Source: Streptomyces diastatochromogenes (lineage in GTDB: Bacteria > Actinomycetota > Actinomycetes > Streptomycetales > Streptomycetaceae). From it: DNA of 64,000 bases. The DNA lies in the NCBI GenBank assembly GCA_001418405.1, contig LIQL01000247.1, forward strand, positions 1 to 64,000, written 5' to 3'. Under the pieces are notes generated by a model. That model was not told the origin of the DNA. It searched no databases and saw nothing but the letters and a program-made list of their open reading frames with translations. Below, piece after piece: positions 1-64,000 of the stretch. The translations under genes were made by a program, and so were the position numbers. Positions within the stretch are counted from its first letter, which is position 1. The number at the start of each line of letters is the position of its first letter.

Positions 1-291
1 GCCGCGCTTGCGCAGCAGCGCGCCGATCGGACCGGCGCTGGCGGTCGGCGGCAGGTGCGTCGACTCGCCCCCGTCCCGTTGGTCGTAGCGGGCGACCGCG
101 AACCCTCGGGCGGCCAGTGCCCGGGCCAACCCGGTGGGCCACCAGTGTCGGGCGACGCCCAGGCCGGTCACCAACAGGAGCGGTTCGCCACTCGTGTCCT
201 CGGGCGTCAACCGGTCGTATCCGAGCCGGACTTCACCGTTGGACGCCCACCGGGTCGGGCTCCATGCGGGCGACGTCGCGTGGCGGCTCAT
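1..291 (-). CDS. alpha/beta hydrolase, N-terminal part (runs off window)
   Basis: The first 97 codons of a minus-strand gene whose 3' end lies outside the window. The start is the ATG at 291-289, preceded by GGAGGGAAGGCG. The visible protein begins with a hydrolase-like beta strand (GEVRLGYDRL), then LLLVTGLG followed by W, the usual first strand and oxyanion region of alpha/beta hydrolases, and later YDQRDGGES, the turn after strand 4. The nucleophile and the rest of the triad are not in view, so substrate is unknown. It is divergent from the TetR gene at 494 and shares a 200-bp region with two palindromes, so it is the probable target of that repressor. Confidence 0.75.
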   Translation of the reverse strand, partial: MSRHATSPAWSPTRWASNGEVRLGYDRLTPEDTSGEPLLLVTGLGVARHWWPTGLARALAARGFAVARYDQRDGGESTHLPPTASAGPIGALLRKRG

Positions 292-420
292 CGCCTTCCC
301 TCCTTCCGTCGCGGGCTCCTCGGCCCTCTTGGCCGCGGCAACCGCTCGTCGTGCGGTGGTGTCGTGCGGGGTCACGGTCCCTCCGTCCTCGATCGCGTGG
401 TGCAAGGACACCGATACTGC

Positions 421-455
421 GAACACTGTTCTCGGTTATGGAGTGATAATTATCA
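421..455. promoter_or_regulatory. two palindromic operator candidates between hydrolase and TetR
   Basis: Two inverted repeats lie in the divergent region: GAACA-C-TGTTC at 421-431 and the perfect 12-bp palindrome TGATAATTATCA at 444-455. The second is strikingly AT-rich for this genome and may overlap a -10 region. Both are of the size bound by TetR dimers, and they sit 39-73 bp upstream of the TetR start. Function as operators is inferred from position and symmetry only. Confidence 0.55.
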
Positions 456-493
456 GCAGAGGACCGGGTTACGGAAGGGGCGGGTGAGGTTCG

Positions 494-1231
494 GTGGCCG
501 ACAAGGCGGATCGGGCGACGGAGGCCGTGGTGGTCTGGGAACGCCCCGAACGGGGTGCCCGTGGGCCTGCGCCGGAGCGGAGCCGCGAGCAGCTCACCGC
601 GGCCGCGGTCGGGCTGGCGGACGCCGGCGGGCTGGCCGCGGTCTCCGTCCGGCAGGTGGCCAGGGAACTGGGCACCGGACCCGCTTCGCTCTACCGGTAC
701 GTGGCCGGACGCGACGACCTGGTGGACCTCATGGTGGACGCCGCCACCGCGGAGGTCGACCTCGACGTCGAGCTGACGGGAGATCCGGTGGCGGACCTGG
801 TCGGGTTGGCCGCCCGGACGCAGCAGGTCCACCTGCGGCATCCGTGGCTGTTGGAGGTGGCACCGGAAGCCCTGCGGACCGGGCCGCGGGGGGTGGACTA
901 CCTGGAGTACGCGCTGCGCGCGTTGGAACCGGTGGCGGCGCTGACCGGGCCCGGCAAACTGGAGGCGGTGGCCGTGTTGAACGCCCTGGTCGCCATGTTG
1001 TCCGCGGTCGAACTCCGCACCCGCCGGTCCCCCACGGGCCGCCAGTCGGCCCAGTCCGCCTATCTGGACGCCGTGGTCGCACGAGGCGGACATCCGTTGC
1101 TGGCAGCGGCGTTGGCGGGGGGAGCGGCGGGCGCCGGCCGGCCCGGTACCGAAAGCCCGGCCGGGGACCCCTTCGAACGGATGGTCCGACGGGTGCTCGC
1201 CGGCCTGCTCGGGCCCGAACCGCCGGCCTAG
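494..1231 (+). CDS. TetR/AcrR-family transcriptional repressor
   Basis: A 245-residue repressor starting at GTG. The N-terminal helix-turn-helix is visible at about residues 30-80: SREQLTAAAVGLADAGGLAA, then VRQVARELGTGPASLYRYV, the classical TetR recognition helix ending in LYRYV. The C-terminal half is the ligand-binding, dimerisation domain. It is divergently arranged with the alpha/beta hydrolase and likely controls that gene and itself through the palindromes at 421-455. The upstream Shine-Dalgarno is modest (GGGGCGGGTGAGG). The inducer cannot be guessed. Confidence 0.85.
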   Translation: MADKADRATEAVVVWERPERGARGPAPERSREQLTAAAVGLADAGGLAAVSVRQVARELGTGPASLYRYVAGRDDLVDLMVDAATAEVDLDVELTGDPVADLVGLAARTQQVHLRHPWLLEVAPEALRTGPRGVDYLEYALRALEPVAALTGPGKLEAVAVLNALVAMLSAVELRTRRSPTGRQSAQSAYLDAVVARGGHPLLAAALAGGAAGAGRPGTESPAGDPFERMVRRVLAGLLGPEPPA

Positions 1232-1281
1232 TTCCCGCTCCTCAGGGCGCTACCGCGACCGGCGGCCCGGTGGGGAGGCGA

Positions 1282-2154
1282 TCAGGCCGATCCCCCGGTG
1301 GCGGTCCGGGCGTAGTGCTCGGCGATCTCGTCGCTGGTCGTCAGCCACACCCCGGGGTGCTGGGCGACGTACTCCAGCGCCTGGTCCAGGTACTTGTGGC
1401 GGAACGGCTGGTTGATGACGAACGGGTGCAGCACCAACGACATCACCCGGCCGCTGCCCGCCGCGTCCTCGTGGAGCTGGTCCAACTGGTCCTTGACGAT
1501 CTGCACGAAGTCCGGGCCGCTCAGGCTCTTGCCGACGAACAGACTGATGTCGTTGACCTCGATCGAGTACGGGACGCTGAGCATGCCCGGGACGTTGAGG
1601 CGGTAGGGCTGGTCGTCGTTGCTCCAGTCCAGGACGTAGTCCAGGCCCAGTTCGGCGAGGAGTTCCGGGGTCCGGAACGTCTCGGTGAGGGCGGGGCCGA
1701 GCCAGCCGCGGGGGCGGTGGCCGGTGGTCCGCTCGATGGTGCCGACGACCTCGGCCAGGTAGGCGCGCTCCTCGTCGGGCGACATGTCGGCCTGGAAGAG
1801 GGAGTTGTTCTTCCCGTGGGCGATCCAGGCCCAGTTCCGGGCCCGGCCGGCCTCGACGATCTGCGGGTGGCGGTCGCCGACGTCGGAGTTGAGCATCACG
1901 CTGGCGCGCATCCCGTGCCGGTCGAGGCTCTCGATCAGTCGCCAGATGCCCACCCGCGGACCGTAGTCGCGCCAGCCGTAGTTGAGCGGATCCGGGGCGA
2001 GCCCGGCGGTGCCGGGGAAGATGCTCGTCGACGGGCGGTCGACCTGGTAGTGCTCGACGTTCAGCCCGACGTAGAAGGCGATCCGGGCGCCGCCGGGCCA
2101 GGCGATCGGGTCCCGTTCGGTGATCGGGCTGTAGTCGTAGAGCTGGTTGTCCAT
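1282..2154 (-). CDS. polysaccharide deacetylase-family protein
   Basis: A 290-residue protein of the carbohydrate esterase 4 / PuuE-like NodB fold. Visible features are an N-terminal WPGGARIAFYVGLNVEHY, RVGIWRLIESLDRHGMRASV (the barrel strand-helix typical of NodB domains), LNSDVGDRHPQIVEAG, and a C-terminal SLVLHPFVINQP. There is no signal peptide, so the protein is probably cytosolic, as in the allantoinase/imidase-like branch rather than the cell-wall deacetylases. I prefer the ATG at 2154 over the GTG nine bases upstream because GAGG lies eight bases before the ATG. A 14-bp palindrome lies 64 bp upstream. The substrate is unknown. Confidence 0.8.
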   Translation of the reverse strand: MDNQLYDYSPITERDPIAWPGGARIAFYVGLNVEHYQVDRPSTSIFPGTAGLAPDPLNYGWRDYGPRVGIWRLIESLDRHGMRASVMLNSDVGDRHPQIVEAGRARNWAWIAHGKNNSLFQADMSPDEERAYLAEVVGTIERTTGHRPRGWLGPALTETFRTPELLAELGLDYVLDWSNDDQPYRLNVPGMLSVPYSIEVNDISLFVGKSLSGPDFVQIVKDQLDQLHEDAAGSGRVMSLVLHPFVINQPFRHKYLDQALEYVAQHPGVWLTTSDEIAEHYARTATGGSA

Positions 2155-2217
2155 GGGAGTCACCTCGTGCCCGTAGGGGTGCGGTACTTCCGCAGCCGCA
2201 TCCGCATCGTCGAACCC

Positions 2218-2231
2218 TCACATTGATGTGA
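2218..2231. promoter_or_regulatory. 14-bp palindrome upstream of the deacetylase gene
   Basis: TCACATTGATGTGA, two 6-bp arms around TG, lies 64 bp upstream of the deacetylase start and 54 bp past the stop of the acetyltransferase gene on the same strand. Its size and position suit an operator in the deacetylase promoter. No regulator gene is adjacent. Confidence 0.4.
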
Positions 2232-2284
2232 AGGTCAAGTGCGGTCCGGAAGCGAGCCCGGACACGGGTGGCGCGGGGCACTGG

Positions 2285-2917
2285 CTAGGGGCGGTGGACG
2301 CAGGCCGCGAGCCCCGCGCGTCGCTGCCAGCCGAGCGCTTCGTACAGGGCGCGGCCCTCGTCGGTCGCGCCCAGGACGCCGAGCGTCGCACCCTGGGCCA
2401 CGGCGCGGTCGGCGAGCGTGCGCATCACGAAGCCGCCCAAGCCGCGCCGGCGGTGCGCCTCCTGGGTCTGCACCCGGTCGACGACGGTGGCCGGGCCGAG
2501 GACGGCCATCTGTCCCTGCGCGGCGAACTCGCCGTGCGCGTCGTGCACCCGGACGTACGTGACGCCGTCCGCGGTCTCCACGGTCGCGCGGTAGCCGTCG
2601 GGTGCCGCCGGGCGCGTGGTCCGCAGGTCCGTGGCCATCAGATGGCCCGTCTCCTCCTTGTCCACCACCCAGCCCGTCGGAAGCCACGGCTCCGCGGTCT
2701 CGGTCTCCACGGGGAGCTTCAGCCAGGTGTACGGGGCGGTCGCCGACGCGGTGGCCGCCCGCACCGCGCCCTCGTCGGGATCGGGCAGGACGTGGCGGCC
2801 CGTCTGCTCCGGAAGCCCGACGTCGATGTAGAGCCCCCAGGGGTGTTCGACCGCCCGGGGGCGCTGACGCGAGACGACCCAACCGGCCGCCCAGATCCTG
2901 ACGAGTTCCGGAACCAT
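2285..2917 (-). CDS. GNAT-family N-acetyltransferase
   Basis: A 210-residue protein from the ATG at 2917, which is preceded by GGGGAGGG. A longer reading from further upstream would cross a near-palindromic site and is less likely. The C-terminal half has the GNAT core: MAVLGPATVVDRVQTQEAHR, then RRRGLGGFVM, the acetyl-CoA pyrophosphate loop (R/Q-x-x-G-x-G/A), and GATDEGRALYEALGW, the usual C-terminal strand-helix. The N-terminal 110 residues are less conserved. The acceptor substrate is unknown. The gene has its own promoter region at 2918-3059. Confidence 0.8.
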   Translation of the reverse strand: MVPELVRIWAAGWVVSRQRPRAVEHPWGLYIDVGLPEQTGRHVLPDPDEGAVRAATASATAPYTWLKLPVETETAEPWLPTGWVVDKEETGHLMATDLRTTRPAAPDGYRATVETADGVTYVRVHDAHGEFAAQGQMAVLGPATVVDRVQTQEAHRRRGLGGFVMRTLADRAVAQGATLGVLGATDEGRALYEALGWQRRAGLAACVHRP

Positions 2918-2938
2918 CGAACCCTCCCCAAGTAAGTG

Positions 2939-2957
2939 GTGCACAACGTTAGTGCAC
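2939..2957. promoter_or_regulatory. repeat GTGCAC-N7-GTGCAC, operator candidate
   Basis: Two copies of the self-complementary hexamer GTGCAC flank AACGTTA, itself containing the palindrome AACGTT. The whole 19-bp element is close to symmetric and lies 22 bp upstream of the acetyltransferase start codon, where a promoter should be. It probably binds a dimeric regulator that is not encoded next to it. Confidence 0.45.
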
Positions 2958-3059
2958 ATTACATCGTCGCAGTGAGGGCGGCACTCTATTTGGTGGCGGC
3001 AGGGGGAGGCGCGTGCCGGCCCTCCTGGAGCCCCGCGGGCCCGGGCCTCCTGACGGGCC

Positions 3060-4289
3060 CTACGCGCCCGCGCCGGCTGCGACGTCGCCGGTGACCAGCA
3101 GGTGTCGCGGCCCGCGGAGGATGGGGCTGTGCCGGTAGGGCGGTGGGTCCTCCACCAGATGCGGGGCGTCCAGGCCGTGCAGCAACGCGGTCAGCGCGAC
3201 CTGCGTTTCGAGGCGGGCCAGCGGGGCGCCGAAGCAGTTGTGGACGCCACTGCCGAAGCCGAAGTGCTGGTTGTCCCGGCGGGCGGGGTCGAAGTGGTCG
3301 GCGTCCTCGAACCGCAGCGGATCCCGGTTGCCGGACGCCAGGACGAGGAACAGCGGCACGCCCTGAGGGATGGTCACCCCGCCCACCTCGACGTCGGTCA
3401 GCGGCGTGCGCTGCGGCAGCATCTGCACCGGCGGCTCGTACCGCAACAGTTCCTCCACGGCCGACGGCATCAGCTCCGGCTCCCGGCGCAACCGCTCCAG
3501 CGCCTCCGGACGGCGCAGCAGGGTGAGCATGCCGTTGGTGATGAGATTGACCGTCGTCTCGTGCCCCGCGATCGTCAGCAGGGTCAGCGTCGTCGTCAAC
3601 TCCGGCTCGGTGAGGCGGCCTTCGGGCCCATCGTCGTGCACCAGCGCCGAGATCATGTCGTCGGCCGGACGCTCCCGCCGGCGCTGGGCCAGCGCGCCCA
3701 AATACCCGGCCATCGAGACCCGGGCCTGCGCGGCCGCGCGGAGCCTGCCGTCCGGATCCTCGTCGGGGGAGCGGTCCAGGGAGGCGATGATGGTGTTGGT
3801 CCAGCCGCGGATCTCGGGCATGTCCTCCCTGGGGACGCCCAGCAGCCGACAGATCACGGTGACCGGCAACGGATAGGCGAAGTCGTCCACCAGGTCGATC
3901 CGGTCCCGGCCCCGGAGACCGTCGACCAGTTCCCGGGCGACGTCCACGATGTCGTCGTGCAGCGCGTCGATCCGGCCGGGGGAGTGGGGCGGGCCGAAGT
4001 GGCGCATCGCCAACCGGCGGAGCCGGTCGTGTTCGGGATCGTCGACGGCGATGAAGGACGGCGGCAGGTCCTCGGGCCGGTCCCGCAGGTCGGGGTGGGT
4101 GCGGTGGCGCACGTCCGAGCTGATCCGCGGATCGTGCAGCAGCGCGGCGATCTCGTGGTACGTGCCGACCAGGTAGCTGCCGTCGTCCTGTCGGGCCACA
4201 CCGTGCTCGCGGAGCTCGGTGTAGAGGGGATAGGGGTCGGGGCGGCTGGCGTAGGCGTTGATCCGCTCCAGCAGGGTCTCCGTGGACAT
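3060..4289 (-). CDS. cytochrome P450
   Basis: A 409-residue soluble bacterial P450, full length for the family. Oxygen-activation motif AGHETT is at residues 241-246 in helix I, the ExxR pair at E280/R283 (EELLRYEPP), and the heme loop FGFGSGVHNCFG at 343-354 with the thiolate ligand C352. It is the last gene of a three-gene unit that supplies its own electron chain: ferredoxin (5932-5711), reductase (5721-4354), then this P450 after 64 bp. The expected reaction is NAD(P)H-driven monooxygenation of a small molecule. The subfamily and substrate cannot be read from the sequence. Confidence 0.95.
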   Translation of the reverse strand: MSTETLLERINAYASRPDPYPLYTELREHGVARQDDGSYLVGTYHEIAALLHDPRISSDVRHRTHPDLRDRPEDLPPSFIAVDDPEHDRLRRLAMRHFGPPHSPGRIDALHDDIVDVARELVDGLRGRDRIDLVDDFAYPLPVTVICRLLGVPREDMPEIRGWTNTIIASLDRSPDEDPDGRLRAAAQARVSMAGYLGALAQRRRERPADDMISALVHDDGPEGRLTEPELTTTLTLLTIAGHETTVNLITNGMLTLLRRPEALERLRREPELMPSAVEELLRYEPPVQMLPQRTPLTDVEVGGVTIPQGVPLFLVLASGNRDPLRFEDADHFDPARRDNQHFGFGSGVHNCFGAPLARLETQVALTALLHGLDAPHLVEDPPPYRHSPILRGPRHLLVTGDVAAGAGA

Positions 4290-4353
4290 CAGCGCGGCTC
4301 TCCTCGTCGAGGGCGGGGGCGAAGCGGCGGGCGGACCGGGCCCGGAACGGCGG

Positions 4354-5721
4354 TCAGGCCATCGGACGCACCACGGCGAGGCGGCGGTCCGGCAGATGAC
4401 CGGTGAGGGCGACGGTCGGGCCGTGCGAGAGCACCCTGGGGTCCGGGACGTCGGACGGGACGACCTTCGGCGACGCGGGCCGGTCGGCGGCGCCCGGCTC
4501 GGGCGGGAACGGCGCCGCGGTCTCGATCAGATGCCGGTAGTGCTCCAGCCACTTGGCGCGGTTGACGCTGACCGCGGCGGTGATCCGGCCGCGGTAGCCG
4601 TAGACCACGACCAGCCGGCCCTCCTCGACCGAGCCCTGGGCGACGGTCACCTGGTCGGAGAAGGTCGGGACGCCGACTGACTTGATGTTCAGCCCGAACT
4701 GGCTGGACCAGAAGGCCGGCACCGCCAGGTGCGGGCGGCGCCGGGGTCCCGGGTTGACCATGTTGTGCGCCGCCACCTCGGCCTGCTCCACGGCGTTGCC
4801 CCAGTGCTCCAGCGCGAGCATCTGGTACTCGAAGAGCGGATGCGGAAAGCGGGCCACGTCGCCGGCGACGAACACGTCGTCGGTGACGATCCCGTACATG
4901 TCGAAGGCCCGGCATCCGGCGTCACAGGCCACGCCCCGTGGACCCGCGGCGAGGCCGGTGTCGGCCAGCCACTCGGTGTTGCGGACGGCGCCCAGGGCGA
5001 CCACCGCGACGTCGGCGTCGATCCGGCTGCCGTCGGACAGTTCGGCGCCGGTCAGCCGTCCGGCGTCGCCGGTGAGCGAGGTGACCGTCACCCCGCAGCG
5101 CAGATCGACGCCGTGCGCGCGCTGCAACCGTGCGGCGAACGCCCCCAGCGTGCCCCCGAGCGCCCCGACCAGTGGCGCCGGTCCGCGCTCGGCGACCGTC
5201 ACCGCCAGACCGCGTTCCCGGCAGGCGGAGGCGATCTCCGAGCCGGTGAACCCGGCCCCGATGACCAGGACGCGGCGCGGTCCGGCGTCCAGGCGCTCGG
5301 CGAGCCGGTGTGCGTCGTCGACGGTCCGTACCGTCAGCACCCCGTCCAGGCGGGCCTCTTCGGGGTGTGGCCAGGGGCGGGCCCGGGTTCCCGTGGCGAT
5401 CAGCAGACGGTCGAACGGGAGCCGTTCGCCGTTCCTCAGCAGCACTTCCTTCGTGGCCGGATCGAGACCGCTGGCCCGTACGCCCAGCTTCCACCGGGCG
5501 TCGACCGGGCGACGGGCCGGCAGTCCGACGTCCGCCGCGGGCACCCGGCCCAGCAGCACCTGCTTCGACAGCGGCGGGCGGTCGTAGGGCGGATGCGGTT
5601 CGTCGCCGACCAGGGTGAGGTCCCCGGTGAACCCCTCGTCCCGCAGGGTCTCGGCCGCGCGCAGTCCGGCCAGGGACGCGCCGACGATGACGATCCGTCC
5701 GCTCTTGAGGTCATCGGACAT
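4354..5721 (-). CDS. FAD-dependent ferredoxin reductase (P450 electron transfer)
   Basis: A 455-residue pyridine nucleotide-disulfide-type oxidoreductase. IVIVGASLAGLRAAE near residue 10 is the FAD-binding Rossmann motif, YDRPPLSKQ is typical of the ferredoxin/rubredoxin reductase branch, VLVIGAGFTGSEIAS is the NAD(P)H-binding motif, and VFVAGDVARF is the second FAD motif. The start ATG at 5721 overlaps the end of the ferredoxin gene by 11 bp, so the two are translationally coupled. It should pass electrons from NAD(P)H to the ferredoxin and so to the P450 encoded downstream. Confidence 0.93.
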   Translation of the reverse strand: MSDDLKSGRIVIVGASLAGLRAAETLRDEGFTGDLTLVGDEPHPPYDRPPLSKQVLLGRVPAADVGLPARRPVDARWKLGVRASGLDPATKEVLLRNGERLPFDRLLIATGTRARPWPHPEEARLDGVLTVRTVDDAHRLAERLDAGPRRVLVIGAGFTGSEIASACRERGLAVTVAERGPAPLVGALGGTLGAFAARLQRAHGVDLRCGVTVTSLTGDAGRLTGAELSDGSRIDADVAVVALGAVRNTEWLADTGLAAGPRGVACDAGCRAFDMYGIVTDDVFVAGDVARFPHPLFEYQMLALEHWGNAVEQAEVAAHNMVNPGPRRRPHLAVPAFWSSQFGLNIKSVGVPTFSDQVTVAQGSVEEGRLVVVYGYRGRITAAVSVNRAKWLEHYRHLIETAAPFPPEPGAADRPASPKVVPSDVPDPRVLSHGPTVALTGHLPDRRLAVVRPMA

Positions 5722-5932
5722 CGGTGCCCGCCCCCGCTCCGGCCCGTTCGCCGACGAGGATGGCCTGCACCGGGCAGGCCGCCGCCGCCCGCCGCACGCG
5801 TTCCGCCTGGTCGTCCGGGGGAGTCGGGGCGTACAGCAGGGCCTCCTCGCCGTGCAGCTCGAACACCCGTGGCGCGAGGAACACGCACTGTGCGTACCCC
5901 TGGCACCGGTTGAGGTCGACCACGATCTGCAT
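5711..5932 (-). CDS. [3Fe-4S]-type ferredoxin
   Basis: A 73-residue ferredoxin starting at ATG 5932 with GGAGGAAC upstream. Cluster cysteines are C10 and C16 (CQGYAQC) and C53 (CPVQAI). The position that carries the second cysteine in [4Fe-4S] ferredoxins is G12 here, so a [3Fe-4S] cluster is expected, as in the ferredoxins that serve actinomycete P450s. It is first in the operon and overlaps the reductase gene. The acidic strand FELHGEEAL is typical of this small ferredoxin family. Confidence 0.93.
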   Translation of the reverse strand: MQIVVDLNRCQGYAQCVFLAPRVFELHGEEALLYAPTPPDDQAERVRRAAAACPVQAILVGERAGAGAGTDVR

Positions 5933-6524
5933 GTCCGCACCGTTCCTCCGCGCGAGCCGTCCCCTCCGTCCTACTTGCCCGCGGCGGGCGGCGCGGGCGG
6001 TGCTGGGCCGGAGGGGTGTGCACGGGGAGTGAACGGTGGTGGGGCCGGGACGCCCGGTGGTGCGGGGCGCGCCGCGGCCGGTCCGGGGTCCCGTCGGGGG
6101 CTCCGTCGCCGGCCCCGTCGGAATCGCCGGCCGCCGCGGCGGGATTTCGTGCGCCGGGTCAAATGTGCGGCGAACCCTTATGGCGCAGCATGGGAATACG
6201 GGACGGTGGGAAGGTTTCCGAAGAGCGAAGTATCGGCGAACGGTAGTGCCGGGGCGGGTGCACGGCGGCGGAACTGTAAGTTCCGGATAGCGTTCCCCCG
6301 GCGTTCCGGCCGGGCGAGGCAGTTGGTCGGCGAGTATCGGGTATCCGAATTGACCCGTATTCGCCCGTGACATCCTGCATCGGTCGAAACGTCATTCCTG
6401 AGGCGCTCGATGTGCAACGTGGACAAAATCTTTGCGATCATTTCAATCGAACTTGCCTCCTCCGTCCCGAGTGTGAGATGGGATGGAGTGGAACGCTGCC
6501 CTACGAACTGTGAGGAAACACGGG
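5933..6524. other. intergenic region between divergent P450 operon and acyltransferase gene
   Basis: About 590 bases with no convincing gene. Open frames here have atypical composition and no supported start. The left side must hold the promoter of the ferredoxin-reductase-P450 operon, the right side that of the acyltransferase. The stretch 6415-6460 is relatively AT-rich for this genome. Related GTATCGG words occur near 6230 and 6335, but I see no strong palindrome. Confidence 0.5.
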
Positions 6525-7730
6525 ATGCCCTTCGCTCTGCCTGGAACTCTGGCCGCACCAGGGAAGGGGCAGGGGCAATCCAGACTCTATGTCCTGGACG
6601 GACTGCGCCTCGTTGCGGCGCTGATGGTCCTGGCGTATCACTACATCACCCTCCGTGATGGCTGGGGTAATGATCCGCATGCGATCTCGCCGACGATCTA
6701 CCATCTCTCGCAATTCGGCTGGCTCGGCGTCGAAGTCTTCTTCCTGATCAGTGGATTCGTCATCTGCATGAGCGCCTGGGGGCGTTCGCTCGGCGACTTC
6801 GTGAAATCCCGCGTCTCCCGCCTGTATCCGGCGTACTGGGTCGGCGTCCTGCTCACCGCGGCCGTGTTGATGATCTGGCCACGGGTCCGCAGTGCGGACA
6901 ACCTGGAAACAGTCCTGACAAACCTCACCATGCTCCAACAGGGCGTGGGGGTTTCCGACCTCGATGACGTCTACTGGTCGCTCTTCGTCGAGCTGAAGTT
7001 CTACCTGCTGTTCGCCCTCGTCGTGTACCGCGGCGTCACCTATCGCCGGTGCGTGCTCTTCTGCGGATTGTGGACGGTGGCCGGAGTCGTCGCGCTCAAG
7101 GCCAACAGCAACTTCCTTTCGGTGTGGGCGATCGCTCCTTACTCGCCGTACTTCATCGCGGGCATCGCCTTCTATCTGATGTACCGCTTCAAGCCCACGC
7201 TGCTCCTCTGGGCGATCGTCGCGGTCGAATTCCTGCTGGCCCAGCACTACGTCCGCGGACGCTTGGTGATGAACGTCGGAGCCAAGGCGGACATGGCGCA
7301 CGGCTGGCCGGCCCGGGTGGGCGTCATCCTGGCCTTCGCCGTCATGGCGGCCATCGCCCTCGGGGTATTCAACAAGGTGCAGTGGCGCTGGCTGACGACC
7401 GCCGGCTCATTGACGTACCCGCTGTACCTCCTGCACATGTACATCGGATTCACCCTCATCGACCTGCTGCGCAACAAGATGCCGGCGCCCGTCCTGCTGC
7501 TCTCCATCGTCGCGTTCATGCTGATCGTTTCCTACGTCGTTCACCGGCTGGTGGAAAGGCCCCTGAGTAAATGGCTGCGCAACGGCATCCAAAAGGGTCT
7601 CCAGGAAATGCGGAGGAATTCCAAGAGCCAGGTCGCCTCGGAATCCGATACCGGCGGAACGGGGTCGGCCGCCCGGCAGAATTCCGTCGCCGACAATTGT
7701 CGCGTGGGAACGCAGCGACCGTCCCTGTGA
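6525..7730 (+). CDS. acyltransferase-3 family membrane protein
   Basis: A 401-residue integral membrane acyltransferase (OafA/YrhL type). LYVLDGLRLVAALMVLAYHY near the N-terminus carries the family's Arg and the catalytic His of the first helix. GVEVFFLISGFVI and KSRVSRLYPAYW follow, as is usual, then about ten transmembrane segments. A polar tail of some 60 residues is cytoplasmic. I choose the ATG at 6525 because TGAGGAAACACGGG precedes it; an ATG 42 bp upstream would add 14 residues. These enzymes O-acylate sugars, cell-wall polymers or secondary metabolites. No neighbour identifies the substrate. GC content is lower than in flanking genes, a mild sign of separate origin. Confidence 0.9.
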   Translation: MPFALPGTLAAPGKGQGQSRLYVLDGLRLVAALMVLAYHYITLRDGWGNDPHAISPTIYHLSQFGWLGVEVFFLISGFVICMSAWGRSLGDFVKSRVSRLYPAYWVGVLLTAAVLMIWPRVRSADNLETVLTNLTMLQQGVGVSDLDDVYWSLFVELKFYLLFALVVYRGVTYRRCVLFCGLWTVAGVVALKANSNFLSVWAIAPYSPYFIAGIAFYLMYRFKPTLLLWAIVAVEFLLAQHYVRGRLVMNVGAKADMAHGWPARVGVILAFAVMAAIALGVFNKVQWRWLTTAGSLTYPLYLLHMYIGFTLIDLLRNKMPAPVLLLSIVAFMLIVSYVVHRLVERPLSKWLRNGIQKGLQEMRRNSKSQVASESDTGGTGSAARQNSVADNCRVGTQRPSL

Positions 7731-7753
7731 CGTCGCAACGGGGCGGCCGGGCG

Positions 7754-7780
7754 GCGTGACGGATGCCTCATCCGGCACGC
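7754..7780 (+). terminator. hairpin terminator after the acyltransferase gene
   Basis: CGGATG-cct-CATCCG (7760-7774) is extended by GCGTG/CACGC on each side with a single mismatch. The stem begins 24 bp after the stop codon. No U-tract follows, which is normal for actinomycete terminators. Confidence 0.6.
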
Positions 7781-7821
7781 GCGCACCTGCCGCCCCGCCC
7801 GGCACCCGGCCCGCGCCACCC

Positions 7822-7865
7822 TGCCCCGTATCCCGCTGATTGCCAGCCCAGTGGGATACGGGGCA
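7822..7865 (+). promoter_or_regulatory. 13-bp perfect inverted repeat just upstream of a small gene
   Basis: TGCCCCGTATCCC (7822-7834) pairs perfectly with GGGATACGGGGCA (7853-7865) across an 18-base loop. The right arm ends ten bases before the ATG at 7876 and contains the only G-rich stretch that could serve as ribosome binding site. If transcribed, the hairpin would mask translation initiation; as DNA it could be an operator. Either way it probably regulates the gene at 7876. Confidence 0.55.
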
Positions 7866-7875
7866 CTCTTACGTC

Positions 7876-8148
7876 ATGTCATACGTACGACTCGAAGCGT
7901 GGATCGGCGGGGAATGGCTGGAGGTGGACGCGGTGAGCGTCACCGTGGAGGAGTCCGCGCTGACCTTGTCCTTCGAGCGCCAGCGGACCGAAGCCGGATA
8001 CCGGAGCATGATCTGGGAGCCGCTGGAGCACTTCCTGCGGGAGTACCGCGAGGAGCCGATCGTGGTCGTCCCGCTCGGCCGCAGCCTGCCCGTGATGTAC
8101 GCACCAGGAGCGGCCGGCCCCTTCCGGCTGGCCGAGGTGACGGAATGA
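7876..8148 (+). CDS. small hypothetical protein, 90 residues
   Basis: A 90-residue soluble protein (MSYVRLEAWIGGEWLEVDAV...) with alternating beta-strand-like segments, a central Arg-rich helix (RTEAGYRSM), and a C-terminal VVVPLGRSLPVMYAPG. I do not recognise the family. The ATG at 7876 begins the part with coding-like composition; a TTG 36 bp upstream is in frame but lies inside the hairpin loop. There is no ordinary Shine-Dalgarno; see the inverted repeat at 7822. It faces the flavin monooxygenase gene convergently. Codon usage (third-position GC) supports it as real. Confidence 0.6.
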   Translation: MSYVRLEAWIGGEWLEVDAVSVTVEESALTLSFERQRTEAGYRSMIWEPLEHFLREYREEPIVVVPLGRSLPVMYAPGAAGPFRLAEVTE

Positions 8149-8195
8149 GGGAGCGGCCCGCGTGACGCAGCCGGGACGGGGCGACGCACGCCCCG

Positions 8196-9431
8196 TCACC
8201 GCACCGACTCGGCCGGCGGGCGCTCGCGCACCGCACCGTAGGCCAGGAAGTACGCCGGGACCTTGCTCAGCCACCGGGACGTGGTGAGCCGCTCGGCCAC
8301 CCACCGGGCCCGCCGCGGGTCGTCGAACGGCGGCCGGCCCGCCAGCACCGGGGCGATCACCCGGGAGTGCGCGAACCGCTGCAGGGCCTGCGTCAACGCC
8401 GCGGTCGGCCAGCGGCGGCGCTGCACGGCACGGACGTCCGCCAGGCCGACCGCGCCGGCCCGCAGCGGACCGACCAGGTGCCGGGCGGCCGCCACCGCGT
8501 CCTCCACCGCGAGGTTGATGCCGATCCCGAAGACCGGCGACATCGCGTGCGCCGCGTCGCCGATGCACAGCAGCCCCGGGCGGTGCCAGCGCCGCAGCCG
8601 GTCCAGCCGCACGTCGAGCAGCTTCACCTCGTCCCAGGAGCCCAGCGCCCGGATCCGGTCGCCGAGCCAGGGTGCGGCCGAGGCGTAGTTCACCATGAAC
8701 GCCTCCAGGCCCGCGGCCCGCCGTGCCCGGTCCGTGCCCTTGGGGATCAGCGCGGCGCACTGCCAGTACTCCCCGCGGTCGATCAGCGCGGCGAGCAGCC
8801 GGTCGCCGACGCCGCCCACCAGCCCGTGCGGGTCGCCGTCGTGCCGCGGCAGCCGGAACCACCAGGCGTCCATCGGGCAAGGGAAGGCCCGCAGCCCGAG
8901 TTCGGGCAGGGACCGGGCCAGCGAACCCCGGCCGTCGCAGGCCACGGTGAGCGTGGCGCGCAGTTCGCCCCTCCGGCCGTCGGCCGTGCGGTACCGGACC
9001 CCCGCCACCCGGCCGCGCTCCTCGACGAACGACGTCACCTCGGTGCTCATCCGCACGGAGAACGACGGTTCGCGTCGCGCCTCGTCCACCAGGAGGTCGA
9101 GCAGGTCCCACTGCGGCACCATCGCGACGTAGTTGAACCGGCCGCCCAGTGCGGCGATGTTCCCCACGGTCGTCAGCGAGCCGTCCGGGCCGAGCGGCAG
9201 CTGAACGGCCGTCACCCGCCGCTGCGGCAACTGGGCGAAGCGGTCGCTCAGCCCCAACTCGTCCAGCAGCGCCAGCGTGGAGGGGTGCACGGTGTCCCCT
9301 CGGAAGTCGCGCAGGAAGTCCCCGTGCTTCTCCAGGACCGTCACGGCCACCCCGGCCCGCGCCAGCAGCAGGCCGAGCACCATGCCAGCCGGTCCGCCGC
9401 CCACCACACAGCACGTCGTCCGTTCCACCAC
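8196..9431 (-). CDS. FAD-dependent monooxygenase (aromatic hydroxylase type)
   Basis: A 411-residue flavoprotein from the GTG at 9431 behind GGGAAGGGAG. CCVVGGGPAGMVLGLLLARA is the FAD GxGxxG motif near the N-terminus, VACDGRGS is the DG motif shared by p-hydroxybenzoate-hydroxylase-like enzymes, and PGLLCIGDAAHAMSP is the conserved GD motif binding the FAD ribityl chain. The length fits a UbiH/PHBH-type single-component monooxygenase using NAD(P)H and O2. It lies between a small unknown gene and an exported serine hydrolase, so the pathway is unclear. It may act in secondary metabolite tailoring or aromatic breakdown. Confidence 0.9.
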   Translation of the reverse strand: MVERTTCCVVGGGPAGMVLGLLLARAGVAVTVLEKHGDFLRDFRGDTVHPSTLALLDELGLSDRFAQLPQRRVTAVQLPLGPDGSLTTVGNIAALGGRFNYVAMVPQWDLLDLLVDEARREPSFSVRMSTEVTSFVEERGRVAGVRYRTADGRRGELRATLTVACDGRGSLARSLPELGLRAFPCPMDAWWFRLPRHDGDPHGLVGGVGDRLLAALIDRGEYWQCAALIPKGTDRARRAAGLEAFMVNYASAAPWLGDRIRALGSWDEVKLLDVRLDRLRRWHRPGLLCIGDAAHAMSPVFGIGINLAVEDAVAAARHLVGPLRAGAVGLADVRAVQRRRWPTAALTQALQRFAHSRVIAPVLAGRPPFDDPRRARWVAERLTTSRWLSKVPAYFLAYGAVRERPPAESVR

Positions 9432-9508
9432 AACAGCTCCCTTCCCAGGCGGCCCGGGCCCGGCGCTCGCGCCGCCACCGGCACGAATACCCCGGATCGC
9501 ACCGGGAG

Positions 9509-10780
9509 TCAGCCCCGCACCGCCCCGTTTGCCGAGTCCCTCGCGTCGCACAGGGCGTGGTCGATCAGCCTGGTCGTCGCCCGGATCTGGCGGTCGGCGG
9601 TGTCGGGGTCGCCGGGACGGCTGTGCAGGGAGACGGTGACGGTGGTGCGGCCGTCGGCGGTGGTGGCGGGCCACACCATGGAGCCGTACCCGTCCCCGCC
9701 ATGGCCCCAGTAGCCGCCGCCGCAGGTCAGCGGGGTCCAGGAGAGGCCGAGCCCGTAACGGCTGCCCGGTGGTGTGCCCGGGTCGCCGGGCACCGCCACC
9801 GTCCGGCGCATCTCGGCGAGCTGGGCCGGGGCGAGCAGCCGGCCCCGGGCCAGCGCCGCGAAGAACGCGGTGGTGTCCGCGGTCGAGCTGATCAGCGCAC
9901 CGTCGGCGTCCCCGTCGAACGGCAGGTACGCCACGGTGGTGTCGATCAGCGGGGCGCCGGGGGCGAACTGCTGGTAGTCGTTGGCGTGCGGGCGCGGGAG
10001 GTACGGGTCGTCGCCCGGTGCGACGGTGTGCGCGAGGCGCAGCGGGAGCAGGATGCGGCTGCGCACCTCCTGCTCCCAGGAGCGGCCGGTGACCGCCCGG
10101 ATCACCATGCCGGCCAGGACGTAGTTGGTGTTGGAGTACTGCCAGCGGGTCCCGGGTGCGAAGGCGGGCGGGTGGCGCAGCGCGAGCGCGACGCGTCGTG
10201 CGGAGGAGTACGGCGTCCAGCGGTTGCGGTGGTACTCGGCGGCGCTGGGGTGCGGGGCCACCTCACCGATGTAGTCGGGCAGCCCGCTGGTGTGCTGGAG
10301 CAGCTGGCGCATCGTGATGCGTCGCCCGTCGTTGCCGTGACCGCGCACCACGCCGGGCAGCCACCTGTCGAGGGTGTCGTCGAGCGACAGCCGCCCCTCG
10401 CCCACGAGTTGGAGGGCCACCGTCGCCACGAACGTCTTGGTGTTGCTGCCGATCCGGATGTAGCCGTCCCGCGGTACGGGCCGCCCGGTGGACAGGTCGC
10501 CGGTGCCGCTGCGGACGGTGCGCGTGCCGCGGTCCGCGGTCAGTCGGACCTGGACGCCGGTGACACCGGCGTCGCGCACCGCGTCGGCGTCCCGTTGGAG
10601 CCGGGAGGGGGACGGGTGGACGGTGCGCTCCGGGGTGCCCGCCCGGGCGGCGGGGGCGAGCCCGGCCAGGAGGACGGTGGCGGTGAGGAGCGCGGCGGTC
10701 GCCCGGCCGGGCAGGCGCCGTCCGGCCGCCCGTGGGGCACGCCGGGAGCTGGATTTCGGGACGTGCACGGTCATTGGCAT
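9509..10780 (-). CDS. exported serine hydrolase, beta-lactamase/DD-peptidase family
   Basis: A 423-residue class C beta-lactamase-fold protein. A twin-arginine-rich N-region (SSRRAPRAAGRR) and a hydrophobic segment end at a likely cleavage site after ARA, about residue 47. SxxK is GSNTKT with S112/K115, the second motif is YSN in WQYSNTNY, and the third is HGG in GHGGDGYG. The set points to a D-alanyl-D-alanine carboxypeptidase or esterase rather than a specialised beta-lactamase. Secretion places it at the cell wall. The start could also be the ATG two codons further in. No operon partner is evident. Confidence 0.9.
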   Translation of the reverse strand: MPMTVHVPKSSSRRAPRAAGRRLPGRATAALLTATVLLAGLAPAARAGTPERTVHPSPSRLQRDADAVRDAGVTGVQVRLTADRGTRTVRSGTGDLSTGRPVPRDGYIRIGSNTKTFVATVALQLVGEGRLSLDDTLDRWLPGVVRGHGNDGRRITMRQLLQHTSGLPDYIGEVAPHPSAAEYHRNRWTPYSSARRVALALRHPPAFAPGTRWQYSNTNYVLAGMVIRAVTGRSWEQEVRSRILLPLRLAHTVAPGDDPYLPRPHANDYQQFAPGAPLIDTTVAYLPFDGDADGALISSTADTTAFFAALARGRLLAPAQLAEMRRTVAVPGDPGTPPGSRYGLGLSWTPLTCGGGYWGHGGDGYGSMVWPATTADGRTTVTVSLHSRPGDPDTADRQIRATTRLIDHALCDARDSANGAVRG

Positions 10781-10928
10781 GGGGCCACGGTAGGGACGAT
10801 CGGGGCTGGTGGGACATGCTGCTGGCCGGTGGAGTCGGGGTGGGGTTGTCCCCCAGGCGGGCGGGGCGCGGGGCATCCACTGCTGTTGCCCGGGAACGTA
10901 ACCCCCAATATCCGCCTCTTGTGTGGTG

Positions 10929-10944
10929 GGTCGTCACAACGACC
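10929..10944 (+). promoter_or_regulatory. inverted repeat GGTCGT-N4-ACGACC before a secreted-protein gene
   Basis: Perfect 6-bp arms around CACA lie 22 bp before the start codon at 10966 and directly ahead of the AT-rich TTTAAACAAG and the Shine-Dalgarno GGGGAGGAAAG. It may be an operator or a short 5'-UTR hairpin. Confidence 0.4.
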
Positions 10945-10965
10945 TTTAAACAAGGGGAGGAAAGA

Positions 10966-11430
10966 ATGACCGAGCAAGTGCAGAAGAGCGGGAACGGGCG
11001 CGCGGCGCGGGGGATCTTCGGGCGTCGTGGCGTCGGCCGCTTCGCCACGGTGGGCGCCATGGGCGCAGCCGTGGCCGTTCTGGCCGTGACCCCGGCGTTC
11101 GCCAAGGGGAGCGCCACCCTCAACGCGTCACCCGGCACCGTCAAGGTTGGCCAGAACGTGCACCTCACCGGGCACGGCGACAGCGACGCGCTCCGGTACG
11201 GCGAGTTCTGTGCCCAGCAGCGCGTCGGCACCAGCGGTGCCTGGCACACCGTCAAGTGCGGCAAGGTCGTGTCGATGGACGGCGGCGAGGCCACGGTCGA
11301 CGCGAAGGCCAAGGCCACGCACCGTGGCGTCCTGCAGTTCCGCGGCGTGCTGTTCGGCGTCGACGGACCGCACGGCGGCCACCCGCAGGCGGACTTCCAC
11401 ACCGCCGTGCGGACCGTCCACGTGCGCTGA
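10966..11430 (+). CDS. small secreted protein of unknown function
   Basis: A 154-residue protein with a very strong ribosome binding site (GGGGAGGAAAGA). The N-terminus is a long, Arg-rich signal peptide followed by VLAVTPAFA, with likely cleavage after A46. The mature part is beta-rich (SATLNASPGTVKVGQNVHLT resembles an Ig-like strand pair), with two cysteines (C82, C98) that could form a disulfide, and ends in a His-rich segment (GPHGGHPQADFH). I do not recognise a named family; small exported Ig-like proteins of this kind are common in Streptomyces. It is followed by two hairpins. Confidence 0.8.
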   Translation: MTEQVQKSGNGRAARGIFGRRGVGRFATVGAMGAAVAVLAVTPAFAKGSATLNASPGTVKVGQNVHLTGHGDSDALRYGEFCAQQRVGTSGAWHTVKCGKVVSMDGGEATVDAKAKATHRGVLQFRGVLFGVDGPHGGHPQADFHTAVRTVHVR

Positions 11431-11448
11431 CCCGGCGCTGAACGGGGC

Positions 11449-11478
11449 CACCCGGTGGTCGGCGCCGGCCACCGGGTG
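11449..11478. terminator. hairpin terminator after the secreted-protein gene
   Basis: CACCCGGTGG (11449-11458) pairs perfectly with CCACCGGGTG (11469-11478) over a 10-base loop, 18 bp after the stop codon. Convergent genes lie on both sides. Confidence 0.65.
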
Positions 11479-11561
11479 CGCACGACGAAGGAGGGCGGAT
11501 CCGGTCCGCTGAAGGCGGTCGCCGCCCCCCCCCGTGCGGGAGCGGCGGCCGCCCGTTGCCC

Positions 11562-11585
11562 GGCCCGCCCCTTGGCGGGCGGGCC
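11562..11585. terminator. second hairpin, between convergent genes
   Basis: GGCCCGCC (11562-11569) pairs with GGCGGGCC (11578-11585) over an 8-base loop, 20 bp from the stop of the minus-strand gene at 11605. It probably ends transcription from that side. Confidence 0.5.
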
Positions 11586-11604
11586 CGAAGGTCGCGTTCC
11601 GTGC

Positions 11605-12891
11605 TTATGTGGAGGTCTTGCCCAGGCGTACCGGACGGTGGTCCACCGAACGCTGCAAGGCCCGGAAGTCGTCGAACACCGGGTAGTTGTGCGGAAGTTC
11701 ACCGGAACCGGAGTGCTGGACGGTGCGGTTGGCGTACAGGCTGTTCAGGAGCCACGGCTGCTTCTCGGGCCCCAGGTCCCGCACCATCGCCGCCGCCTGG
11801 GCGACGCCGTACGTGGCGACGGCCAGTCGACCGGTGCTGCGGAACCTGTCCACCTGGTTCCGCAGGAAGTGCTGGTGGCTCGCGTACCAGGGGCTCATCG
11901 TGAGGAAGTCCCGCCACTGCTGTGCGGGGACCGGGTGCGCGACCGCCTGCTTCAGCAACTGCCACACCTTCAGGTCCGCGGGCAGGCCGTACCGGCGGGC
12001 GAACGGCGCGGGGACGGTACCGCCCATGTGCTTCTCCCAGAGCAGCACCAGGGAGAACTCGGTGACGAGGAACCGCTGGTCGGCGCGGAGCCGGGGGAGC
12101 ACGTAGTCGACGTACTTCTGGGCGGCTTCCGCCGAGTCCACGTGCGGATGGATGTCCACCCCCTCGATCTCGCGGGTCTGCTTGACGAAGGCCATCCAGC
12201 GTTCGGTGGCGGCCGTCTGTCCGCCCGGCCGGTCGAGGTGGTTCAGCGCGCCCATGTACAGGCGCGTCGTGCAACCGGAGGGGAACTTCTTCCGGCGGTA
12301 GGCGATCACGTGCTCCGCGGCCTTCTCGTAGAAGGCGTTCAGCCGTGCGTTCCGGTCCGCCTCCCTGGTTTCGAGGAACGGCTCGTTGCCGATGGTGAGG
12401 ATGTTCACCTTTCCCATCACGACGTCCAACAGCCGTTCCATCCGCGCTAGTTCATCGCTCATCGCCTGGCTTCCCGGCGACGGTATGGGGCGGTGCACGT
12501 TCTGGAACTTCATCGACAGGACCGTTCCGTACCCCTTTGCCCGCGCCGCCAGGAGGGTCCGGACGGCCGGTTGGGCGGACACCGCGCCGTCGATGTCGGA
12601 CATCGGGACGAACCCGCGCAGCCAGCTGGCGGAGAGTGCTTCCAGCGCGGGGAACGTCACGTCGGAGGGGTCTTCGTTGAAGTTCGCGCCCAGGACGCCC
12701 GCGGGGCCGTCCGCAACGCTGTCGCGGCCCTTCCCGCCCGGCCCGTCCTGCGGCCCGGCGGCGCCGCCGGGCTCCTTCCCGCCGCAACTCGCGATCAGCG
12801 GTGCCCCGGCCAGAACGGTCAGCATCCAGCGGCGTGAGCGAGGGGTGGGCACTGCCGGCGCACGCGTCCCGGTAGTCAGCCGTTGCCTCAT
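11605..12891 (-). CDS. lipoprotein with a GH-A-like glycoside hydrolase barrel
   Basis: A 428-residue exported protein. RSRRWMLTVLAGAPLIASC is a Tat-like signal ending in a lipobox with C36, followed by a Gly/Pro-rich linker. The remainder reads as a TIM barrel: ILTIGNEPFLE places N169-E170-P in the position of the acid/base motif of clan GH-A hydrolases, and RFLVTEFS puts E278 where the nucleophile is expected; HPHVDS lies between them. The specific family is not clear and no carbohydrate-binding module is seen. It is anchored to the outer face of the membrane and probably acts on a polysaccharide. Confidence 0.75.
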   Translation of the reverse strand: MRQRLTTGTRAPAVPTPRSRRWMLTVLAGAPLIASCGGKEPGGAAGPQDGPGGKGRDSVADGPAGVLGANFNEDPSDVTFPALEALSASWLRGFVPMSDIDGAVSAQPAVRTLLAARAKGYGTVLSMKFQNVHRPIPSPGSQAMSDELARMERLLDVVMGKVNILTIGNEPFLETREADRNARLNAFYEKAAEHVIAYRRKKFPSGCTTRLYMGALNHLDRPGGQTAATERWMAFVKQTREIEGVDIHPHVDSAEAAQKYVDYVLPRLRADQRFLVTEFSLVLLWEKHMGGTVPAPFARRYGLPADLKVWQLLKQAVAHPVPAQQWRDFLTMSPWYASHQHFLRNQVDRFRSTGRLAVATYGVAQAAAMVRDLGPEKQPWLLNSLYANRTVQHSGSGELPHNYPVFDDFRALQRSVDHRPVRLGKTST

Positions 12892-13074
12892 CGTTGTGCT
12901 CCTGGTTCTGTGCTTGCGGTTCTTGCTGCCTCCCGGAGGACGGAACGACGGCGGGGCCCCTCCCACACCCGATCGGCCCGTCCCTCCGGACCAGCGACCG
13001 TACCTCCCGGCGCGCCCCACGGGCACGCCGACGAGGAGCACGAACACGCACCAACCACCGCAGTGAGCAGGCGA

Positions 13075-13111
13075 TCTGACGGGCGATCGGCAACGGCCGT
13101 CGCCCGTCAGA
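13075..13111. terminator. 12-bp perfect hairpin downstream of paoC
   Basis: TCTGACGGGCGA (13075-13086) pairs with TCGCCCGTCAGA (13100-13111). It begins 64 bp past the paoC stop and lies 184 bp upstream of the lipoprotein gene, in a 283-bp gap that otherwise shows nothing distinct. Most likely the terminator of the paoABC operon. Confidence 0.6.
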
Positions 13112-13174
13112 CCGCGTTCCGCCGCGTCGCCGCCCCCTTCCGGACGGGACGGCGACGGCGACGGGGGAGGGTAC

Positions 13175-15334
13175 CTAGTCGCGGTCCTCGGACGGCCGCG
13201 GCAGGGCCTCGTCCCAGGGCGCGAGCACCCGGTCCGGGCGGATCGGCAGGTGCCGGTGACGGACGCCGGTGGCGTGCCAGACCGCGTTGGCGATCGCCGC
13301 CGCCGCGCCCACGATGCCGACCTCGCCGATGCCCTTGATGCCCACCGGGTCCTCGTCGTCCGGATCGTCCACCCAGTCGGCTTCGACGAGCGGCACGTCG
13401 GCGTTGGCGGCGACGTGGTAGCCGGCGAGATCGGGGGCGACGTGGGTGCCGGTGGCCCCGTCCCGGACCGCCTCCTCGTGCAGGGCCATCGACAGGCCCC
13501 AGATCATGCCGCCGACGAACTGGTTGCGCGCGGTGAGCGGGTTGACGATCCGGCCGGCTGCGAAGACGCCGAGCATCCGTCGGACCCTGACCTCGCCGGT
13601 GGTGACGTCCACCGCCACCTCGGCGAACTGCGCGCCGTACGCGTGCCGTTCACGGGGCGGCAGGGCGCCGATGGCCGCCGTGGTGTCCGAGCGGGCGGTG
13701 ATCCCCTCCGGCGGGACGTGGCCGCCCAGTGCCAGCTGTTCGCGCAGGTCGTGGGCGGCCAGGGTGACCGCCCACGACCACGAACGGGTGCCCGCCGAGC
13801 CGCCGGCGAGCATCGCCTGGCCGAAGTCGCTGTCGCCGATCCGCACCGTCACCCGGTCCGGCGAAACCTCCAGGGCGTCCGCGGCGACCAGGGTCAGCGC
13901 GGTCCGCGCCCCGGTGCCGACGTCCGCAGCGGTGATCCGCACCGTGAAGGTGCCGTCCGCCTCGGCCGTGACCGCGGCCGTGGACGGCCCGGCCAGGGTG
14001 GGGAACGAGGCGGCCGCGGTGCCGGTCCCGAGCAGCCAGCGGCCGTCGCGGCGCAGCCCGGGGCGCGGGTCGCGCTCGGCCCAGCCGAACCTGCCGGCGC
14101 CCACCTCGAAGCAGTCGAGCAGCTTGCGACTGCTGTAGGGCAGCCCGGAGACCGGGCCCACCGCGGGTTCGTTGCGGGCGCGCAGGACGATCGGGTCGAC
14201 GCCGCACCGCTCGGCGAGCTCGTCGAGCGCGCACTCCAGCGCGAACGAGCCCGGCGCCTCGCCCGGTGCGCGCATGTAGGTGGGCGACGGCACGTCGAGT
14301 CGGACCACGCGGTTGACGGTGTGGTGGGCGTCGGCGTCGTACATCGCCCGGGCCACGTCGGCGCTCCGCTCGACGAACTCGTACACCGTGGAGGTCTGGT
14401 TGAGCCCCTGGTGGTGCAGCGCCCGCAGCCGTCCGTCGGCATCGGCGCCGAGCCGCACCCGCTGCGCGGTGGGGCTGCGGTAGCCGATCAGGGAGAACAT
14501 CTGACGTCGGGTCAGCACGACCCGGACCGGGCGGTGCAGCACCGTCGCCGCCATGGCCGCAGCGACCTGGTGCGCGCGGGTGCCCTTGGCGCCGAAGCCG
14601 CCGCCGACGTGCTCGGAGCGCACCCGGACCGCGGACGCGTCCAGCGAGAACAGCTGCGCGAGCTCCTGCGCGACGTAGATGCTGCCCTGGTTGGTGTCGA
14701 CGACTTCGAGTCGGCCGCTGTCCCAGTACGCGGTCGCCGCGTGCGGCTCCATGGGGTGGTGGTGCTCTTCCGGAGTGGTGTACTCCGCGTCCACCACGAC
14801 CGCGGACGCATCGAGTTCGGCCGCCAGGTCGCCCTTCGTCCGCTCCGCCGCGGCCCGCGGCGTGCTCTCCGGGACGTAGGTCCCGGGGTGCCCGTCGGCG
14901 AACGCCACGTCGTGCGGTTCGAGGTCGTACTCGACCACCAGCGACTCGGCGGCCTCCCTGGCCTGTTCGGAGGTCTCGGCGACCACCAGCGCCACCGGCC
15001 ACCCGGCGTGCGGCACCCGGTCGTGCTGGAAGATCTGCAGCGTCGGGTCGGGGGCGCCCATCGGGCCGGTGTACTGCGTCTCCAGCGGCTGGGCGTTGCC
15101 GTGGTGCAGGACGGTCAGCACGCCCGGCATGGCCAGGACGGGCGCCGCGTCGATCGAGCGGATCCGACCGCGGGTGACGGTGGACACCACCAGCCAGCCG
15201 TGGGCGAGTTCGGCGAACGGGATCTCGGCGGCGTAGCGGGCCGCGCCGGTGACCTTGTCGCGGCCCTCCACGCGGGTGTGCGCGGTGCCGACGGCCCCGA
15301 CGACCGGAGCGGTTGGAGTGGTGGCAGTGGTCAT
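13175..15334 (-). CDS. paoC: aldehyde oxidoreductase, molybdenum cofactor-binding subunit
   Basis: A 719-residue large subunit of a xanthine-oxidase-family enzyme, at the length of E. coli PaoC. HVGGGFGAKGT is the MCD-cofactor-binding motif, AGGSAGTRSWS a further cofactor loop, and GIKGIGEVGIVGAA near the C-terminus carries the catalytic Glu (about E671). The start ATG overlaps paoB by 4 bp (ATGA). With the two upstream subunits it should oxidise aldehydes to acids at a Mo centre, passing electrons through 2Fe-2S clusters to FAD. No maturation factor (PaoD/XdhC-like) is adjacent, so it must be supplied from elsewhere. No Tat signal is visible, unlike the periplasmic E. coli enzyme's small subunit. 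Confidence 0.93.
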   Translation of the reverse strand: MTTATTPTAPVVGAVGTAHTRVEGRDKVTGAARYAAEIPFAELAHGWLVVSTVTRGRIRSIDAAPVLAMPGVLTVLHHGNAQPLETQYTGPMGAPDPTLQIFQHDRVPHAGWPVALVVAETSEQAREAAESLVVEYDLEPHDVAFADGHPGTYVPESTPRAAAERTKGDLAAELDASAVVVDAEYTTPEEHHHPMEPHAATAYWDSGRLEVVDTNQGSIYVAQELAQLFSLDASAVRVRSEHVGGGFGAKGTRAHQVAAAMAATVLHRPVRVVLTRRQMFSLIGYRSPTAQRVRLGADADGRLRALHHQGLNQTSTVYEFVERSADVARAMYDADAHHTVNRVVRLDVPSPTYMRAPGEAPGSFALECALDELAERCGVDPIVLRARNEPAVGPVSGLPYSSRKLLDCFEVGAGRFGWAERDPRPGLRRDGRWLLGTGTAAASFPTLAGPSTAAVTAEADGTFTVRITAADVGTGARTALTLVAADALEVSPDRVTVRIGDSDFGQAMLAGGSAGTRSWSWAVTLAAHDLREQLALGGHVPPEGITARSDTTAAIGALPPRERHAYGAQFAEVAVDVTTGEVRVRRMLGVFAAGRIVNPLTARNQFVGGMIWGLSMALHEEAVRDGATGTHVAPDLAGYHVAANADVPLVEADWVDDPDDEDPVGIKGIGEVGIVGAAAAIANAVWHATGVRHRHLPIRPDRVLAPWDEALPRPSEDRD

Positions 15335-16341
15335 CGGGTGGCCTCCTCGGTCCGCCGGCACTCCGCGGCCAGCTCGGTCAGCACGGCGACGACGAGATTG
15401 CGGATCAGCGTCACCTTGTAGGCGTTGCCGGGCAGCGGCTCGGCGGCGGCGAGTTCGGCGTCCGCGGCGGCGGCGAACGCCTCGGCGGTCGCCGGTCCGC
15501 CGATCAGCGCCCGCTCGGCCGCGTGCGCCCGCCACGGCCGGGACGCGACCGCCCCGAACGCCAGCCGCGCGGCGCGGACCGTGCCGTCCCGGACGTCGAG
15601 GGCGGCGGCCACCGACCCGATGGCGAAGGCGTACGAGGCGCGCTCGCGGACCTTGCGGTAGCAGGACGCGGCGGCGTCGGGGGCGGGCGGCAGGGTGATG
15701 CCGGTGATCAGTGCGCCGGCCGGCAGGGCGGTCTCGCGGTGCGGGGTGGCGCCGACCGGGAGGTAGAACTCCGCGAGCGGCACCTCGTGCGGCCCCTCCG
15801 CCGTGACGTAGTGCACCACGGCGTCGAAGGCGGTCAGAGCGACGCCCATGTCCGAGGGGTGGACGGCCACGCAGTGCGGGGAGGCGCCCAGGATCGCGTG
15901 GTTGTGGTGCTCGCCCGCGATGGCCGGGCAACCGCTGCCGGGCACCCGCTTGTTGCAGGGCTTGCTGACGTCGGTGAAGTACGCGCAGCGGGTCCGCTGG
16001 AGGAGGTTGCCGCCCACGGTGGCCATGTTGCGCAGCTGTCCCGAGGCGCCGGCCAGCACCGCCTGCGTCAACGCCGGGTAGCGTCGGCGGACTTCGGGGT
16101 GGGCGGCCAGGTCGCTGTTGGTGACCGTGGCACCGACGTGCAGTCCGCCGTCGTCGGTGACCTCGATCCGGTCGAGCGGCAACTCCCGCACGTCGACGAG
16201 GAGTGCGGGCCGCTCGACCCCGCTCTTCATCAGGTCGACGAGGTTGGTGCCGCCGCCGAGGTAGTGCGCCTCGGGTTCGGCGCCGAGCAGCGCCACCGCG
16301 CCCGGCACGTCGGACGCCCGCCGGTAGTCGAATTCCCTCAT
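15331..16341 (-). CDS. paoB: aldehyde oxidoreductase, FAD-binding subunit with extra Fe-S cluster
   Basis: A 336-residue subunit. YLGGGTNLVDLMK and ATVGGNLLQRTRC are the FAD-binding motifs of the CO-dehydrogenase flavoprotein fold. Four cysteines C119, C129, C138 and C157, within CAYFTDVSKPCNKRVPGSGC and ASPHC, match the inserted [4Fe-4S] site that distinguishes PaoB from ordinary XdhB proteins; this is the main reason to call the system PaoABC rather than xanthine dehydrogenase. It overlaps paoA by 4 bp and paoC by 4 bp, so all three are coupled. Confidence 0.92.
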   Translation of the reverse strand: MREFDYRRASDVPGAVALLGAEPEAHYLGGGTNLVDLMKSGVERPALLVDVRELPLDRIEVTDDGGLHVGATVTNSDLAAHPEVRRRYPALTQAVLAGASGQLRNMATVGGNLLQRTRCAYFTDVSKPCNKRVPGSGCPAIAGEHHNHAILGASPHCVAVHPSDMGVALTAFDAVVHYVTAEGPHEVPLAEFYLPVGATPHRETALPAGALITGITLPPAPDAAASCYRKVRERASYAFAIGSVAAALDVRDGTVRAARLAFGAVASRPWRAHAAERALIGGPATAEAFAAAADAELAAAEPLPGNAYKVTLIRNLVVAVLTELAAECRRTEEATR

Positions 16342-16916
16342 GCCGCACCCGCCACGTTCATCTCGTTCGCCCCGCTGGTGTTCTGTGCGGTTTCCTCTGC
16401 CGCGCGGGCGACCGCCTGCACGATCGACACGTAGGCACCGCAGCGGCAGAGGTTGCCGCTCATCCGCTCCCGGATCTCCTCCGGGGTCAGCGGCGCCACG
16501 CCCGCTTCCGGTCGGACGTCGGTGGTGACCGCGCTGGGCCAGCCGGCGGCGTGCTCCTCGATCGCCGCGATGGCCGAACATATCTGCCCGGGCGTGCAGT
16601 ACCCGCACTGGTAGCCGTCGAGGTCGAGGAACGCCTGCTGCACCGGGTGCAGCCGGTCCCCGTCCGCGACGCCCTCGATGGTGGTGACCTCCCGGCCCTC
16701 GGCGGCGACCGCCAGTTGGAGACAGGACACCACCCGGCGCCCTTCCAGGAGCACCGTGCAGGCACCGCACTGTCCCTGGTCGCAGCCCTTCTTGGTGCCC
16801 GTCAGGCCGAGCCGTTCGCGCAGCGCGTCCAGCAGGGTCGTGCGGTTGTCGACGGGCAGCGTGTGCTTCTCGCCGTTGATGGTCAAGGTGATGGCGCCGG
16901 CCGTCGATGGGGCCAT
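16338..16916 (-). CDS. paoA: aldehyde oxidoreductase, 2Fe-2S subunit
   Basis: A 192-residue small subunit with two [2Fe-2S] sites: the plant-type N-terminal cluster at C45, C50, C53 and C65 (CDQGQCGACT), and the helical-domain cluster at C104, C107, C157 and C159 (CGYC...CRC). GAAGGCTGAGCCC precedes the ATG at 16916. There is no twin-arginine signal, so the enzyme should be cytoplasmic here. First gene of the operon; its promoter lies in 16917-17287, which holds two palindromes and faces a TetR gene. Confidence 0.93.
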   Translation of the reverse strand: MAPSTAGAITLTINGEKHTLPVDNRTTLLDALRERLGLTGTKKGCDQGQCGACTVLLEGRRVVSCLQLAVAAEGREVTTIEGVADGDRLHPVQQAFLDLDGYQCGYCTPGQICSAIAAIEEHAAGWPSAVTTDVRPEAGVAPLTPEEIRERMSGNLCRCGAYVSIVQAVARAAEETAQNTSGANEMNVAGAA

Positions 16917-17163
16917 GGGCTCAGCCTTCTTTCAGGTCTCACACGTAGAGGGGCTCGGTGGTGTCCCGGTCGAGGCCGCCGGCCGGCGACGGCCGGGCGG
17001 AGTCGGGAGGTCCGGGCGGTGGGTGGTGCGGTCCGTCGCGGCGTCGGAAGAGGTGGTCGAGCAGTGCGGGAGGTCCGGGTGCGGTGGCGTCCGGTCGCGG
17101 TGGCCGTCGGACGCTCCGTGCCGGGTCCCGTCCCCCGCTCGTCGGCCGCTATGGTGGTCCTCA

Positions 17164-17210
17164 AGCGGACAGTTGTCCGCTACCGTTGAAACTTAACGGA
17201 CAGCTGTCCG
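17164..17210. promoter_or_regulatory. two phased operators between paoABC and TetR
   Basis: AGCGGACAGTTGTCCGCT (17164-17181) and CGGACAGCTGTCCG (17197-17210) are two copies of the palindrome CGGACA-N2-TGTCCG with centres 31 bp apart, about three helical turns. They lie 78-124 bp ahead of the TetR start and about 250 bp ahead of paoA. They are very probably the binding sites of the TetR protein at 17288, with cooperative binding on one DNA face. The rest of the 370-bp gap shows no gene. Confidence 0.75.
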
Positions 17211-17287
17211 CTTAGCAAGGCCGTTTGTTCGCCAGGCGAGACCCGTCGGACGGCCCAACTCATCGACGCAGTGCGGGAGGAGGACGC

Positions 17288-17866
17288 GTGCCACACCCCG
17301 AGGACGCGCCCCTGCGCTCCGACGCCCGACGCAATCGCGACCGCATCCTGGAAGTGGCCCTGGTCGAGCTGACGCGCGCCGCCGACGTCCCGCTGAGCGC
17401 GATCGCCAAGAAGGCCGGCGTCGGCCAGGGCACCTTCTACCGCAACTTCCCCAACCGCGAGGCCCTCGTGCTGGAGGTCTACCGGCACGAGGTCCAACAG
17501 GTCTGCGACGCCGCGACCCACCTCCTGGCCGTCGAACCGCCCGACCGGGCGCTGCGCGGCTGGATGGACCGCCTCGCCCGGTACGCCATGACCAAGGCCG
17601 GACTGTCCGCGGCGCTGTGCAAGGTCACCACCACCCCCGGCACCCTCGTCGGCGTGTCCCGCGGCCCGCTCACCGCCGTCGTCACCCTCCTGCTGACGGC
17701 GAACGAGGAGGCCGGCACCATCCGCCCCGACGTCGGCGCCGAGGACTTCCTCCTCGCCATCGCCGGCCTCTGGCAACTCGACCCGCACGCCGACGGGCCC
17801 GCCCGCGCCGGACGCCTCCTCGACCTCGTGATGGACGGCCTGCGCGCGGGGGCCACGGGGCGGTGA
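17288..17866 (+). CDS. TetR-family regulator, likely repressor of paoABC
   Basis: A 192-residue TetR protein from the GTG at 17288, behind GGGAGGAGGACGC. The helix-turn-helix is at about residues 15-60: NRDRILEVALVELTRAADVP, then AIAKKAGVGQGTFYRNFPNR. The C-terminal domain (SAALCKVTTTP, VSRGPLTAVV) is the TetR_C type found next to oxidoreductase genes. Divergent orientation with paoA and the two phased palindromes in between point to autoregulation and control of the aldehyde oxidoreductase, perhaps with an aldehyde as inducer (inference). Confidence 0.88.
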   Translation: MPHPEDAPLRSDARRNRDRILEVALVELTRAADVPLSAIAKKAGVGQGTFYRNFPNREALVLEVYRHEVQQVCDAATHLLAVEPPDRALRGWMDRLARYAMTKAGLSAALCKVTTTPGTLVGVSRGPLTAVVTLLLTANEEAGTIRPDVGAEDFLLAIAGLWQLDPHADGPARAGRLLDLVMDGLRAGATGR

Positions 17867-17943
17867 CCGGCGCTCCCCCCGGGAGGGCGGCAGGCCCGCC
17901 AGCTGCGCACCGGCGACCGGGAGACGCAGGTCACACGCGAGCG

Positions 17944-17970
17944 TGTCACGGGGGACCGGGCTGTCCCGTC
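17944..17970 (+). promoter_or_regulatory. ECF41-type promoter before the CMD gene
   Basis: TGTCACG (17944-17950), exactly 16 bases, then CGTC (17967-17970). The published ECF41 consensus is TGTCACA-N16-CGTC, so this matches at all positions but the last of the -35 element. It lies 40 bp upstream of the carboxymuconolactone-decarboxylase-family gene, the usual target of ECF41 sigma factors, and the sigma gene itself is the next gene downstream. Confidence 0.8.
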
Positions 17971-18009
17971 TCGGGAGCGCAAGCACCGGACACCACGGAG
18001 GAGCACACC

Positions 18010-18483
18010 ATGGACGCGCGACTGGACTACTTCGCCAGCCCGACCGCCGGCAAGGCACTCAAGCACTTCATGTCGGCCGGCCGGGCGCTGAAGGAATCGG
18101 CGCTGCCGGCCGCGACGCAGGAACTGGTGGCGTTGCGCGTGAGCCAGATCAACGGCTGCGCCGCCTGCATCGACATGCACACCAAGGAGGCCGCCGCGGC
18201 CGGCGAGACCCCGGTGCGACTGAACCTGCTGGTGGCCTGGCGGGAGGCCACGGTCTTCACCGGCGCCGAGCGTGCCGCACTGGCCGTGGCGGAGGAGGCC
18301 ACCCGGCTCGCCGACGCCGGCCACGGGGTCAGCGACGAGGTGTGGGCGCACGCCGCCGAGCACTATGACGAGGACCAGCTCACCGCCCTGGTGGTCCTGG
18401 TCTCCTTCATGAACGCGGTGAACCGGCTGAACGTCGTCACCCGGCAGCCGGCCGGCAGCTACGAGGTCGGACGGGCCCACTGA
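18010..18483 (+). CDS. carboxymuconolactone decarboxylase/AhpD-family protein
   Basis: A 157-residue protein with the AhpD-like helical fold. LVALRVSQINGCAACIDMHTKEA contains the CxxC redox pair and the downstream His of peroxidase-type members. GGAG precedes the ATG at 18010. This family is the C of the COE proteins (carboxymuconolactone decarboxylase, oxidoreductase, epimerase) whose genes accompany ECF41 sigma factors, and a fitting promoter lies upstream. It probably has a thiol-based antioxidant role rather than a decarboxylase role (family knowledge); the true substrate is not known. Confidence 0.9.
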   Translation: MDARLDYFASPTAGKALKHFMSAGRALKESALPAATQELVALRVSQINGCAACIDMHTKEAAAAGETPVRLNLLVAWREATVFTGAERAALAVAEEATRLADAGHGVSDEVWAHAAEHYDEDQLTALVVLVSFMNAVNRLNVVTRQPAGSYEVGRAH

Positions 18484-18587
18484 CGGGCGGCGGAGCGAAC
18501 ACGCCGGACGAGAAGGCGACTTCGTCAACCGCGCACCGCGGATCGGTACCGGACCGCCGGGCCGACGTCATGGGAAGGGAGCCCGGC

Positions 18588-19514
18588 GTGAGCAAGGTCG
18601 AGGAGTTCGAGGAACTGCGGCCGCTGCTGTTCTCGATCGCCTACCGGATCCTGGGCAGCGTGGGGGAGGCCGAGGACGCCGTGCAGGAGACGTGGCTGCG
18701 CTTCGACGGCTCCGCGACCCGGCCCGCGTCGACCAAGTCCTTCCTGTCCGCCACGGTGACCCGGATCGCCATCGACGTGCTCCGGTCCGCGCGGGTGCGA
18801 CGCGAGGCGTATGTGGGCCCGTGGTTTCCGGAGCCGCTGCTGAGCGATCCGTACCAGGACCCGGCCCGGGCGGCCGAGTTGGCCGACTCGGTGTCGATGG
18901 CGGCCCTGCTGTTGCTGGAGCGGCTCAGTCCGCTGGAGCGGGCGGTGTTCGTGCTGCGGGAGGTGTTCGGCTTCGGGTTCGACGAGGTCGCCGCCGCGGT
19001 GGGGCGCTCGGAGGCGGCGTGTCGGCAACTGCTGGTGCGGGCGCGCCGGCACGTGCGGGCCGACCGCCCGCGGTTCGTGGCGGACCGGCAGGAGCGGCAG
19101 GAACTGGCCACGCGGTTCTTCGACGCGCTGCGCAGCGGCGACGTGGACGCACTGCGGGAGCTGCTGGCCGCCGACGTGCAACTGCTCGGCGACGGCGGTG
19201 GCAAGGCCCCGCAGCTGGCGCACGCCGTCACGGGCGCGGAGAACGTGGCCCGCGTGCTGGGCACGGTGTTCCCCTTGATGGGCCGGATCGCCATCACCTT
19301 CGAGCCGCACGAGGTCAACGGTCAACCCGGCGCGCTCGTCCGCGACCGGGACGGGAAGGTGCTGCACATCCTGGCCCTCGACGTGCTCGACGGGCAGGTC
19401 CAGGCGGTCCGCGCGGTGATCAACCCCGACAAGCTCGGTCACCTCGGCCCGGTCGCGGACGCGTGGGCCGTCGACCGCGAGGTGAAGCGGGTCCGCCGCC
19501 GGCCGAGCCGCTAG
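18588..19514 (+). CDS. ECF41-family sigma factor (SigJ-like)
   Basis: A 308-residue sigma factor from the GTG at 18588 (GGGAAGGGAG upstream; an ATG 18 bp earlier is possible). Region 2 (AYRILGSVGEAEDAVQETWLR) and region 4 (LSPLERAVFVLREVFGFGFD) are joined by YVGPWFPEPL, a linker word typical of ECF41. The C-terminal SnoaL-like extension of about 130 residues carries DGGGK at 202-206 and NPDKLGHL at 279-286, both ECF41 hallmarks. The extension takes the place of an anti-sigma factor, and none is encoded nearby. It lies 104 bp after the CMD gene and is likely co-transcribed from the ECF41-type promoter, which gives a positive loop. Confidence 0.93.
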   Translation: MSKVEEFEELRPLLFSIAYRILGSVGEAEDAVQETWLRFDGSATRPASTKSFLSATVTRIAIDVLRSARVRREAYVGPWFPEPLLSDPYQDPARAAELADSVSMAALLLLERLSPLERAVFVLREVFGFGFDEVAAAVGRSEAACRQLLVRARRHVRADRPRFVADRQERQELATRFFDALRSGDVDALRELLAADVQLLGDGGGKAPQLAHAVTGAENVARVLGTVFPLMGRIAITFEPHEVNGQPGALVRDRDGKVLHILALDVLDGQVQAVRAVINPDKLGHLGPVADAWAVDREVKRVRRRPSR

Positions 19515-19642
19515 GGCCTGTCCGGAGTCGTGATCAATGCGGCCTGTTCCGCACTCGAGGGGCCCTTTCCCACGGCACCGGGGCAACCCGGGCCCGCGGT
19601 AGTGGCGCCCGGCCGGCAAGCCGGACGCCGCAACCGCTCACG

Positions 19643-20410
19643 TCAGGCCCGTGAGGTGACCGCTCGGCCGAAGTGCCGGGCGAAGAACCGGACCGCGCTG
19701 TCGGCCTCGAAGCGGGGCAGCTCCTTGTGCTTGCCCGAGTTCACGTGCAACGACTTCTCCTTCGAAGCGAAGGCGTCGAAGAGCGCGAGACCCTCCTCGC
19801 GCGAGATGTGCTCGTCGTCCCACTGGAGGTCGAACTCGATCGGGACGGTGATCTGCCGCGCCTTCTCGGCCAGGGCATCGGGCCAGTGCTGGCCGAAGAC
19901 CGCGGCCGTGATCCTGGGTTCGATCGCCGCGAACGGTACGCCGATCGCGGTGCCCATGTTGATGCCCCAGAAGCCGACCGGCCCTTCGGTGCCGATCTCG
20001 GGAAGTTCCTGGAGGGCGTCGAGGGTCGCCTGGTATTCGGGCACAGCGAGCTCGGCCAGGTGGTCGTTGTAGCGGACGACGATCGGGCCTTCCGGCTCGC
20101 CCGCCGCCCTCGCCCGGAACAGCTCGGCGATTTCTGCCTCGTCGTGCGCCGTGCGCGGCCGGTCGCCGTGACCGGGTGCGTCGATGACGGCGACGTGGAA
20201 GCCGCAGCCGGTCACGAGGAGGCGGGCACGGCCGGACATCGCCGGGTGCTTCTTGTGGTTGCCGCCGCCGTGGGCCATCAGGATCAAGGGTGCGCGATCG
20301 GCCGGGTGGGAGGCCGGCGACCAGAGGACGCCGGGGACGCCGCCCACGGTGAAGTCGCGTTCGATCACGCCGTCCGACGACGAGTCGGCGGTGAACTGCA
20401 AAGAGTGCAT
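19643..20410 (-). CDS. alpha/beta hydrolase with altered nucleophile motif
   Basis: A 255-residue dienelactone-hydrolase-like protein. LILMAHGGGNHKKHP is the oxyanion region, VAVIDAPGHGDRP the segment after strand 4, and GFWGINMGTAIGVPF the nucleophile elbow, where the expected Ser of GxSxG is Asn (codon AAC, one base from AGC). The acid and base candidates downstream (DDEHIS, NSGKHKELP) are present. The protein is therefore either catalytically inactive, altered in mechanism, or recently mutated. The ATG at 20410 has AAAGG upstream. A 17-codon reading frame with an excellent ribosome binding site precedes it. Confidence 0.82.
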   Translation of the reverse strand: MHSLQFTADSSSDGVIERDFTVGGVPGVLWSPASHPADRAPLILMAHGGGNHKKHPAMSGRARLLVTGCGFHVAVIDAPGHGDRPRTAHDEAEIAELFRARAAGEPEGPIVVRYNDHLAELAVPEYQATLDALQELPEIGTEGPVGFWGINMGTAIGVPFAAIEPRITAAVFGQHWPDALAEKARQITVPIEFDLQWDDEHISREEGLALFDAFASKEKSLHVNSGKHKELPRFEADSAVRFFARHFGRAVTSRA

Positions 20411-20466
20411 GGGGTGTTGCCTTTCGGGAGTGCCTTGTTGTCGAGGCGCTCCCGGCGACACCTACG

Positions 20467-20520
20467 TCAATCGCCCGACCGTGACGAAATGGGGAGCACC
20501 CACATGGATACTGCGTTCAT
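20467..20520 (-). CDS. possible 17-residue leader peptide
   Basis: An ATG at 20520 follows GAGGAGGTGAGACCC, the best ribosome binding site in this stretch, and opens a 17-codon frame (MNAVSMWVLPISSRSGD) that ends 56 bp before the hydrolase start on the same strand. It has one Trp and no run of a single amino acid, so classical attenuation is not obvious. It could couple or time translation of the hydrolase. Supported only by the ribosome binding site and position. Confidence 0.4.
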   Translation of the reverse strand: MNAVSMWVLPISSRSGD

Positions 20521-20627
20521 GGGTCTCACCTCCTCGGACGGTGTCGCGGTCGGCTGAAAGCTAGCAACCCGATCGTCGTCCCGGCCAGCCCTTTTCGCCA
20601 CCACGTGAGCACAACTCCGGACACGTC

Positions 20628-21110
20628 CTAGTGCGACAGCCGCAACCCGGTGACCAGGTCGGGGCGGATCCGCAGGGCGTGGGCCATCCGGTGGTCGGTC
20701 CAGGGGTGCAGCAACGTCTGGTAGTGCGCCAGGTCGTCGGGGTCGGTGATCAGGTGGCAGTAGCCGGTGACCACCACGCTCCAGCCGCAGTGCGTGGCCG
20801 GGTCGATGGCGTCGGCCTCGTAGGCGACGACCACCCCCTCGTCCTCGGCGTGTTCGGTGAGGGTGGTCAGTGCCGCGCCCTCATGGGTGCGGATGATCAC
20901 CTCGCCGCGGTGCAGCAGGTGGTTCACCGGGCGGATGGCCGGCAGCGCGTCCTGGGTGAAGACGATCCGGCCCAACGACACGCTGCCCAGTAGCCGGAGG
21001 GCCTCGGTGCGGTCCAGTTCGCTGCTGCGGCGGGACGCCTCACGGTCGGCCCAGTCCACCAATGGATCGGTGGCGGTGCCGGCGGCGTGCCGGGCCGGGA
21101 TGTCGTTCAC
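20628..21110 (-). CDS. pyridoxamine 5'-phosphate oxidase-family FMN-binding protein
   Basis: A 160-residue split-barrel flavoprotein from the GTG at 21110 (CAGGGAG upstream). LLGSVSLGRIVFTQDALPAI and RPVNHLLHRGEVIIRT are the first strands of the PNPOx-like barrel; GWSVVVTGYCHLI is the later strand. Small proteins of this type occur in hypoxia/NO-response regulons of actinomycetes (for example the mycobacterial DosR regulon), and a copy of the palindrome shared by this block lies 78 bp upstream. The substrate is unknown; F420 or FMN could be the cofactor. Confidence 0.8.
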   Translation of the reverse strand: MNDIPARHAAGTATDPLVDWADREASRRSSELDRTEALRLLGSVSLGRIVFTQDALPAIRPVNHLLHRGEVIIRTHEGAALTTLTEHAEDEGVVVAYEADAIDPATHCGWSVVVTGYCHLITDPDDLAHYQTLLHPWTDHRMAHALRIRPDLVTGLRLSH

Positions 21111-21187
21111 GGCGTGCTCCCTGTCCTGTCGAGGCTGCTGACGCACTGTGCTGCGGGCCAGTAGACGGGCCCCGCGGGTCGCCCGCC

Positions 21188-21202
21188 AGGGCCGTTCGGC
21201 CC
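21188..21202. promoter_or_regulatory. Dos-like box 1, upstream of the PNPOx gene
   Basis: AGGGCCGTTCGGCCC, two inverted arms around GTTC. The same 15 bases occur at 22724, and a one-base variant at 25568. It lies 78 bp upstream of the PNPOx-like gene, and all copies border genes of one apparent gas/redox-response block. The likely binding protein is the LuxR-type regulator at 22825. Confidence 0.7.
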
Positions 21203-21240
21203 GCCGTGCGGGGAACGCTCCCCGCACGGTCGGACCGGGG

Positions 21241-22653
21241 TCAGCGGACCGCTCCGGTCACCGGCCCGTCCGCCGGGCACCCCGCCGGGCGGCCGGCCGG
21301 CGCAGCGAGCGGGTCCGGCACCGGGTCGTGGCGGATGTGGTCGGCCGACATCCCGGCCGCGGTCAGCCGCGCGACCGTGGCACCGACCATGGCCGCCGGA
21401 CCGCTGACGAAGGCGAGGTGGTCGGACCAGGGCCCGGCCCCGGCCACCGCCTCGGCCAGCGGCCCGTACTCGGTGTGCCGCCGGTCGCCCGCCGCGGTGG
21501 AGTCGTCGTCCAGCACCCGTACGACCCGCAGCCGGTCGTGGCGCGCCGCCAACTGGGCCAGCGCCCGCGCGTCGTACAGCTCGTTCCGGCTGCGGGCGCC
21601 GATGAAGAGGTGCACCCGGCCGGTGTGGCGCAGCGGCATTCCGGCGGTGCCGCGACGCCGGGCGGTCCACTCCTCCAGCAGCGCCTTGACGGGCGCCCAG
21701 CCCGTGCCGCCCGCCACCATCAGCAGATCACGGGACGGGTCCTCGTCGGGGAGCGTCATCGTGCCGTGCGCGGGACCCAGCCGCAGGGTGTCGCCGACGC
21801 CGGTGCCCCGCACCAGCGCCTCGCTGACGCCGCGGGGCCCGGTCTGCCGGACGTGGAAGGTCACCTCGCCCTCGGGCCGCGGCGCGGACGCCAGGGAGTA
21901 GTGCCGCCACGCCTGGGGCATCAGCGGCGACTCGACCGCCGCGTACTGGCCGGCCCGGTACGGGTACGGCTCGTGCACCCGGACCCGGAGCACCGCGAGG
22001 TCGGGGCGGCGGCGCTCGTGGGCGGTCACCGTGCCCTGCCAGCACGGCGGTTCGGCGAGCGCGGCGTCGGCCCCCTCGACCATCGACGCCACCGCGAACC
22101 GCAGCATCCGCACCCATGCCTGCTCCACCGCCTCGGCCCAGCGGGGCCCGGCGGTGCGCCGCAGCGCCGCGCACAGGGCGGCCTCGAACGCCTCGTAGTG
22201 CGCCGGGCGCACTCCGAGCTTGCGGTGGTCGTGGCCCAGCTGCCGGAAGTAGGCGGCCACCTCGGCGGGGCGGTGCAGGTTCTCGATCAGGTACCAGAAG
22301 GCGCGGGCGAGGTGCGCGCGCTGGAAGTCCATGGACGCGGGGAACAGCGACCGCAGGTAGGGCCAGCGGGCGAACATCTCGTCGTAGAGGTGGGCGATCA
22401 GGTCGCCGAACGGCGTGACCAGGTCCAGGTACTGGGTGATCAGCCGCTGGTCCGCGGCGCCGTCGTAGGTTTCCGGCGTTAAGTCCGGCGCCGGGGCCCG
22501 GCCTTGGCCCAGGATGCGCCGACGCAGGCGCATGGCGTCGTGCCGGGCGAGCAGGGCGTGGTACTCGCCGCCGACGGTCCCCGCGGCGGACCGTCCGGAC
22601 GGCAGGGACTGCTCGGGCGACGTGGTCCGGGTGAACTGGCGGGGCTGTTGCAT
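21241..22653 (-). CDS. globin-coupled ferredoxin-reductase-like flavohemoprotein
   Basis: A 470-residue fusion. After a 60-residue extension comes a globin domain (TQYLDLVTPFGDLIAHLYDE ... HRKLGVRPAHYEAF) with H143 as the likely proximal heme ligand, then an FAD domain with RHYSLASAPR (RxYS motif), and an NAD-binding domain with LLMVAGGTGWAPVKALL and FVSGPAAMV (CGP-like, Cys replaced by Ser). The architecture is that of flavohemoglobins, which oxidise NO to nitrate, but it is divergent from the classical HmpA at 33139. The ATG at 22653 follows AGGAGGTCG. Codon 58 is the rare Leu codon TTA, which in Streptomyces makes translation depend on bldA tRNA. Confidence 0.88.
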   Translation of the reverse strand: MQQPRQFTRTTSPEQSLPSGRSAAGTVGGEYHALLARHDAMRLRRRILGQGRAPAPDLTPETYDGAADQRLITQYLDLVTPFGDLIAHLYDEMFARWPYLRSLFPASMDFQRAHLARAFWYLIENLHRPAEVAAYFRQLGHDHRKLGVRPAHYEAFEAALCAALRRTAGPRWAEAVEQAWVRMLRFAVASMVEGADAALAEPPCWQGTVTAHERRRPDLAVLRVRVHEPYPYRAGQYAAVESPLMPQAWRHYSLASAPRPEGEVTFHVRQTGPRGVSEALVRGTGVGDTLRLGPAHGTMTLPDEDPSRDLLMVAGGTGWAPVKALLEEWTARRRGTAGMPLRHTGRVHLFIGARSRNELYDARALAQLAARHDRLRVVRVLDDDSTAAGDRRHTEYGPLAEAVAGAGPWSDHLAFVSGPAAMVGATVARLTAAGMSADHIRHDPVPDPLAAPAGRPAGCPADGPVTGAVR

Positions 22654-22707
22654 GGGGATCGACCTCCTGACGGGGGCGCCAGTATCGCAACGCGGCCCCG
22701 TGCCCGA

Positions 22708-22739
22708 AGGGCCCCGATCCCCCAGGGCCGTTCGGCCCT
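22708..22739. promoter_or_regulatory. tandem Dos-like boxes 2 between flavohemoprotein and response regulator
   Basis: AGGGCCGTTCGGCCCT (22724-22739) is a 16-bp palindrome. Directly adjoining it is AGGGCCCCGATCCCCC (22708-22723), a weaker copy in the same register. Tandem sites are typical of DevR/DosR-type regulators. They lie between divergent genes, so they can serve both the flavohemoprotein and the response regulator. Confidence 0.72.
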
Positions 22740-22824
22740 TGCGCAGGGCTTTCGGGGCGGCGAACCTCGGGGGCGGGCCCCTCGTGCCCCGGCCGATCCG
22801 CGCAGAACCACAGAGCGAGAGTGC

Positions 22825-23550
22825 ATGAACCAGCAGTCCGTCCCCCCTGCCGCCACCCCGCCCGCCGCCGCCCCGGACACGCCGCTGCGCGTCTTCATCC
22901 TCGACGACCACGAGGTGGTCCGCCGCGGCGTGCGGGACCTCCTGGAGGCGGAGGAGGACATCGAGGTCGTGGGGGAGGCGGGGGACGCCCGGCAGGCCCT
23001 CGCCCGGGTGCCGGCGGTCCGGCCCGACGTGGCGATCCTCGACGTCCGGTTGGGCGGCGCCGACGACGACCACGAAGGCATTGAGGTCTGCCGGGAGTTG
23101 CGGGCCCGGGTGCCGGAGCTCGGCTGCCTGATGCTGACGTCCTTCGACGACGACGAGGCGCTGTTCGACGCGATCATGGCCGGGGCGGCCGGTTACGTGC
23201 TCAAGCAGATCGACGGCACGGCGCTGGTCAACGCGGTGCGCACCGTCGCGGCGGGGCAGTCGACGCTGGACCCGCGCACCGCGACGCGGGTGATGGAGCG
23301 GCTGCGCGGCCCCGGCCGGGACGAGGCGGTGGACGAACCGTCCGAACTCGACCGGCTCTCGCCGCGCGAACGCGAGGTGCTGGACCTGATCGGCGAGGGG
23401 CTGACGAACCGTCAGATCGCGGACCGGTTGTTCCTCGCCGAGAAGACGGTCAAGAACCGGGTGTCCGCGATCCTGGCGAAGTTGGGGGTCGGCCGCCGGG
23501 TCCAGGCGGCGATGGTCGTCGAACGCCTCAAGGGGCAGCCGCGGCCGTGA
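22825..23550 (+). CDS. NarL/LuxR-family response regulator (DevR/OsdR-like)
   Basis: A 241-residue response regulator. The receiver domain starts at RVFILDDHEVVRRGVRDLL, with the phospho-acceptor Asp in DVAILDVRLGG and the conserved Lys in YVLKQIDG. The C-terminal LuxR helix-turn-helix is LSPREREVLDLIGEGLTNRQ, IADRLFLAEKTVKNRVS. It is the probable partner of the GAF-GAF kinase encoded convergently at 23683-25413, and the probable binder of the AGGGCC-N4-GGCCCT palindromes. The pair resembles DevS/DevR of mycobacteria and OsdK/OsdR of Streptomyces, which respond to O2, NO and redox state. Confidence 0.9.
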   Translation: MNQQSVPPAATPPAAAPDTPLRVFILDDHEVVRRGVRDLLEAEEDIEVVGEAGDARQALARVPAVRPDVAILDVRLGGADDDHEGIEVCRELRARVPELGCLMLTSFDDDEALFDAIMAGAAGYVLKQIDGTALVNAVRTVAAGQSTLDPRTATRVMERLRGPGRDEAVDEPSELDRLSPREREVLDLIGEGLTNRQIADRLFLAEKTVKNRVSAILAKLGVGRRVQAAMVVERLKGQPRP

Positions 23551-23559
23551 GCGGGACAC

Positions 23560-23592
23560 CGGGCGCACGGCGGGCCTGATCCGCCGCGCCCG
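23560..23592. terminator. bidirectional hairpin between response regulator and kinase
   Basis: CGGGCG-ca-CGGCGG, loop GCCTGAT, then CCGCCG-CGCCCG. It begins ten bases after the response regulator stop codon, between convergent genes. Confidence 0.65.
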
Positions 23593-23682
23593 GACCGGTC
23601 AGCGGGCGCACGGCGCCGCGGCCCGGAGCGCCCGACGCCCCCGCGGCCACGCACCGGCTCACCGCCCCGGGACCGGGCCGGC

Positions 23683-25413
23683 TCAGGCGGGCAGCGGCAC
23701 GCACCAGACGATGCGGGTGCCGCCGCCCTCCGGCGCACCGACGCCGAGTCGGCCGCCGAGCATCTCCGCCCGGGCCCGCATGTTGGCCAGGCCCCCGGTG
23801 TGCGGTGCGGCCCCGACCCCGACCCCGTCGTCCGCCACCGTCAGCGTCACCGCGGCCGCGGTCACCGACAGCGCCACGTCCAGACGGCGGGCGCCGGCGT
23901 GGCGGGCGGCGTTGCTGAGCGCCTCGGCGGTCACCGCCACGAGGTGCTGGGCCACCTCGTCGGGGACCGCGGCGTCCACCGGGCCGTCGATCTGCAACGC
24001 CGGGGCGAAGCCGAGGGAACCGGCCGCCCGCTGCACCGCCTCGGTGAGGTCCCGGCGCAGCCCCCGCCCGTCCTTGCCGTCGCCGGTGGTGCGCAGGCCG
24101 AAGATGGTGGACCGGATGATCTTGATGGTGGTGTCCAGGTCGTTGACCGCGCGGCCGACCCGCTCGACGGCCTCCGGGCGCTCGATCAACCGGGTCGCGC
24201 TCTGCAACGTGATGCCGGTGGCGAACAGCCGCTGGATGGCGAGGTCGTGCAGGTCCCGGGCAATCCGGTCGCGGTCGTGAAGGACCGTCAGCTCCTCCGA
24301 CTCGGCCCGCCGACGGGCCAGTTCCAGGGCGATCACCGCCTGGTCGGCGAAGCCCGATATGAGCCGCACCTCGGCGTCGTCGAACGCCGGCCGCCCGGCC
24401 AGGCGGATCAACCGCAGCGCACCGCAGCCGGTGTCCACCTGGAGCGGCACGGCCACCGCCGGCCCGTACGCCTCCCCGGCCTCCCCGCCCGGCGCGGCAC
24501 CGTCCACCGTCTCCCCGGGCACCGCGGCGGCACCGTCCGGTCCGAGCGGATACGCCCGCGGATCGGCCCGCAGGTCGGCGCTGACCACCGGCCGGCCGCT
24601 GCGGACGGCCATGCCGGGCAGCGAAGCGTCCGCCGGTACGCGCAACCCGGTGATCCGGCTCGCGCCCGTCCCGCACGCCACCGTCACCGTCAACTGGTCC
24701 GGGGACGAGGCCGACGGCAGCAGCACCGCCGCACAGTCCGCGCCGGCCACCTCCCGCGCGCGGTCCGCGATCAGCCGCAGCACCTCCTGCGCGTCCGTCC
24801 CCGACAGCAGGCTGCGGGTGATCTCGCCGAGCGCCTCCAGCCAGCGCTCCCGGCGGCGGCTCTCGTGGTACATGCGGGCGTTGTCGATCGCCACGCCAGC
24901 CGCGGTGGACAACGTGGTCAGCACCGCCTCGTCGTCCGCGTCGAACGAGCCGCCGCCCCGCTTCTCGGTGAGGTAGAGGTTGCCGAACACCTCGTCGCGG
25001 ACCCGGACCGGTACCCCCAGGAAGGTCCGCATCGGCGGATGGTTGGCCGGAAAGCCATAGCTGTGCGGATGCCGGGTCAGGTCGGTCAGCCGCAGCGGCT
25101 CCGGGTTGCGGATCAGCTCCCCGAGGATGCCGTGGCCGCACGGCGTCCGGCCGATCAGCCCGATCAGCTCGTCGGACATGCCGACGGGCAGGAACTGCGA
25201 CAACTGCCCGTCGCCGACGACGCCGAGCGCGCCGTACTCCGCGTCGGTGAGGGTGACCGCCGCCTCCACGATGCCCCGCAGCACCTGCGGGAGTTCGAGG
25301 TCCCGGCCCAGGCCCATCACCGCGTCGAGCAGGCCGCGCACCCGGTCCGGCTCGTGGAGCTGCGGCCCGTGGACACCGTTCGCGGTCGGTGCGTACTGCT
25401 GCGATTCGGACAT
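23683..25413 (-). CDS. GAF-GAF histidine kinase (DevS/DosS-like heme sensor)
   Basis: A 576-residue soluble kinase with two GAF domains (about 45-185 and 205-365), a HisKA_3 dimerisation domain with H in IARDLHDLAIQRLFATG, and an HATPase domain (SNAARHAGARRL, DDGVGVG). The first GAF domain contains FPANHPPMRTFLGVPV; H125 in this word corresponds to the proximal heme histidine of mycobacterial DosS (H149), so gas sensing through heme is likely. No transmembrane helix is present. It is convergent with its probable response regulator and divergent from ctaD, with Dos-like boxes in the gap. Confidence 0.9.
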   Translation of the reverse strand: MSESQQYAPTANGVHGPQLHEPDRVRGLLDAVMGLGRDLELPQVLRGIVEAAVTLTDAEYGALGVVGDGQLSQFLPVGMSDELIGLIGRTPCGHGILGELIRNPEPLRLTDLTRHPHSYGFPANHPPMRTFLGVPVRVRDEVFGNLYLTEKRGGGSFDADDEAVLTTLSTAAGVAIDNARMYHESRRRERWLEALGEITRSLLSGTDAQEVLRLIADRAREVAGADCAAVLLPSASSPDQLTVTVACGTGASRITGLRVPADASLPGMAVRSGRPVVSADLRADPRAYPLGPDGAAAVPGETVDGAAPGGEAGEAYGPAVAVPLQVDTGCGALRLIRLAGRPAFDDAEVRLISGFADQAVIALELARRRAESEELTVLHDRDRIARDLHDLAIQRLFATGITLQSATRLIERPEAVERVGRAVNDLDTTIKIIRSTIFGLRTTGDGKDGRGLRRDLTEAVQRAAGSLGFAPALQIDGPVDAAVPDEVAQHLVAVTAEALSNAARHAGARRLDVALSVTAAAVTLTVADDGVGVGAAPHTGGLANMRARAEMLGGRLGVGAPEGGGTRIVWCVPLPA

Positions 25414-25567
25414 GACCGTGCTGCTCCCAAAGATCCCGTACGTCTGCTCGGCAGCGTACGTGATCACCGCCCGGACACCGGCGGGTACCGGTGCCGTCCG
25501 GCCATCCGCAACGGGCCGGCGCCGGGCCGGCCGTCCCCGCAGGAAGGGGCCGCTCGCGGTCCGGGGA

Positions 25568-25642
25568 AGGGCTGTTCGGCCCTGCGGACCGCACCTCCCG
25601 CCGGCCGACGATGGATGCCGCCGGGAAGGGCCGGTCTCCCCC
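25568..25642. promoter_or_regulatory. Dos-like boxes 3 between kinase and cytochrome oxidase gene
   Basis: AGGGCTGTTCGGCCCT (25568-25583) differs by one base from the box at 22724. AGGGCCGGTCTCCCCC (25627-25642) is a weaker copy like the one at 22708. They lie 133 and 74 bp upstream of ctaD in a 302-bp gap that holds no gene, and probably also serve the divergent kinase gene. Confidence 0.7.
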
Positions 25643-25715
25643 GTGCCGATGGCTCTTCCCGGTCCTGGCCGCTTCCCGGCCCAGTTCACGTTTCCGAGGT
25701 GGAGGACACAGCACC

Positions 25716-27407
25716 GTGGATGGTTGGGAAGTACGGACAACGGCGGTCAGGGAACCGGTGCGCGGCCGGGCCCCGGCCCGGCCGCCACGCCGCAACAAGG
25801 CGGTGCAGTGGCTGACGACCACCGACCACAAACAGATCGGAACGCTCTACCTCGTCTCGGCGTTCGTCTTCTTCCTGATCGGCGGGCTGATGGCCCTGCT
25901 GATGCGGGCCGAACTGGCCCGTCCGGGCACGCAGATCCTCTCCAACGAGCAGTTCAACCAGGCGTTCACCATGCACGGCTCGGTGATGCTGCTGCTCTTC
26001 GCCATGCCGCTGTTCACCGGCTTCGCCAACTGGTTGATGCCGCTCCAGATCGGCGCCCCCGACGTCGCCTTCCCCCGGCTGAACATGCTCGCCTTCTGGC
26101 TGTTCCTGTTCGGCTCGCTGATCGCCGCGGCCGGCTTCCTCACCCCGCAGGGCGCCGCGGACTTCGGCTGGTTCGCCTACGCACCGCTGTCCGACGCCGT
26201 CCACTCGCCCGGGGTCGGCGCCGACATGTGGATCATGGGGGTGGCGTTCTCCGGCTTCGGCTCCATCCTGGGCGCCGTCAACTTCATCACCACCATCATC
26301 TGCATGCGCGCCCCCGGCCTGACGATGTTCCGGATGCCGATCTTCACCTGGAACGTCCTGCTGACCGCGGTGCTGATCCTCATGGTCTTCCCGGTCCTCG
26401 CCGCCGCACTGTTCGCCCTGGAGATGGACCGCAAGTTCGGCTCCCACGTCTTCGACGCGGCCAACGGCGGCGCCCTGCTGTGGCAGCACCTCTTCTGGTT
26501 CTTCGGCCACCCCGAGGTCTACGTCCTGGCCCTGCCGTTCTTCGGCATCGTCTCCGAGGTCATCCCGGTCTTCGCCCGCAAGCCGATGTTCGGCTACGTC
26601 GGCCTGATCGCCGCGACCATCTCGATCGCCGGCCTGTCGGTGACGGTCTGGGCGCACCACATGTACGTCACCGGCGGCGTGCTGCTGCCGTTCTTCGCCT
26701 TCATGACGTTCCTCATCGCGGTGCCCACCGGGGTGAAGTTCTTCAACTGGATCGGCACCATGTGGCGCGGCTCGCTGTCCTTCGAGACCCCGATGCTGTG
26801 GGCGACCGGCTTCCTGGTGACCTTCGTCTTCGGCGGCCTGACCGGCGTCATCCTGGCCTCCCCGCCGCTGGACTTCCACGTCTCCGACACGTACTTCGTT
26901 GTGGCGCACTTCCACTACACGCTGTTCGGCACCGTGGTCTACGCGATGTTCGCCGGATTCCACTTCTGGTGGCCCAAGTTCACCGGCAAGATGCTCGACG
27001 AACGCCTCGGCAAGATCACCTTCTGGACGCTCACCGTGGGCTTCAACCTCACCTTCCTCGTCCAACACTGGCTCGGCGCCGCCGGCATGCCCCGCCGGTA
27101 CGCCGACTACCTCGCCGCCGACGGCTTCACCACCCTCAACACCCTCTCCACCATCGGCTCCTTCCTCCTCGGCCTCTCCTTCCTCCCGTTCTTCTACAAC
27201 GTCTGGAAGACCGCCAAATACGGCGCCGAGGTCCGCTGCGACGACCCCTGGGGCTACGGCCGGTCCCTGGAGTGGGCCACCTCCTGCCCGCCACCGCGCC
27301 ACAACTTCGCCTCGCTGCCCCGGATCCGCAGCGAATCGCCCGCCTTCGACCTCCACCACCCCACGGTCGCCGCCCTCGCCGAGGCCCGGCCCACCGCCGA
27401 CCACTGA
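25716..27407 (+). CDS. ctaD: cytochrome c oxidase subunit I
   Basis: A 563-residue heme-copper oxidase subunit I from the GTG at 25716 (GGAGGACACAGCACC upstream). Twelve transmembrane segments are visible. Metal ligands: H87 in [10 protein letters not shown] (low-spin heme), [10 protein letters not shown] (CuB His and cross-linked Tyr), VWAHHMYV (CuB), and [11 protein letters not shown] (heme a3/heme a His pair). It is an orphan: subunits II and III, Rieske and cytochrome genes are absent, so it must replace the housekeeping subunit I or work with subunits encoded elsewhere. The flanking Dos-like boxes suggest induction at low oxygen or under NO. Confidence 0.95.
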
Positions 27408-27420
27408 GGAAGGAGCGGTC

Positions 27421-27867
27421 ATGCCGTCTCCCGCCGTCCTCGCCCTCGGGACGACCGCGCTCTGCGCCTCCGGCTGCGTCTGGTACCTGCCCGCCGCGGC
27501 CGACCTGCGGGCCGGCGCCGACCGCCCCGTCTCCCGACGGCTCGCGGCCGCCGCCTGCCTGACCGTCTGGGCCACGGTGGCGCTGTCGGCCCCGCTGCTG
27601 CTGGCCGCCGCCTCCTGGACCACGCTCGGCGCGGTCACCGCCGTCGGCACCGGCGCCGCGGTGCTGCTGGCCGCCCTCGCCCGCGCCCGCCGCGGCCACG
27701 AGGAGCGGGCGACCCGGCGGACCTGGGTCGCCCTGCGTCTGCGGCCCCCGGCACGGGGGCGGCCGTCGGGCGCCGCCCGCTCGACGCGGGTCTTCCTCTG
27801 CTGGTTCCTCCCCGGTTACGCCGTGGCCGCCGGCGCGCTGGCAGTGGTGCTGGTCGGGGGACGGTAG
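27421..27867 (+). CDS. small membrane protein downstream of ctaD
   Basis: A 148-residue protein starting 13 bp after the ctaD stop, with AGGAAGGAG upstream. About four hydrophobic segments (near residues 5-27, 42-66, 68-87 and 122-144) are separated by Arg-rich loops (RARRGHEERATRR). I do not recognise a family. Tight spacing implies co-transcription and perhaps an assembly or accessory role for the oxidase subunit (inference). It ends at a very long palindromic terminator. Confidence 0.75.
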   Translation: MPSPAVLALGTTALCASGCVWYLPAAADLRAGADRPVSRRLAAAACLTVWATVALSAPLLLAAASWTTLGAVTAVGTGAAVLLAALARARRGHEERATRRTWVALRLRPPARGRPSGAARSTRVFLCWFLPGYAVAAGALAVVLVGGR

Positions 27868-27883
27868 GCGGCGGGAGGAAACT

Positions 27884-27935
27884 GCGCGTGCTCCGGCGCG
27901 GGCCGCGGCGCCGCGGCCCGCGCCGGAGCACGCGC
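27884..27935. terminator. 52-bp perfect palindrome, bidirectional terminator
   Basis: The sequence 27884-27935 is its own reverse complement over all 52 bases, with arms starting GCGCGTGCTCCGG and no loop. It lies between convergent stop codons (27867 and 27945). The transcript would form a 24- to 26-bp stem from either side. It is unusually long and without any mismatch. Confidence 0.85.
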
Positions 27936-27944
27936 GGCCCGTGG

Positions 27945-28385
27945 TCAGCGCAGCCGCAGGTCGATCCACGGGACGGTCTCGCCGGGCAGCACGTAGCGCT
28001 CGCACTCGACGAACCCGCGCCGTTCGGCGAACCGCAGGCCGTCTCCGTTCGACGACAGCACGACCGTCTCGATCACCCGGGCACCCAGCGCGCGGGCCCG
28101 GTCCAGGCCGCGCGCGTAGAGCTCGGTCCCGAACCCCTGCCCGCGGTGGGCGGGGAACACCCGGGCGATCACGGTCGCGGTGCCGGTGTCGTCGGCCGGC
28201 GGGCGCACGGTGCTGCAACCCACCAACGCGCCGTCGAGGTGGGCGACCTCCAGGTGGTGGCGCCGGGACCGGTCCGCCACGTCCTCCAGGGACAGGACGT
28301 GGGTGGGGATGATGGTGTTGTGGACGTGTTGCCAGTCGCCGAGTTCGGCCTCGGTGACCGGCCGGGTGAAGTGCAGGGTGGACAT
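27945..28385 (-). CDS. GNAT-family N-acetyltransferase
   Basis: A 146-residue acetyltransferase from ATG 28385. VIARVFPAHRGQGFGTELYA is the acetyl-CoA-binding strand and loop (R-G-Q-G-F-G), and NGDGLRFAERRGFVECERY is the C-terminal core. No clear ribosome binding site is seen, so the start is moderately sure. The substrate is unknown. It ends at the long palindrome and is divergent from the AIM24 gene. Confidence 0.8.
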   Translation of the reverse strand: MSTLHFTRPVTEAELGDWQHVHNTIIPTHVLSLEDVADRSRRHHLEVAHLDGALVGCSTVRPPADDTGTATVIARVFPAHRGQGFGTELYARGLDRARALGARVIETVVLSSNGDGLRFAERRGFVECERYVLPGETVPWIDLRLR

Positions 28386-28541
28386 CACCGAAGGAAATCC
28401 CGGGCGCCCGCGTTCGTCAATCGCGTTTGCGGGCCGGGGGCCGACACCGCACGTGTGCGGGGAACAGCAGGTGCAAAGCCGCGCATCCCGGCCCCCGTAG
28501 CATCGACCCGTTGGGAACGTCCCGTCGAGAGAAGGCCGAAG

Positions 28542-29219
28542 ATGCAGATCGAAGTCCGGCACGCCCCGTCGTTCGCGGTGGCCAGGGTGCAGCTGGGCGC
28601 GGGCGAGGTGGTCCGTGCCGAGTCCGGGGCGATGATGGCCACCTCCGCGGGCATCGGTGTCGAGGCGAAGGCCGAAGGCGGCCTGTTCAAGGGGCTCAAG
28701 CGCAGCGTCCTGGGCGGCGAGTCCCTCTTCATCACGCGGTTCAGCGCGGGCCCGGCCGGCGGCTGGGTCGACCTCGCGGCGCAGTTGCCCGGCGATGTGA
28801 CCGCCATCGACGTCGACGGCGGCGTCAACCTCGCCCGCGGTGCCTGGCTGTGCTCGTCGGAGGGCATCGACCTGGACACCAAGTGGGGCGGGTTCAAGAA
28901 CCTGGCCGGCGGCGAGGGCGGCTTCCTGGTGCGGGCCGAGGGCCGGGGCCAGGTGCTCGCCGCCTGTTACGGGGCGCTGGACGAGGTCGAGTTGGCGTCC
29001 GGCGAGCAGATGGTCCTCGACTCCGGGCACCTGGTCGCGTTCGGCGACGGGGTCTCCTACACGACCCGCAAGGTGACCAAGGGGCTGATGCAGACCCTCA
29101 AGTCAGGTGAGGGCCTCGTCTTCGAGTTCACCGGCCCCGGCCGACTGTGGACCCAGAGCCGCAACCCCAACGAGCTGGTCACCTGGCTGACCGTGAAGCT
29201 CCCCTTCAGCCGGGGCTGA
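28542..29219 (+). CDS. AIM24-family protein
   Basis: A 225-residue protein of the AIM24/TIGR00266 family, a beta-rich barrel with repeated GG words: ESGAMMATSAGIGVEAKAEG, RSVLGGESLFITRF, GGVNLARGAWLCSSEGID, FKNLAGGEGGFLVRA, DSGHLVAF. AGAAGGCCGAAG precedes the ATG. Bacterial members are abundant but functionally vague; the yeast namesake is a mitochondrial membrane-organisation protein. No neighbour gives a hint. Confidence 0.88.
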   Translation: MQIEVRHAPSFAVARVQLGAGEVVRAESGAMMATSAGIGVEAKAEGGLFKGLKRSVLGGESLFITRFSAGPAGGWVDLAAQLPGDVTAIDVDGGVNLARGAWLCSSEGIDLDTKWGGFKNLAGGEGGFLVRAEGRGQVLAACYGALDEVELASGEQMVLDSGHLVAFGDGVSYTTRKVTKGLMQTLKSGEGLVFEFTGPGRLWTQSRNPNELVTWLTVKLPFSRG

Positions 29220-29314
29220 TCACTCCCCGTCCTCCCGGTGGCGCACGTGCGCGTCCGTGCGGCGTGACGAGGTACGACTGCCGGACCTCGCAGTGGCAAC
29301 GGAGTCAAAGGGAG

Positions 29315-30217
29315 TCAGTCGACGGCCCGTTCGTCGTTCTCCCGTCGGGAGGCCGTGCCGAACACCGTACGTGCGATGCCTTCCAGTGATCCGAGCAGCG
29401 GGTTGGGGTCGTCGGCGCGCGTGACGAGCACGAGCTCGCAGGGATCGACGTCGATGACGGGCACCACGGCGATGTCGTCGCGCACGGCAGCGCGACGATC
29501 GCCGGCAGGGAAGAGCGCGACGCAGTGGCCGGTGGCGATGAGTTCCAGCTTGTCCTCGTAACTGTCGTCGATCGCGGGCGGGGGCGGTGCGGGAAGGTCG
29601 CCGACCGGCTTGGGCGTGCTCCAGACAACCGGAGTGCTGGCACAGGCCACCCACTCCTCATCCGACAGGGCCCGCAGGCTGACGGCTTTCTCGTGCGCCA
29701 GATGATGACGCGCCGACATGACGAGCACCCGCGATTCCTCATGGAGCTTGGTCACCCGGAGGCCCTCCGTGGGGAAGGCCAGGGGCCTGTACACGACGAG
29801 GGCGTCGACTCGCCCCTCGGCGAGGGCGCGCGTGTCCCGCCAGTCCAGGTGCCGGGTGCGGACCTGGCCGTCGGGGTGCCGGCGGCGCAGTTCCTGCACA
29901 CAGGCGGTGATGACCAGTCCTCCGGCGCAGCCGACGGTGACGGCAGGGGGCCGGACGGCGGCTCTGGCCGTGCGAGCGGCTTGCTCGGCCTCTTGCAGCA
30001 GTGTCCGGGCCCTGGGAAGGAATGCCTCGCCGGCGCCGGTGAGGCTGCTGCCCTGCGGCGAGCGGTCGAAGAGCCGGACACCGAGCTGAGCCTCCAGCCG
30101 TTGGATCTGGCGGCTCAGTGACGGCTGCGCCAGGTGCAGCCTGGTGGCGGCCCGGCCGAAATTGCCGTACTCCGCCACGACCGTGAAATAGCGCACGAGC
30201 CGCAGATCGACGTCCAT
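29315..30217 (-). CDS. LysR-family transcriptional regulator
   Basis: A 300-residue LysR protein. The N-terminal winged helix-turn-helix is [20 protein letters not shown], then [20 protein letters not shown]. The C-terminal effector domain starts at [15 protein letters not shown]. It is divergent from the SDR gene at 30317, the typical LysR target arrangement. The 99-bp gap contains GCGT-N8-ACGC at 30234-30249, a weak candidate binding site. Confidence 0.9.
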
Positions 30218-30316
30218 CCGCTCAGGGTACGTCGCGTGTCGTCATACGCCTGGGACATGGCGGCATGCGGAACAGGTCTTGGACAGGGGATGCGGGTGGG
30301 CGTTTGGCTTGCGGGC

Positions 30317-31060
30317 ATGACCACTTATGACGGCAAGAAGATCGTGATCACGGGCGGAAGCCGCGGAATCGGCCTGACGACGGCCCGGTTGTTCGCGGCC
30401 GGCGGGGCGCACGTACTGATCACCGGCCGCAACCAATCCGCCCTGGACGCCGCGCTGGAGCAGTTGGGGGACCGGGCTGTCGCCGTCCGCAGCGACGCCG
30501 CGTCCCTGAAGGACATCCAGGCACTGGCCGGCACCGTCCAGGAGCGGTTCGGCGCGGTGGACGCGCTGTTCGTCAACGCCGGTGTCACTGCCGCCGCGTC
30601 GTTCGACTCGACGACGGAGGAGCTGTACGACGCGCTGTTCGACATCAACGCCAAGGGCCCGTACTTCACGGTGCAGGCGTTGGCGCCGCTGTTGCGGGAG
30701 GGCAGCGGCGTGGTCCTCACCACGTCGGTGGTGAACGTCCTGGGCCTGGACGCACTCAGTGTCTACTCGGCGAGCAAGGCAGCCCTGCGGTCGATGACGC
30801 GCACCCTGGCCCGCGAACTGCTGCCGCGGAAGGTGCGCGTCAACGCCGTGAGCCCCGGCCCCATCGACACGGGAATCCTGGACCGCTCCGTGCCCGCCGA
30901 CGTCGTCGAGACGATGAAGGACACCTACCGGAGCACCAACCCGATGCAGCGTCTGGGCACTTCCGAGGAGGTGGCCGCCGCGGTGGCGTACTTGGCGTTC
31001 GACGCGACCTTCTCGACGGGAACCGAGTTCCCTGTCGACGGAGGGGCTTCGCAACTCTAG
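30317..31060 (+). CDS. short-chain dehydrogenase/reductase
   Basis: A 247-residue classical SDR. GGSRGIG at residues 13-19 binds the nucleotide, NAG is at 87-89, and the catalytic triad is S137, Y150 and K154 (YSASK). R38 in ITGRNQ suggests NADP preference. The start at 30317 lacks a clear ribosome binding site; an in-frame ATG at 30289 would add nine residues. The substrate is unknown. The LysR gene upstream likely controls it. Confidence 0.88.
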   Translation: MTTYDGKKIVITGGSRGIGLTTARLFAAGGAHVLITGRNQSALDAALEQLGDRAVAVRSDAASLKDIQALAGTVQERFGAVDALFVNAGVTAAASFDSTTEELYDALFDINAKGPYFTVQALAPLLREGSGVVLTTSVVNVLGLDALSVYSASKAALRSMTRTLARELLPRKVRVNAVSPGPIDTGILDRSVPADVVETMKDTYRSTNPMQRLGTSEEVAAAVAYLAFDATFSTGTEFPVDGGASQL

Positions 31061-31144
31061 GCGCTCTGACCGCATTGGGGCGCCGGGACGTTGGGACGTT
31101 GGGGCCGCGGTGGCGAGGGGCACTCGCCCCGGAAACCGCGGTGC

Positions 31145-32452
31145 TCAGCGCTCACGGCCCGACGCGCGCCCAACCTCGCGCTCGTGCAGTGCGGCGGCGT
31201 CGGGAGCGGGGCGGCGGGGCCGGCGCAGGGCCGTCGCCGCGGACGACACGGCCGGGGCCGCGACCAGGGCGAAGCACACCGGCAGGGGGAGGCGGCCCAC
31301 CAGCAGTCCGGTGGCGGCCGTCGCCCCCGCTGAACCGGCGTTGTAGGCCGTGTTGACCCACGCGCCCGCTGTGGTGCGGGTGGCCGGACCGGCGCACTCA
31401 TCGGCGATCAGGTAGGCGGTGGTGAGGGCCGGGGCGACGAACAGTCCGCCGAGCGCCGCCCACACGACGAGCACGTAGGGATGGGGGGAAAGCCCCGAAA
31501 CGGCCAGGGTCAGTCCCATGGCCGCCGCGAGGAACGCCAACCGCAGTCTGCTTGAGGCGCGCCAGGGGACGGCGCCGTAGACCAGGCCGCCGATCGCGCT
31601 GCCACCGGACAGCGTGGCAAGGATCCAGGCGACCGCCTCAGGCTCGTCGAACGCGTCGGCGAAGGCGATCACGAGGAGGTCGAACGCTCCCAGACACATG
31701 CCCGCCGCGGCGGAGACGGCGATCGCCTGACGCAGTCCGGGGGCGCCGTACAGCAGCCGCCGGCTCAGCGGGGCAGGTGGGAGATCGGAGACGACCCCAT
31801 CTGGCGGCGCCGACCCGGCGGGAGCCTTCCTGCGCCCCACCCAGCCGTGGACCGCCGGAGACGAGACCAGGGCGAGTGAGCCGGTCGATACGAGTGCGGC
31901 GCTCGTTGCGATACCGACCGATGGTGCGGCGACTTGCACCAGCAGGCCCACCAGCAACGGTCCGGTGACGAAGAGGAGTTCCTCGGCGACCGTGTCCAGA
32001 CTGTAGGCGCGCTGCAGCAGCCGCCGGTGGGGAACCAGGTCGCTCCACAGCGTCCGCATCACCGGGCCGAGCGGTGGCGTACAGGCGCCGGCGGGCACCG
32101 CCAAGACGCCCAGCAGAATCCCTGACGTGCCTGGCTGCGCGGTCGCGAAGGCCAGTGCGGTCAGCAGCAGTGCGTAGGCGGCGGCCATGGGGAGCAGGGC
32201 CCGGCGCGGCCCGTGACGGTCGATCAGACCGGCACGGGTCGGCGAAAGGAGAACACTGGTCAGGCCGAAGAGGGCCATGACGGTGCCGGCCACGGCATAG
32301 GAGCGGGTGGTCTCCTTGACCGCCAGCACCAGCGACAAGGAGACCATTCCGTAGGAGAGTCGGCCCAACAGCGCCGCACCGAACGTGCGGCAGGCGTAGC
32401 GGGTGCGCAACACGGCCGCATACGAAGGGGCCATGGAAGAAGACACAGGCAT
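31145..32452 (-). CDS. MFS transporter
   Basis: A 435-residue major facilitator with about 12 transmembrane helices from ATG 32452 (CGAGGAAC upstream). GLIDRHGPRRALLPMAAAYA is the loop 2-3 signature (a variant of D-R-x-G-R-R). It is related to the exporters of drugs or sugars seen as YfmI/YbcL-like in Streptomyces; the substrate cannot be told. The C-terminal tail is Arg-rich. It is convergent with the SDR gene and has no obvious partner. Confidence 0.85.
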   Translation of the reverse strand: MPVSSSMAPSYAAVLRTRYACRTFGAALLGRLSYGMVSLSLVLAVKETTRSYAVAGTVMALFGLTSVLLSPTRAGLIDRHGPRRALLPMAAAYALLLTALAFATAQPGTSGILLGVLAVPAGACTPPLGPVMRTLWSDLVPHRRLLQRAYSLDTVAEELLFVTGPLLVGLLVQVAAPSVGIATSAALVSTGSLALVSSPAVHGWVGRRKAPAGSAPPDGVVSDLPPAPLSRRLLYGAPGLRQAIAVSAAAGMCLGAFDLLVIAFADAFDEPEAVAWILATLSGGSAIGGLVYGAVPWRASSRLRLAFLAAAMGLTLAVSGLSPHPYVLVVWAALGGLFVAPALTTAYLIADECAGPATRTTAGAWVNTAYNAGSAGATAATGLLVGRLPLPVCFALVAAPAVSSAATALRRPRRPAPDAAALHEREVGRASGRER

Positions 32453-32636
32453 GTTCGTGTTCCTCGGAGACAGCGCCGTGCTGAGGGCGCTCCAACGTGC
32501 AGGGGCAGCGAGGGCCGCGCCCGGTGGGCGCGGTCGGCACCGGCTCCTATGCACGAGGGAGGAACATGCGGGCACCGTAGCAGAGCACGGCGTCGGCCTG
32601 CCTGCGCGCGGCCGTGCCCCGATCGGTCGGCGGATC

Positions 32637-33086
32637 CTAGGCGCCCGAGCCCAACACCGTGACCCCGAGCGCGAGCAGGGCGACGACCTTGGCGAGCTCG
32701 CAGGCGACGTAGTACAGGTGGGCGCGGGACTGGGGAAGCTGTTCGCCGGCTAGGACGCGGTCGGAGCGGCGGTTCAACACGGGTCGCACGGCGGCGAGTT
32801 GGACGGCCAGGAGGAGCACCACGAGTACTGTCAGGACGATGACCGGCACGGTCGGGGAGGCGAGCGCGACCGCGGTGACGAGCGCCATGGCCAGCACCGC
32901 CTCCACCGCGTTCAGCGCCCGGAAGACGATGCGGCCGATGCCGAGCCCCAGCGGGAGGGTGACTCCCGGGGCGCGGAACTTCAGTGGCGCCTCCAGGAAC
33001 GAGATCGCCAGCACCATCCCGAGCCACACGAAGGTGACGGCGATGGCGAAGGCGGCCGCGGTGCCGGTGCCGTGGAGGTGGTTCAC
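32637..33086 (-). CDS. four-helix membrane protein in the hmpA unit
   Basis: A 149-residue protein from GTG 33086 (AAAGGACC upstream) with about four transmembrane segments: residues 10-32, 45-75, 80-100 and 125-146. FLEAPLKFRAPGVTLPLGLG and NAVEAVLAM are conserved-looking words between the helices. It lies 52 bp after hmpA on the same strand, so it may be co-expressed under NsrR. The function is unknown; I make no family claim. Confidence 0.75.
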   Translation of the reverse strand: MNHLHGTGTAAAFAIAVTFVWLGMVLAISFLEAPLKFRAPGVTLPLGLGIGRIVFRALNAVEAVLAMALVTAVALASPTVPVIVLTVLVVLLLAVQLAAVRPVLNRRSDRVLAGEQLPQSRAHLYYVACELAKVVALLALGVTVLGSGA

Positions 33087-33138
33087 GGGCCTGGGGTCCT
33101 TTCGTCGGGGGTACGTCCGTGCTGTCCGAGGGGACCGG

Positions 33139-34368
33139 TTACGACTGGCCGAGCCAGAGGTCGGGGCCGAACACCTCGTAGTGGATCGCCTGCGGCGGCA
33201 GGCCGCGGCCGAGCAGCGCTCCGCGGAGCGTACGCATGAACGGCAGGGGGCCGCAGAGGTAGGTGGTGACGTCGGAGGGGAGCGGGAGCGCGCTGACGTC
33301 CGCCCGGCCGGCTGAGACCGTTACCCGTGCGGACGGTGAGGACGGGGCCGGCGCGGGCGCGGCGTGCCCCGGGTCCTCGTACCAGAGGTGGAGCGCGGCC
33401 TGTGGCAGTTCGTCGACCAGTGCGTGGAGTTCGTCGCGGTGGGCGTGGTCGGTGGGGGTGCGGTCGGCGTGGACGACGACGACCGGGCGGGACGATCCGC
33501 TGTCGACCAGGTGGTTGAGCATGGCGAGCATGGGGGTGCCGCCGATGCCGGCGGAGGCCAGCAGCAGCGGTCCGTCGCCGTCGGGCAGGGTCAGGTCGCC
33601 GAACGGGGCGGAAGCGGTGAGCACGTCGCCGACGCGTGTCTGTTCGTGCAGCCAGGAGGACACCTCGCCCGCCGGTCCGTCCCCCGCGCGGACGCGCTTG
33701 ACGGTGATCCGCCACTCGGGGCGGCCGGGTGCGGAGGAGAGGCTGTACTGGCGGATCTGTCGTGCGCCGTCGGGGAGTTCGACCTGCACGCTGACGTACT
33801 GGCCGGGGCGGAAGGCGGGGGCGGGGGTGCCGTCGGCCGGGCGCAGGGTGAGCGCGAGGGCGTCGGGGGTCTCCTCGTGCCGGGCGACGACGGTCATCGG
33901 CCGCCATGTGCCGCCCTCCGGGGTGCCGTGCTGCTCGTAGAGGCGGGCTTCGAGGGCGATCAGGGCGTTGGCCATCAGCCAGTAGACCTCGTCCCAGGCG
34001 TCCGCGACCTGCGGGGTGACGGCCTCGCCGAGGACGTCGGAGATCGCCGCGAGGAGGTGCTCGTTGACGATCTTGTACTGGTCCGCGGTGATGCCGAGCG
34101 AGGCGTGCTTGTGCGCGATGCGGGCGAGCATCGCGTCGGGGCGGGCGTCGGGGTGGTCCAGCAGCATGCCGGCGAAGGCCGCGATCGAGCCGGCCAGGGC
34201 CTGCCGCTGCTCGCCGTTGGCCTGGTTGGCGCGGTTGAAGAGGTCGCGCAGGAGGTCCGGGTGGGCGGCGAAGAGCTTGCGGTAGAAGACGGTGGCGATC
34301 TCGTCGATGGCGGCGCCCACGGCGGGCAGGGTGGCGCGGACGACGGGTGTGGACTGCTCGGAGAGCAC
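33139..34368 (-). CDS. hmpA: flavohemoglobin, nitric oxide dioxygenase
   Basis: A 409-residue flavohemoglobin from GTG 34368 (GGAG, 7 bases before). The globin domain has Y29 (distal), Q53 and the proximal H88 in IAHKHASLGI. RQYSLSSAPG is the FAD motif, LLLASAGIGGTPMLAML the NAD(P)H motif, and YLCGPLPFM the Cys-Gly-Pro turn. It converts NO plus O2 to nitrate. The gene lies directly downstream of nsrR, and an NsrR-type operator sits in the 103-bp gap, as at hmpA1 of S. coelicolor. Confidence 0.95.
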   Translation of the reverse strand: MLSEQSTPVVRATLPAVGAAIDEIATVFYRKLFAAHPDLLRDLFNRANQANGEQRQALAGSIAAFAGMLLDHPDARPDAMLARIAHKHASLGITADQYKIVNEHLLAAISDVLGEAVTPQVADAWDEVYWLMANALIALEARLYEQHGTPEGGTWRPMTVVARHEETPDALALTLRPADGTPAPAFRPGQYVSVQVELPDGARQIRQYSLSSAPGRPEWRITVKRVRAGDGPAGEVSSWLHEQTRVGDVLTASAPFGDLTLPDGDGPLLLASAGIGGTPMLAMLNHLVDSGSSRPVVVVHADRTPTDHAHRDELHALVDELPQAALHLWYEDPGHAAPAPAPSSPSARVTVSAGRADVSALPLPSDVTTYLCGPLPFMRTLRGALLGRGLPPQAIHYEVFGPDLWLGQS

Positions 34369-34382
34369 GGATCAGCTCCAAT

Positions 34383-34405
34383 AACTCGTAAATGATCTAC
34401 CAATT
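34383..34405 (-). promoter_or_regulatory. NsrR operator before hmpA
   Basis: A 23-bp site beginning AACTCGTAAATG and ending ATCTACCAATT, 15 bp upstream of the hmpA start. Its right part ATCTACCAATT and the overall AAC-CG-A-AT spacing match the S. coelicolor hmpA1 NsrR site as I remember it. The position covers the expected promoter. Confidence 0.75.
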
Positions 34406-34471
34406 TAAGGGTGTGGTGGATCTTCGGGCGGCGCCCCGCCGTGGGTGGGCGAGGTGCCGGGGGGCGGTGGG

Positions 34472-34924
34472 TCAGTCGGAGGTCCGGCCGATCGGGCCGG
34501 TGAGGCTGAGCAGTACCGGGCCGGTGGGCGCGGCCACCACGTCGGACACGGTGAGCGGATCGAGCGTGGCGTAGAACGCCTCCTGCGCCTCGCGCAGGGC
34601 GCGACGCAGTCGGCAGGCGGCCCGCAGCGGGCAGGGCGGATCGCCTTCGCAGGCGACGACCTCGTCCTCGCCCTCCAGTTCGCGCACCAGCCAGCCGACC
34701 GATGCCCGGTGTCCCAGTCCGGTCAGTTCGAGTCCGCCACCGCGTCCGCGCCGGGCCTCGACCACGCCGAGGTGCTGGAGCCTGCTGATCGCCTTCGCCA
34801 TGTGGGTGTACGGCACGTCCATCACCTCGGCCACCTCGCGCGTCGTCAGGGAGGCACCCTGCTCCGCGACGGCCAGCCGCATGACGGCGCGCAGCGCCAG
34901 GTCAGTGAACTTCGTCAACCGCAC
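34472..34924 (-). CDS. nsrR: NsrR, Rrf2-family [4Fe-4S] nitric oxide sensor
   Basis: A 150-residue Rrf2 regulator from GTG 34924. The winged helix-turn-helix is TDLALRAVMRLAVAEQGASL, then EVAEVMDVPYTHMAKAISRL. Cluster ligands are C92, C98 and C104 (ACEGDPPCPLRAAC), with D8 in KFTDLAL as the fourth ligand known for S. coelicolor NsrR. NO destroys the cluster and relieves repression of hmpA, the next gene. A second palindromic site lies 16 bp upstream of its own start, so it is autoregulated. Confidence 0.93.
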   Translation of the reverse strand: MRLTKFTDLALRAVMRLAVAEQGASLTTREVAEVMDVPYTHMAKAISRLQHLGVVEARRGRGGGLELTGLGHRASVGWLVRELEGEDEVVACEGDPPCPLRAACRLRRALREAQEAFYATLDPLTVSDVVAAPTGPVLLSLTGPIGRTSD

Positions 34925-34939
34925 GCCACGACGATATCA

Positions 34940-34962
34940 AATGTGCATGCTAGGTTCGCATT
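34940..34962. promoter_or_regulatory. NsrR-like operator upstream of nsrR
   Basis: A 23-bp imperfect palindrome with outer arms AATGTGCAT and GGTTCGCATT (AATG-x-G / C-x-CATT). It lies between nsrR (start 34924) and the divergent cupin gene (start 35092), so NsrR may control both. Confidence 0.65.
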
Positions 34963-35091
34963 CAGGGGGTGGTTCGGTATTCAAGAGGGCGAGTCCCGAG
35001 CCCGCGGCCGGACACAGGAGTAGGAATGGACCCGCAAGGCCCAGCACGACCCGCAACAACCGCGTGACCACGCATCGGACGGTGACCCTTG

Positions 35092-35505
35092 ATGGCTGAC
35101 ACCCCGCACACCGGGGGCGCCGGCGCCCCCGAGCCCGCCGCCGACCCGGTGCCGCGGCTGCTCTGCGACGCCCGGGAGCTCGCCGCGGACGACCCGGCCC
35201 GGGCCGGAGCGCTGTGGCGGCTGGCCGAGGCCGGCCGGCAGCTCGACGCCAACCTGGTCCGACTGCCGCCCGAGGGACGCGTCGAGGAGCACGTCGAGCC
35301 CGACCTCGACGTGCTCCTGTACGTCGTGTCCGGCGACGGCGTCGTGGACACCGCGCAGGAGCGACGGCCGCTCACCGAGGGCGGCGTGCTGTGGCTGCCC
35401 CGAGGGTCCCGCCGGAGCCTGACCGCGGGCCGGGGCGGCCTGGCGTACCTCACGGTCCACCGTCGCCGCCCCGGACTGCAGATCAAGAGCCGCCGCGACT
35501 CCTGA
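35092..35505 (+). CDS. cupin-domain protein
   Basis: A 137-residue single-domain cupin. PPEGRVEEHVEPDLDVLLYV is motif 1 (with H68 and an E/D in place of part of the metal triad), and GGVLWLPRGSRRSLTAG is motif 2, whose final His is replaced by Arg/Ser. The metal site is therefore incomplete. Cupins of this size next to flavohemoglobin or oxygen-related genes are common, but the role is unknown. GGTGA precedes the ATG. It shares a promoter region with nsrR and ends 9 bp from the convergent carbonic anhydrase gene. Confidence 0.8.
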   Translation: MADTPHTGGAGAPEPAADPVPRLLCDARELAADDPARAGALWRLAEAGRQLDANLVRLPPEGRVEEHVEPDLDVLLYVVSGDGVVDTAQERRPLTEGGVLWLPRGSRRSLTAGRGGLAYLTVHRRRPGLQIKSRRDS

Positions 35506-35514
35506 CCCGGCGCG

Positions 35515-36180
35515 TCAGGCGGTCGACGCCAGTGCCGCCGGCAGGGCGGGACGGAGCGGGCGGAAGGTGCGGGACGCGGCGTCCCAGCCGAGGGTCTGAC
35601 CGCTCCGGTCGTCGTACTGCCAGGCGTGCACGCGCAGCCGGCGGGTGGCCAGGCGCCGGGAGACGCACGGGTAGGTGCGCAGGTGGTGGAGCTGGGCCAG
35701 CAGGTGGCGCTGCTCGGGCGTGTGGCCGCCGCCGGTGGACCGGTGGTCGTGGTCGGGGCCCGGGCGGTGGGCGGCGCGGGTGAACCAGTTGCGTGCGAGC
35801 GGCAGTTCGGCCGGGGGCGGGTCGTCCTGGAGGGCCTTGAGGGCGGTGCAGTCGGTGTGCCCGCACAGGATGACGTCCGGGACCTGCAGCGTGCCGAGCG
35901 CGAATTCGAGGGTCGCGGCGATCGCGCAGTGGGCGTCCGAGCGGTAGCGGGGGACGACGTGCCCCGCAGTGCGCAGTTCGTGCAGTTCACCCGGTGCGGT
36001 GCCGGTGAGCAGCGTGGGCACGACCCGGGAGTCGGAGCAGGTGATGAACAGCGCCCGGGGCGTCGCTCCGGGCGCCGGCGCCTCGACGGCCGCCCGGCCG
36101 TCGGCGGTGCGGTCGTCGACCGCACGGGAGTCTGCCGGGGCGGGGGAGAGGGTGCGGGCGGAGTGGATGAGGGTGCGCAT
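35515..36180 (-). CDS. beta-class carbonic anhydrase
   Basis: A 221-residue enzyme converting CO2 and water to bicarbonate. Zinc ligands are C48, H108 and C111 with the D50/R52 dyad: ITCSDSRVVP and ILCGHTDC. The HELRTAGHVVP segment follows as usual. An N-terminal stretch of about 40 residues is low-complexity. It is a free-standing gene; many Streptomyces carry such a copy fused or linked to SulP transporters, but none is visible here. Confidence 0.93.
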   Translation of the reverse strand: MRTLIHSARTLSPAPADSRAVDDRTADGRAAVEAPAPGATPRALFITCSDSRVVPTLLTGTAPGELHELRTAGHVVPRYRSDAHCAIAATLEFALGTLQVPDVILCGHTDCTALKALQDDPPPAELPLARNWFTRAAHRPGPDHDHRSTGGGHTPEQRHLLAQLHHLRTYPCVSRRLATRRLRVHAWQYDDRSGQTLGWDAASRTFRPLRPALPAALASTA

Positions 36181-36228
36181 GATGGACCTCCGATGGGTTG
36201 AGGTGGCAGGGAGCGGGGTGGAGTTCCC

Positions 36229-37722
36229 CTAGGGAGCGGCCGGGACGGGCTCGGTGGGGCGGGGCGCCGCGGGCAGGGTGACCGTGAAGCGCGCGCCGCC
36301 CCCGTCGGCGTCGCCGACCTCGATGCGGCCGTCGTGCCGGTGGACCACGTCGCGGACGATGGCCAGGCCCAGCCCGGCCCCGCCCTCGTCCCGGGTGCGG
36401 GCGTCGTCGAGGCGGATGAAGCGGGTGAAGATGCGTTCCCGGTCGGCCGGGGGGACGCCCGGACCGTCGTCGGTGACGTCCAGGACGACGCTGTCCGCCG
36501 AGCCCCGGCGCACCGCGACGCGGACGACCGAGCCGGCGTGGCGCTGGGCGTTGTCGAGGAGGTTGCCCAGCACCCGGGTGAGCTGGGTGCGGCTGGCGCT
36601 GACCGGGAGTGGTGCGTCGGGCAGGTCGGCGGTGATCGGGAGGCGGTCGCCGGAGCGGTGCGCCAGTTCGTCCCGGACGAGTTCGGGCAGGTCCAGGCGC
36701 TCGGCGCGGGGCCGTTCGCCGGCGTCCAGGCGAGCCAGGAGCAGCAGGTCGGTCGCGACGCGTTCCAGGCGGACGGTGTCCTCGATCAGGCCGTCCAGTT
36801 CGAGCAGGTGCGGATGGGCCCGGGCCACTTCCAACTGGGTGCGGAGACTGGCGATCGGGCTGCGCAGCTCGTGCGAGGCGTCGGCGACGAACTGCCGTTG
36901 GCGTTCCGTCGACTTCTCCAGGGCGGCGAGCGTGGCGTTGGTGGTCTGTGCGAGGCGGGCGACCTCGTCGCGCGAGGCGGGCTGGGGGACCCGTCGGGAC
37001 AGGTCGCCGCCCATGATCTCGGCGAGTTCGGCCCGGATGCCCTCGACCGGGCGCAGGGCCCGGCGGGTCACCAACCAGGTCACCGCGGCCACCACCAGCA
37101 GGAGCGCCGGCAGGCCGATCAGCATCGCGTCGCGCACCCCGTCCACCGCCTGCTGCTCGGTGTCGAGGGAGGCGCCGGCGTAGACGGTGACGGTCTGTCC
37201 GGTCGGGGAGGTGGCGAGCAGCCCGGCGACCTGGAAGTCCTGGTCGGAGTGGTCGTCGTGCAGCTTCAACGTGACCGTGCGGAACGCGGCGTGCTCGCTG
37301 GCGGAGCCTCGCGCAGGGGTGTCGTCGTCATCGTCGTCGTGGTCGTCGTGGCCGTCCGGCCGGTGCGGCGCGCGGGCGAAGTCGGCCAGCGGCGGGGCGT
37401 GGTGGAGGTCGTCGCCGGCGGCCAGCACCTTGCGGTCGGCGTCGACCACCTGCACCGGCCGGTCGTCCTCGTCGGGCATGTTGAGGTGGTCGAAGGGCGT
37501 GCCGACCGCGACCTGGGTGGCGACCTCGCGGGCGACCACCTCAGCCTGGAGGCCGGCGCTGTCGACGAGGTTGCGCTGGAGCACCCAGAGGACCGCGGCC
37601 CCGGCGGCGACCAGGGCCAGCGCCACCACCAGGGTGGAGGCCAAGGTGGTGCGGGCCCGGACGGACCCCCACCAGCGGGGCTGACGCGGCTGCGACGGCG
37701 CCGCGGCGGTCTGCTCAGCCAC
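36229..37722 (-). CDS. sensor histidine kinase with His/Asp-rich extracytoplasmic loop
   Basis: A 497-residue kinase from GTG 37722, overlapping the response regulator gene by 8 bp. Transmembrane helices at about 28-48 and 200-217 flank a 150-residue extracytoplasmic domain that contains HRPDGHDDHDD followed by more Asp (H120-D134) and LKLHDDHSDQD. HAMP follows, then the phospho-His H284 (FVADASHELRSPIASL), the N box LGNLLDNAQRHAG and the G boxes DDGPGVP and GAGLGLAIV. The acidic, His-rich loop could bind divalent metal. The partner is the OmpR-type regulator upstream. Confidence 0.92.
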   Translation of the reverse strand: MAEQTAAAPSQPRQPRWWGSVRARTTLASTLVVALALVAAGAAVLWVLQRNLVDSAGLQAEVVAREVATQVAVGTPFDHLNMPDEDDRPVQVVDADRKVLAAGDDLHHAPPLADFARAPHRPDGHDDHDDDDDDTPARGSASEHAAFRTVTLKLHDDHSDQDFQVAGLLATSPTGQTVTVYAGASLDTEQQAVDGVRDAMLIGLPALLLVVAAVTWLVTRRALRPVEGIRAELAEIMGGDLSRRVPQPASRDEVARLAQTTNATLAALEKSTERQRQFVADASHELRSPIASLRTQLEVARAHPHLLELDGLIEDTVRLERVATDLLLLARLDAGERPRAERLDLPELVRDELAHRSGDRLPITADLPDAPLPVSASRTQLTRVLGNLLDNAQRHAGSVVRVAVRRGSADSVVLDVTDDGPGVPPADRERIFTRFIRLDDARTRDEGGAGLGLAIVRDVVHRHDGRIEVGDADGGGARFTVTLPAAPRPTEPVPAAP

Positions 37723-38392
37723 GGTCGGCCGCCAGCCGGTAACCGGCGCCGCGCACGGTGGTGATCGAGCGCCGGCCGAACGGGGCGTCGATCTTCCGTC
37801 GCAGGGCGCTGATGTAGACCTCGATGATGTTCGGGTCGCCGTCGTAGGCGAAGTCCCAGACGTGCTCCAGTATCTCTGCTTTGGAGACGACATGTCCGGA
37901 TCGCGACGCCAGGTACTCCAGTACCGCGAACTCCTTGGCGGTGAGCGGGATCTCCTCCTCGCCGCGGGCGCAACGGTGCCCGTTCGGGTCCACCACCAGG
38001 TCACCGAGGCGCAGGACGGGGCTGCCGCCGCGCGTCCGGCGGCGCAGCAGCGCCCGGACGCGGGCCAGCAGGACCACGTAGGAGAACGGCTTGGTGAGGT
38101 AGTCGTCGGCGCCGGTGTCCAGCCCCTCCGCCTCGTCGTACTCGCCGTCCTTGGCGGTCAGCATGAGGATCGGGGTTTCGTCACCGGCCGCGCGCAGGGC
38201 CGCGCAGACGCGGTAGCCGTTCATCCCGGGCAGCATGATGTCCAGGATGAGCAGGTCGTAGCCCTGGGTGGTGGCCAGGTGCAGCCCCTCCCGGCCGTCG
38301 TGTGCCACGTCCACGGCGAAGCCCTCCGCCGCCAGCCCCTTGGCCAGGGTGGTGGCGAGGCGTTTTTCGTCCTCCACGATCAACAAGCGCAT
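37715..38392 (-). CDS. OmpR-family response regulator
   Basis: A 225-residue regulator: receiver domain (LLIVEDEKRLATTL, phospho-Asp in LLILDIMLPG, Lys in YLTKPFS) and winged-helix DNA-binding domain (LTAKEFAVLEYLASRSGHVV, VYISALRRKID, TTVRGAGYRL). It is the first gene of a two-gene operon with the kinase. Three hexamers TTCAGG/CCTGAA at 38415-38442 directly upstream have the 10-bp spacing of OmpR-type sites, so autoregulation is likely. It is similar in layout to CutR/CutS. Confidence 0.92.
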   Translation of the reverse strand: MRLLIVEDEKRLATTLAKGLAAEGFAVDVAHDGREGLHLATTQGYDLLILDIMLPGMNGYRVCAALRAAGDETPILMLTAKDGEYDEAEGLDTGADDYLTKPFSYVVLLARVRALLRRRTRGGSPVLRLGDLVVDPNGHRCARGEEEIPLTAKEFAVLEYLASRSGHVVSKAEILEHVWDFAYDGDPNIIEVYISALRRKIDAPFGRRSITTVRGAGYRLAADRG

Positions 38393-38414
38393 GACGTCAG
38401 ACTGCCAGAACGTT

Positions 38415-38442
38415 CCTGAAGGGCTCTTCAGGTAGCTTCAGG
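38415..38442 (-). promoter_or_regulatory. OmpR-type tandem boxes upstream of the response regulator
   Basis: On the gene's strand the order is CCTGAA-N4-CCTGAA-N6-TTCAGG: two direct repeats exactly 10 bp apart and one inverted copy. They lie 23-50 bp before the response regulator start, in a 176-bp gap shared with the 3' end of the permease gene. Confidence 0.65.
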
Positions 38443-38568
38443 TGGGCTTCGGCTCGGGAGCGTCACGGCGGTGGCCGTGCCCCTGACGCACCGTCGGTCG
38501 GAGCGGTACCGGCCGCCGGTGCGACGGGCCCGACGGCGCGCACGACGAGCGGCCGGTGAAACGCCCTG

Positions 38569-39750
38569 TCACGGTCCGCGCCGACCCGCTGGGTCCCCGT
38601 GCCCGTCGTCGCGCCCACCGGCGGGGGCGCCGCCCATCGTGCGGAGCATCTCCCGGCCACCGGTGCGGAAGAACCGCACCAACAGGGCCGCGGCCAGGGC
38701 GAGGAAGGCCACGTTGAGCCAGGTGGTGTAGTTCAGGGTGACGCCCTCCTGCGGGATCCGCGCCCGGGCCTGGTCCGGGACGAGGCCGAGCCCGCCGAAG
38801 ACGAACTCGACGACGTACCCGGCGACCGCGCTCGCGACGTAGAAGGTGCCGAGCAGCAGCAGCGCCATCCTGGGGCCGTAGTACTTCCGGTAGATGCCGA
38901 GGATCGGCAGGATCAGCAGGTCCGCGAAGACGAACGCCACCACCCCGCCGAAGCTGATCCCGCCCTTCCACAACACCACCGCGAGCGGCACGTTGCCGAT
39001 GGAGCAGACGAACGACGCCATCGCGACCAGGGGACCGACGAGCGGCCCCCAGAACTTGGCGGCGAGCGGATGGCCGTCGAAGAAGAAGGACCGCCAGAAG
39101 GCGTCGGGCACCCACGCCGCGATGGCACCGGCGACGAGCAGACCGGCCATCAGGTCCCGCAGGATCGCCGCCCACTCCATGACGAAGACGTGCGCGGTGG
39201 CCGTGACGCCCTCGGGCGAGCACAGCCGGCGCAGGAAGGAGCCGTCGCGCCGGACGGACATGTCCATCGCGGCGTGCCCCTCCATCGAACCTGCCAGACC
39301 GCGGTCGGCCTGCGCCCGGGCCGCGCGCAGCAACGCCGGCGTCAGGAAGGCCCGCAGCAGCAACGCCAGCACCACGATCATGACCGGCCCGCCCACGAAC
39401 TCGGCGGCGGTGAACTGCCACCCCATCAGCAGCGCCAGGATGATCCCCAGTTCCACGACCAGATTGGTGGAGGCGATCTGGAACGCCATCGCGGCGGTGA
39501 AGTCCGCCCCCTTGCGGAACAGCGAACGGGCCAGCGCCACCGCGGCGTAGGAGCACGAGGACGAGGCCGCACCCAGCCCGGCGGCGAGTGCCAGGGTGCG
39601 CGGGCGGTCGTCACCGAGCGCCGCGACCACGGTGGACTTGCGGACCACCGCCTGGACCACCGCGGACAGGCCGAAGCCCAGGATCAGCGCCCAGGTGATC
39701 TCCCAGGTCATCGAGCCGGTGAGGGACAGCGCGTGGAGGACGGCGGACAT
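38569..39750 (-). CDS. permease (DUF318/ArsP-like)
   Basis: A 393-residue membrane protein with about eight to ten helices from ATG 39750 (AAAGGATG upstream). Two similar halves each carry a Cys-Ser word in a helix: ASSSCSYAAVALARSLFRKG and SFVCSIGNVPLAVVLWKGG. This internal repeat is typical of the UPF0718/ArsP permease group, proposed to export metal or metalloid compounds. It lies upstream of, and on the same strand as, the two-component genes whose sensor has a metal-ligand-rich loop, so a metal efflux link is plausible but unproven. Confidence 0.8.
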   Translation of the reverse strand: MSAVLHALSLTGSMTWEITWALILGFGLSAVVQAVVRKSTVVAALGDDRPRTLALAAGLGAASSSCSYAAVALARSLFRKGADFTAAMAFQIASTNLVVELGIILALLMGWQFTAAEFVGGPVMIVVLALLLRAFLTPALLRAARAQADRGLAGSMEGHAAMDMSVRRDGSFLRRLCSPEGVTATAHVFVMEWAAILRDLMAGLLVAGAIAAWVPDAFWRSFFFDGHPLAAKFWGPLVGPLVAMASFVCSIGNVPLAVVLWKGGISFGGVVAFVFADLLILPILGIYRKYYGPRMALLLLGTFYVASAVAGYVVEFVFGGLGLVPDQARARIPQEGVTLNYTTWLNVAFLALAAALLVRFFRTGGREMLRTMGGAPAGGRDDGHGDPAGRRGP

Positions 39751-39860
39751 GCCCGCATCCTTTCCCGGACGTCCGGCCCCGCCGCGGACGGACACGCGCG
39801 GGCCCGAGCGGCCGCCGGCCCCTCGCCGGCGGGCCGGCCCGGGTCACCCGGGACGATCCG

Positions 39861-39889
39861 TTGTGCCGCCCGCACCCCGCTGGTACACA
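39861..39889 (+). promoter_or_regulatory. promoter giving a leaderless transcript
   Basis: TTGTGC (39861-39866), 17 bases, TACACA (39884-39889). The GTG start at 39898 lies where transcription should begin, and no ribosome binding site is present, so the mRNA is probably leaderless. Confidence 0.5.
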
Positions 39890-39897
39890 ATCGGCGG

Positions 39898-40479
39898 GTG
39901 CAGATCCTCGCGTTCCCCGAAGCCGCCACCCCCGCCGAACTCCGGACCCAGGTGCGGGAGCTCCAGGAACAGGCGTGGCCGTCGGAGCGGGGCACGGCCC
40001 CCGGGCCCACCGAGCCGGTCCACGACCCCGCGCTGCGGCCGCGGTCGATGCTGCTGGTCGACGACGGGACCGTCCTCGCCGCGCTGGACGTCCTTGCCAA
40101 GGAGATCCGGCACGCCTGCTGCGACTACACCGCCGGTGGCCTGAGCACGGTCGTGACGCGCCTGGAGGCGCGCGGCCGGGGGCACGGCCGGCGGCTGGTG
40201 ACCGCGGCTCGGGAGGCGCTGGCCACCGGGGGTTACGACGTGGGGTTGTTCACCTGCGACCGACCGTTGCGCGCCTTCTACGAGAGCGCCGGCTGGCACC
40301 ACCTCCCGGGCACCGTCCTCGTCGGCGGAACCCCGCAGGCGCCCTTCCCCAGCGACCGGCCCGGGTTCGACAAGGTCACCATGGCGGACTTCTTCTCGCC
40401 GCGCGCCCGGCAGGCCCGGGCCGCGTTCCGCGACAGCCGCATCGCGCTGCACCCCGGGAACATCGACGCGCTGTGGTGA
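39898..40479 (+). CDS. GNAT-family N-acetyltransferase
   Basis: A 193-residue acetyltransferase beginning at GTG. TAGGLSTVVTRLEARGRGHG is the acetyl-CoA strand and R-G-x-G loop, LFTCDRPLRAFYESAGWHHL the C-terminal core. The N-terminal part resembles aminoglycoside 2'-N-acetyltransferase-like proteins of Streptomyces (ATPAELRTQVRELQEQAWP), but the assignment to a substrate is not safe. No Shine-Dalgarno; see the promoter at 39861. Confidence 0.8.
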   Translation: MQILAFPEAATPAELRTQVRELQEQAWPSERGTAPGPTEPVHDPALRPRSMLLVDDGTVLAALDVLAKEIRHACCDYTAGGLSTVVTRLEARGRGHGRRLVTAAREALATGGYDVGLFTCDRPLRAFYESAGWHHLPGTVLVGGTPQAPFPSDRPGFDKVTMADFFSPRARQARAAFRDSRIALHPGNIDALW

Positions 40480-40587
40480 TTCCCGTCCGATCCGCCGCCG
40501 GCGTGGAACCGCCAGCTCCGCACACGCCTCTTCCCAGCTCGGACGGACCGCCGCGGTGCGCGGCCCAGGCAAGTGAGGAGCAGGCGG

Positions 40588-41442
40588 ATGGGCCGCTGGA
40601 CGGGGCACACCACACGGGCGTTGCTGGCCTTGGCCCTGGCGGCCGCGGTGACCGGCTGCACGGCCGGGCGGGACGCGGCCGAGCCGACGGACGGCGCGGG
40701 CCGCCGGAGCCACGGCAAGGGCGGCTCGAACGGCTTCGTCGTGCAGTACCGCACCGGCGGCCGGGCGGCGACCGCCACCGGCTACCTCCGCGCGCACCGC
40801 ATCCTGGACGCGGCCGCCGACCGGTTGAACGCCACCCTCAAGGTGCCGCAGCCCATCCCGTTCGTGGTCCGCTCGTGCGGTGCGGCCGAACCCGCCTACG
40901 ACCCGGAGACCGGCACCATCGACTTCTGCACCGAGCACGTCGACGAGATACGCGAGCGCTTCCGGCAGGCCGGCCCGGGCGCCGACCGACCCGGCGGCAC
41001 GGCGGCGGCCGACGCCCATGTGGCCGCCGTGCTGGAGGAGACCGCCTACCACGAGGGCGCCCACGCCCTGATCGACCGCCTCGGCCTGCGCTTCACCGGC
41101 CGGGAGGAGGACGTGGCCGACCAGTTCGCCGCGGTGCTGCTGATCGGCCAGGGCCGGGCCGGCGAACGCAAGGCCCGCGCCGCGGCGGACGACTACGCCC
41201 TGGCCGCCGAGGAGACCCCGTTGGACGCGACCGACCTGCGCGACGAGCACAGCCTCGACGGTCAGCGCGCGGCGAACTACGCCTGCTACGTCTACGGTGC
41301 GCACCCGGATCGGCACGAGGACCTCGTCGGGAGCGACGCCCGGCTCGACGCGGAGCGAGCCGAGGGCTGCCCCGACGAGTGGGCGCAGGCCAGGGACGGT
41401 TGGCGGCAACTCCTCACCGCGCACCTCAAGCGCCCCCTGTGA
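40588..41442 (+). CDS. lipoprotein with metallopeptidase-like HEGAH motif (DUF4344-like)
   Basis: A 284-residue exported protein. The signal peptide ends in AVTGC (lipobox, C24). The mature domain has PFVVRSCGAAEPAYDPETGT, FCTEHVDEI and then YHEGAHALID, an HExxH motif with H155, E156 and H159, followed by EEDVADQFAAVLLI, which provides further acidic ligands; this order matches the DUF4344 putative metallopeptidases. Conserved cysteines (C97, C114) may form a disulfide. GAGGAG precedes the ATG. It is predicted to be a zinc peptidase-like protein on the outer membrane face. Confidence 0.82.
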   Translation: MGRWTGHTTRALLALALAAAVTGCTAGRDAAEPTDGAGRRSHGKGGSNGFVVQYRTGGRAATATGYLRAHRILDAAADRLNATLKVPQPIPFVVRSCGAAEPAYDPETGTIDFCTEHVDEIRERFRQAGPGADRPGGTAAADAHVAAVLEETAYHEGAHALIDRLGLRFTGREEDVADQFAAVLLIGQGRAGERKARAAADDYALAAEETPLDATDLRDEHSLDGQRAANYACYVYGAHPDRHEDLVGSDARLDAERAEGCPDEWAQARDGWRQLLTAHLKRPL

Positions 41443-41512
41443 TGTCGCGGGCGCTGACCGTCCGGCCCCGAGCCCCCGTCCAGGCGCTACGGCACCCTCC
41501 GCCGGGCCCGCG

Positions 41513-42106
41513 TCACGGTTCGCGCACCACTCCGGCGATGACCGCGGTCACGACCCGGTGAACGGCCGGCGCGTCCGGCGTGGTGCCCTCCCGGTCCGCG
41601 AACAGCAGGTGGCCGGCGCCGATCAGGGTGGGCGCGAGGACGTCGACGTCGGCGTCCGCGGCGACCCGGCCCAGTGCGCGCTCGGCGGTCAGGTACGAGG
41701 CCAGCATCGCGGTGGCCTCGGCGAGGAGCGGGACGCCGGTCGAACCGCCGGCTCGCAGTTGGGCGCGCAGGCCGTCGCGGGAGATCACGAGCGAGACGAT
41801 CGCCACGGCGACCGGCCCGAACACGTCGAGCAGCGCGGCGGTGAGGCGGTCGGCGACGGCGCCGGTCCCGGCGGCCGCGCGCAGCGCGGTGGCCTGGTCC
41901 TCGATCCGACCGATCCGGTCCCGCACCAACTCGGCGAGGAAGGCGTCGAAGTCGGCGAAGTGCCGGTGCAGGACGCCCTTGGCGCAGCCCGCCTCCGTGG
42001 TGACCGCGCGGCTGGTCAGCGCGTTCGGCCCGGCTTGCAGCAGGATCCGCTCGGCGGCGCCGAACAGCTGCTCCCGCACATCGCGGATGGCCACTCCTGT
42101 CGGCAC
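41513..42106 (-). CDS. TetR-family repressor of the divergent methyltransferase gene
   Basis: A 197-residue TetR protein from GTG 42106 (GGGAAGGGG, 7 bases before). The helix-turn-helix is REQLFGAAERILLQAGPNAL, then AVTTEAGCAKGVLHRHFADF. The C-terminal domain is unremarkable. The 81-bp gap to the methyltransferase gene holds two palindromes GTGGGC-N4-GCCCAC that cover the divergent promoter, so the protein surely represses that gene and probably itself. Confidence 0.88.
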   Translation of the reverse strand: MPTGVAIRDVREQLFGAAERILLQAGPNALTSRAVTTEAGCAKGVLHRHFADFDAFLAELVRDRIGRIEDQATALRAAAGTGAVADRLTAALLDVFGPVAVAIVSLVISRDGLRAQLRAGGSTGVPLLAEATAMLASYLTAERALGRVAADADVDVLAPTLIGAGHLLFADREGTTPDAPAVHRVVTAVIAGVVREP

Positions 42107-42152
42107 GGGTGCGCCCCTTCCCTCGGTCGGATCCCGCAATCCTCCCATCCGG

Positions 42153-42195
42153 TTGACGAGTGGGCATGCGCCCACCATAGTGGGCGTATGCCCAC
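42153..42195 (+). promoter_or_regulatory. promoter with two operators, overlapping the methyltransferase start
   Basis: TTGACG (42153-42158), 17 bases, CATAGT (42176-42181), with the predicted start point at the ATG 42188. Operators GTGGGCATGCGCCCAC (42160-42175) and GTGGGCGTATGCCCAC (42180-42195) have centres exactly 20 bp apart. The first fills the spacer, the second covers the -10 edge and start codon. Confidence 0.8.
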
Positions 42196-43015
42196 TATGC
42201 CGCCCTCAGGGCTCCCCGAAGCGCGTCAACACCGGCAGGTGGCGGAGTCGTTCGGCACCGACGCCGCACGCTACGACCGGGCCCGGCCCCGCTACCCCGA
42301 CGCCCTCGTGCGACGGATCGCGGCCGGCCTCCCGGGCCCCGACGTCCCCGAGGTCCTCGACGTCGGCTGCGGAACGGGCATCGCCGCCCGGCAGTTCCGC
42401 GCGGCCGGCTGCCGGGTGCTCGGGGTCGAACCGGACGCACGGATGGCCGACGTGGCCCGCGCACTCGGCACGGAGGTGGACGTCGCGCGGTTCGAGGACT
42501 GGGACCCCGCCGGCCGCACCTTCGACGCCGTGGTCGCCGGCACCGCCTGGCACTGGATCGACCCCGTCGCCGGCGCCGAGCGGGCCGCACGGGCCCTGCG
42601 CCCCGGCGGCCTCCTGGCGCCGTTCTGGAACGTCTTCCGGTTCCCCGACGACGTGGCGGACGCCGTCGTCGGGGCCTGCCGGCGGGCACTGCCGGACGCG
42701 CCGTTCGACGTCACCGCGCTGACGAAGGGCGCCCTCGACGCCTACCGGCAGGTGTGCGCCCGGGCCGCCGACGGCATCCGGGACGCGGGCGGCTTCGACG
42801 AGCCGCAACAGTGGCGCCACGACTGGGAGCGGACCTACACCAGGGACGCCTGGCTGGACCAGATGCCCACCCTGGGGGCCTTCACCCGCATCCCGCCGGC
42901 CGCGCTGAGCGACGTGCTGGCGGGCGTCGGGGCCGCCATCGACGCGCGGGGTGGCAGCTTCACGATGGGCTACGCGACGGTGGCGCTCATCGCCGTGCGC
43001 ACCGAGACCGCCTGA
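42188..43015 (+). CDS. class I SAM-dependent methyltransferase, leaderless
   Basis: A 275-residue methyltransferase. VLDVGCGTGIAARQFRAAGC is motif I for SAM binding, GVEPDARM motif II (acidic residue at the end of strand 2), and FDAVVAGTAWHWIDP motif post-I, the pattern of the UbiE/YcgJ-like group with WHW. The ATG at 42188 lies inside an operator and at the predicted transcription start, so no ribosome binding site exists; a second ATG is three codons in. The substrate is unknown. Tight TetR control suggests induction by a small molecule, perhaps one it modifies. Confidence 0.88.
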   Translation: MPTMPPSGLPEARQHRQVAESFGTDAARYDRARPRYPDALVRRIAAGLPGPDVPEVLDVGCGTGIAARQFRAAGCRVLGVEPDARMADVARALGTEVDVARFEDWDPAGRTFDAVVAGTAWHWIDPVAGAERAARALRPGGLLAPFWNVFRFPDDVADAVVGACRRALPDAPFDVTALTKGALDAYRQVCARAADGIRDAGGFDEPQQWRHDWERTYTRDAWLDQMPTLGAFTRIPPAALSDVLAGVGAAIDARGGSFTMGYATVALIAVRTETA

Positions 43016-43058
43016 ACCGCGCTCCGGAGCACGGCGGTTGCCCCGGCCGGGCGGAGCG

Positions 43059-43102
43059 GCGCGGTTCCGTCCCGCCCGCACGCGGCCGGGACGGAACCGC
43101 GC
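43059..43102. terminator. 16-bp perfect hairpin, bidirectional terminator
   Basis: GCGCGGTTCCGTCCCG (43059-43074) pairs with CGGGACGGAACCGCGC (43087-43102) over a 12-base loop, between the convergent methyltransferase and SH3-protein genes. Confidence 0.85.
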
Positions 43103-43109
43103 AGTCGGA

Positions 43110-43490
43110 TCAGCGGTGCCGGTCCGCGCACCAGCGGGGTGCGGTGCCGAGGGTCTCGACGTAGCGCGCCGACAACCAGGTGACCCGGCCCTCCCCGACC
43201 TCGTACCAGCGCGGATTGCCATGCACGTTCTCGCCGTTGACCTTGCAGCGGATGGTGACGACGGTGCCGTACGGCAGCGAGCCCACCGCCCGGTACGCGG
43301 TCCCGGGGCCGTCCCGCAGCTCCAGGCCGTTCTTGGCGATCACGCGGCCCTTGGACGGGCCGAGGCCGCCACCCGCGGTGGCCGCCGCGGGACTTGCGGC
43401 GGCGGCCGTGCCGGTGCCGAGGACACCGCAGAGGAACCCGGCGCAGGCGAGTACGGCGGCGCCGCGGCGGAACGGGGACAGGTGTGTCAT
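43110..43490 (-). CDS. secreted SH3-domain protein
   Basis: A 126-residue exported protein from ATG 43490 with GGGAGGTCGGTC upstream. The signal peptide ends near GTGTAAAASPA. The mature part is a bacterial SH3 domain: GLELRDGPGTAYRAVGSLPYG, VTIRCKVNGENVHGNPRWYE, RVTWLSARYVETL, with C86 and the C-terminal C121 possibly bridged. Such domains bind cell-wall peptides. It lies 170 bp downstream of the three-gene membrane operon, same strand, with its own promoter region. Confidence 0.85.
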   Translation of the reverse strand: MTHLSPFRRGAAVLACAGFLCGVLGTGTAAAASPAAATAGGGLGPSKGRVIAKNGLELRDGPGTAYRAVGSLPYGTVVTIRCKVNGENVHGNPRWYEVGEGRVTWLSARYVETLGTAPRWCADRHR

Positions 43491-43660
43491 GACCGACCTC
43501 CCGATCGCGATCCATCCGGCTGTCCGGACGGTTCGATGCCAGACGAGAATTCCCCGACCGGCGCCCGGATCCTTCGCCGGGCGGGCGAATTCACCGGCAC
43601 GGGACCGCCTCGAATACCTGCCCGGAGCGGCGGCCACGGCCTCCGGCGTGCGAGGGGCCG

Positions 43661-44314
43661 TCAGGACGGCACCCTCGGGGCAACCTGGGTGGCGAAGGTG
43701 GCGGCGGAGTCGCACAGGTTCGGTTGCGTCCCGGTGTCCGCCTTGACGTGCACGAACACCTTCCCGAACGAGGTGGGCCAGACGATCGCGCACCCCTGGT
43801 CGTTCCCGAGCACCGACGCGGACGGAACTCCGGTGACGCTGGTCGGCGTGGGTTCCGGCGACACCGGGATGTCCTTGGCGTAGATCAGCGTGTAGGTGAG
43901 GGCGGCGCCGCCTACGGTTCCGCTCCAACTGCACGCCTTCAGCCCGGCCTGCGGATCGCTGGGGTTGTTCGGGCGGCCCGCGGACAGGCCCCAGGCCGCG
44001 GCCGTGTTCGCGTCGAGTGCCGCGCACGGGTCGGGAGCCGCGGCCAGACCGTCCGAACCCGGCGAGGCGACCGATCCGCCGCCGGGACTGCTCGACCAAC
44101 CGCCGCCGGGCGCGGAGGGCGGGGCGCCGCTCCACCCCGGGGAGTCCGGTTGGCCGTCGCGCGCCAGTTGCCACAGCCCGACCACGGCCGCCGCGACGAG
44201 CACGACCGCGGAGCCCGTCACGATGAGCATGCGCCGGGACCTGCCGTCGGGCGGCCCACCGACCGGTCGCGCCGGCTCCAGCCAGTCCTGCTTTTCCTCG
44301 TCCCACTGGTCCAT
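43661..44314 (-). CDS. membrane-anchored DUF3558-like protein
   Basis: A 217-residue protein with a 28-residue cytoplasmic tail (MDQWDEEKQDWLEPARP), one transmembrane helix at about 29-48, a Gly/Ser/Pro-rich linker, and an extracytoplasmic domain that starts DPCAALDANTAAAWGL and continues LKACSWSG, the paired Cys pattern of DUF3558-type proteins; later cysteines are in NDQGCAIVW and QPNLCDSA. GGAGGTGCCGGC precedes the ATG. It begins 11 bp after the small motif-bearing gene and so forms the third gene of that operon. The function is unknown. Confidence 0.75.
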   Translation of the reverse strand: MDQWDEEKQDWLEPARPVGGPPDGRSRRMLIVTGSAVVLVAAAVVGLWQLARDGQPDSPGWSGAPPSAPGGGWSSSPGGGSVASPGSDGLAAAPDPCAALDANTAAAWGLSAGRPNNPSDPQAGLKACSWSGTVGGAALTYTLIYAKDIPVSPEPTPTSVTGVPSASVLGNDQGCAIVWPTSFGKVFVHVKADTGTQPNLCDSAATFATQVAPRVPS

Positions 44315-44325
44315 GCCGGCACCTC

Positions 44326-44934
44326 CTAGCCCTGGCCGCCGAGGAGTTGGGTGATCTGCTGGACGACCGCCGTCGCCGAGGCGAGCCCCGCCACGGCCGT
44401 CGCGCCGAGGTCGAGGCGGTCGCGCAGCCACTGCAGGCGGTCCCGACGCACCCGCCCGGTGTCGTCGATCTCCTCTTCGGCGTCCGCCAGTCGGGCATCG
44501 ATCTCCGACGTCTCGTCCGTCGCGGTGAGCAACGGCAGGTGCTGACGCAGGGTGCCCAGTGCCGCCCGGAGTTCGGGCGGCGCGTCGAGCGCCGGTTGCG
44601 TCGAGGCGTCCAGCGCCCGGGCGTCCGCCCCCGCGGCCGCCGCACCGCCGGTCATCACGCCGATGCTGATGCCGCCGGCGGCGCTCGTCGGCACGGCGGG
44701 CGCCTCGGGCCCGTCCGCGGGCGGGAGCGCCGGTGCCGAGCGGCCGTCGCGCACCGAGCGGTCCTCGGCGGCGGCCCGCTCCCCGGCCGCGACCGCGCCG
44801 CCGGTCAGTACGCCGATGCTGATGCCGCCACCGGCCCGGTTGCCGCCCGCCGCCGCGTCGCCGGGCGGGGCGGCGTCCGTCCCGTCGTCGCCGACCTCCC
44901 GGCCGTGCACTGGCTCCGGCTCCTGAACCGTCAT
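44326..44934 (-). CDS. unknown protein with two glycine-rich RHIM-like motifs
   Basis: A 202-residue protein whose start overlaps the stop of the upstream membrane-protein gene by 4 bp (ATGA). Two near-identical words, GGISIGVLTGGAVAAGERA (36-54) and GGISIGVMTGGAAAAG (87-102), sit in an otherwise disordered Ala/Pro/Asp-rich N-terminal half. The C-terminal half is helical: ELRAALGTLRQHLPLLTA, an acidic coiled coil (SEIDARLADAEEEIDD), and a hydrophobic end (GATAVAGLASATAVVQQITQ). The same motif ends the membrane protein encoded upstream. I know no family; the [IV]-x-I-G core recalls RHIM-type amyloid motifs. Confidence 0.75.
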   Translation of the reverse strand: MTVQEPEPVHGREVGDDGTDAAPPGDAAAGGNRAGGGISIGVLTGGAVAAGERAAAEDRSVRDGRSAPALPPADGPEAPAVPTSAAGGISIGVMTGGAAAAGADARALDASTQPALDAPPELRAALGTLRQHLPLLTATDETSEIDARLADAEEEIDDTGRVRRDRLQWLRDRLDLGATAVAGLASATAVVQQITQLLGGQG

Positions 44935-46679
44935 CCCCGACCGCCCCCCGTCTCCGTCGACGCGTCCGTGTGCTTGGCCAGGGCGCGCTCGCCGGAGGCG
45001 ACCGCACCGCCGCTCATCCCGCCGATGAACACCCCGCCCTCACCCACGTTGATGATGTACTGGTCGAACACACCCGTTTCGTAGCCCTTGTTGCGCAGGG
45101 CCTCCTGCACCCCGTTGGCGATCCGGTCCTGGAGCGTCTTCACGTACCGGCTGATGTCCATCTCCTGGAACAGCGAGAGTTCCGGCACGCTCCCCAACTC
45201 CCGTACGGACGCGACCGGTGCGTCCGGCAGGGCGTGTTCCGGCATCGTCAGCCACGTGCGCATCAGGGACACCGCCGTCTGGCACAGCGAGACCGCGGCG
45301 GCGCATCCCGCCGAGGGGCTGGTCAGCACGCTCCTGATCACGTCGCGCAGCGGGCCGTCCCCGCCGTGCGCCGCGACCACGTCCACCGACTTGAACTCCG
45401 GGCGCACCGGCGTCAGGACGTGCGGGGCGACCTCCAGGACCAGCATCCCGCCCTGGGTGTGGATGCGGACCAACAGGCAGATCGCCACCTGCTCGTCCCA
45501 GGCACCGACCCGCACCCGCAGGAAGTGGCGGCGGGCCTCGGCGCCCTCGCCGACGGCCCGTTCCAGGTGCTCACGGATGACGTCCGGCCCGTAGTCCACC
45601 TCGTCCCGCGCCAGCCCGACCGGCAGGTAGACCAGTTCCTCGACTTCGAGGGAGCGCAGGCGGTCCCGGCTGGTGGCCGCGGCCGAGGTGCGCAGCGCCT
45701 CCAGCCGGGGCTTGATCAGATCGACCACCTCCCGGCCGGTGAGCGGGGCGGGGACGCTCCCGGGCCGCCGCTTCGTGAAGGAGGGCGGCGCCGGGTGCGA
45801 CGGGGACTCCGGCGCCTCCCGCTCCGGCGAGTCGGCCCAACTCTGCTGCTTCAGTTCCATGGCGACCGACCACGGCTTGTACGGTGTGCCGGCGCCGACG
45901 AAGGGCCGGAACGGGTCGTAGATGGCCAGCCGGGCGTGCTGTTCGCGGGCGATGGCCGCCCCGATGCGCCGGTACTGGGCGGTGGCCGGCAGCGCCGCCC
46001 GCCGCCCCCCGGCGAAGGTCTCGCGGCCGAGTTGGTGCCGCATGACGGAGACGACGTGCGCCCGGTGCGCCCAGATCGGCGGCACCAGCAGGACCGGGAA
46101 CACCACGGCGATCCAGGCGTCGCCGCCGCGGAACAGGGTGGTGAGCACGGCCGCCCCGTACACCACCGCCACCACGAACGGCAGTACCGGCAGCACTGCC
46201 TTCAGCCGGCCGCGGGTGGCCTCCTTGAGCACCGAGCGCCCGAGGGCGAAGAGGGAACTCCTGGTTCCACGCACGAGCCAGGACACGACGCAGACCGCCC
46301 CGTAGGCCACGAACCACGGCACGGGGAGGAGCGACTGCGCACCGACGTCGGCCAGGTCGAGCCCGATGAATACGGCCCAGACGGCCAACAGCAACAGCCC
46401 GGTCTGCGCCTCCCGGCGGCGCGCCGACAGCGCGTGGGCGAGGACCGGCAGGGCGTCGAAACCGAGCGAGGGCGCTATCGGGCGCTCCTCGTGCTCGACC
46501 AGTTCCTGGATGACGCGGCGACGGAACTGTCCGTCGAAGTAGACCCCCGCGCACAGCAGGCGGGTGGCTTCGCTGAGGCCCTGTTCGGAGGGCGGTCCGT
46601 CGGATGGCGAGGAGGGGTCCGTCGGCGATGGAGTGTTCGACGGAGCGGTCGCTGGTTTTTCGGGGAAGGACAAGATCAT
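44931..46679 (-). CDS. large membrane protein ending in a glycine-rich RHIM-like motif
   Basis: A 582-residue protein, first gene of a coupled operon. After a Pro/Ser-rich N-terminus come four transmembrane helices (about 93-110, 118-136, 161-182, 189-204), then a long cytoplasmic part that includes FTKRRPGSVPAPLTGREVVD, GLARDEVDYGPDVIREHLER and a beta-rich domain (HFLRVRVGAWDEQVAICLLV). The C-terminal tail carries GGVFIGGMSGGAVASGERA (548-566), the motif found twice in the next protein. No enzyme signature is recognised. The ATG at 46679 is preceded by GGGGG; the exact start is moderately sure. Confidence 0.75.
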   Translation of the reverse strand: MILSFPEKPATAPSNTPSPTDPSSPSDGPPSEQGLSEATRLLCAGVYFDGQFRRRVIQELVEHEERPIAPSLGFDALPVLAHALSARRREAQTGLLLLAVWAVFIGLDLADVGAQSLLPVPWFVAYGAVCVVSWLVRGTRSSLFALGRSVLKEATRGRLKAVLPVLPFVVAVVYGAAVLTTLFRGGDAWIAVVFPVLLVPPIWAHRAHVVSVMRHQLGRETFAGGRRAALPATAQYRRIGAAIAREQHARLAIYDPFRPFVGAGTPYKPWSVAMELKQQSWADSPEREAPESPSHPAPPSFTKRRPGSVPAPLTGREVVDLIKPRLEALRTSAAATSRDRLRSLEVEELVYLPVGLARDEVDYGPDVIREHLERAVGEGAEARRHFLRVRVGAWDEQVAICLLVRIHTQGGMLVLEVAPHVLTPVRPEFKSVDVVAAHGGDGPLRDVIRSVLTSPSAGCAAAVSLCQTAVSLMRTWLTMPEHALPDAPVASVRELGSVPELSLFQEMDISRYVKTLQDRIANGVQEALRNKGYETGVFDQYIINVGEGGVFIGGMSGGAVASGERALAKHTDASTETGGGRG

Positions 46680-47215
46680 GCACCCCCGTGATCGAACTCG
46701 TCCCCTGTTGCGAGGTGTTGACGGAGTTGCTATGGGGGCAGTATGACTCCCGGTCGTCGGACCCGGAAGGGGTTCCGTCGGCTTGGCAACTCCTTTGCTG
46801 TGACGATGAGTTGACGCCCAAGACGGCCGTTGCTCCCGGCGCCTGCGCCCGCGCGTGCGCCGGGAGCCACCCCTGGGGCGCGAGGGGCGGTACGGCCGGA
46901 GGTGCGGGCGGTGGCGGGGGAGCCGTGCGCACCCGGCGGGAGGTCCGTCGCGCCCGGGAGCGCTCGGCGGGCGGAACGGCGTCGGCGCCGGTGGGAACGC
47001 GCCTTGCGGTGCCGGGCCGTCGTGCACCACGGCGCAAGCCGGCGATGCGAGACCTCGGACCTCCGGCGCACAACTGCTCAATATATGAAGAATGCAGATA
47101 ATGACGTTATCGGTGAGCGGGCCGGGAAGGCGTTTGGGCGGGGCGATTCGGGCCCCGCATTCCTGTGCCCCGGCCGACCGGCGGGGCTTCGGTGCTCGGT
47201 GCCGGAGGAACGTAC
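46680..47215. other. intergenic region between membrane operon and lanthipeptide cluster
   Basis: About 535 bases between divergent operons with no convincing gene. Frames here are Arg-rich shadows. The segment 47075-47112 is AT-rich for the genome and contains GATAA-N5-TTATC (47097-47111), a candidate regulator site or promoter element about 105 bp before the first lanthipeptide gene. The left edge must hold the promoter of the membrane operon. Confidence 0.5.
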
Positions 47216-48199
47216 ATGCTGATGGTCACGGACCTGCTCGCGGACTGTCTCCGCAACGCCGGAGCCCTGGAGATATCCGCCCTCCCCGCCTGTGCGGACG
47301 CTTCCGAACTCCCCGAGGCCCGCACCGCGTTCCTGGCCGCCGGCCTGGCCGCCGTGCGGCAGCGGACCGCGGGGACGTCCTGGGTCCAGTTCAACCTCGC
47401 GCCCGCGCCGGACGGTCACCTCCGGGCGTACGACTGGCTGGGCACCGTCGCCAGGGAACTCCTCGACACCGGCCGCGCTCGCAACTTCTTCTTCATGCAC
47501 AAGGAGCCCGGACTGCGGGTGCGGTTCGAGGCGCCGGACGGCGAACGGGAGCCGCTGCGCGCGGAGTTGGCGCGGCACTGCGTCGAACGGGGCGGTTGGC
47601 GGCAGCCGCCGTCGGGTGTGGTGTACGAACCCGAGCAGTACCTCTTCGGCGGCCGGGCGTCGATGCCCTACGTGCACCGGCTGTTCACGCACGACTCGTT
47701 GGCCTGGCTGGACCACCACGCCCGCCATCCGTGCCCCGAGGGGGAGGCCACGGCCTGGCGGCGCTCGCTGTTCATGCTGCGGGAGGTGTTCGCGGGGCTG
47801 GGAGTGGTCGGGTGGGAGCACCGGGGCGTGTGGGACGTCGTACGCGAGGACACCGGACGCCGGCTCACCACCGCCGCCCGCGACGGGCACGGGCCCGGAG
47901 GAGGGGCGGCGTGGCGGCGGGCCGCCGAGGGCATCCGGGAATTCTGGACACGGCCCGGCGAGCGGATGCTCGCTTCGTTCCCCGAGGAACAGCGGGCGTC
48001 CCTCGCCGAGGGTGCCGCGGCCCTGGGCGAGGCGGCCCGACGGTGGCGCACCGGCTACTTCGAGTCGGGCGCCGCCACCACCGGCCCCCGGCGCGCCGCC
48101 GCCTACGCGGTGGTCTTCCACTGGAACCGGGCGCGGATGTCGTTCGCCCGGCAGTGCCTGTTGGCCGAGGCGCTCGCCGATGACGGGGAGGCCCGATGA
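47216..48199 (+). CDS. LanB elimination-domain protein (thiopeptide-type dehydration, SpaB_C)
   Basis: A 327-residue stand-alone version of the C-terminal domain of class I lanthipeptide dehydratases, which removes glutamate from glutamylated Ser/Thr to leave Dha/Dhb. TSWVQFNLAP, RNFFFMHKEPGLRVRFEAP and the C-terminal VFHWNRARMSFARQC (with the H-x-N-R residues) are typical. GGAGGAACGTAC precedes the ATG. It overlaps the glutamylation-domain gene by 4 bp, so a split LanB is made from one mRNA. It is the first gene of the cluster. Confidence 0.88.
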   Translation: MLMVTDLLADCLRNAGALEISALPACADASELPEARTAFLAAGLAAVRQRTAGTSWVQFNLAPAPDGHLRAYDWLGTVARELLDTGRARNFFFMHKEPGLRVRFEAPDGEREPLRAELARHCVERGGWRQPPSGVVYEPEQYLFGGRASMPYVHRLFTHDSLAWLDHHARHPCPEGEATAWRRSLFMLREVFAGLGVVGWEHRGVWDVVREDTGRRLTTAARDGHGPGGGAAWRRAAEGIREFWTRPGERMLASFPEEQRASLAEGAAALGEAARRWRTGYFESGAATTGPRRAAAYAVVFHWNRARMSFARQCLLAEALADDGEAR

Positions 48200-51090
48200 C
48201 GCGCCGCGCGCCGGACGCGGCCGGCGCCCGCCCACCGGCCGCGGCGGCCCGCCCGCCCGGCACCGTCGGGCCGACCGCACTGGTCCGCATCGCCGGACTG
48301 CCGGGCACGCTCTGGGCGTCCGCCGGCAACGAACCGCTCTTCACCTGGGCCGCCGACCTGGCGGAGCGGGACGCACGCCACACCGCCCGGGCCAGGGCAC
48401 TGGGGGACCGGCTCGGGATCGACGTCGTGCCGCACCCGTGCCTGGCCGACGCCGCCCGCGGCGCGGTGCTCGCCCTGCGCCGCAGACTGCACGCCGGGAC
48501 CGCCCCCGGACCCGCGGACCTCCCCGTCCTGGAGACGGTGGCCGGCGTCGACCCGCCCCTGGCCGACGCCCTCACGGAGCTGGCCGACCGGGCCATGGAC
48601 CTGGCCGCGGCGCGGGCCGCATGCGCCGCCGCGGTCGCCACCGACCGCGCACGGGTGGGCCGGCTGGCCCTCGACCTGCTGCACCACGACCCCGTCCTGC
48701 GCGGCCACCTCGGCGCCACCGCACCCCGGATCGCCGCGGACTTCCCCCGCCGGGCGGCCGCCGGCGAACCCTGGCACGGCAAACGGCTGCGCAAGTACAC
48801 CGGCTACGTCTGGCGGGTGGCCGCCCGGGCCGCCGCCAAGACCACCCCGCGCGACTGGCTCGGCCAACTCGCCGCCGTCCCCGTCTTCCCCGCACCCGCA
48901 CTCGGCGCCGCCGCGGCCGGTGATTCCCTCGTCGTGCCGCCCGCCCGGGCCGGGGCCGGCGCCACCAGCAGCATGGAGAACGTCCACCTGCTGTGGGAAC
49001 GGCTCCGGGACGCCGGACCGGCCGCCGCCGGCCCCGGCAGCCTCCTCGCCCTGACGCCCCTGCACTGCCCGATGCCCACCGGCGTGCTGCGCTGCGCGGT
49101 CGTCGACACCGGCTCCCGGGGCTCCCGGCTGCGCCGGATCGAACTGCGCCGCACACCGGTCCTGGACGCGGTCCTGGCGCTCCTCTCGCCCGGCCCCCGC
49201 CCGTTCGCCGAGGTCGAGGCCCTGATCGCGGCGCGCCTGAACACCCCGGCGAACGGCACCCCTGAAGGGCGGCGGCGGGCCGTCACCGCGCTCCGCGGGT
49301 TCCTCCAGCACCTCCTGCGGCTGGGCGTCCTGCAACTCTGTGCCGCGCCGGCGCAACGCCGCACGCACTGGACCCCCGCCGCACGGATCCACCCGCCGCA
49401 CCACGCCCTCGACGACCACCCGGCCCCGGCGACCGCAGCGGCCCCGGACGCTCGCGACGGCACCGGCCCGCACGCCACCGACGCCGCGCCGCCCCACCAG
49501 GACGCCACGTGGTTCGTCGACTCCTACCGCACCCTCGACGCCGGCCTCGACGCCCTCGCCCTGGCCCGGATCACCCGCGGCCTGCGGCTCGCCACCCGGC
49601 TCGCCGCCCTGCGCGCCGAAGACCGTCCCCCCACGAACCCCACCGGTACCACCGCCCAGCCGTACCCGGGACCGGTGGACATCGGCCCCGAACCGCGCTC
49701 GGTCGCCGAACTCCTGACCGCCCCGCCCGCCGACCCCTCCGCCGAGCCGGACCGCCCGACCACCGCCACCACGCGCCGCCGCTACGAAGGCTGGCACCCC
49801 GCCAGGACGCCCGGTTCCGGATACGCCCACCTGCTCGCCCACCTCGCGGCCCACCTCGACGACGCGCGGATCGACCTCGACGGCCCGCTGCTGGACGCCT
49901 GCCACGCCCCGCCCGAGGCCCCCGAACTCCTGGCCGCCTGGCCGGCGGACTGCCTGCTGCGCCCGCTCGACGCCGAGGGGCCGGTCGCCGTCCTGGAGAC
50001 GGTCTCCCCGGCCGGCGTGCTCGACGCCCGGTTCGCCGAGGCCCTGCACGCCCTGCACGCCGGTCGGGGCGGCTACCCCCAACCGGCCGCCTACCGGGCC
50101 TTCCTCGCCGCCCTCGAACGGGCCGCGGACGTCCGCTTCGTCGAGGTGCTGGTCCCCCCGTTGGACGCCCGCGCCGCCAACGCCGTACGGCGTCCCGCGC
50201 TGACCGACTGGTGCACCGGAGATGCCAACATGGCTCTCTATTACGGGAGTTACGGCGACGGCGAGGCATGCGGAGCGGCGGCCGCGGCGACGCCCCGGCC
50301 GCCGGGCGGGAAGGCTCCCCGCCCCGTCCACCACCTACCCCTCGACCGGCTCACCCTCCGCTCCGACGGCCGCCAGCTCGTCGCCGAGGTCGACGGGGCG
50401 CGGGTCTTCCCCGTCCACCACGCCACCCGGAACCCCGCCCCGCCCTACGACCGGCTCACCCGCCTGCTGATGGCGGCCGCCCACCCGGCCACCCAGCACG
50501 TGGTCCAACTGGGCGGCCTGATCGGGGCGTTCCCCACGGCCGGGCGGGTGCCCCGGCTGTCGGTGGGCGGGGACCTGGTCGTCAGCCCCGCCGCGTGGCG
50601 GGTGCCCGTCGCGGAACTGTGGGAGCCCGGAGCCCGGGAGGCCGACAAGGTGACGTCCCTCGCCGTCCTCCGGCGCACCCGGCAGCTGCCGCGCTTCTGC
50701 TTCGCCCGCCCGGCGCCCGGTGCCAAACCGGTACCGGTGGACCTGGCGGCGCTGCCCACCCTGCACGTCCTGGAACGACTGCGGGCCGCCGCGCCCGACG
50801 GGGCGTTGATCGTCGAGGAGGCGCTGCCCGCACCTGGCCGCTCGCCGGTGCGCGACGCCGTGCACGGTGGGGCACCCGTCGCCGCCCAGGTGCAGCTGCG
50901 GACGCCGTACGACGCCCACCCCGAGGAGTTGGCGGCCCGCGCCGCCGCGGCCCTGCGGCACTGGTCCGCACCGCCCCCGCCTCGACCGAGGCCCCAGACC
51001 ACCCCGGACGCCCCTCCAGAGGGACGGCCCCCGGGGCGGAACCGCACACCGAGAAAAGGAGGGCAGTCATGCCCACAACCATCGAACTGA
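48196..51090 (+). CDS. LanB glutamylation-domain protein (lantibiotic dehydratase N-terminal type)
   Basis: A 964-residue protein that glutamylates Ser/Thr of the precursor using glutamyl-tRNA. Family words are RRLHAGTAPGPADLPVLETV, WHGKRLRKYTGYVWRVAARA with AAAKTTPRDWLG following, and VHHLPLDRLTLRSDGRQLVA near the C-terminal third. It lacks the elimination domain, which is the separate gene upstream. Ala/Pro-rich insertions explain the large size. The start ATG overlaps the previous stop; its own 3' end overlaps the lanA start by 22 bp, so the ribosome binding site of lanA lies inside this gene. Confidence 0.88.
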   Translation: MTRRAPDAAGARPPAAAARPPGTVGPTALVRIAGLPGTLWASAGNEPLFTWAADLAERDARHTARARALGDRLGIDVVPHPCLADAARGAVLALRRRLHAGTAPGPADLPVLETVAGVDPPLADALTELADRAMDLAAARAACAAAVATDRARVGRLALDLLHHDPVLRGHLGATAPRIAADFPRRAAAGEPWHGKRLRKYTGYVWRVAARAAAKTTPRDWLGQLAAVPVFPAPALGAAAAGDSLVVPPARAGAGATSSMENVHLLWERLRDAGPAAAGPGSLLALTPLHCPMPTGVLRCAVVDTGSRGSRLRRIELRRTPVLDAVLALLSPGPRPFAEVEALIAARLNTPANGTPEGRRRAVTALRGFLQHLLRLGVLQLCAAPAQRRTHWTPAARIHPPHHALDDHPAPATAAAPDARDGTGPHATDAAPPHQDATWFVDSYRTLDAGLDALALARITRGLRLATRLAALRAEDRPPTNPTGTTAQPYPGPVDIGPEPRSVAELLTAPPADPSAEPDRPTTATTRRRYEGWHPARTPGSGYAHLLAHLAAHLDDARIDLDGPLLDACHAPPEAPELLAAWPADCLLRPLDAEGPVAVLETVSPAGVLDARFAEALHALHAGRGGYPQPAAYRAFLAALERAADVRFVEVLVPPLDARAANAVRRPALTDWCTGDANMALYYGSYGDGEACGAAAAATPRPPGGKAPRPVHHLPLDRLTLRSDGRQLVAEVDGARVFPVHHATRNPAPPYDRLTRLLMAAAHPATQHVVQLGGLIGAFPTAGRVPRLSVGGDLVVSPAAWRVPVAELWEPGAREADKVTSLAVLRRTRQLPRFCFARPAPGAKPVPVDLAALPTLHVLERLRAAAPDGALIVEEALPAPGRSPVRDAVHGGAPVAAQVQLRTPYDAHPEELAARAAAALRHWSAPPPPRPRPQTTPDAPPEGRPPGRNRTPRKGGQSCPQPSN

Positions 51091-51239
51091 CCGACCTCGA
51101 CAACCTCATCGGCGATCTGGACGCCCGGATCACCGAGTCCGAACTGCCCAGCGCCGAGGCGTACACCGGCGGCTGCTCCGGCGTCTGCACGGTCATCGTC
51201 TGCGACACGGTGCTCTTCTGTTCCGGGGTCGTCTGCTGA
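51069..51239 (+). CDS. lanthipeptide precursor LanA
   Basis: A 56-residue peptide with an excellent ribosome binding site (AAAAGGAGGGCAG). The acidic leader (TIELTDLDNLIGDLDARI) ends near YTGG. The core holds five Cys (C36, C40, C45, C51, C56), each preceded at two or three residues by its own Ser/Thr: T33-C36, S37-C40, T41-C45, T47-C51, S52-C56. Five small consecutive rings are therefore possible, with a hydrophobic filling (TVIV, VLF, GVV) and no Lys or Arg in the core. Cleavage after GG35 would drop T33. It matches no lantibiotic I recognise. Confidence 0.88.
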   Translation: MPTTIELTDLDNLIGDLDARITESELPSAEAYTGGCSGVCTVIVCDTVLFCSGVVC

Positions 51240-51317
51240 CCGGAGGATCCACCCGCCGCGGATGAGCACCGCGGCGCGACGGACCGTCAACGCAGTTCAC
51301 AGCAGACGAGGTTGAAC

Positions 51318-51346
51318 GAGCCGTCCGGCATCCCGCCGGACGGCTC
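51318..51346 (+). terminator. attenuator hairpin between lanA and lanC
   Basis: GAGCCGTCCGGC, loop ATCCC, then GCCGGACGGCTC: a perfect 12-bp stem in the 131-bp gap after lanA and 24 bp before the lanC start. Partial termination here would give more lanA mRNA than lanC mRNA, as in many lantibiotic operons. No U-tract. Confidence 0.75.
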
Positions 51347-51370
51347 CCTGCCCTGGAGGACGCCGCACCC

Positions 51371-52648
51371 ATGCCCCTGCACTCCCGCACCGGACACACC
51401 GCCGCCGTGCACCCGCGCCCCTCACCCGCTCGGGAGGCCCGGTGGCGGGCCCACGCCCTCCAGGACGCGGTGCTGCTCCTCGACCGGTACGTCGAGCGGG
51501 CCGGCACCGGCCAGGCACCGGGCGCCGGCGGCCACCCCTCGGACCCGGGCGTCCCGGTCCTCGCCCGACTGGTCGCCGACCGCGGCGACCCCGTGGCCAC
51601 GGCCGCGGCGAGCCGCGCCACCGCCGTGTGGGCCCGCACCGCCGGACGCGGGGCGGGCCACCCGGGCCTCTACGACGGCGGGCTCGCCGGAACCCTCGTC
51701 GGGCTGCGCCAGGCGGCCACCCTCCACCCGGCCCTGCACCAGGTCGCCGACCGCCTCGCCGACCGGCTCCCCGCACGCATCCTGGCCGGCGCCGCACGCA
51801 CCACCCCCGGAGCGGTCACCTTCCGGGACTACGACCTGATCCTCGGCCCCGCCGGCACCCTCCTCGCACTGAGCTCCGCCGCCCCGGAGCGGCACCGCGT
51901 GCTCGTCCGCCTCGGCCGGTGCCTGGCCGCGCTCTGCGCCGCCGACGGGCTCGACGGACTGCGCACCCACTATCCGGAACATCCGCAACTGGGCTGGCTG
52001 GACGGGCGGATCAACACGGGCACGGGCCACGGCGTCGCCGGCGTCCTGACCGCCCTCGCGGTGGCCGCCCGGCAGGCGGAGGAGGGCGATGCGAGCGCGG
52101 CCCCGGAACTCGCCGCGGCCCTGCGCCGGACGAGCCGTTGGCTGCGAGGCCAGTCGTTCGTCGACGCGCGGGGCATTCGCTCCTGGGACGGCGCGGGGCC
52201 GGAAGCCGCCCCGCCCGGCGGGGCCCGCCGCCGACAGGCGTGGTGCTACGGAGCCCCCGGCGTCAGCTGGGCGCTGTGGGACGCCGGGGACACCCTCCGG
52301 GACCCCGCGGTCCGGGACTTCGCCGGCGCCGCCTTCGACACCCTCGCCGCCGGCTACGACGAGGACTTCCACCTCTTCGGCGACCACCTCGGCGACCGCC
52401 TCGGCCTCTGCCACGGCGCCGCCGGGGTGCTGGCCGTCGCCGACGCGCTGCACCGGCACGCTCGACTGCCGTCGGCCACCGCACTGCGCGCCCGCCTCCT
52501 GGCGCACCTCGACGCCCACCGGGCCGGCACCCGCGCGCTGGGGGAGGAACGGATGGGCCTGCTGGGAGGCGCCGGCGGCACCCTGAGCGCCGTGCTCACC
52601 GCCACCGGCGGCGCCCGCGACTGGCTGCCCTGCCTGGGCCTGCGCTGA
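51371..52648 (+). CDS. LanC-type lanthionine cyclase
   Basis: A 425-residue cyclase that adds Cys thiols to dehydroamino acids. The zinc ligands are C292 (WCYGAPGVSWAL), C347 and H348 (LCHGAAGVL), and H220 lies in GTGHGVAGVL, the conserved GHG motif near the active site. GLYDGGLAGTLVGL and YDLILGPAGTLLAL are the repeat helices of the double barrel. The ATG has GGAGG 11 bases upstream. It completes the class I set with the split LanB. Confidence 0.9.
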   Translation: MPLHSRTGHTAAVHPRPSPAREARWRAHALQDAVLLLDRYVERAGTGQAPGAGGHPSDPGVPVLARLVADRGDPVATAAASRATAVWARTAGRGAGHPGLYDGGLAGTLVGLRQAATLHPALHQVADRLADRLPARILAGAARTTPGAVTFRDYDLILGPAGTLLALSSAAPERHRVLVRLGRCLAALCAADGLDGLRTHYPEHPQLGWLDGRINTGTGHGVAGVLTALAVAARQAEEGDASAAPELAAALRRTSRWLRGQSFVDARGIRSWDGAGPEAAPPGGARRRQAWCYGAPGVSWALWDAGDTLRDPAVRDFAGAAFDTLAAGYDEDFHLFGDHLGDRLGLCHGAAGVLAVADALHRHARLPSATALRARLLAHLDAHRAGTRALGEERMGLLGGAGGTLSAVLTATGGARDWLPCLGLR

Positions 52649-52690
52649 CCCCCGCCGTAACCAGCGATGTGAGTGGCCGTTAACCCGTCC

Positions 52691-52894
52691 ATGAGCGCTA
52701 TGAACGACCGCCTCCTCAGCCTCGTCGACGGTGTGGTGGATCTGGACGAGGAACGACTGCCCCTGCTCACCTTGCGCGAGGCACAGGCCGCGATCGAGCT
52801 GCTGCGTCTGCTGGCGGCGGGCGACGGCGAAGGGTCGCACGCCGCCCGGCACTTGGCGCGGAACCTCGGGCGCCGGATGCCCTCCGAACACTGA
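52691..52894 (+). CDS. small hypothetical protein, 67 residues
   Basis: A short acidic helical protein (NDRLLSLVDGVVDLDEERLP ... AAIELLRLLAAGDGEGS), 42 bp after lanC and 76 bp before the glycosyltransferase gene. It has no Cys, so it is not a second lanthipeptide precursor. The ATG at 52691 or 52700 is possible; the ribosome binding site is weak. It is probably co-transcribed with its neighbours. A helper or immunity role is conceivable but has no support beyond position. Confidence 0.5.
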   Translation: MSAMNDRLLSLVDGVVDLDEERLPLLTLREAQAAIELLRLLAAGDGEGSHAARHLARNLGRRMPSEH

Positions 52895-52970
52895 CCGCGG
52901 CCGGTGCCGGCGGGGTGCCGGGCGAGGGGCGGACGGGAGGCGAGAATCCACGATCGATAGGATTTTCGCC

Positions 52971-54140
52971 ATGGCGAAACACCTGTTATTCGTGGCCCTG
53001 CTCGGTCACGGGCACATCAACCCCACACTTCCGCTGGTCGAGGAACTCGTCCGCCGCGGCCACCGCGTGGACTACGCCACCAGCGCGGAACACGCCGAGG
53101 CGGTCACCAGGTCCGGGGCCCACTGGGTGGAGCTGCCGCCGCTCCCGCCGATCGACCGGCCCACCGAATTCGGCCCGGAGACCTTCGGCCGCTTCATGCG
53201 CCACCTCTTCGCCGGAATGCGCACGGCCTACCCGGTGCTCCGGGAGCACTGCGCCACCACGCCGGTGGACGCGATCTGCTACGACGCCATGAACTGGTCC
53301 GCCCGGGTGCTCGCCGAGGAACTGGACCTGCCGGCCGTCCGGCTGATCCCCAATTTCGCCTCGAACGAGACGTATTCGCTCTTCGCCCAGTTCATGACCG
53401 GCACCGACGGGGTGCACCCGGTCACGGCGGCCATCGGCCCCGACTGCGCGGAGTTCGCCGCGGAACACGGTGTCGCGCTCGACCCGGCGCACCTGCTGGA
53501 CGCCACCGAGAAACTCAACCTGGTGTTCATACCAAGGGAGTTCCAGCCCGCCGGCGACTCCTTCGACGAGCGGTTCCACTTCATAGGTCCCTCGCTCGGC
53601 AGCCGCGCGGACGAACCGTGGTCGCCGCCGGACCCCGAGGCCCCGGTGCTGTTCGTCTCGCTGGGCACGGTCTTCAACGACCGCCCCGAGTTCTACCGCA
53701 CCTGCATCGACGCCTTCGCCGACGAGCCCTACCACGTGGCGATGTCGGTGGGCGGGCTGGACCCGGCCGCCCTGGGGCCGATCCCGGCGTCGTTCGACGT
53801 CCGTGCGCGGTTCCCGCAGCCGGCAGTGCTCCAGCGGGCCACCGCCTTCATCTCGCACACCGGCATGAACTCCACGATGGAGGCCCTGTACTACGGCGTC
53901 GGCCTGATCGCCGTCCCGCAGATGCCCGAACAGGCCGCCAACGCCGGACGGGTGCAGGAGCTCGGGCTCGGCGAGCAGCTCGACGCCCGCACGGTGACCG
54001 CGGAGGCGCTGCGGGCCGCGGTGGCCAGGGTCGCGTCCGACGACGCGGTCCGCGCCAACCTCGACCGGATGCGGAAGGTCGTCCGGGAGAGCGGCGGCGC
54101 CGTGCGCGGCGTCGAGGTGATCGAGGAGTACCTGCGCTGA
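52971..54140 (+). CDS. MGT-type macrolide-family glycosyltransferase
   Basis: A 389-residue GT1 glycosyltransferase. LGHGHINPTLPLVEELVRRG is the acceptor-domain signature (H14-type catalytic His), and FISHTGMNSTMEALYYGVGL with PQMPEQAANA is the nucleotide-sugar signature. Enzymes of this type (OleD, Mgt) glucosylate macrolides and other small acceptors, often for self-resistance. Codon 6 is TTA (52986-52988), so translation should need the bldA tRNA and occur late in development. It lies just behind the lanthipeptide genes, and may modify that product, or be unrelated resistance. Confidence 0.9.
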   Translation: MAKHLLFVALLGHGHINPTLPLVEELVRRGHRVDYATSAEHAEAVTRSGAHWVELPPLPPIDRPTEFGPETFGRFMRHLFAGMRTAYPVLREHCATTPVDAICYDAMNWSARVLAEELDLPAVRLIPNFASNETYSLFAQFMTGTDGVHPVTAAIGPDCAEFAAEHGVALDPAHLLDATEKLNLVFIPREFQPAGDSFDERFHFIGPSLGSRADEPWSPPDPEAPVLFVSLGTVFNDRPEFYRTCIDAFADEPYHVAMSVGGLDPAALGPIPASFDVRARFPQPAVLQRATAFISHTGMNSTMEALYYGVGLIAVPQMPEQAANAGRVQELGLGEQLDARTVTAEALRAAVARVASDDAVRANLDRMRKVVRESGGAVRGVEVIEEYLR

Positions 54141-54146
54141 GCGGCC

Positions 54147-54182
54147 GGCCGGTCCGTCCCACGGCGGTGGGGCGGACCGGCC
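54147..54182. terminator. 16-bp hairpin between glycosyltransferase and sigma factor genes
   Basis: GGCCGGTCCGTCCCAC (54147-54162), loop GGCG, then GTGGGGCGGACCGGCC (54167-54182), with one mismatch. It lies between convergent stop codons and ends both units. Confidence 0.85.
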
Positions 54183-54189
54183 ACCGCCT

Positions 54190-55074
54190 TCAGGAGCCGG
54201 GCGACGGGGCCGGCGCGCCGTCCTTGAGCATGCCGGTGCGCAGCCGGCTCAACGTGCGGTTGAGCAGGCGGGAGACGTGCATCTGCGACACGCCGAGCTC
54301 GGCCCCGATCTGCGACTGGGTCATCTCCTGACCGAAGCGGAGCTCGATGATGCGCCGTTCGCGGGCGTCGAGTTGCCGCAGCAGCGGCGCGAGGGTGTGG
54401 AGGTCCTCGACGGTCTCCAGGGCCGGGTCGTGGGCGCCCAGCACCTCCGTCAGCGCGCGCCGCTGGTCGCCCGGGTCGGGGTCGGCCGGGGTGTCCAGGG
54501 AGTCCGCGGAATAGCCGTTGGCCGCGACGAGTCCCTCGATCACCTCCTCCTCCGACAGCTTCAGGTGCCCCGCGAGCTCCGCGACGGTGGGGTCGCGGTC
54601 GAGCGCGGCGTGCAACTGCTCCTTGGCCTTGGCGAGTTCGGTGCGCAGCTCCTGCAACCGGCGCGGCACGTGCACGGCCCAGCCGGTGTCCCGGAAGAAC
54701 CGCTTGATCTCACCGAGGATGTACGGGACGGCGAAGGTGGAGAACTCCACCTCGCGGGAGAGGTCGAAGCGGTCGATCGCCTTGATCAGGCCGATGGTGC
54801 CGACCTGGACGATGTCCTCCATGTCGTCGCCGCGATGGCGATAGCGACGGGCGACGTAGCGCACCATCGACATGTTCATCTCGATCAGCGTGTTCCGTGC
54901 GTACTGGTACGCGTGGGTGCCCTCTTCGAGCTCCTGCAGCCGGTCGAAGAACTGCTTGGAGAGCGCGCGGGCGTCCCGCGGCGCCACGGCACGCGGCCGC
55001 CTGACCTCCGGGAGACCGTCGTCGCGTGCCGTGGTCTGCGCCGGATCCGCGGTGTCGTTCACGACGATGGTCAT
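54190..55074 (-). CDS. SigB/SigF-family sigma factor
   Basis: A 294-residue group 3 sigma factor. Region 2 is NMSMVRYVARRYRHRGDDME, then IVQVGTIGLIKAIDRFDLSR, FSTFAVPYILGEIKRFFRD and WAVHVPRRLQELR, the pattern of the SigB/F/G family; region 3 is DPTVAELAGHLKLSEEEVIE; region 4 is ERRIIELRFGQEMTQSQIGA, then GVSQMHVSRLLNRTL. GGAGGGAGACGTG precedes the ATG. It is the last gene of a minus-strand set of six partner-switching genes, the expected target of the RsbW-like kinase at 55869. Confidence 0.92.
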   Translation of the reverse strand: MTIVVNDTADPAQTTARDDGLPEVRRPRAVAPRDARALSKQFFDRLQELEEGTHAYQYARNTLIEMNMSMVRYVARRYRHRGDDMEDIVQVGTIGLIKAIDRFDLSREVEFSTFAVPYILGEIKRFFRDTGWAVHVPRRLQELRTELAKAKEQLHAALDRDPTVAELAGHLKLSEEEVIEGLVAANGYSADSLDTPADPDPGDQRRALTEVLGAHDPALETVEDLHTLAPLLRQLDARERRIIELRFGQEMTQSQIGAELGVSQMHVSRLLNRTLSRLRTGMLKDGAPAPSPGS

Positions 55075-55206
55075 CACGTCTCCCTCCGTGCCCGACCCCC
55101 GCGGGCACCCTTGCCGGCGCTTACCCCGTCCGTGCCGAGGCATGCGTGCCGCGGAGGAATCCGGCCGGAACGGGGTCCGGGCACCGCGAGCGCCGCTCGG
55201 GGGGCC

Positions 55207-55596
55207 TCAGGAGGACGACGCCGGGCCCGGCAGGGAGGCGGTGGCCAGCGCGAACAGCGCCTCCTCGGGGGTGTCCTGGACCGGCATGCTGACACTGATC
55301 CCCGTCAGGTCGAGCAGCCGCCGGACCACCGGGGAAGCGGCGGCCAGTTGCACGCTTCCGCCCACCTTCTTGGTGTCGTTGTGCACCCTGATGATGACGC
55401 CCAGCCCCGAGGAATCCATGAACGGCACGTCGCGCAGGTCGAGCACGAGATGGCGTCGGCCGTGGGCGAGTTGGTTGGCGAGCTGGTGGTGCAGGGCGGT
55501 TCCGGTGGCGGTGTCGAGCTCACCGCACACGGCCGCCACCGCCGTCCGCTCGTCGATGACGGTGACTTCCACGCTCAGCAGATCGGCATGCGACAT
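55207..55596 (-). CDS. anti-sigma factor antagonist (STAS domain, RsbV-like)
   Basis: A 129-residue STAS protein. LVLDLRDVPFMDSSGLGVII holds the phospho-acceptor S62 in the DSSGLG motif of RsbV/SpoIIAA/BldG. VCGELDTATG is the usual first strand. When dephosphorylated it should bind the anti-sigma kinase and free the sigma factor encoded 132 bp downstream. AAGGGAGCC precedes the ATG. The 270-bp gap upstream to the RsbW-like gene shows no gene, and may hold a separate promoter. Confidence 0.92.
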   Translation of the reverse strand: MSHADLLSVEVTVIDERTAVAAVCGELDTATGTALHHQLANQLAHGRRHLVLDLRDVPFMDSSGLGVIIRVHNDTKKVGGSVQLAAASPVVRRLLDLTGISVSMPVQDTPEEALFALATASLPGPASSS

Positions 55597-55868
55597 GTGT
55601 CGGCTCCCTTGTCGTGGATCGACCCCGTGGTGGACCGACGGTGCGCCGGGCGGCTCGTGCCGTCGGAAGGCGCAGGTCACCGGGGCAGACCCGGTCGTGC
55701 AGTCCGTCCGTGCCGGCCCCGAGTGGAGCGGGTCCGGCAGACCGCGCCAGGCGTCGGCCGGCTCCGGGCGGACCTCGTTCTTGATCCGTGACGAGGGGTC
55801 GCCTGCCCCGATGATCTCCGGCTATTCCTGGTGTTCGCGAAATGCCCGGACGCGCGCCCCGGTGCTGC

Positions 55869-56240
55869 TCACCGCAGGCGCAGCGTGACGTGGATGCCCT
55901 TGCCGAACGCCGTCGAGGTGATCACGACCGACGTGGCGAGCCGACCGACCAGCGACCAGCCGTAGCCGCCGATCCGGCCGTCACGGGTGTCGGACGGCAC
56001 GAACGGGTGGACCGGGCTGGCGTCTTCGACGGTCACTTCGAGCCGATCGCCGCTGATGCGGGCGGTGAAGCCGGTGACTCCACCGGCGTGCCGCAGGGCG
56101 TTGGTGACCAGTTCCGAGGTGATCAACAAGGCGTCGGCCACCACGATGTCGTCGACCTGCCGGTGGCCGGTGCGCAGCAGGGCGAGCACGCGGTCACGCG
56201 CTTCGCCTGAGGTAGCGGGCAGTTCCGCGGTGAGAGCCAC
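55869..56240 (-). CDS. anti-sigma kinase-like ATP-binding protein (RsbW family)
   Basis: A 123-residue GHKL ATPase from GTG 56240 with a perfect AAGGAGGTG ribosome binding site. ITSELVTNALRHAGG is the N box, DRLEVTVEDASPVHP the G1-like strand and RDGRIGGYGWSLVGRLATSV the lid and G2 region. It would phosphorylate STAS antagonists or bind the sigma factor. N-box residues are intact, though G1 is weak (DASP in place of DxGxG), as in many Streptomyces RsbW-like proteins. Confidence 0.9.
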   Translation of the reverse strand: MALTAELPATSGEARDRVLALLRTGHRQVDDIVVADALLITSELVTNALRHAGGVTGFTARISGDRLEVTVEDASPVHPFVPSDTRDGRIGGYGWSLVGRLATSVVITSTAFGKGIHVTLRLR

Positions 56241-56361
56241 CGTTCACCTCCTTGGTGGTGCAGGGTCCGGCCTCGGGTGTGCGTCTACCCGCCGTACTGC
56301 GATTCGTGCATCAGAGGGTCACTCTGCCACACGGCCGGGTCACGCCCGGGCCGTTCCCACT

Positions 56362-56733
56362 TCACGACGACGGTGGAGTGGACGCGGCGGCAGCGGGCGG
56401 GGCCGTCAGGTGGTCCAACGTGCCGGTCACGGCCAGTAGCCGGTCGAGTGCGGGTGGGCGCTCCTCCAGGTGCAACGACACCCCCAGCGCGGTGGTGCGA
56501 CGGTGGACCATCAGCAGCGCGGACAGGCCCATGGAGTCGCACAGCACCAGCCCGCCGCAGTCCACGCGCAGGGCCCGCAGGCCGCTGCGTGCGGCGAGGT
56601 GCTCGGTCACGGCGTCCTGGAACTCGGCGGCGCTGTCGACGTCGAGTTCGCCGCGCACCGTGATCCGCAGCACGTCGGGACCGACGGCCGTCGAGGAGAG
56701 GTGGAGTATCCGCGCGGGGGAGGGATCGGTCAT
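56362..56733 (-). CDS. STAS-domain protein, variant acceptor site
   Basis: A 123-residue STAS protein. VLRITVRGELDVDSAAEF is the first strand pair, and LRVDCGGLVLCDSMGLSALL holds the acceptor site, here C65-D66-S67-M68-G69 in place of DSSG. Such variants occur in RsbR/STAS partners. Its ATG overlaps the stop of the B12-binding gene by 4 bp, so these two proteins are made together and may form a complex. Confidence 0.88.
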   Translation of the reverse strand: MTDPSPARILHLSSTAVGPDVLRITVRGELDVDSAAEFQDAVTEHLAARSGLRALRVDCGGLVLCDSMGLSALLMVHRRTTALGVSLHLEERPPALDRLLAVTGTLDHLTAPPAAAASTPPSS

Positions 56734-57857
56734 GCGGGCTGTCCGGGGTCGAGCTGTCGGGCGGCGGGCGGCCCGGAGGCGCGCAGGGCGCGGGAGAGCG
56801 CCTGCCGACTGCGGGTGATCAGTCCCACGGCCCGGGGGAAGTCCCGCAGCGCGCGCTCCAGCAGGTCCAGGGCGGGCAGCAGCGATTCCGGGGGCACCGC
56901 TCGGGCGCGCAGGACGTCCGCCGTCCACACCAGGAAACCGCTGAACAGCTCGGTGTCGTCGGTGTAGAGGGCGGCGGTGAGGAATTCCACGAGGTGCGCG
57001 ACGTCCTGCGCGGTGTGGTCCCGTTGTACGTCGTCGTAGTCCAGCAGCGTGGGGAAACGGCTCTCCAGACCGGCCAGCACCTCCCGCACCAACTGTCGGG
57101 AGCCCCTGGCGGCCAGCGTGTACTCCTGGTCCGCCAGGTGCGGCAGGTCGTCGATCGCCTGGTGGTCCGCCTTCCGGCGGGTCAGGGGGCGCCGCAGCCG
57201 CTCCGCCGCCTGGCGGGCGTCCGGCGCCCAGGCATCGGCACCCAACTGTCGTGCGTGACGGCCGTCACTCCCGAAGGCCGCCCCGCCCACCAGCACCGGT
57301 ACCCCGGTGGCCTGGCAGGCGGTGATCGTGGCGTGCGCGGCGGGCAGCCGGGTGACCAGGGAACTCGACAGCGCCACCAGGTCCGGGTTGGTGAGGTGGA
57401 GGTGGGCGATCAGGTGCGGAGCCGGGACCTGCGCGCCGAGGTAGTCCACCCGCCAGCCGCGCAGCCGGAGCACCTCGGCCAACAGCCGGGCCGGCAGCGC
57501 GTGCCACTCGCCGTCCACGCAGGCCACGGTGATCCGGCCGCGCGCCGGCGGTACGGGCGGGACGTCCGGGTGCTGCGCGAGCAGGGCGATGACCCGCTCG
57601 TTGATCGCGGTGGCCGCGTGCTCCTGCGCCACGCTCAGCCGGTTCGCCGCCCACTCCGCGCCGACCCTCCGCTGAACGCCGCCGATGACGTCCAGCAGCA
57701 GGGTCTCCGGCGGCACGCCGTCCGTCAGCGCGTCCCGGACGCCGGTGCCGGCGGCGTACTCGTCACCGGCACGGACCGCCTCCCACAACCGGCTTGTGTA
57801 GAAGGGGACTTGGTCCCCGGCGGTGAGCGGGGCAGGGGGCGCCGAGGACGTCGTCAT
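56730..57857 (-). CDS. B12-binding sensor with CarH-type W-x9-EH motif
   Basis: A 375-residue protein. The helical-bundle domain contains W69...E79-H80 (WAANRLSVAQEH), exactly the W-x9-EH word that contacts the adenosyl group in CarH/LitR photoreceptors. The Rossmann domain follows (residues 108-215) with H119 in VDGEWH, the lower-ligand histidine, and GWRVDYLGAQVP. There is no MerR DNA-binding domain; instead a C-terminal helical domain of about 150 residues (VAHLVEFLTAALYTDDTELF). Both ends overlap neighbours by 4 bp (PP2C phosphatase, STAS). It is a likely light or cobalamin sensor that acts on partner switching. Confidence 0.88.
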   Translation of the reverse strand: MTTSSAPPAPLTAGDQVPFYTSRLWEAVRAGDEYAAGTGVRDALTDGVPPETLLLDVIGGVQRRVGAEWAANRLSVAQEHAATAINERVIALLAQHPDVPPVPPARGRITVACVDGEWHALPARLLAEVLRLRGWRVDYLGAQVPAPHLIAHLHLTNPDLVALSSSLVTRLPAAHATITACQATGVPVLVGGAAFGSDGRHARQLGADAWAPDARQAAERLRRPLTRRKADHQAIDDLPHLADQEYTLAARGSRQLVREVLAGLESRFPTLLDYDDVQRDHTAQDVAHLVEFLTAALYTDDTELFSGFLVWTADVLRARAVPPESLLPALDLLERALRDFPRAVGLITRSRQALSRALRASGPPAARQLDPGQPA

Positions 57858-59497
57858 GCACCGTGTCCCTCCGTCGGGGTGCCGCCCGGCGCCCGGCGCG
57901 AAGAGCCCCGCGGCGCGGTGACGGTCACCACGGCCATGTCGTCGTGCTTGTTGACTCCGACCCACTCCGTCGCCAGCATCTGGACGTGCTCCGCCACTGC
58001 CTCGGCGGGCATCCCCGCGCAGTGGGCGAGCGCCCGTCGCAGCCGTGCGTCGCCGAAGAGTTCGTCGCCCAGCGGGCCGCCCTTGGACTCGGTGATGCCG
58101 TCGGTGAAGAGCACCAGGGACTCGCCGGGGGCGAGGATGAGCGGGGCGGTCACCGCATCGATCTCCGGCAGCACGCCGACGAGGTTGCCGTGGGTCTCGA
58201 CCTCCGCCACCCGGCCGTCCGCCCGGACGACCAACGGAGCGGGGTGCCCGGCACACGTCACCCGCAGTTCCACCCGGTCCGCCCGGCGGCGTGCGGAGGC
58301 CATGACGAGCGTCGCGAAGCGGGTGTGGTGGGAGCTGAGCAGTGCGCCGTTGAGCAGCCGGAGCATCCGCACGTGGTCCCCGGACAGCGGCAGCAGCGCG
58401 TGCAGGGTGTTGCGGATCTTTCCGGTGAGCACCGCGGCGTCCAGCCCCTTGCCACAGACGTCGCCCAGCACCACCAGCGACTCGTCCTGCGGCGCCGCGG
58501 CCGGGTGGATGTCGTAGAAGTCGCCGCCGACGCGCTCGCCGTCCTTGGCCGCGCGGTAGCGGGCCGCGAACTCCACGCCGCCGACCTGGCCGACGCGCGG
58601 CGGCAGCAGCTCGCGCATCAACGTCTCGGTGATCTGCGCCTGTTCCGCGTAGAGCCGGGCCGCGGACATCGCCGCGCCGGCCCGGGCCGCGAAGAGCCGC
58701 GCGAAGGACTCCTCGCTCTCGCTGAACGCGGCGTGGTGGGCCCGCCGCAGCAGCACCAGCGCACCGGCCGGCACGCCGTGGCCGGGCAGCGGGGTGACGA
58801 CCATCGCCCCCACGGGACCGAAGTCCTCGGGCACCAGCCACTCCGGGGCCGCCGCAGGATCGATCCAGCGGGACGGCACCGGCGGGAACCCGCGCAGCGC
58901 CTCGGCGAGGCCGGGCACCGACTCCGGTGCGACACCGGTCAGTTGGCGGCTGTGCGCCCCGGTGCCGTCGGCGGACACCACCGACAGCGCCCGGCCGCGC
59001 GGGGGAGCGATGACGACGGCCGCGTCCGCGAGGTGGGCGGCCGCCAACCGGCCGGCCACCTCCATGCACCGGTCCAAGTTCAGCGACGACAGCAGTTCGT
59101 TGGAGGCCCTGGCCAGGAACGCGGTCCGGTTGCGCTCCTGGAGCAGGCGGCGTTCGGCCAGCCGGACGTCGGTGTCGTCGGTCAGCCACCACACCACCTC
59201 GCCCTCGGGCAGGCGGGTCGCATGGGCCTCGAAGCTGCGGCCGGCCACCTCGCCCCGCGGCGGCGGCGCATGCGGTGCGGGTGCCGCGGACAGCCGGTCG
59301 TGGGCCAGCAGGAGCCAGTCGGGCAGCACCTCGCACAGTGCGCTGCCCTCGACGGCGTCGGGCACCAGCAGGCCGAACGCCTCGTTGGCCCGACGCACCG
59401 TTCCCACGGGGTCGGCCACGAGGACCGGGTAGGGCGCAGCGTGCAGCGCCGCGTCGCTCCAGGCGTTGTCGGCCGAGCGTTCTGCGGAGTTCACCAC
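57854..59497 (-). CDS. PAS-GAF-PP2C phosphatase (RsbU/RsbP-like)
   Basis: A 547-residue protein. A PAS-like N-terminus (PYPVLVADPVGTVRRANEAF), a GAF domain (about 135-290) and a SpoIIE/PP2C phosphatase domain: RVGGDFYDIHP, VVLGDVCGKGLDAAVLTG, LVLFTDGITESKG and NKHDDMAVV supply the metal-binding Asp residues. It should dephosphorylate STAS antagonists and so switch on the sigma factor. The GTG at 59497 has no obvious ribosome binding site, so the start is uncertain by a codon or more. First gene of the six-gene unit. Confidence 0.9.
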   Translation of the reverse strand: MVNSAERSADNAWSDAALHAAPYPVLVADPVGTVRRANEAFGLLVPDAVEGSALCEVLPDWLLLAHDRLSAAPAPHAPPPRGEVAGRSFEAHATRLPEGEVVWWLTDDTDVRLAERRLLQERNRTAFLARASNELLSSLNLDRCMEVAGRLAAAHLADAAVVIAPPRGRALSVVSADGTGAHSRQLTGVAPESVPGLAEALRGFPPVPSRWIDPAAAPEWLVPEDFGPVGAMVVTPLPGHGVPAGALVLLRRAHHAAFSESEESFARLFAARAGAAMSAARLYAEQAQITETLMRELLPPRVGQVGGVEFAARYRAAKDGERVGGDFYDIHPAAAPQDESLVVLGDVCGKGLDAAVLTGKIRNTLHALLPLSGDHVRMLRLLNGALLSSHHTRFATLVMASARRRADRVELRVTCAGHPAPLVVRADGRVAEVETHGNLVGVLPEIDAVTAPLILAPGESLVLFTDGITESKGGPLGDELFGDARLRRALAHCAGMPAEAVAEHVQMLATEWVGVNKHDDMAVVTVTAPRGSSRRAPGGTPTEGHGA

Positions 59498-59781
59498 GTG
59501 TCGGGCCCCGGGGCCGTCCGGAGCCGCTCACCTTTCCTGATCGTGCCGGCGGGGGCTGCGGCCCACCATTCCACCGCCCGGCTTCCGCGCGCAATCCGCC
59601 CCCGGCCAATTCCTCCGCGCCGCTGCGTGTGCCGATCATCCGGTGGCCCTGCCGCCCGCCGCGGGGGCCGGCCGGCGGTCCCCGGCGCGGGCCGGACGGA
59701 CGCGTCACGTGCACGCTCATTTCGGCCGGACCCGTGATCTCCGGGAGTGCTGCGACCACCATCCGTGACATCCTGTCACCC

Positions 59782-60132
59782 ATGCACGCACCCACACCGG
59801 CCGTGGTCACCCACGCAGTTGAGGATCAGGTGTTCGTCATCCGCGTCACCGGCTCCCTCGACCACGAGAGTGCCGCTCTCCTGGAAGAGGCGTGTGCGTT
59901 GGCGGAGTCGCACGCGGCCCGAAGGACGGTGGTCGACCTCTCCCTCACCGACTTCGCGGACTCCACCGTCCTCCACGTCCTGCTCGGCGCGCAACGGGCC
60001 CACCACCGCCGGCACCGCAGGCTCCTGGTGGCCGGCCCCTTCCAGCCGGTGGTGCGCCGCCTCTTCGAGGTCACCGGCACGACCGACTACTTCACCCTCG
60101 TCGACAACGTCCCGACCGCCGTGCAGGAGTGA
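59782..60132 (+). CDS. STAS-domain anti-sigma antagonist, divergent
   Basis: A 116-residue STAS protein (FVIRVTGSLDHESAALLEEA, TVVDLSLTDFADSTVLHVLL) with D60-S61-T62 at the acceptor site. It is divergent from the phosphatase gene; the 284-bp gap between them holds both promoters and no gene. The ATG at 59782 lacks a clear Shine-Dalgarno. It is the third STAS protein of the locus and a possible alternative substrate of the same kinase and phosphatase. Confidence 0.8.
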   Translation: MHAPTPAVVTHAVEDQVFVIRVTGSLDHESAALLEEACALAESHAARRTVVDLSLTDFADSTVLHVLLGAQRAHHRRHRRLLVAGPFQPVVRRLFEVTGTTDYFTLVDNVPTAVQE

Positions 60133-60193
60133 CCCCACCCGGGCCGCCGGGGCCCGCGGACGCCGGCGGGCGCACCCCGGTCCGACCACGCCC

Positions 60194-61258
60194 TCACTGA
60201 TCCGCGCAGGCATCCAGGCGCCGGGCCAGTGCACGCACGAGGTCGCGCAGTTCCGCGGGGTGCTCGATGACGAACGGGCGGTCCAGTGCGGCCAGTACGG
60301 GCGGAATCCAGTCCAGCCGCTCGGCGCGCATCCGGACCCGCACCCAACCGTCCCGGTCCGCTTCGGGCGTTCCGTCGGGTTCGCCGTCGCGTTCGGCCGG
60401 ATCCGCGTCGTCGATCCCCGCCGCGGCGGCGATCGGGGACACTGTCGCGAGGTCGGCCGGGAGGTGCCTGCGGACGTGCGGCACGTCGGCACGGACGCGC
60501 ACGGACACCTCGTGGGCCCAGGGCGTCCGCGCGAGGCCGGTCAGCACCCGTGTCACCGGATCGAACGTCGCCGGGACGACGAACGAGCCGGAGCGCACGC
60601 TCAGGGCGGAGATCCGGTCCAGCCGGAAGGTTCGCACGGCCCCCTCGCCGTCGCCGTCCCCGTCCCCGCCGCCGGCGGCCGGATCCGCGCCGGCCAGGTA
60701 CCAGCGTCCGGCGTGCGCCACGAGGCCGTAGGGCAGGACGGTGCGGTCGGTGCGGCGGCCCTTGCGATCGGTGTAGGTGAGCGCCACCGGCCGTTGCTGG
60801 TGGGTGGCCTCCGCCAGGCCGAGCAGCACGGCCGTCTCCGGAGCGGCGCCGGGGCGCGGCCGTGCGGTGACGTCGGCCGTCTCCAACAGCGCTGCCAGGC
60901 GCCGCGCCAGGGGCTTGGGCAGCACGCGCCGCAGCTTCGCCGCGGCGCTCTCGCTCGCCGCGGCCGAGGTGGTGACCAGTCCTGCCGACTGTGCGGCCAG
61001 GAGGCCGAGCACGACGGCCAGCGCCTCCTCGTCGGTGAGCATCAGTGGCGGCATCCGGTAGCCGGGGGCGAGTCGGTAGCCGCCGTAGCGGCCGCGGACC
61101 GCGTCGACGGGCACGTCGAGATCCAACAGGTGGCCCACATAGCGGCGGACGGTGCGTTCGTCGACCGCCAGGCGAGCGGCCAGGTCGGGGACGGGGTGGA
61201 TGCCGCCGCCCTGGAGGATCTCCAACAGGGCGAGCACCCGAGTGGTCGTAGTGGTCAC
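60194..61258 (-). CDS. WYL-domain transcriptional regulator
   Basis: A 354-residue regulator: N-terminal HTH_11 domain (TRVLALLEILQGGGIHPVPD, then LAARLAVDERTVRRYVGHLL), WYL domain (VALTYTDRKGRRTDRTVLPY, then HAGRWYLAG) and WCX-like C-terminus. An inserted loop GGGDGDGDGEG interrupts the WYL domain. I choose the GTG at 61258; an ATG 21 bp upstream is possible. It is divergent from the glyoxalase-fold gene, whose promoter holds a nested inverted repeat, so it probably controls that gene. Confidence 0.88.
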   Translation of the reverse strand: MTTTTTRVLALLEILQGGGIHPVPDLAARLAVDERTVRRYVGHLLDLDVPVDAVRGRYGGYRLAPGYRMPPLMLTDEEALAVVLGLLAAQSAGLVTTSAAASESAAAKLRRVLPKPLARRLAALLETADVTARPRPGAAPETAVLLGLAEATHQQRPVALTYTDRKGRRTDRTVLPYGLVAHAGRWYLAGADPAAGGGDGDGDGEGAVRTFRLDRISALSVRSGSFVVPATFDPVTRVLTGLARTPWAHEVSVRVRADVPHVRRHLPADLATVSPIAAAAGIDDADPAERDGEPDGTPEADRDGWVRVRMRAERLDWIPPVLAALDRPFVIEHPAELRDLVRALARRLDACADQ

Positions 61259-61259
61259 C

Positions 61260-61298
61260 CGGACAAGTCTGCCGCCCATACCGGGCGGATCCTGTCCG
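61260..61298. promoter_or_regulatory. nested inverted repeat between WYL regulator and VOC gene
   Basis: Outer arms CGGACA (61260-61265) and TGTCCG (61293-61298) enclose CCGCCC (61272-61277) and GGGCGG (61283-61288). It abuts the regulator start codon and lies 67 bp ahead of the VOC gene. A probable binding site for the WYL regulator. Confidence 0.5.
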
Positions 61299-61364
61299 CT
61301 ATTGGTTCTAACGTTCAGACGTCCGTTCGCCGCATCCGGCGTCGCCTCTCCCTAGGAGCCGTTC

Positions 61365-61763
61365 GTGAACCTCGTTTCCCTCCGCATGATCACCCACGAC
61401 GTGGCCCGTCTCGTCGCGTTCTACGAAGGGGTCACCGCCGTCCCCGCGACGTGGTCCACCCCGGAATTCGCCGAGTTGGTGACGGAGGCGTGCACGCTGG
61501 CGATCGCCAGTGACCGCACCGTGGCGCTGTTCGGCGCCGACTCCGCCCGACCGGCCGCCAACCACACCGTGATCACCGAATTCCGCGTCGCCGACGTCGA
61601 TGCCGCGTACGCGCGCCTGACGTCGCTGGACTGCACGTTCGTCCAGCGGCCGACGACCATGCCGTGGGGCAACCGCTCCCTCCTCTTCCGGGACCCGGAC
61701 GGAAATCTGATCAACTTCTTCACGCCCGTCACCCCCGAGGCCGTGCGACGGCAGGAGCGGTAG
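61365..61763 (+). CDS. VOC-family (glyoxalase fold) protein
   Basis: A 132-residue single-domain VOC protein from GTG 61365 (TAGGAGCCGTTC upstream). LRMITHDVARLVAFYEGVTA and WGNRSLLFRDPDGNLINFF are the two beta-alpha-beta halves; metal-ligand candidates are H11 and the E/N of the second half, an incomplete set for glyoxalase I. Related proteins act as dioxygenases, isomerases or drug-binding resistance proteins. It is controlled, by position, by the divergent WYL regulator. Confidence 0.85.
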   Translation: MNLVSLRMITHDVARLVAFYEGVTAVPATWSTPEFAELVTEACTLAIASDRTVALFGADSARPAANHTVITEFRVADVDAAYARLTSLDCTFVQRPTTMPWGNRSLLFRDPDGNLINFFTPVTPEAVRRQER

Positions 61764-61851
61764 CAGCCCGTCCGGGGCAGTGGCGTGCTCGGGCTCCGTC
61801 CGCCTCGTGGGCCGTCCGTACCGGGACGTCACCGCAGGCGCTGGGGCACGG

Positions 61852-62454
61852 TCAAGTTCCCTTGCCGAAAAGCCGGTTGAGATGCTGGTCGACGGCGGTC
61901 AGGGCCTCTTGGGGCTCGATCACGCCCAGTTCGACGAGTGGGGTCAAGCCGGTGAGCGCCAGGAGCAGGTTGGTCTCGGTCGCCGGGTCGTGGTCGGGGC
62001 TGAGGTGGCCGTCGGTGACGGCCTGGCGGACGATCCGCTCGACGAGGTCGCGGCCGTGCGCCAACCCGTCACGTGCGCGGGTGCGGATGTTCGCGTCGTG
62101 CAGTGCCTCCAGGACGTAGGCGGCGCTCATCCGGCTCGTCGTGCGTGCGTCGGGACGGAGGGGGAGCATCTCCACGAGCATCACGCGGAGCAGGTCGCGG
62201 GGGTGCGGTGGGTCGCCGAGTCCGCTGACGCCTTCGGCGACGCGCAGCGACGTCTGTGCGGACGCGAAGTCCATGGCGAAGACCACCATCTCTTCCCGGG
62301 TGGCGAAGTAGTGCTGCACCGCGCCGTGGGAGAGGCCCGCTTCCTGGGCCACCTCGCGGACGCTCGCCTGCGCGATGCCGCGTTCTTCCACTACGCGCCA
62401 CAGCGCTCGGGCGATGGTCTCGCGGCGTTCGCGGTGATCCACCTGCTTGGGCAT
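61852..62454 (-). CDS. TetR-family regulator
   Basis: A 200-residue TetR protein from ATG 62454 behind GGGGAGGCCGACC. The helix-turn-helix is ETIARALWRVVEERGIAQAS, then VREVAQEAGLSHGAVQHYFA. The C-terminal domain resembles the BetI-like TetR_C_6 group (RMSAAYVLEALHDANIRTRA). It is divergent from the carboxylesterase gene with an 86-bp gap that holds a promoter; it likely represses that gene. Confidence 0.88.
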   Translation of the reverse strand: MPKQVDHRERRETIARALWRVVEERGIAQASVREVAQEAGLSHGAVQHYFATREEMVVFAMDFASAQTSLRVAEGVSGLGDPPHPRDLLRVMLVEMLPLRPDARTTSRMSAAYVLEALHDANIRTRARDGLAHGRDLVERIVRQAVTDGHLSPDHDPATETNLLLALTGLTPLVELGVIEPQEALTAVDQHLNRLFGKGT

Positions 62455-62480
62455 GGTCGGCCTCCCCTTATTTCATACGG

Positions 62481-62508
62481 TTGACATATTACAGCTGACC
62501 GGTAAAAG
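62481..62508 (+). promoter_or_regulatory. promoter of the carboxylesterase gene
   Basis: TTGACA (62481-62486), 16 bases, TAAAAG (62503-62508), 32 bp ahead of the start codon. The overlapping GGTTGAC...GCTGACC (62479-62500) is partly symmetric and may be the TetR site. Confidence 0.5.
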
Positions 62509-62540
62509 CTGGGAGTCCGATCGCGGGGGAAGGATGTGGC

Positions 62541-64000
62541 ATGTCCGAACGACCGAGAGCACGGACTGCGGAGGGACTCGTCGAGGGGTGCTGGCGGGGA
62601 GGGCACGCGGTCTTCCGCGGCATCCCCTACGCGCAGCCGCCGGTCGGACCGCTGCGCTTCCGGGCGCCCGCCCCGGTCGAGGGGTGGAGCGGGACGAGGC
62701 GGGCGACCGAGTTCGGCCCGGTGGTTCCGCAGGCGGGACCGACGGCCGAGAGCTCGGTCGGGAACGACTGGCTCACGCTCAACGTCAGCACCCCGGCCCT
62801 GGGGGTAGCCGGGCTGCCCGTGCTGGTGTGGATCCACGGCGGCGCCTACATCGCGGGGGCCTCCAGCGATCCGATGTACGACCCGGCGGCCCTGACCGGC
62901 GCGGGCCTGGTCGTGGTGAGCATCAACTACCGCGTGGCGGTCGAGGGTTTCGCCCTGATCGACGGCGCACCGGCCAACCGCGGGCTCCTCGACCAGATCG
63001 CGGCCCTGCAATGGGTGCAGCGCAACATCGCCGCGTTCGGCGGAGACCCCGACCAGGTCACGGTGGCGGGCCAGTCCGCCGGGGCCGGGTCGATCGCGGC
63101 CCTGCTGACGAGGGAGCGGGTGCGCGGCTCGTTCCGCCGGGCCATCGTGCACTCGGTGCCCGGAACGCTGTGCACCCGCGCGCTGGCGGAAGAAGTCACC
63201 GCCGCACTCGCCGGCCGGGTCGGTGCGGCACCTGACGCCGAAGCCCTGTCCGGCATCGCCCCAGCGCGCCTGGCCGGCGAACTCACCGCCCTCGGTGCCG
63301 ACCTTCCCGGTCGCCGTACGAAGTGGGGTCGGCTCGCGCAGACCGGTGTCCCCGTGTGCCCGGTCCTCGACGGCGCGGTGCTCACCGAAACGCCCTGGAG
63401 TGCGCTGGCCGGCGGCCGTGCCGGCGGGATCGAGCTCCTCGTCGGCCACACCCGCGATGAATTCCGGCTGTTCAGCGTCATGATGGGGCGGCTGGGCACC
63501 TTCACCGAGGACGAGGTCCGTACGGCCCTGGACCTGTTCGCCCCGGCACCGGGCGGCGCCGACGCCTACCGTGCCGCCTACCCGCGGGCCACCCCCGAAG
63601 AGCTGCTCGAACTGGTCCACTCCGACGCTCTCTTCCGCATGCCGTCACTGCGCCTGGCCCAGGCGAACCATGCGGCCGGAGGCACGTCGTTCCTCTTCGC
63701 GCTGCACCTGTCGGCTCCGGCGTCCGGCGGTGTCCTGGGCGCCTGTCACAGCCTCGACGTGCCCCTGGCGTTCGGCACGTTGGACAGCCCCGTCGGTCGG
63801 CACCTCTTCGGCGACCGGCCGACGCCGGAGGTCGTGGCGGTGTCCCGGGAACTCCGGCAGGGATGGGTCCGCTTCGCCACGACCGGCGACCCCGGATGGC
63901 CCGCCCACCGGCCCGGGCGACGGCTGACTCGCGTCCTGGACGTCGAGTCGAAGACCTCGCCCTACCCGGCAGAGGCGTCCCGCCGGATCTGGGAGCGGCA
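62541..64000 (+). CDS. type B carboxylesterase (truncated by window end)
   Basis: The first 486 residues of a carboxylesterase; the family length is about 490-510, so nearly complete. GIPYAQPPVGPLRFRAP opens the domain, VWIHGGAYIAGASS is the oxyanion hole, VTVAGQSAGAGS holds the nucleophile S179, and ACHSLDVPLAFG contains the catalytic His region; the acid is likely E in HTRDEF. The usual EDCLxLNV word is NDWLTLNV, so the first disulfide Cys is missing. No signal peptide: cytosolic. GGAAGGATGTGGC precedes the ATG. The divergent TetR gene probably controls it. Confidence 0.9.
   Translation, partial: MSERPRARTAEGLVEGCWRGGHAVFRGIPYAQPPVGPLRFRAPAPVEGWSGTRRATEFGPVVPQAGPTAESSVGNDWLTLNVSTPALGVAGLPVLVWIHGGAYIAGASSDPMYDPAALTGAGLVVVSINYRVAVEGFALIDGAPANRGLLDQIAALQWVQRNIAAFGGDPDQVTVAGQSAGAGSIAALLTRERVRGSFRRAIVHSVPGTLCTRALAEEVTAALAGRVGAAPDAEALSGIAPARLAGELTALGADLPGRRTKWGRLAQTGVPVCPVLDGAVLTETPWSALAGGRAGGIELLVGHTRDEFRLFSVMMGRLGTFTEDEVRTALDLFAPAPGGADAYRAAYPRATPEELLELVHSDALFRMPSLRLAQANHAAGGTSFLFALHLSAPASGGVLGACHSLDVPLAFGTLDSPVGRHLFGDRPTPEVVAVSRELRQGWVRFATTGDPGWPAHRPGRRLTRVLDVESKTSPYPAEASRRIWER

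Follow-up and report, generated by a model that had tools for sequence, protein, structure and literature searches.

A four-gene unit within a 64,000-nucleotide stretch of Streptomyces diastatochromogenes DNA (hereafter the window) has the makeup of an spt-type cassette encoding a SapT homologue with five rings, and its product is most likely a surfactant morphogen; judging from the genes and their relatives, we give this reading a probability of roughly 0.87. Both this type of cluster and its five-ring variant have been published before, and the window adds another member. New in this analysis are the borders of the cassette, two control elements bound to it, and one cassette outside Streptomyces. 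The features are as follows (window positions):

46778..52650, + strand: whole cassette, ~5.87 kb (about 5873 bp), limits taken from the empty site of a related genome, G175 (locus L061)
47059..47093, + strand: conserved 35-bp box, consensus nncnccnGCGcACnnCngtngaTcaTAtGAcnAat, upstream of the lyase gene in 17/19 loci
47216..48199, + strand: stand-alone glutamyl lyase, SptBb-like, 327 aa (Lant_dehydr_C, E 9.1e-11; TIGR03891, E 8.2e-16)
48196..51090, + strand: stand-alone glutamyl transferase, SptBa-like, 964 aa (Lant_dehydr_N, PF04738, E 9.8e-10)
51069..51239, + strand: SptA-like precursor, 56 aa with five Cys; predicted cut A31/Y32, core YTGGCSGVCTVIVCDTVLFCSGVVC
51318..51346, + strand: lanA-lanC hairpin GAGCCGTCCGG..CCGGACGGCTC, 12-bp perfect stem
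51371..52648, + strand: LanC cyclase, SptC-like, 425 aa (LANC_like, PF05147, E 1.3e-18)

The four genes at 47216-52648 lie on the plus strand in the order lyase, transferase, precursor and LanC. A first-pass annotation had described them as a class I lanthipeptide cluster with a split LanB in one overlapping operon. The classification is borne out by Pfam and NCBIfam matches for each gene, which recover separate elimination and glutamylation proteins, LanA and LanC, and by homologous loci with the same enzymes. The overlap holds for the first three genes, with 4 bases common to lyase and transferase and 22 to transferase and precursor, but not for lanC, which starts 131 bases past the LanA stop.

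LanA matches were found in 15/392 genomes drawn from Streptomyces and, in a draw from the class, in 6/394 genomes, namely five Streptomyces and one member of another family (G620). At 18 further non-redundant loci, precursor homologues with this ring spacing and leader accompany these enzymes, so the unit is not a chance arrangement. All four genes occur in the same order in 19/19 of these loci (window included), and every one of the 9 named relative loci is from Streptomyces. Kept outside the 19 were L034 (at a contig end), L038 (distant, with no transferase or LanA match) and the later L090-L094, among which L093 and L094 are complete. A locus of Streptomyces rhizoryzae RS10V-4 (L030, same record as L016) lies at the same site as the window cassette and encodes a five-ring core, its precursor being 88% and its lyase 75% identical to those of the window. 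Plasmid-borne cassettes were considered and rejected, as only two Streptomyces plasmids carry lyase relatives (40-43%).

When 22 loci (the 19, the empty-site flanks L061 and L062, and L038) were compared using purpose-written gene calling, no other gene family occurred in more than five, so that having neither protease nor transporter linked seems characteristic of the family. Pfam searches of the four-gene unit and the five neighbouring genes likewise revealed no protease, ABC transporter or immunity gene, as the first-pass annotation had noted. It had also called leader removal unexplained; this question is not confined to the present locus, since the available texts describe the spt cluster (PMC9011353) and the dmx cluster (PMC11855644) as having no protease either, and the dmx authors suggest that some protease of the host S. 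albus may release their product.

Five pairs of Ser/Thr and Cys had been proposed in the precursor (T33-C36, S37-C40, T41-C45, T47-C51 and S52-C56), and all are present, with the correction that the two or three residues lie between the partners. The core is hydrophobic and free of Lys and Arg, as claimed; it also contains no His and one Asp (Asp46), and its GRAVY, counted from Tyr32, is 1.55 versus 1.56 for the core of locus L022 (genome G181), which served as stand-in for spt in sequence comparisons. The spacing TxxC, SxxC, TxxxC, TxxxC is the SapT-type pattern. Mature SapT begins at Tyr and has the same first four ring spacings as the window core; the cut after Ala31 is placed by analogy with this start and would leave a 25-residue core with a calculated monoisotopic mass of 2394.03 Da with five rings (C105H159N25O29S5; [M+2H]2+ 1198.02).

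The statement that no described lantibiotic has this pattern is wrong: rings one to four are those of SapT, whose cluster has the same anatomy, and fifth-ring precursors are published (PMC9011353). According to the available text of that paper, 6/41 unique SapT-type precursors bear an extra S-G-V/I/L/F-V/I/G/F-C stretch, i.e. S-G-x-x-C, which the window's SGVVC fits. That text places the extra stretch N-terminally, whereas it is C-terminal in the window, L016 and L017, the three five-ring cores among the 19 non-redundant loci; 'N-terminus' is likely a slip in the text. A three-enzyme tree (19 rows) requires three changes, gains or losses, to account for the five-ring cores, and their grouping as one clade was rejected (AU p 1e-10). 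Moreover, L031, with four rings, and L016, with five, are sisters on this tree at full support. Together these results indicate that ring number changes quickly along the tree, which does not distinguish the direction. The cores of L026, L027, L028, L029, L032 and L068 have no first ring or an altered end (GSALNC, GSAINC), showing that ring patterns vary beyond four or five.

The window shares with the spt cluster of Streptomyces lavenduligriseus Tu901 a split LanB, a lyase with the syn-type signature, LanC, the absence of a protease and a hydrophobic TxxC-SxxC-TxxxC-TxxxC core, while the fifth SxxxC ring at the C-terminus and Asp46 are the window's and not SapT's. L022 encodes what we take to be the SapT core letter for letter, and the window proteins are 53% (lyase), 50% (transferase) and 57% (LanC) identical to its enzymes. 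Lys92 and Leu142 of the L022 lyase and His191 of its cyclase are also the positions given for SptBb and SptC (PMC9011353, available text). The first core Thr is residue 32 in L022, compared with Thr35 as the first modified Thr reported for SptA (PMC9890492, available text), which may reflect a different start or strain. The available texts of PMC9011353, PMC9890492 and PMC9486935 describe SapT as a surfactant morphogen made by SptA, SptBa (glutamyl transferase), SptBb (lyase) and SptC, with three methyllanthionines (MeLan) that are all D-allo-L and with syn-elimination by SptBb. The dmx cluster of S. thermolilacinus SPC6 resembles the window in its precursor, split LanB, LanC and absence of a protease, and dmxorosin was grouped with SapT by its authors; unlike the window, it has four sulfurs in its formula and an extra gene, dmxD (PMC11855644, available text). 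None of five invented dmxorosin-like cores matched the dmxorosin formula.

For the transferase, the Lant_dehydr_N match spans residues 602-850 only, and phmmer gave no match among PDB sequences up to E 1. Its AlphaFold model (pLDDT 66, poorer than the lyase model) has its best matches in stand-alone glutamylation enzymes, namely TbtB of a thiopeptide pathway (Foldseek E 3.4e-21; Z 15.1, rmsd 6.1, 559 aligned) and GodF of the goadsporin pathway (Z 17.7, rmsd 5.8, 515 aligned). They share this fold with the window protein but are only 16-20% identical to it and serve other RiPPs. In LanC, an alignment with NisC and a LANCL-type chain places H220, C292, C347 and H348 on the NisC/LANCL motifs, so that the zinc ligands Cys, Cys and His and the catalytic His are all present. 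Thiopeptide clusters are defined by a YcaO-type azoline enzyme and a second, [4+2] enzyme; this cluster type was rejected for the window, where only four genes lie between the borders and no YcaO match was obtained (Pfam, E 0.01).

In the lyase, K96 (of an FFF-x-x-K motif), R101, R103 and L143 (window numbering) are invariant in 21/21 aligned lyases. A profile alignment with the canonical MadB (PDB 9g04), weak at E 0.011 and leaving the C-terminal half of the lyase unaligned, sets K96 against Tyr and L143 against Arg. The syn-lyase signature is thus present, with Lys for Tyr, a hydrophobic residue for Arg, and the two arginines for the gamma-carboxylate retained; the replacements of Tyr and Arg are the predictors of D-allo-L-MeLan used in PMC9011353, PMC9890492 and PMC9486935 (available texts). 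From this signature, the lyase is predicted to act by syn-elimination, giving D-allo-L-methyllanthionines. A phmmer search with the single lyase sequence found no match among PDB sequences up to E 1. Its AlphaFold model (mean pLDDT 84) resembles the MadB elimination domain (9g05_A; Z 19.6, rmsd 3.9, 269 aligned), MibB (Z 19.5, rmsd 8.1, 283 aligned) and NisB (4wd9_A; Z 19.0, rmsd 3.6, 225 aligned), and thiopeptide [4+2] enzymes rank lower (best Z 16.0, rmsd 3.8, 243 aligned). It is most improbable that the split LanB is instead a canonical, anti-eliminating one which makes ordinary DL-MeLan and resembles SapT superficially: anti-acting split systems do exist (PMC9486935, available text), but here both canonical residues, Tyr and Arg, are replaced in the MadB profile alignment, and by residues found in each of the aligned lyases.

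If these enzymes instead produced an antibacterial lantibiotic, the class I machinery and the five rings would fit. We consider this unlikely, as no immunity or exporter gene lies within the cassette borders, no flanking gene is widely common among the relatives in the 22-locus gene-family comparison, the core has no cationic residue, and the related dmxorosin, in the available text of PMC11855644, produced no zones of inhibition on either Gram-positive or Gram-negative bacteria. 'Lantibiotic', as used in the first-pass annotation, is probably the wrong word, SapT being a biosurfactant morphogen (PMC9011353), while 'class I lanthipeptide' stands. A further reading would count the DUF6417 protein and the macrolide-type glycosyltransferase encoded 3' of LanC as cluster genes that glycosylate the peptide. 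Both do occupy this position in the window, in L016/L030 and in L031. They also occupy it in G175 and G311, where no lyase, precursor or LanC matches were found and the transferase match in G311 is weak (26%) and looks compositional, and neither was matched in the sequence stretches around the other 16 cassettes. Since the same genes stand at the empty site, they are flanks, and we rejected them as cluster genes; a part in glycosylation of the peptide is hardly credible. DUF6417 is encoded in 13/392 Streptomyces genomes, and only 2 of the 13 (the window's own genome and G265) have the precursor.

The borders of the spt-type cassette follow from G175, in which the cassette-flanking genes lie side by side without it, an arrangement that insertion or loss alike would give. 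The G175 flanks are 85-89% identical to the window in DNA and 80-95% in protein; homology ends at window position 46777 and restarts at 52651, leaving the four genes and 438 bp upstream between the borders. No integrase was seen among the four cassette genes. In G311, the same intergenic gap holds ~3 kb of other sequence (L062:6283-9249), with genes read by eye as EF-hand-like and oxidoreductase-like, and this occupancy may mark the site as an insertion hot spot. Two adjacent divergent genes on the minus strand (window 44329-46685), with no Pfam family and a G-x-x-IG-x-M/L-x-GGA-x-A-x-G motif in both, also adjoin the empty site.

Upstream of the lyase gene, a purpose-written motif finder run on the upstream regions of the 19 loci revealed the 35-bp box with a score of 256, compared with 64-67 (three lighter runs) and 65-68 (five runs at the same effort) for composition-shuffled regions. 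The box is likely the promoter/operator of the operon; a search for a sigma-70-type promoter detected none. Its TTGATCATATGA-x-CAA part is near-palindromic and would suit a dimeric regulator. The box matrix was built from 16 sites, omitting L028 (cut by the search edge) and L034 (not among the 19 loci), which score 30.2 and 26.6, respectively. Of the 19 loci, only L023 and L024 have no box. The box is not reported in the available texts of the spt papers PMC9011353, PMC9890492 and PMC9486935.

In the 9.1-Mb genome of the strain itself, a 23-bp version of the box, scanned with <=2 mismatches allowed, matched at the cassette and nowhere else. Across the genus, allowing one mismatch, we found 19 sites in 18/392 genomes, and a reversed control pattern gave 0 matches in the same scan. 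Upstream of a lyase gene lie 14/19 of these sites: 11 at cassettes known from the 15 LanA-bearing genomes, partly by construction, and three further ones at lyase genes missed by the LanA search (G073, G298 and G102). The remaining five are elsewhere with no lyase nearby. In G298 (L091:7560-8600), box, lyase, transferase and LanC are present and no precursor gene was found between transferase and LanC; in G073 (L090), box, lyase and transferase are accompanied by no convincing LanC or precursor in 14 kb.

The second control element is the hairpin between lanA and lanC. A GAGCC-type stem is present here in 16/19 loci, the exceptions being L024 (another stem), L023 (a weak one) and L017 (none). 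Across 15 distinct hairpins, L032 being omitted as equal to L029, 3/11 aligned stem pairs vary on both sides; the best stem was chosen per locus, so that full pairing is partly by construction. Hairpins at this place in such operons usually act as read-through elements that keep the precursor mRNA in excess.

The cassette in G620 was found through a weak LanA match (E 8.8e-4). Its locus (L094:7279-12260, minus strand) repeats the gene order of the window, from lyase through transferase and precursor to LanC, and the lyase has an FFFMHK motif and Leu in the place of Arg. The core is quite different and ends in SLLLCSGGCGGGWSWHWYC, and no box was found (best matrix score -2.3). Since SptA homologues were found in Streptomyces only (PMC9011353, available text), L094 looks like an extension of the SapT-type family beyond this genus.

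For the route to the product and its role here, we infer the following. The glutamyl transferase would load Glu from Glu-tRNA onto Thr33, Ser37, Thr41, Thr47 and Ser52, and the SptBb-like lyase would remove glutamate, with syn-elimination at Thr giving E-Dhb. LanC would then close five non-overlapping rings, comprising three D-allo-L-MeLan and two Lan, and an unlinked host protease may cut after Ala31 to release a hydrophobic peptide of 25 residues that has a single Asp and lacks basic residues. Outside the cell, the peptide most likely serves as a surfactant letting hyphae leave the wet surface, alongside a SapB/AmfS-like peptide. The strain's own genome encodes a class III synthetase (1170 bits), adjoined by a small gene (L063:1723-1851) whose product ends in what we take to be a SapB/AmfS-type core, with an ABC-transporter-like frame, read by eye, beside it. 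That this transporter also exports the five-ring peptide is a guess. Control common to both clusters was rejected, as a box matrix scan of the 12-kb contig with the SapB/AmfS-like cluster gave no positive score (best -6.3). The genome also encodes a second, full-length LanB-type protein (1097-aa frame, contig C3, L064:2847-6140). Externally added SapT restored aerial growth in SapB-deficient S. coelicolor (PMC4255298, available text).

More tentatively, and at somewhat less than even odds, spt cassettes may be autonomous, portable morphogen islands. In Streptomyces, four genes, hairpin and private box would move together into many chromosomal sites and be switched by one unlinked regulator that reads only the box. 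Ring number would be adjusted time and again under an unchanging control element, and in one or more cassettes beyond Streptomyces these enzymes would be paired with a core of quite another kind. Empty site, box and hairpin delimit the cassette and offer a handle on its regulator, and the box can serve as a DNA probe for further clusters. The window presents a SapT homologue with five rings, for which a rare stereochemistry is predicted and a mass to search for is given. With SapB-like and SapT-like systems together, the strain is a good place to ask whether two surfactants are redundant.
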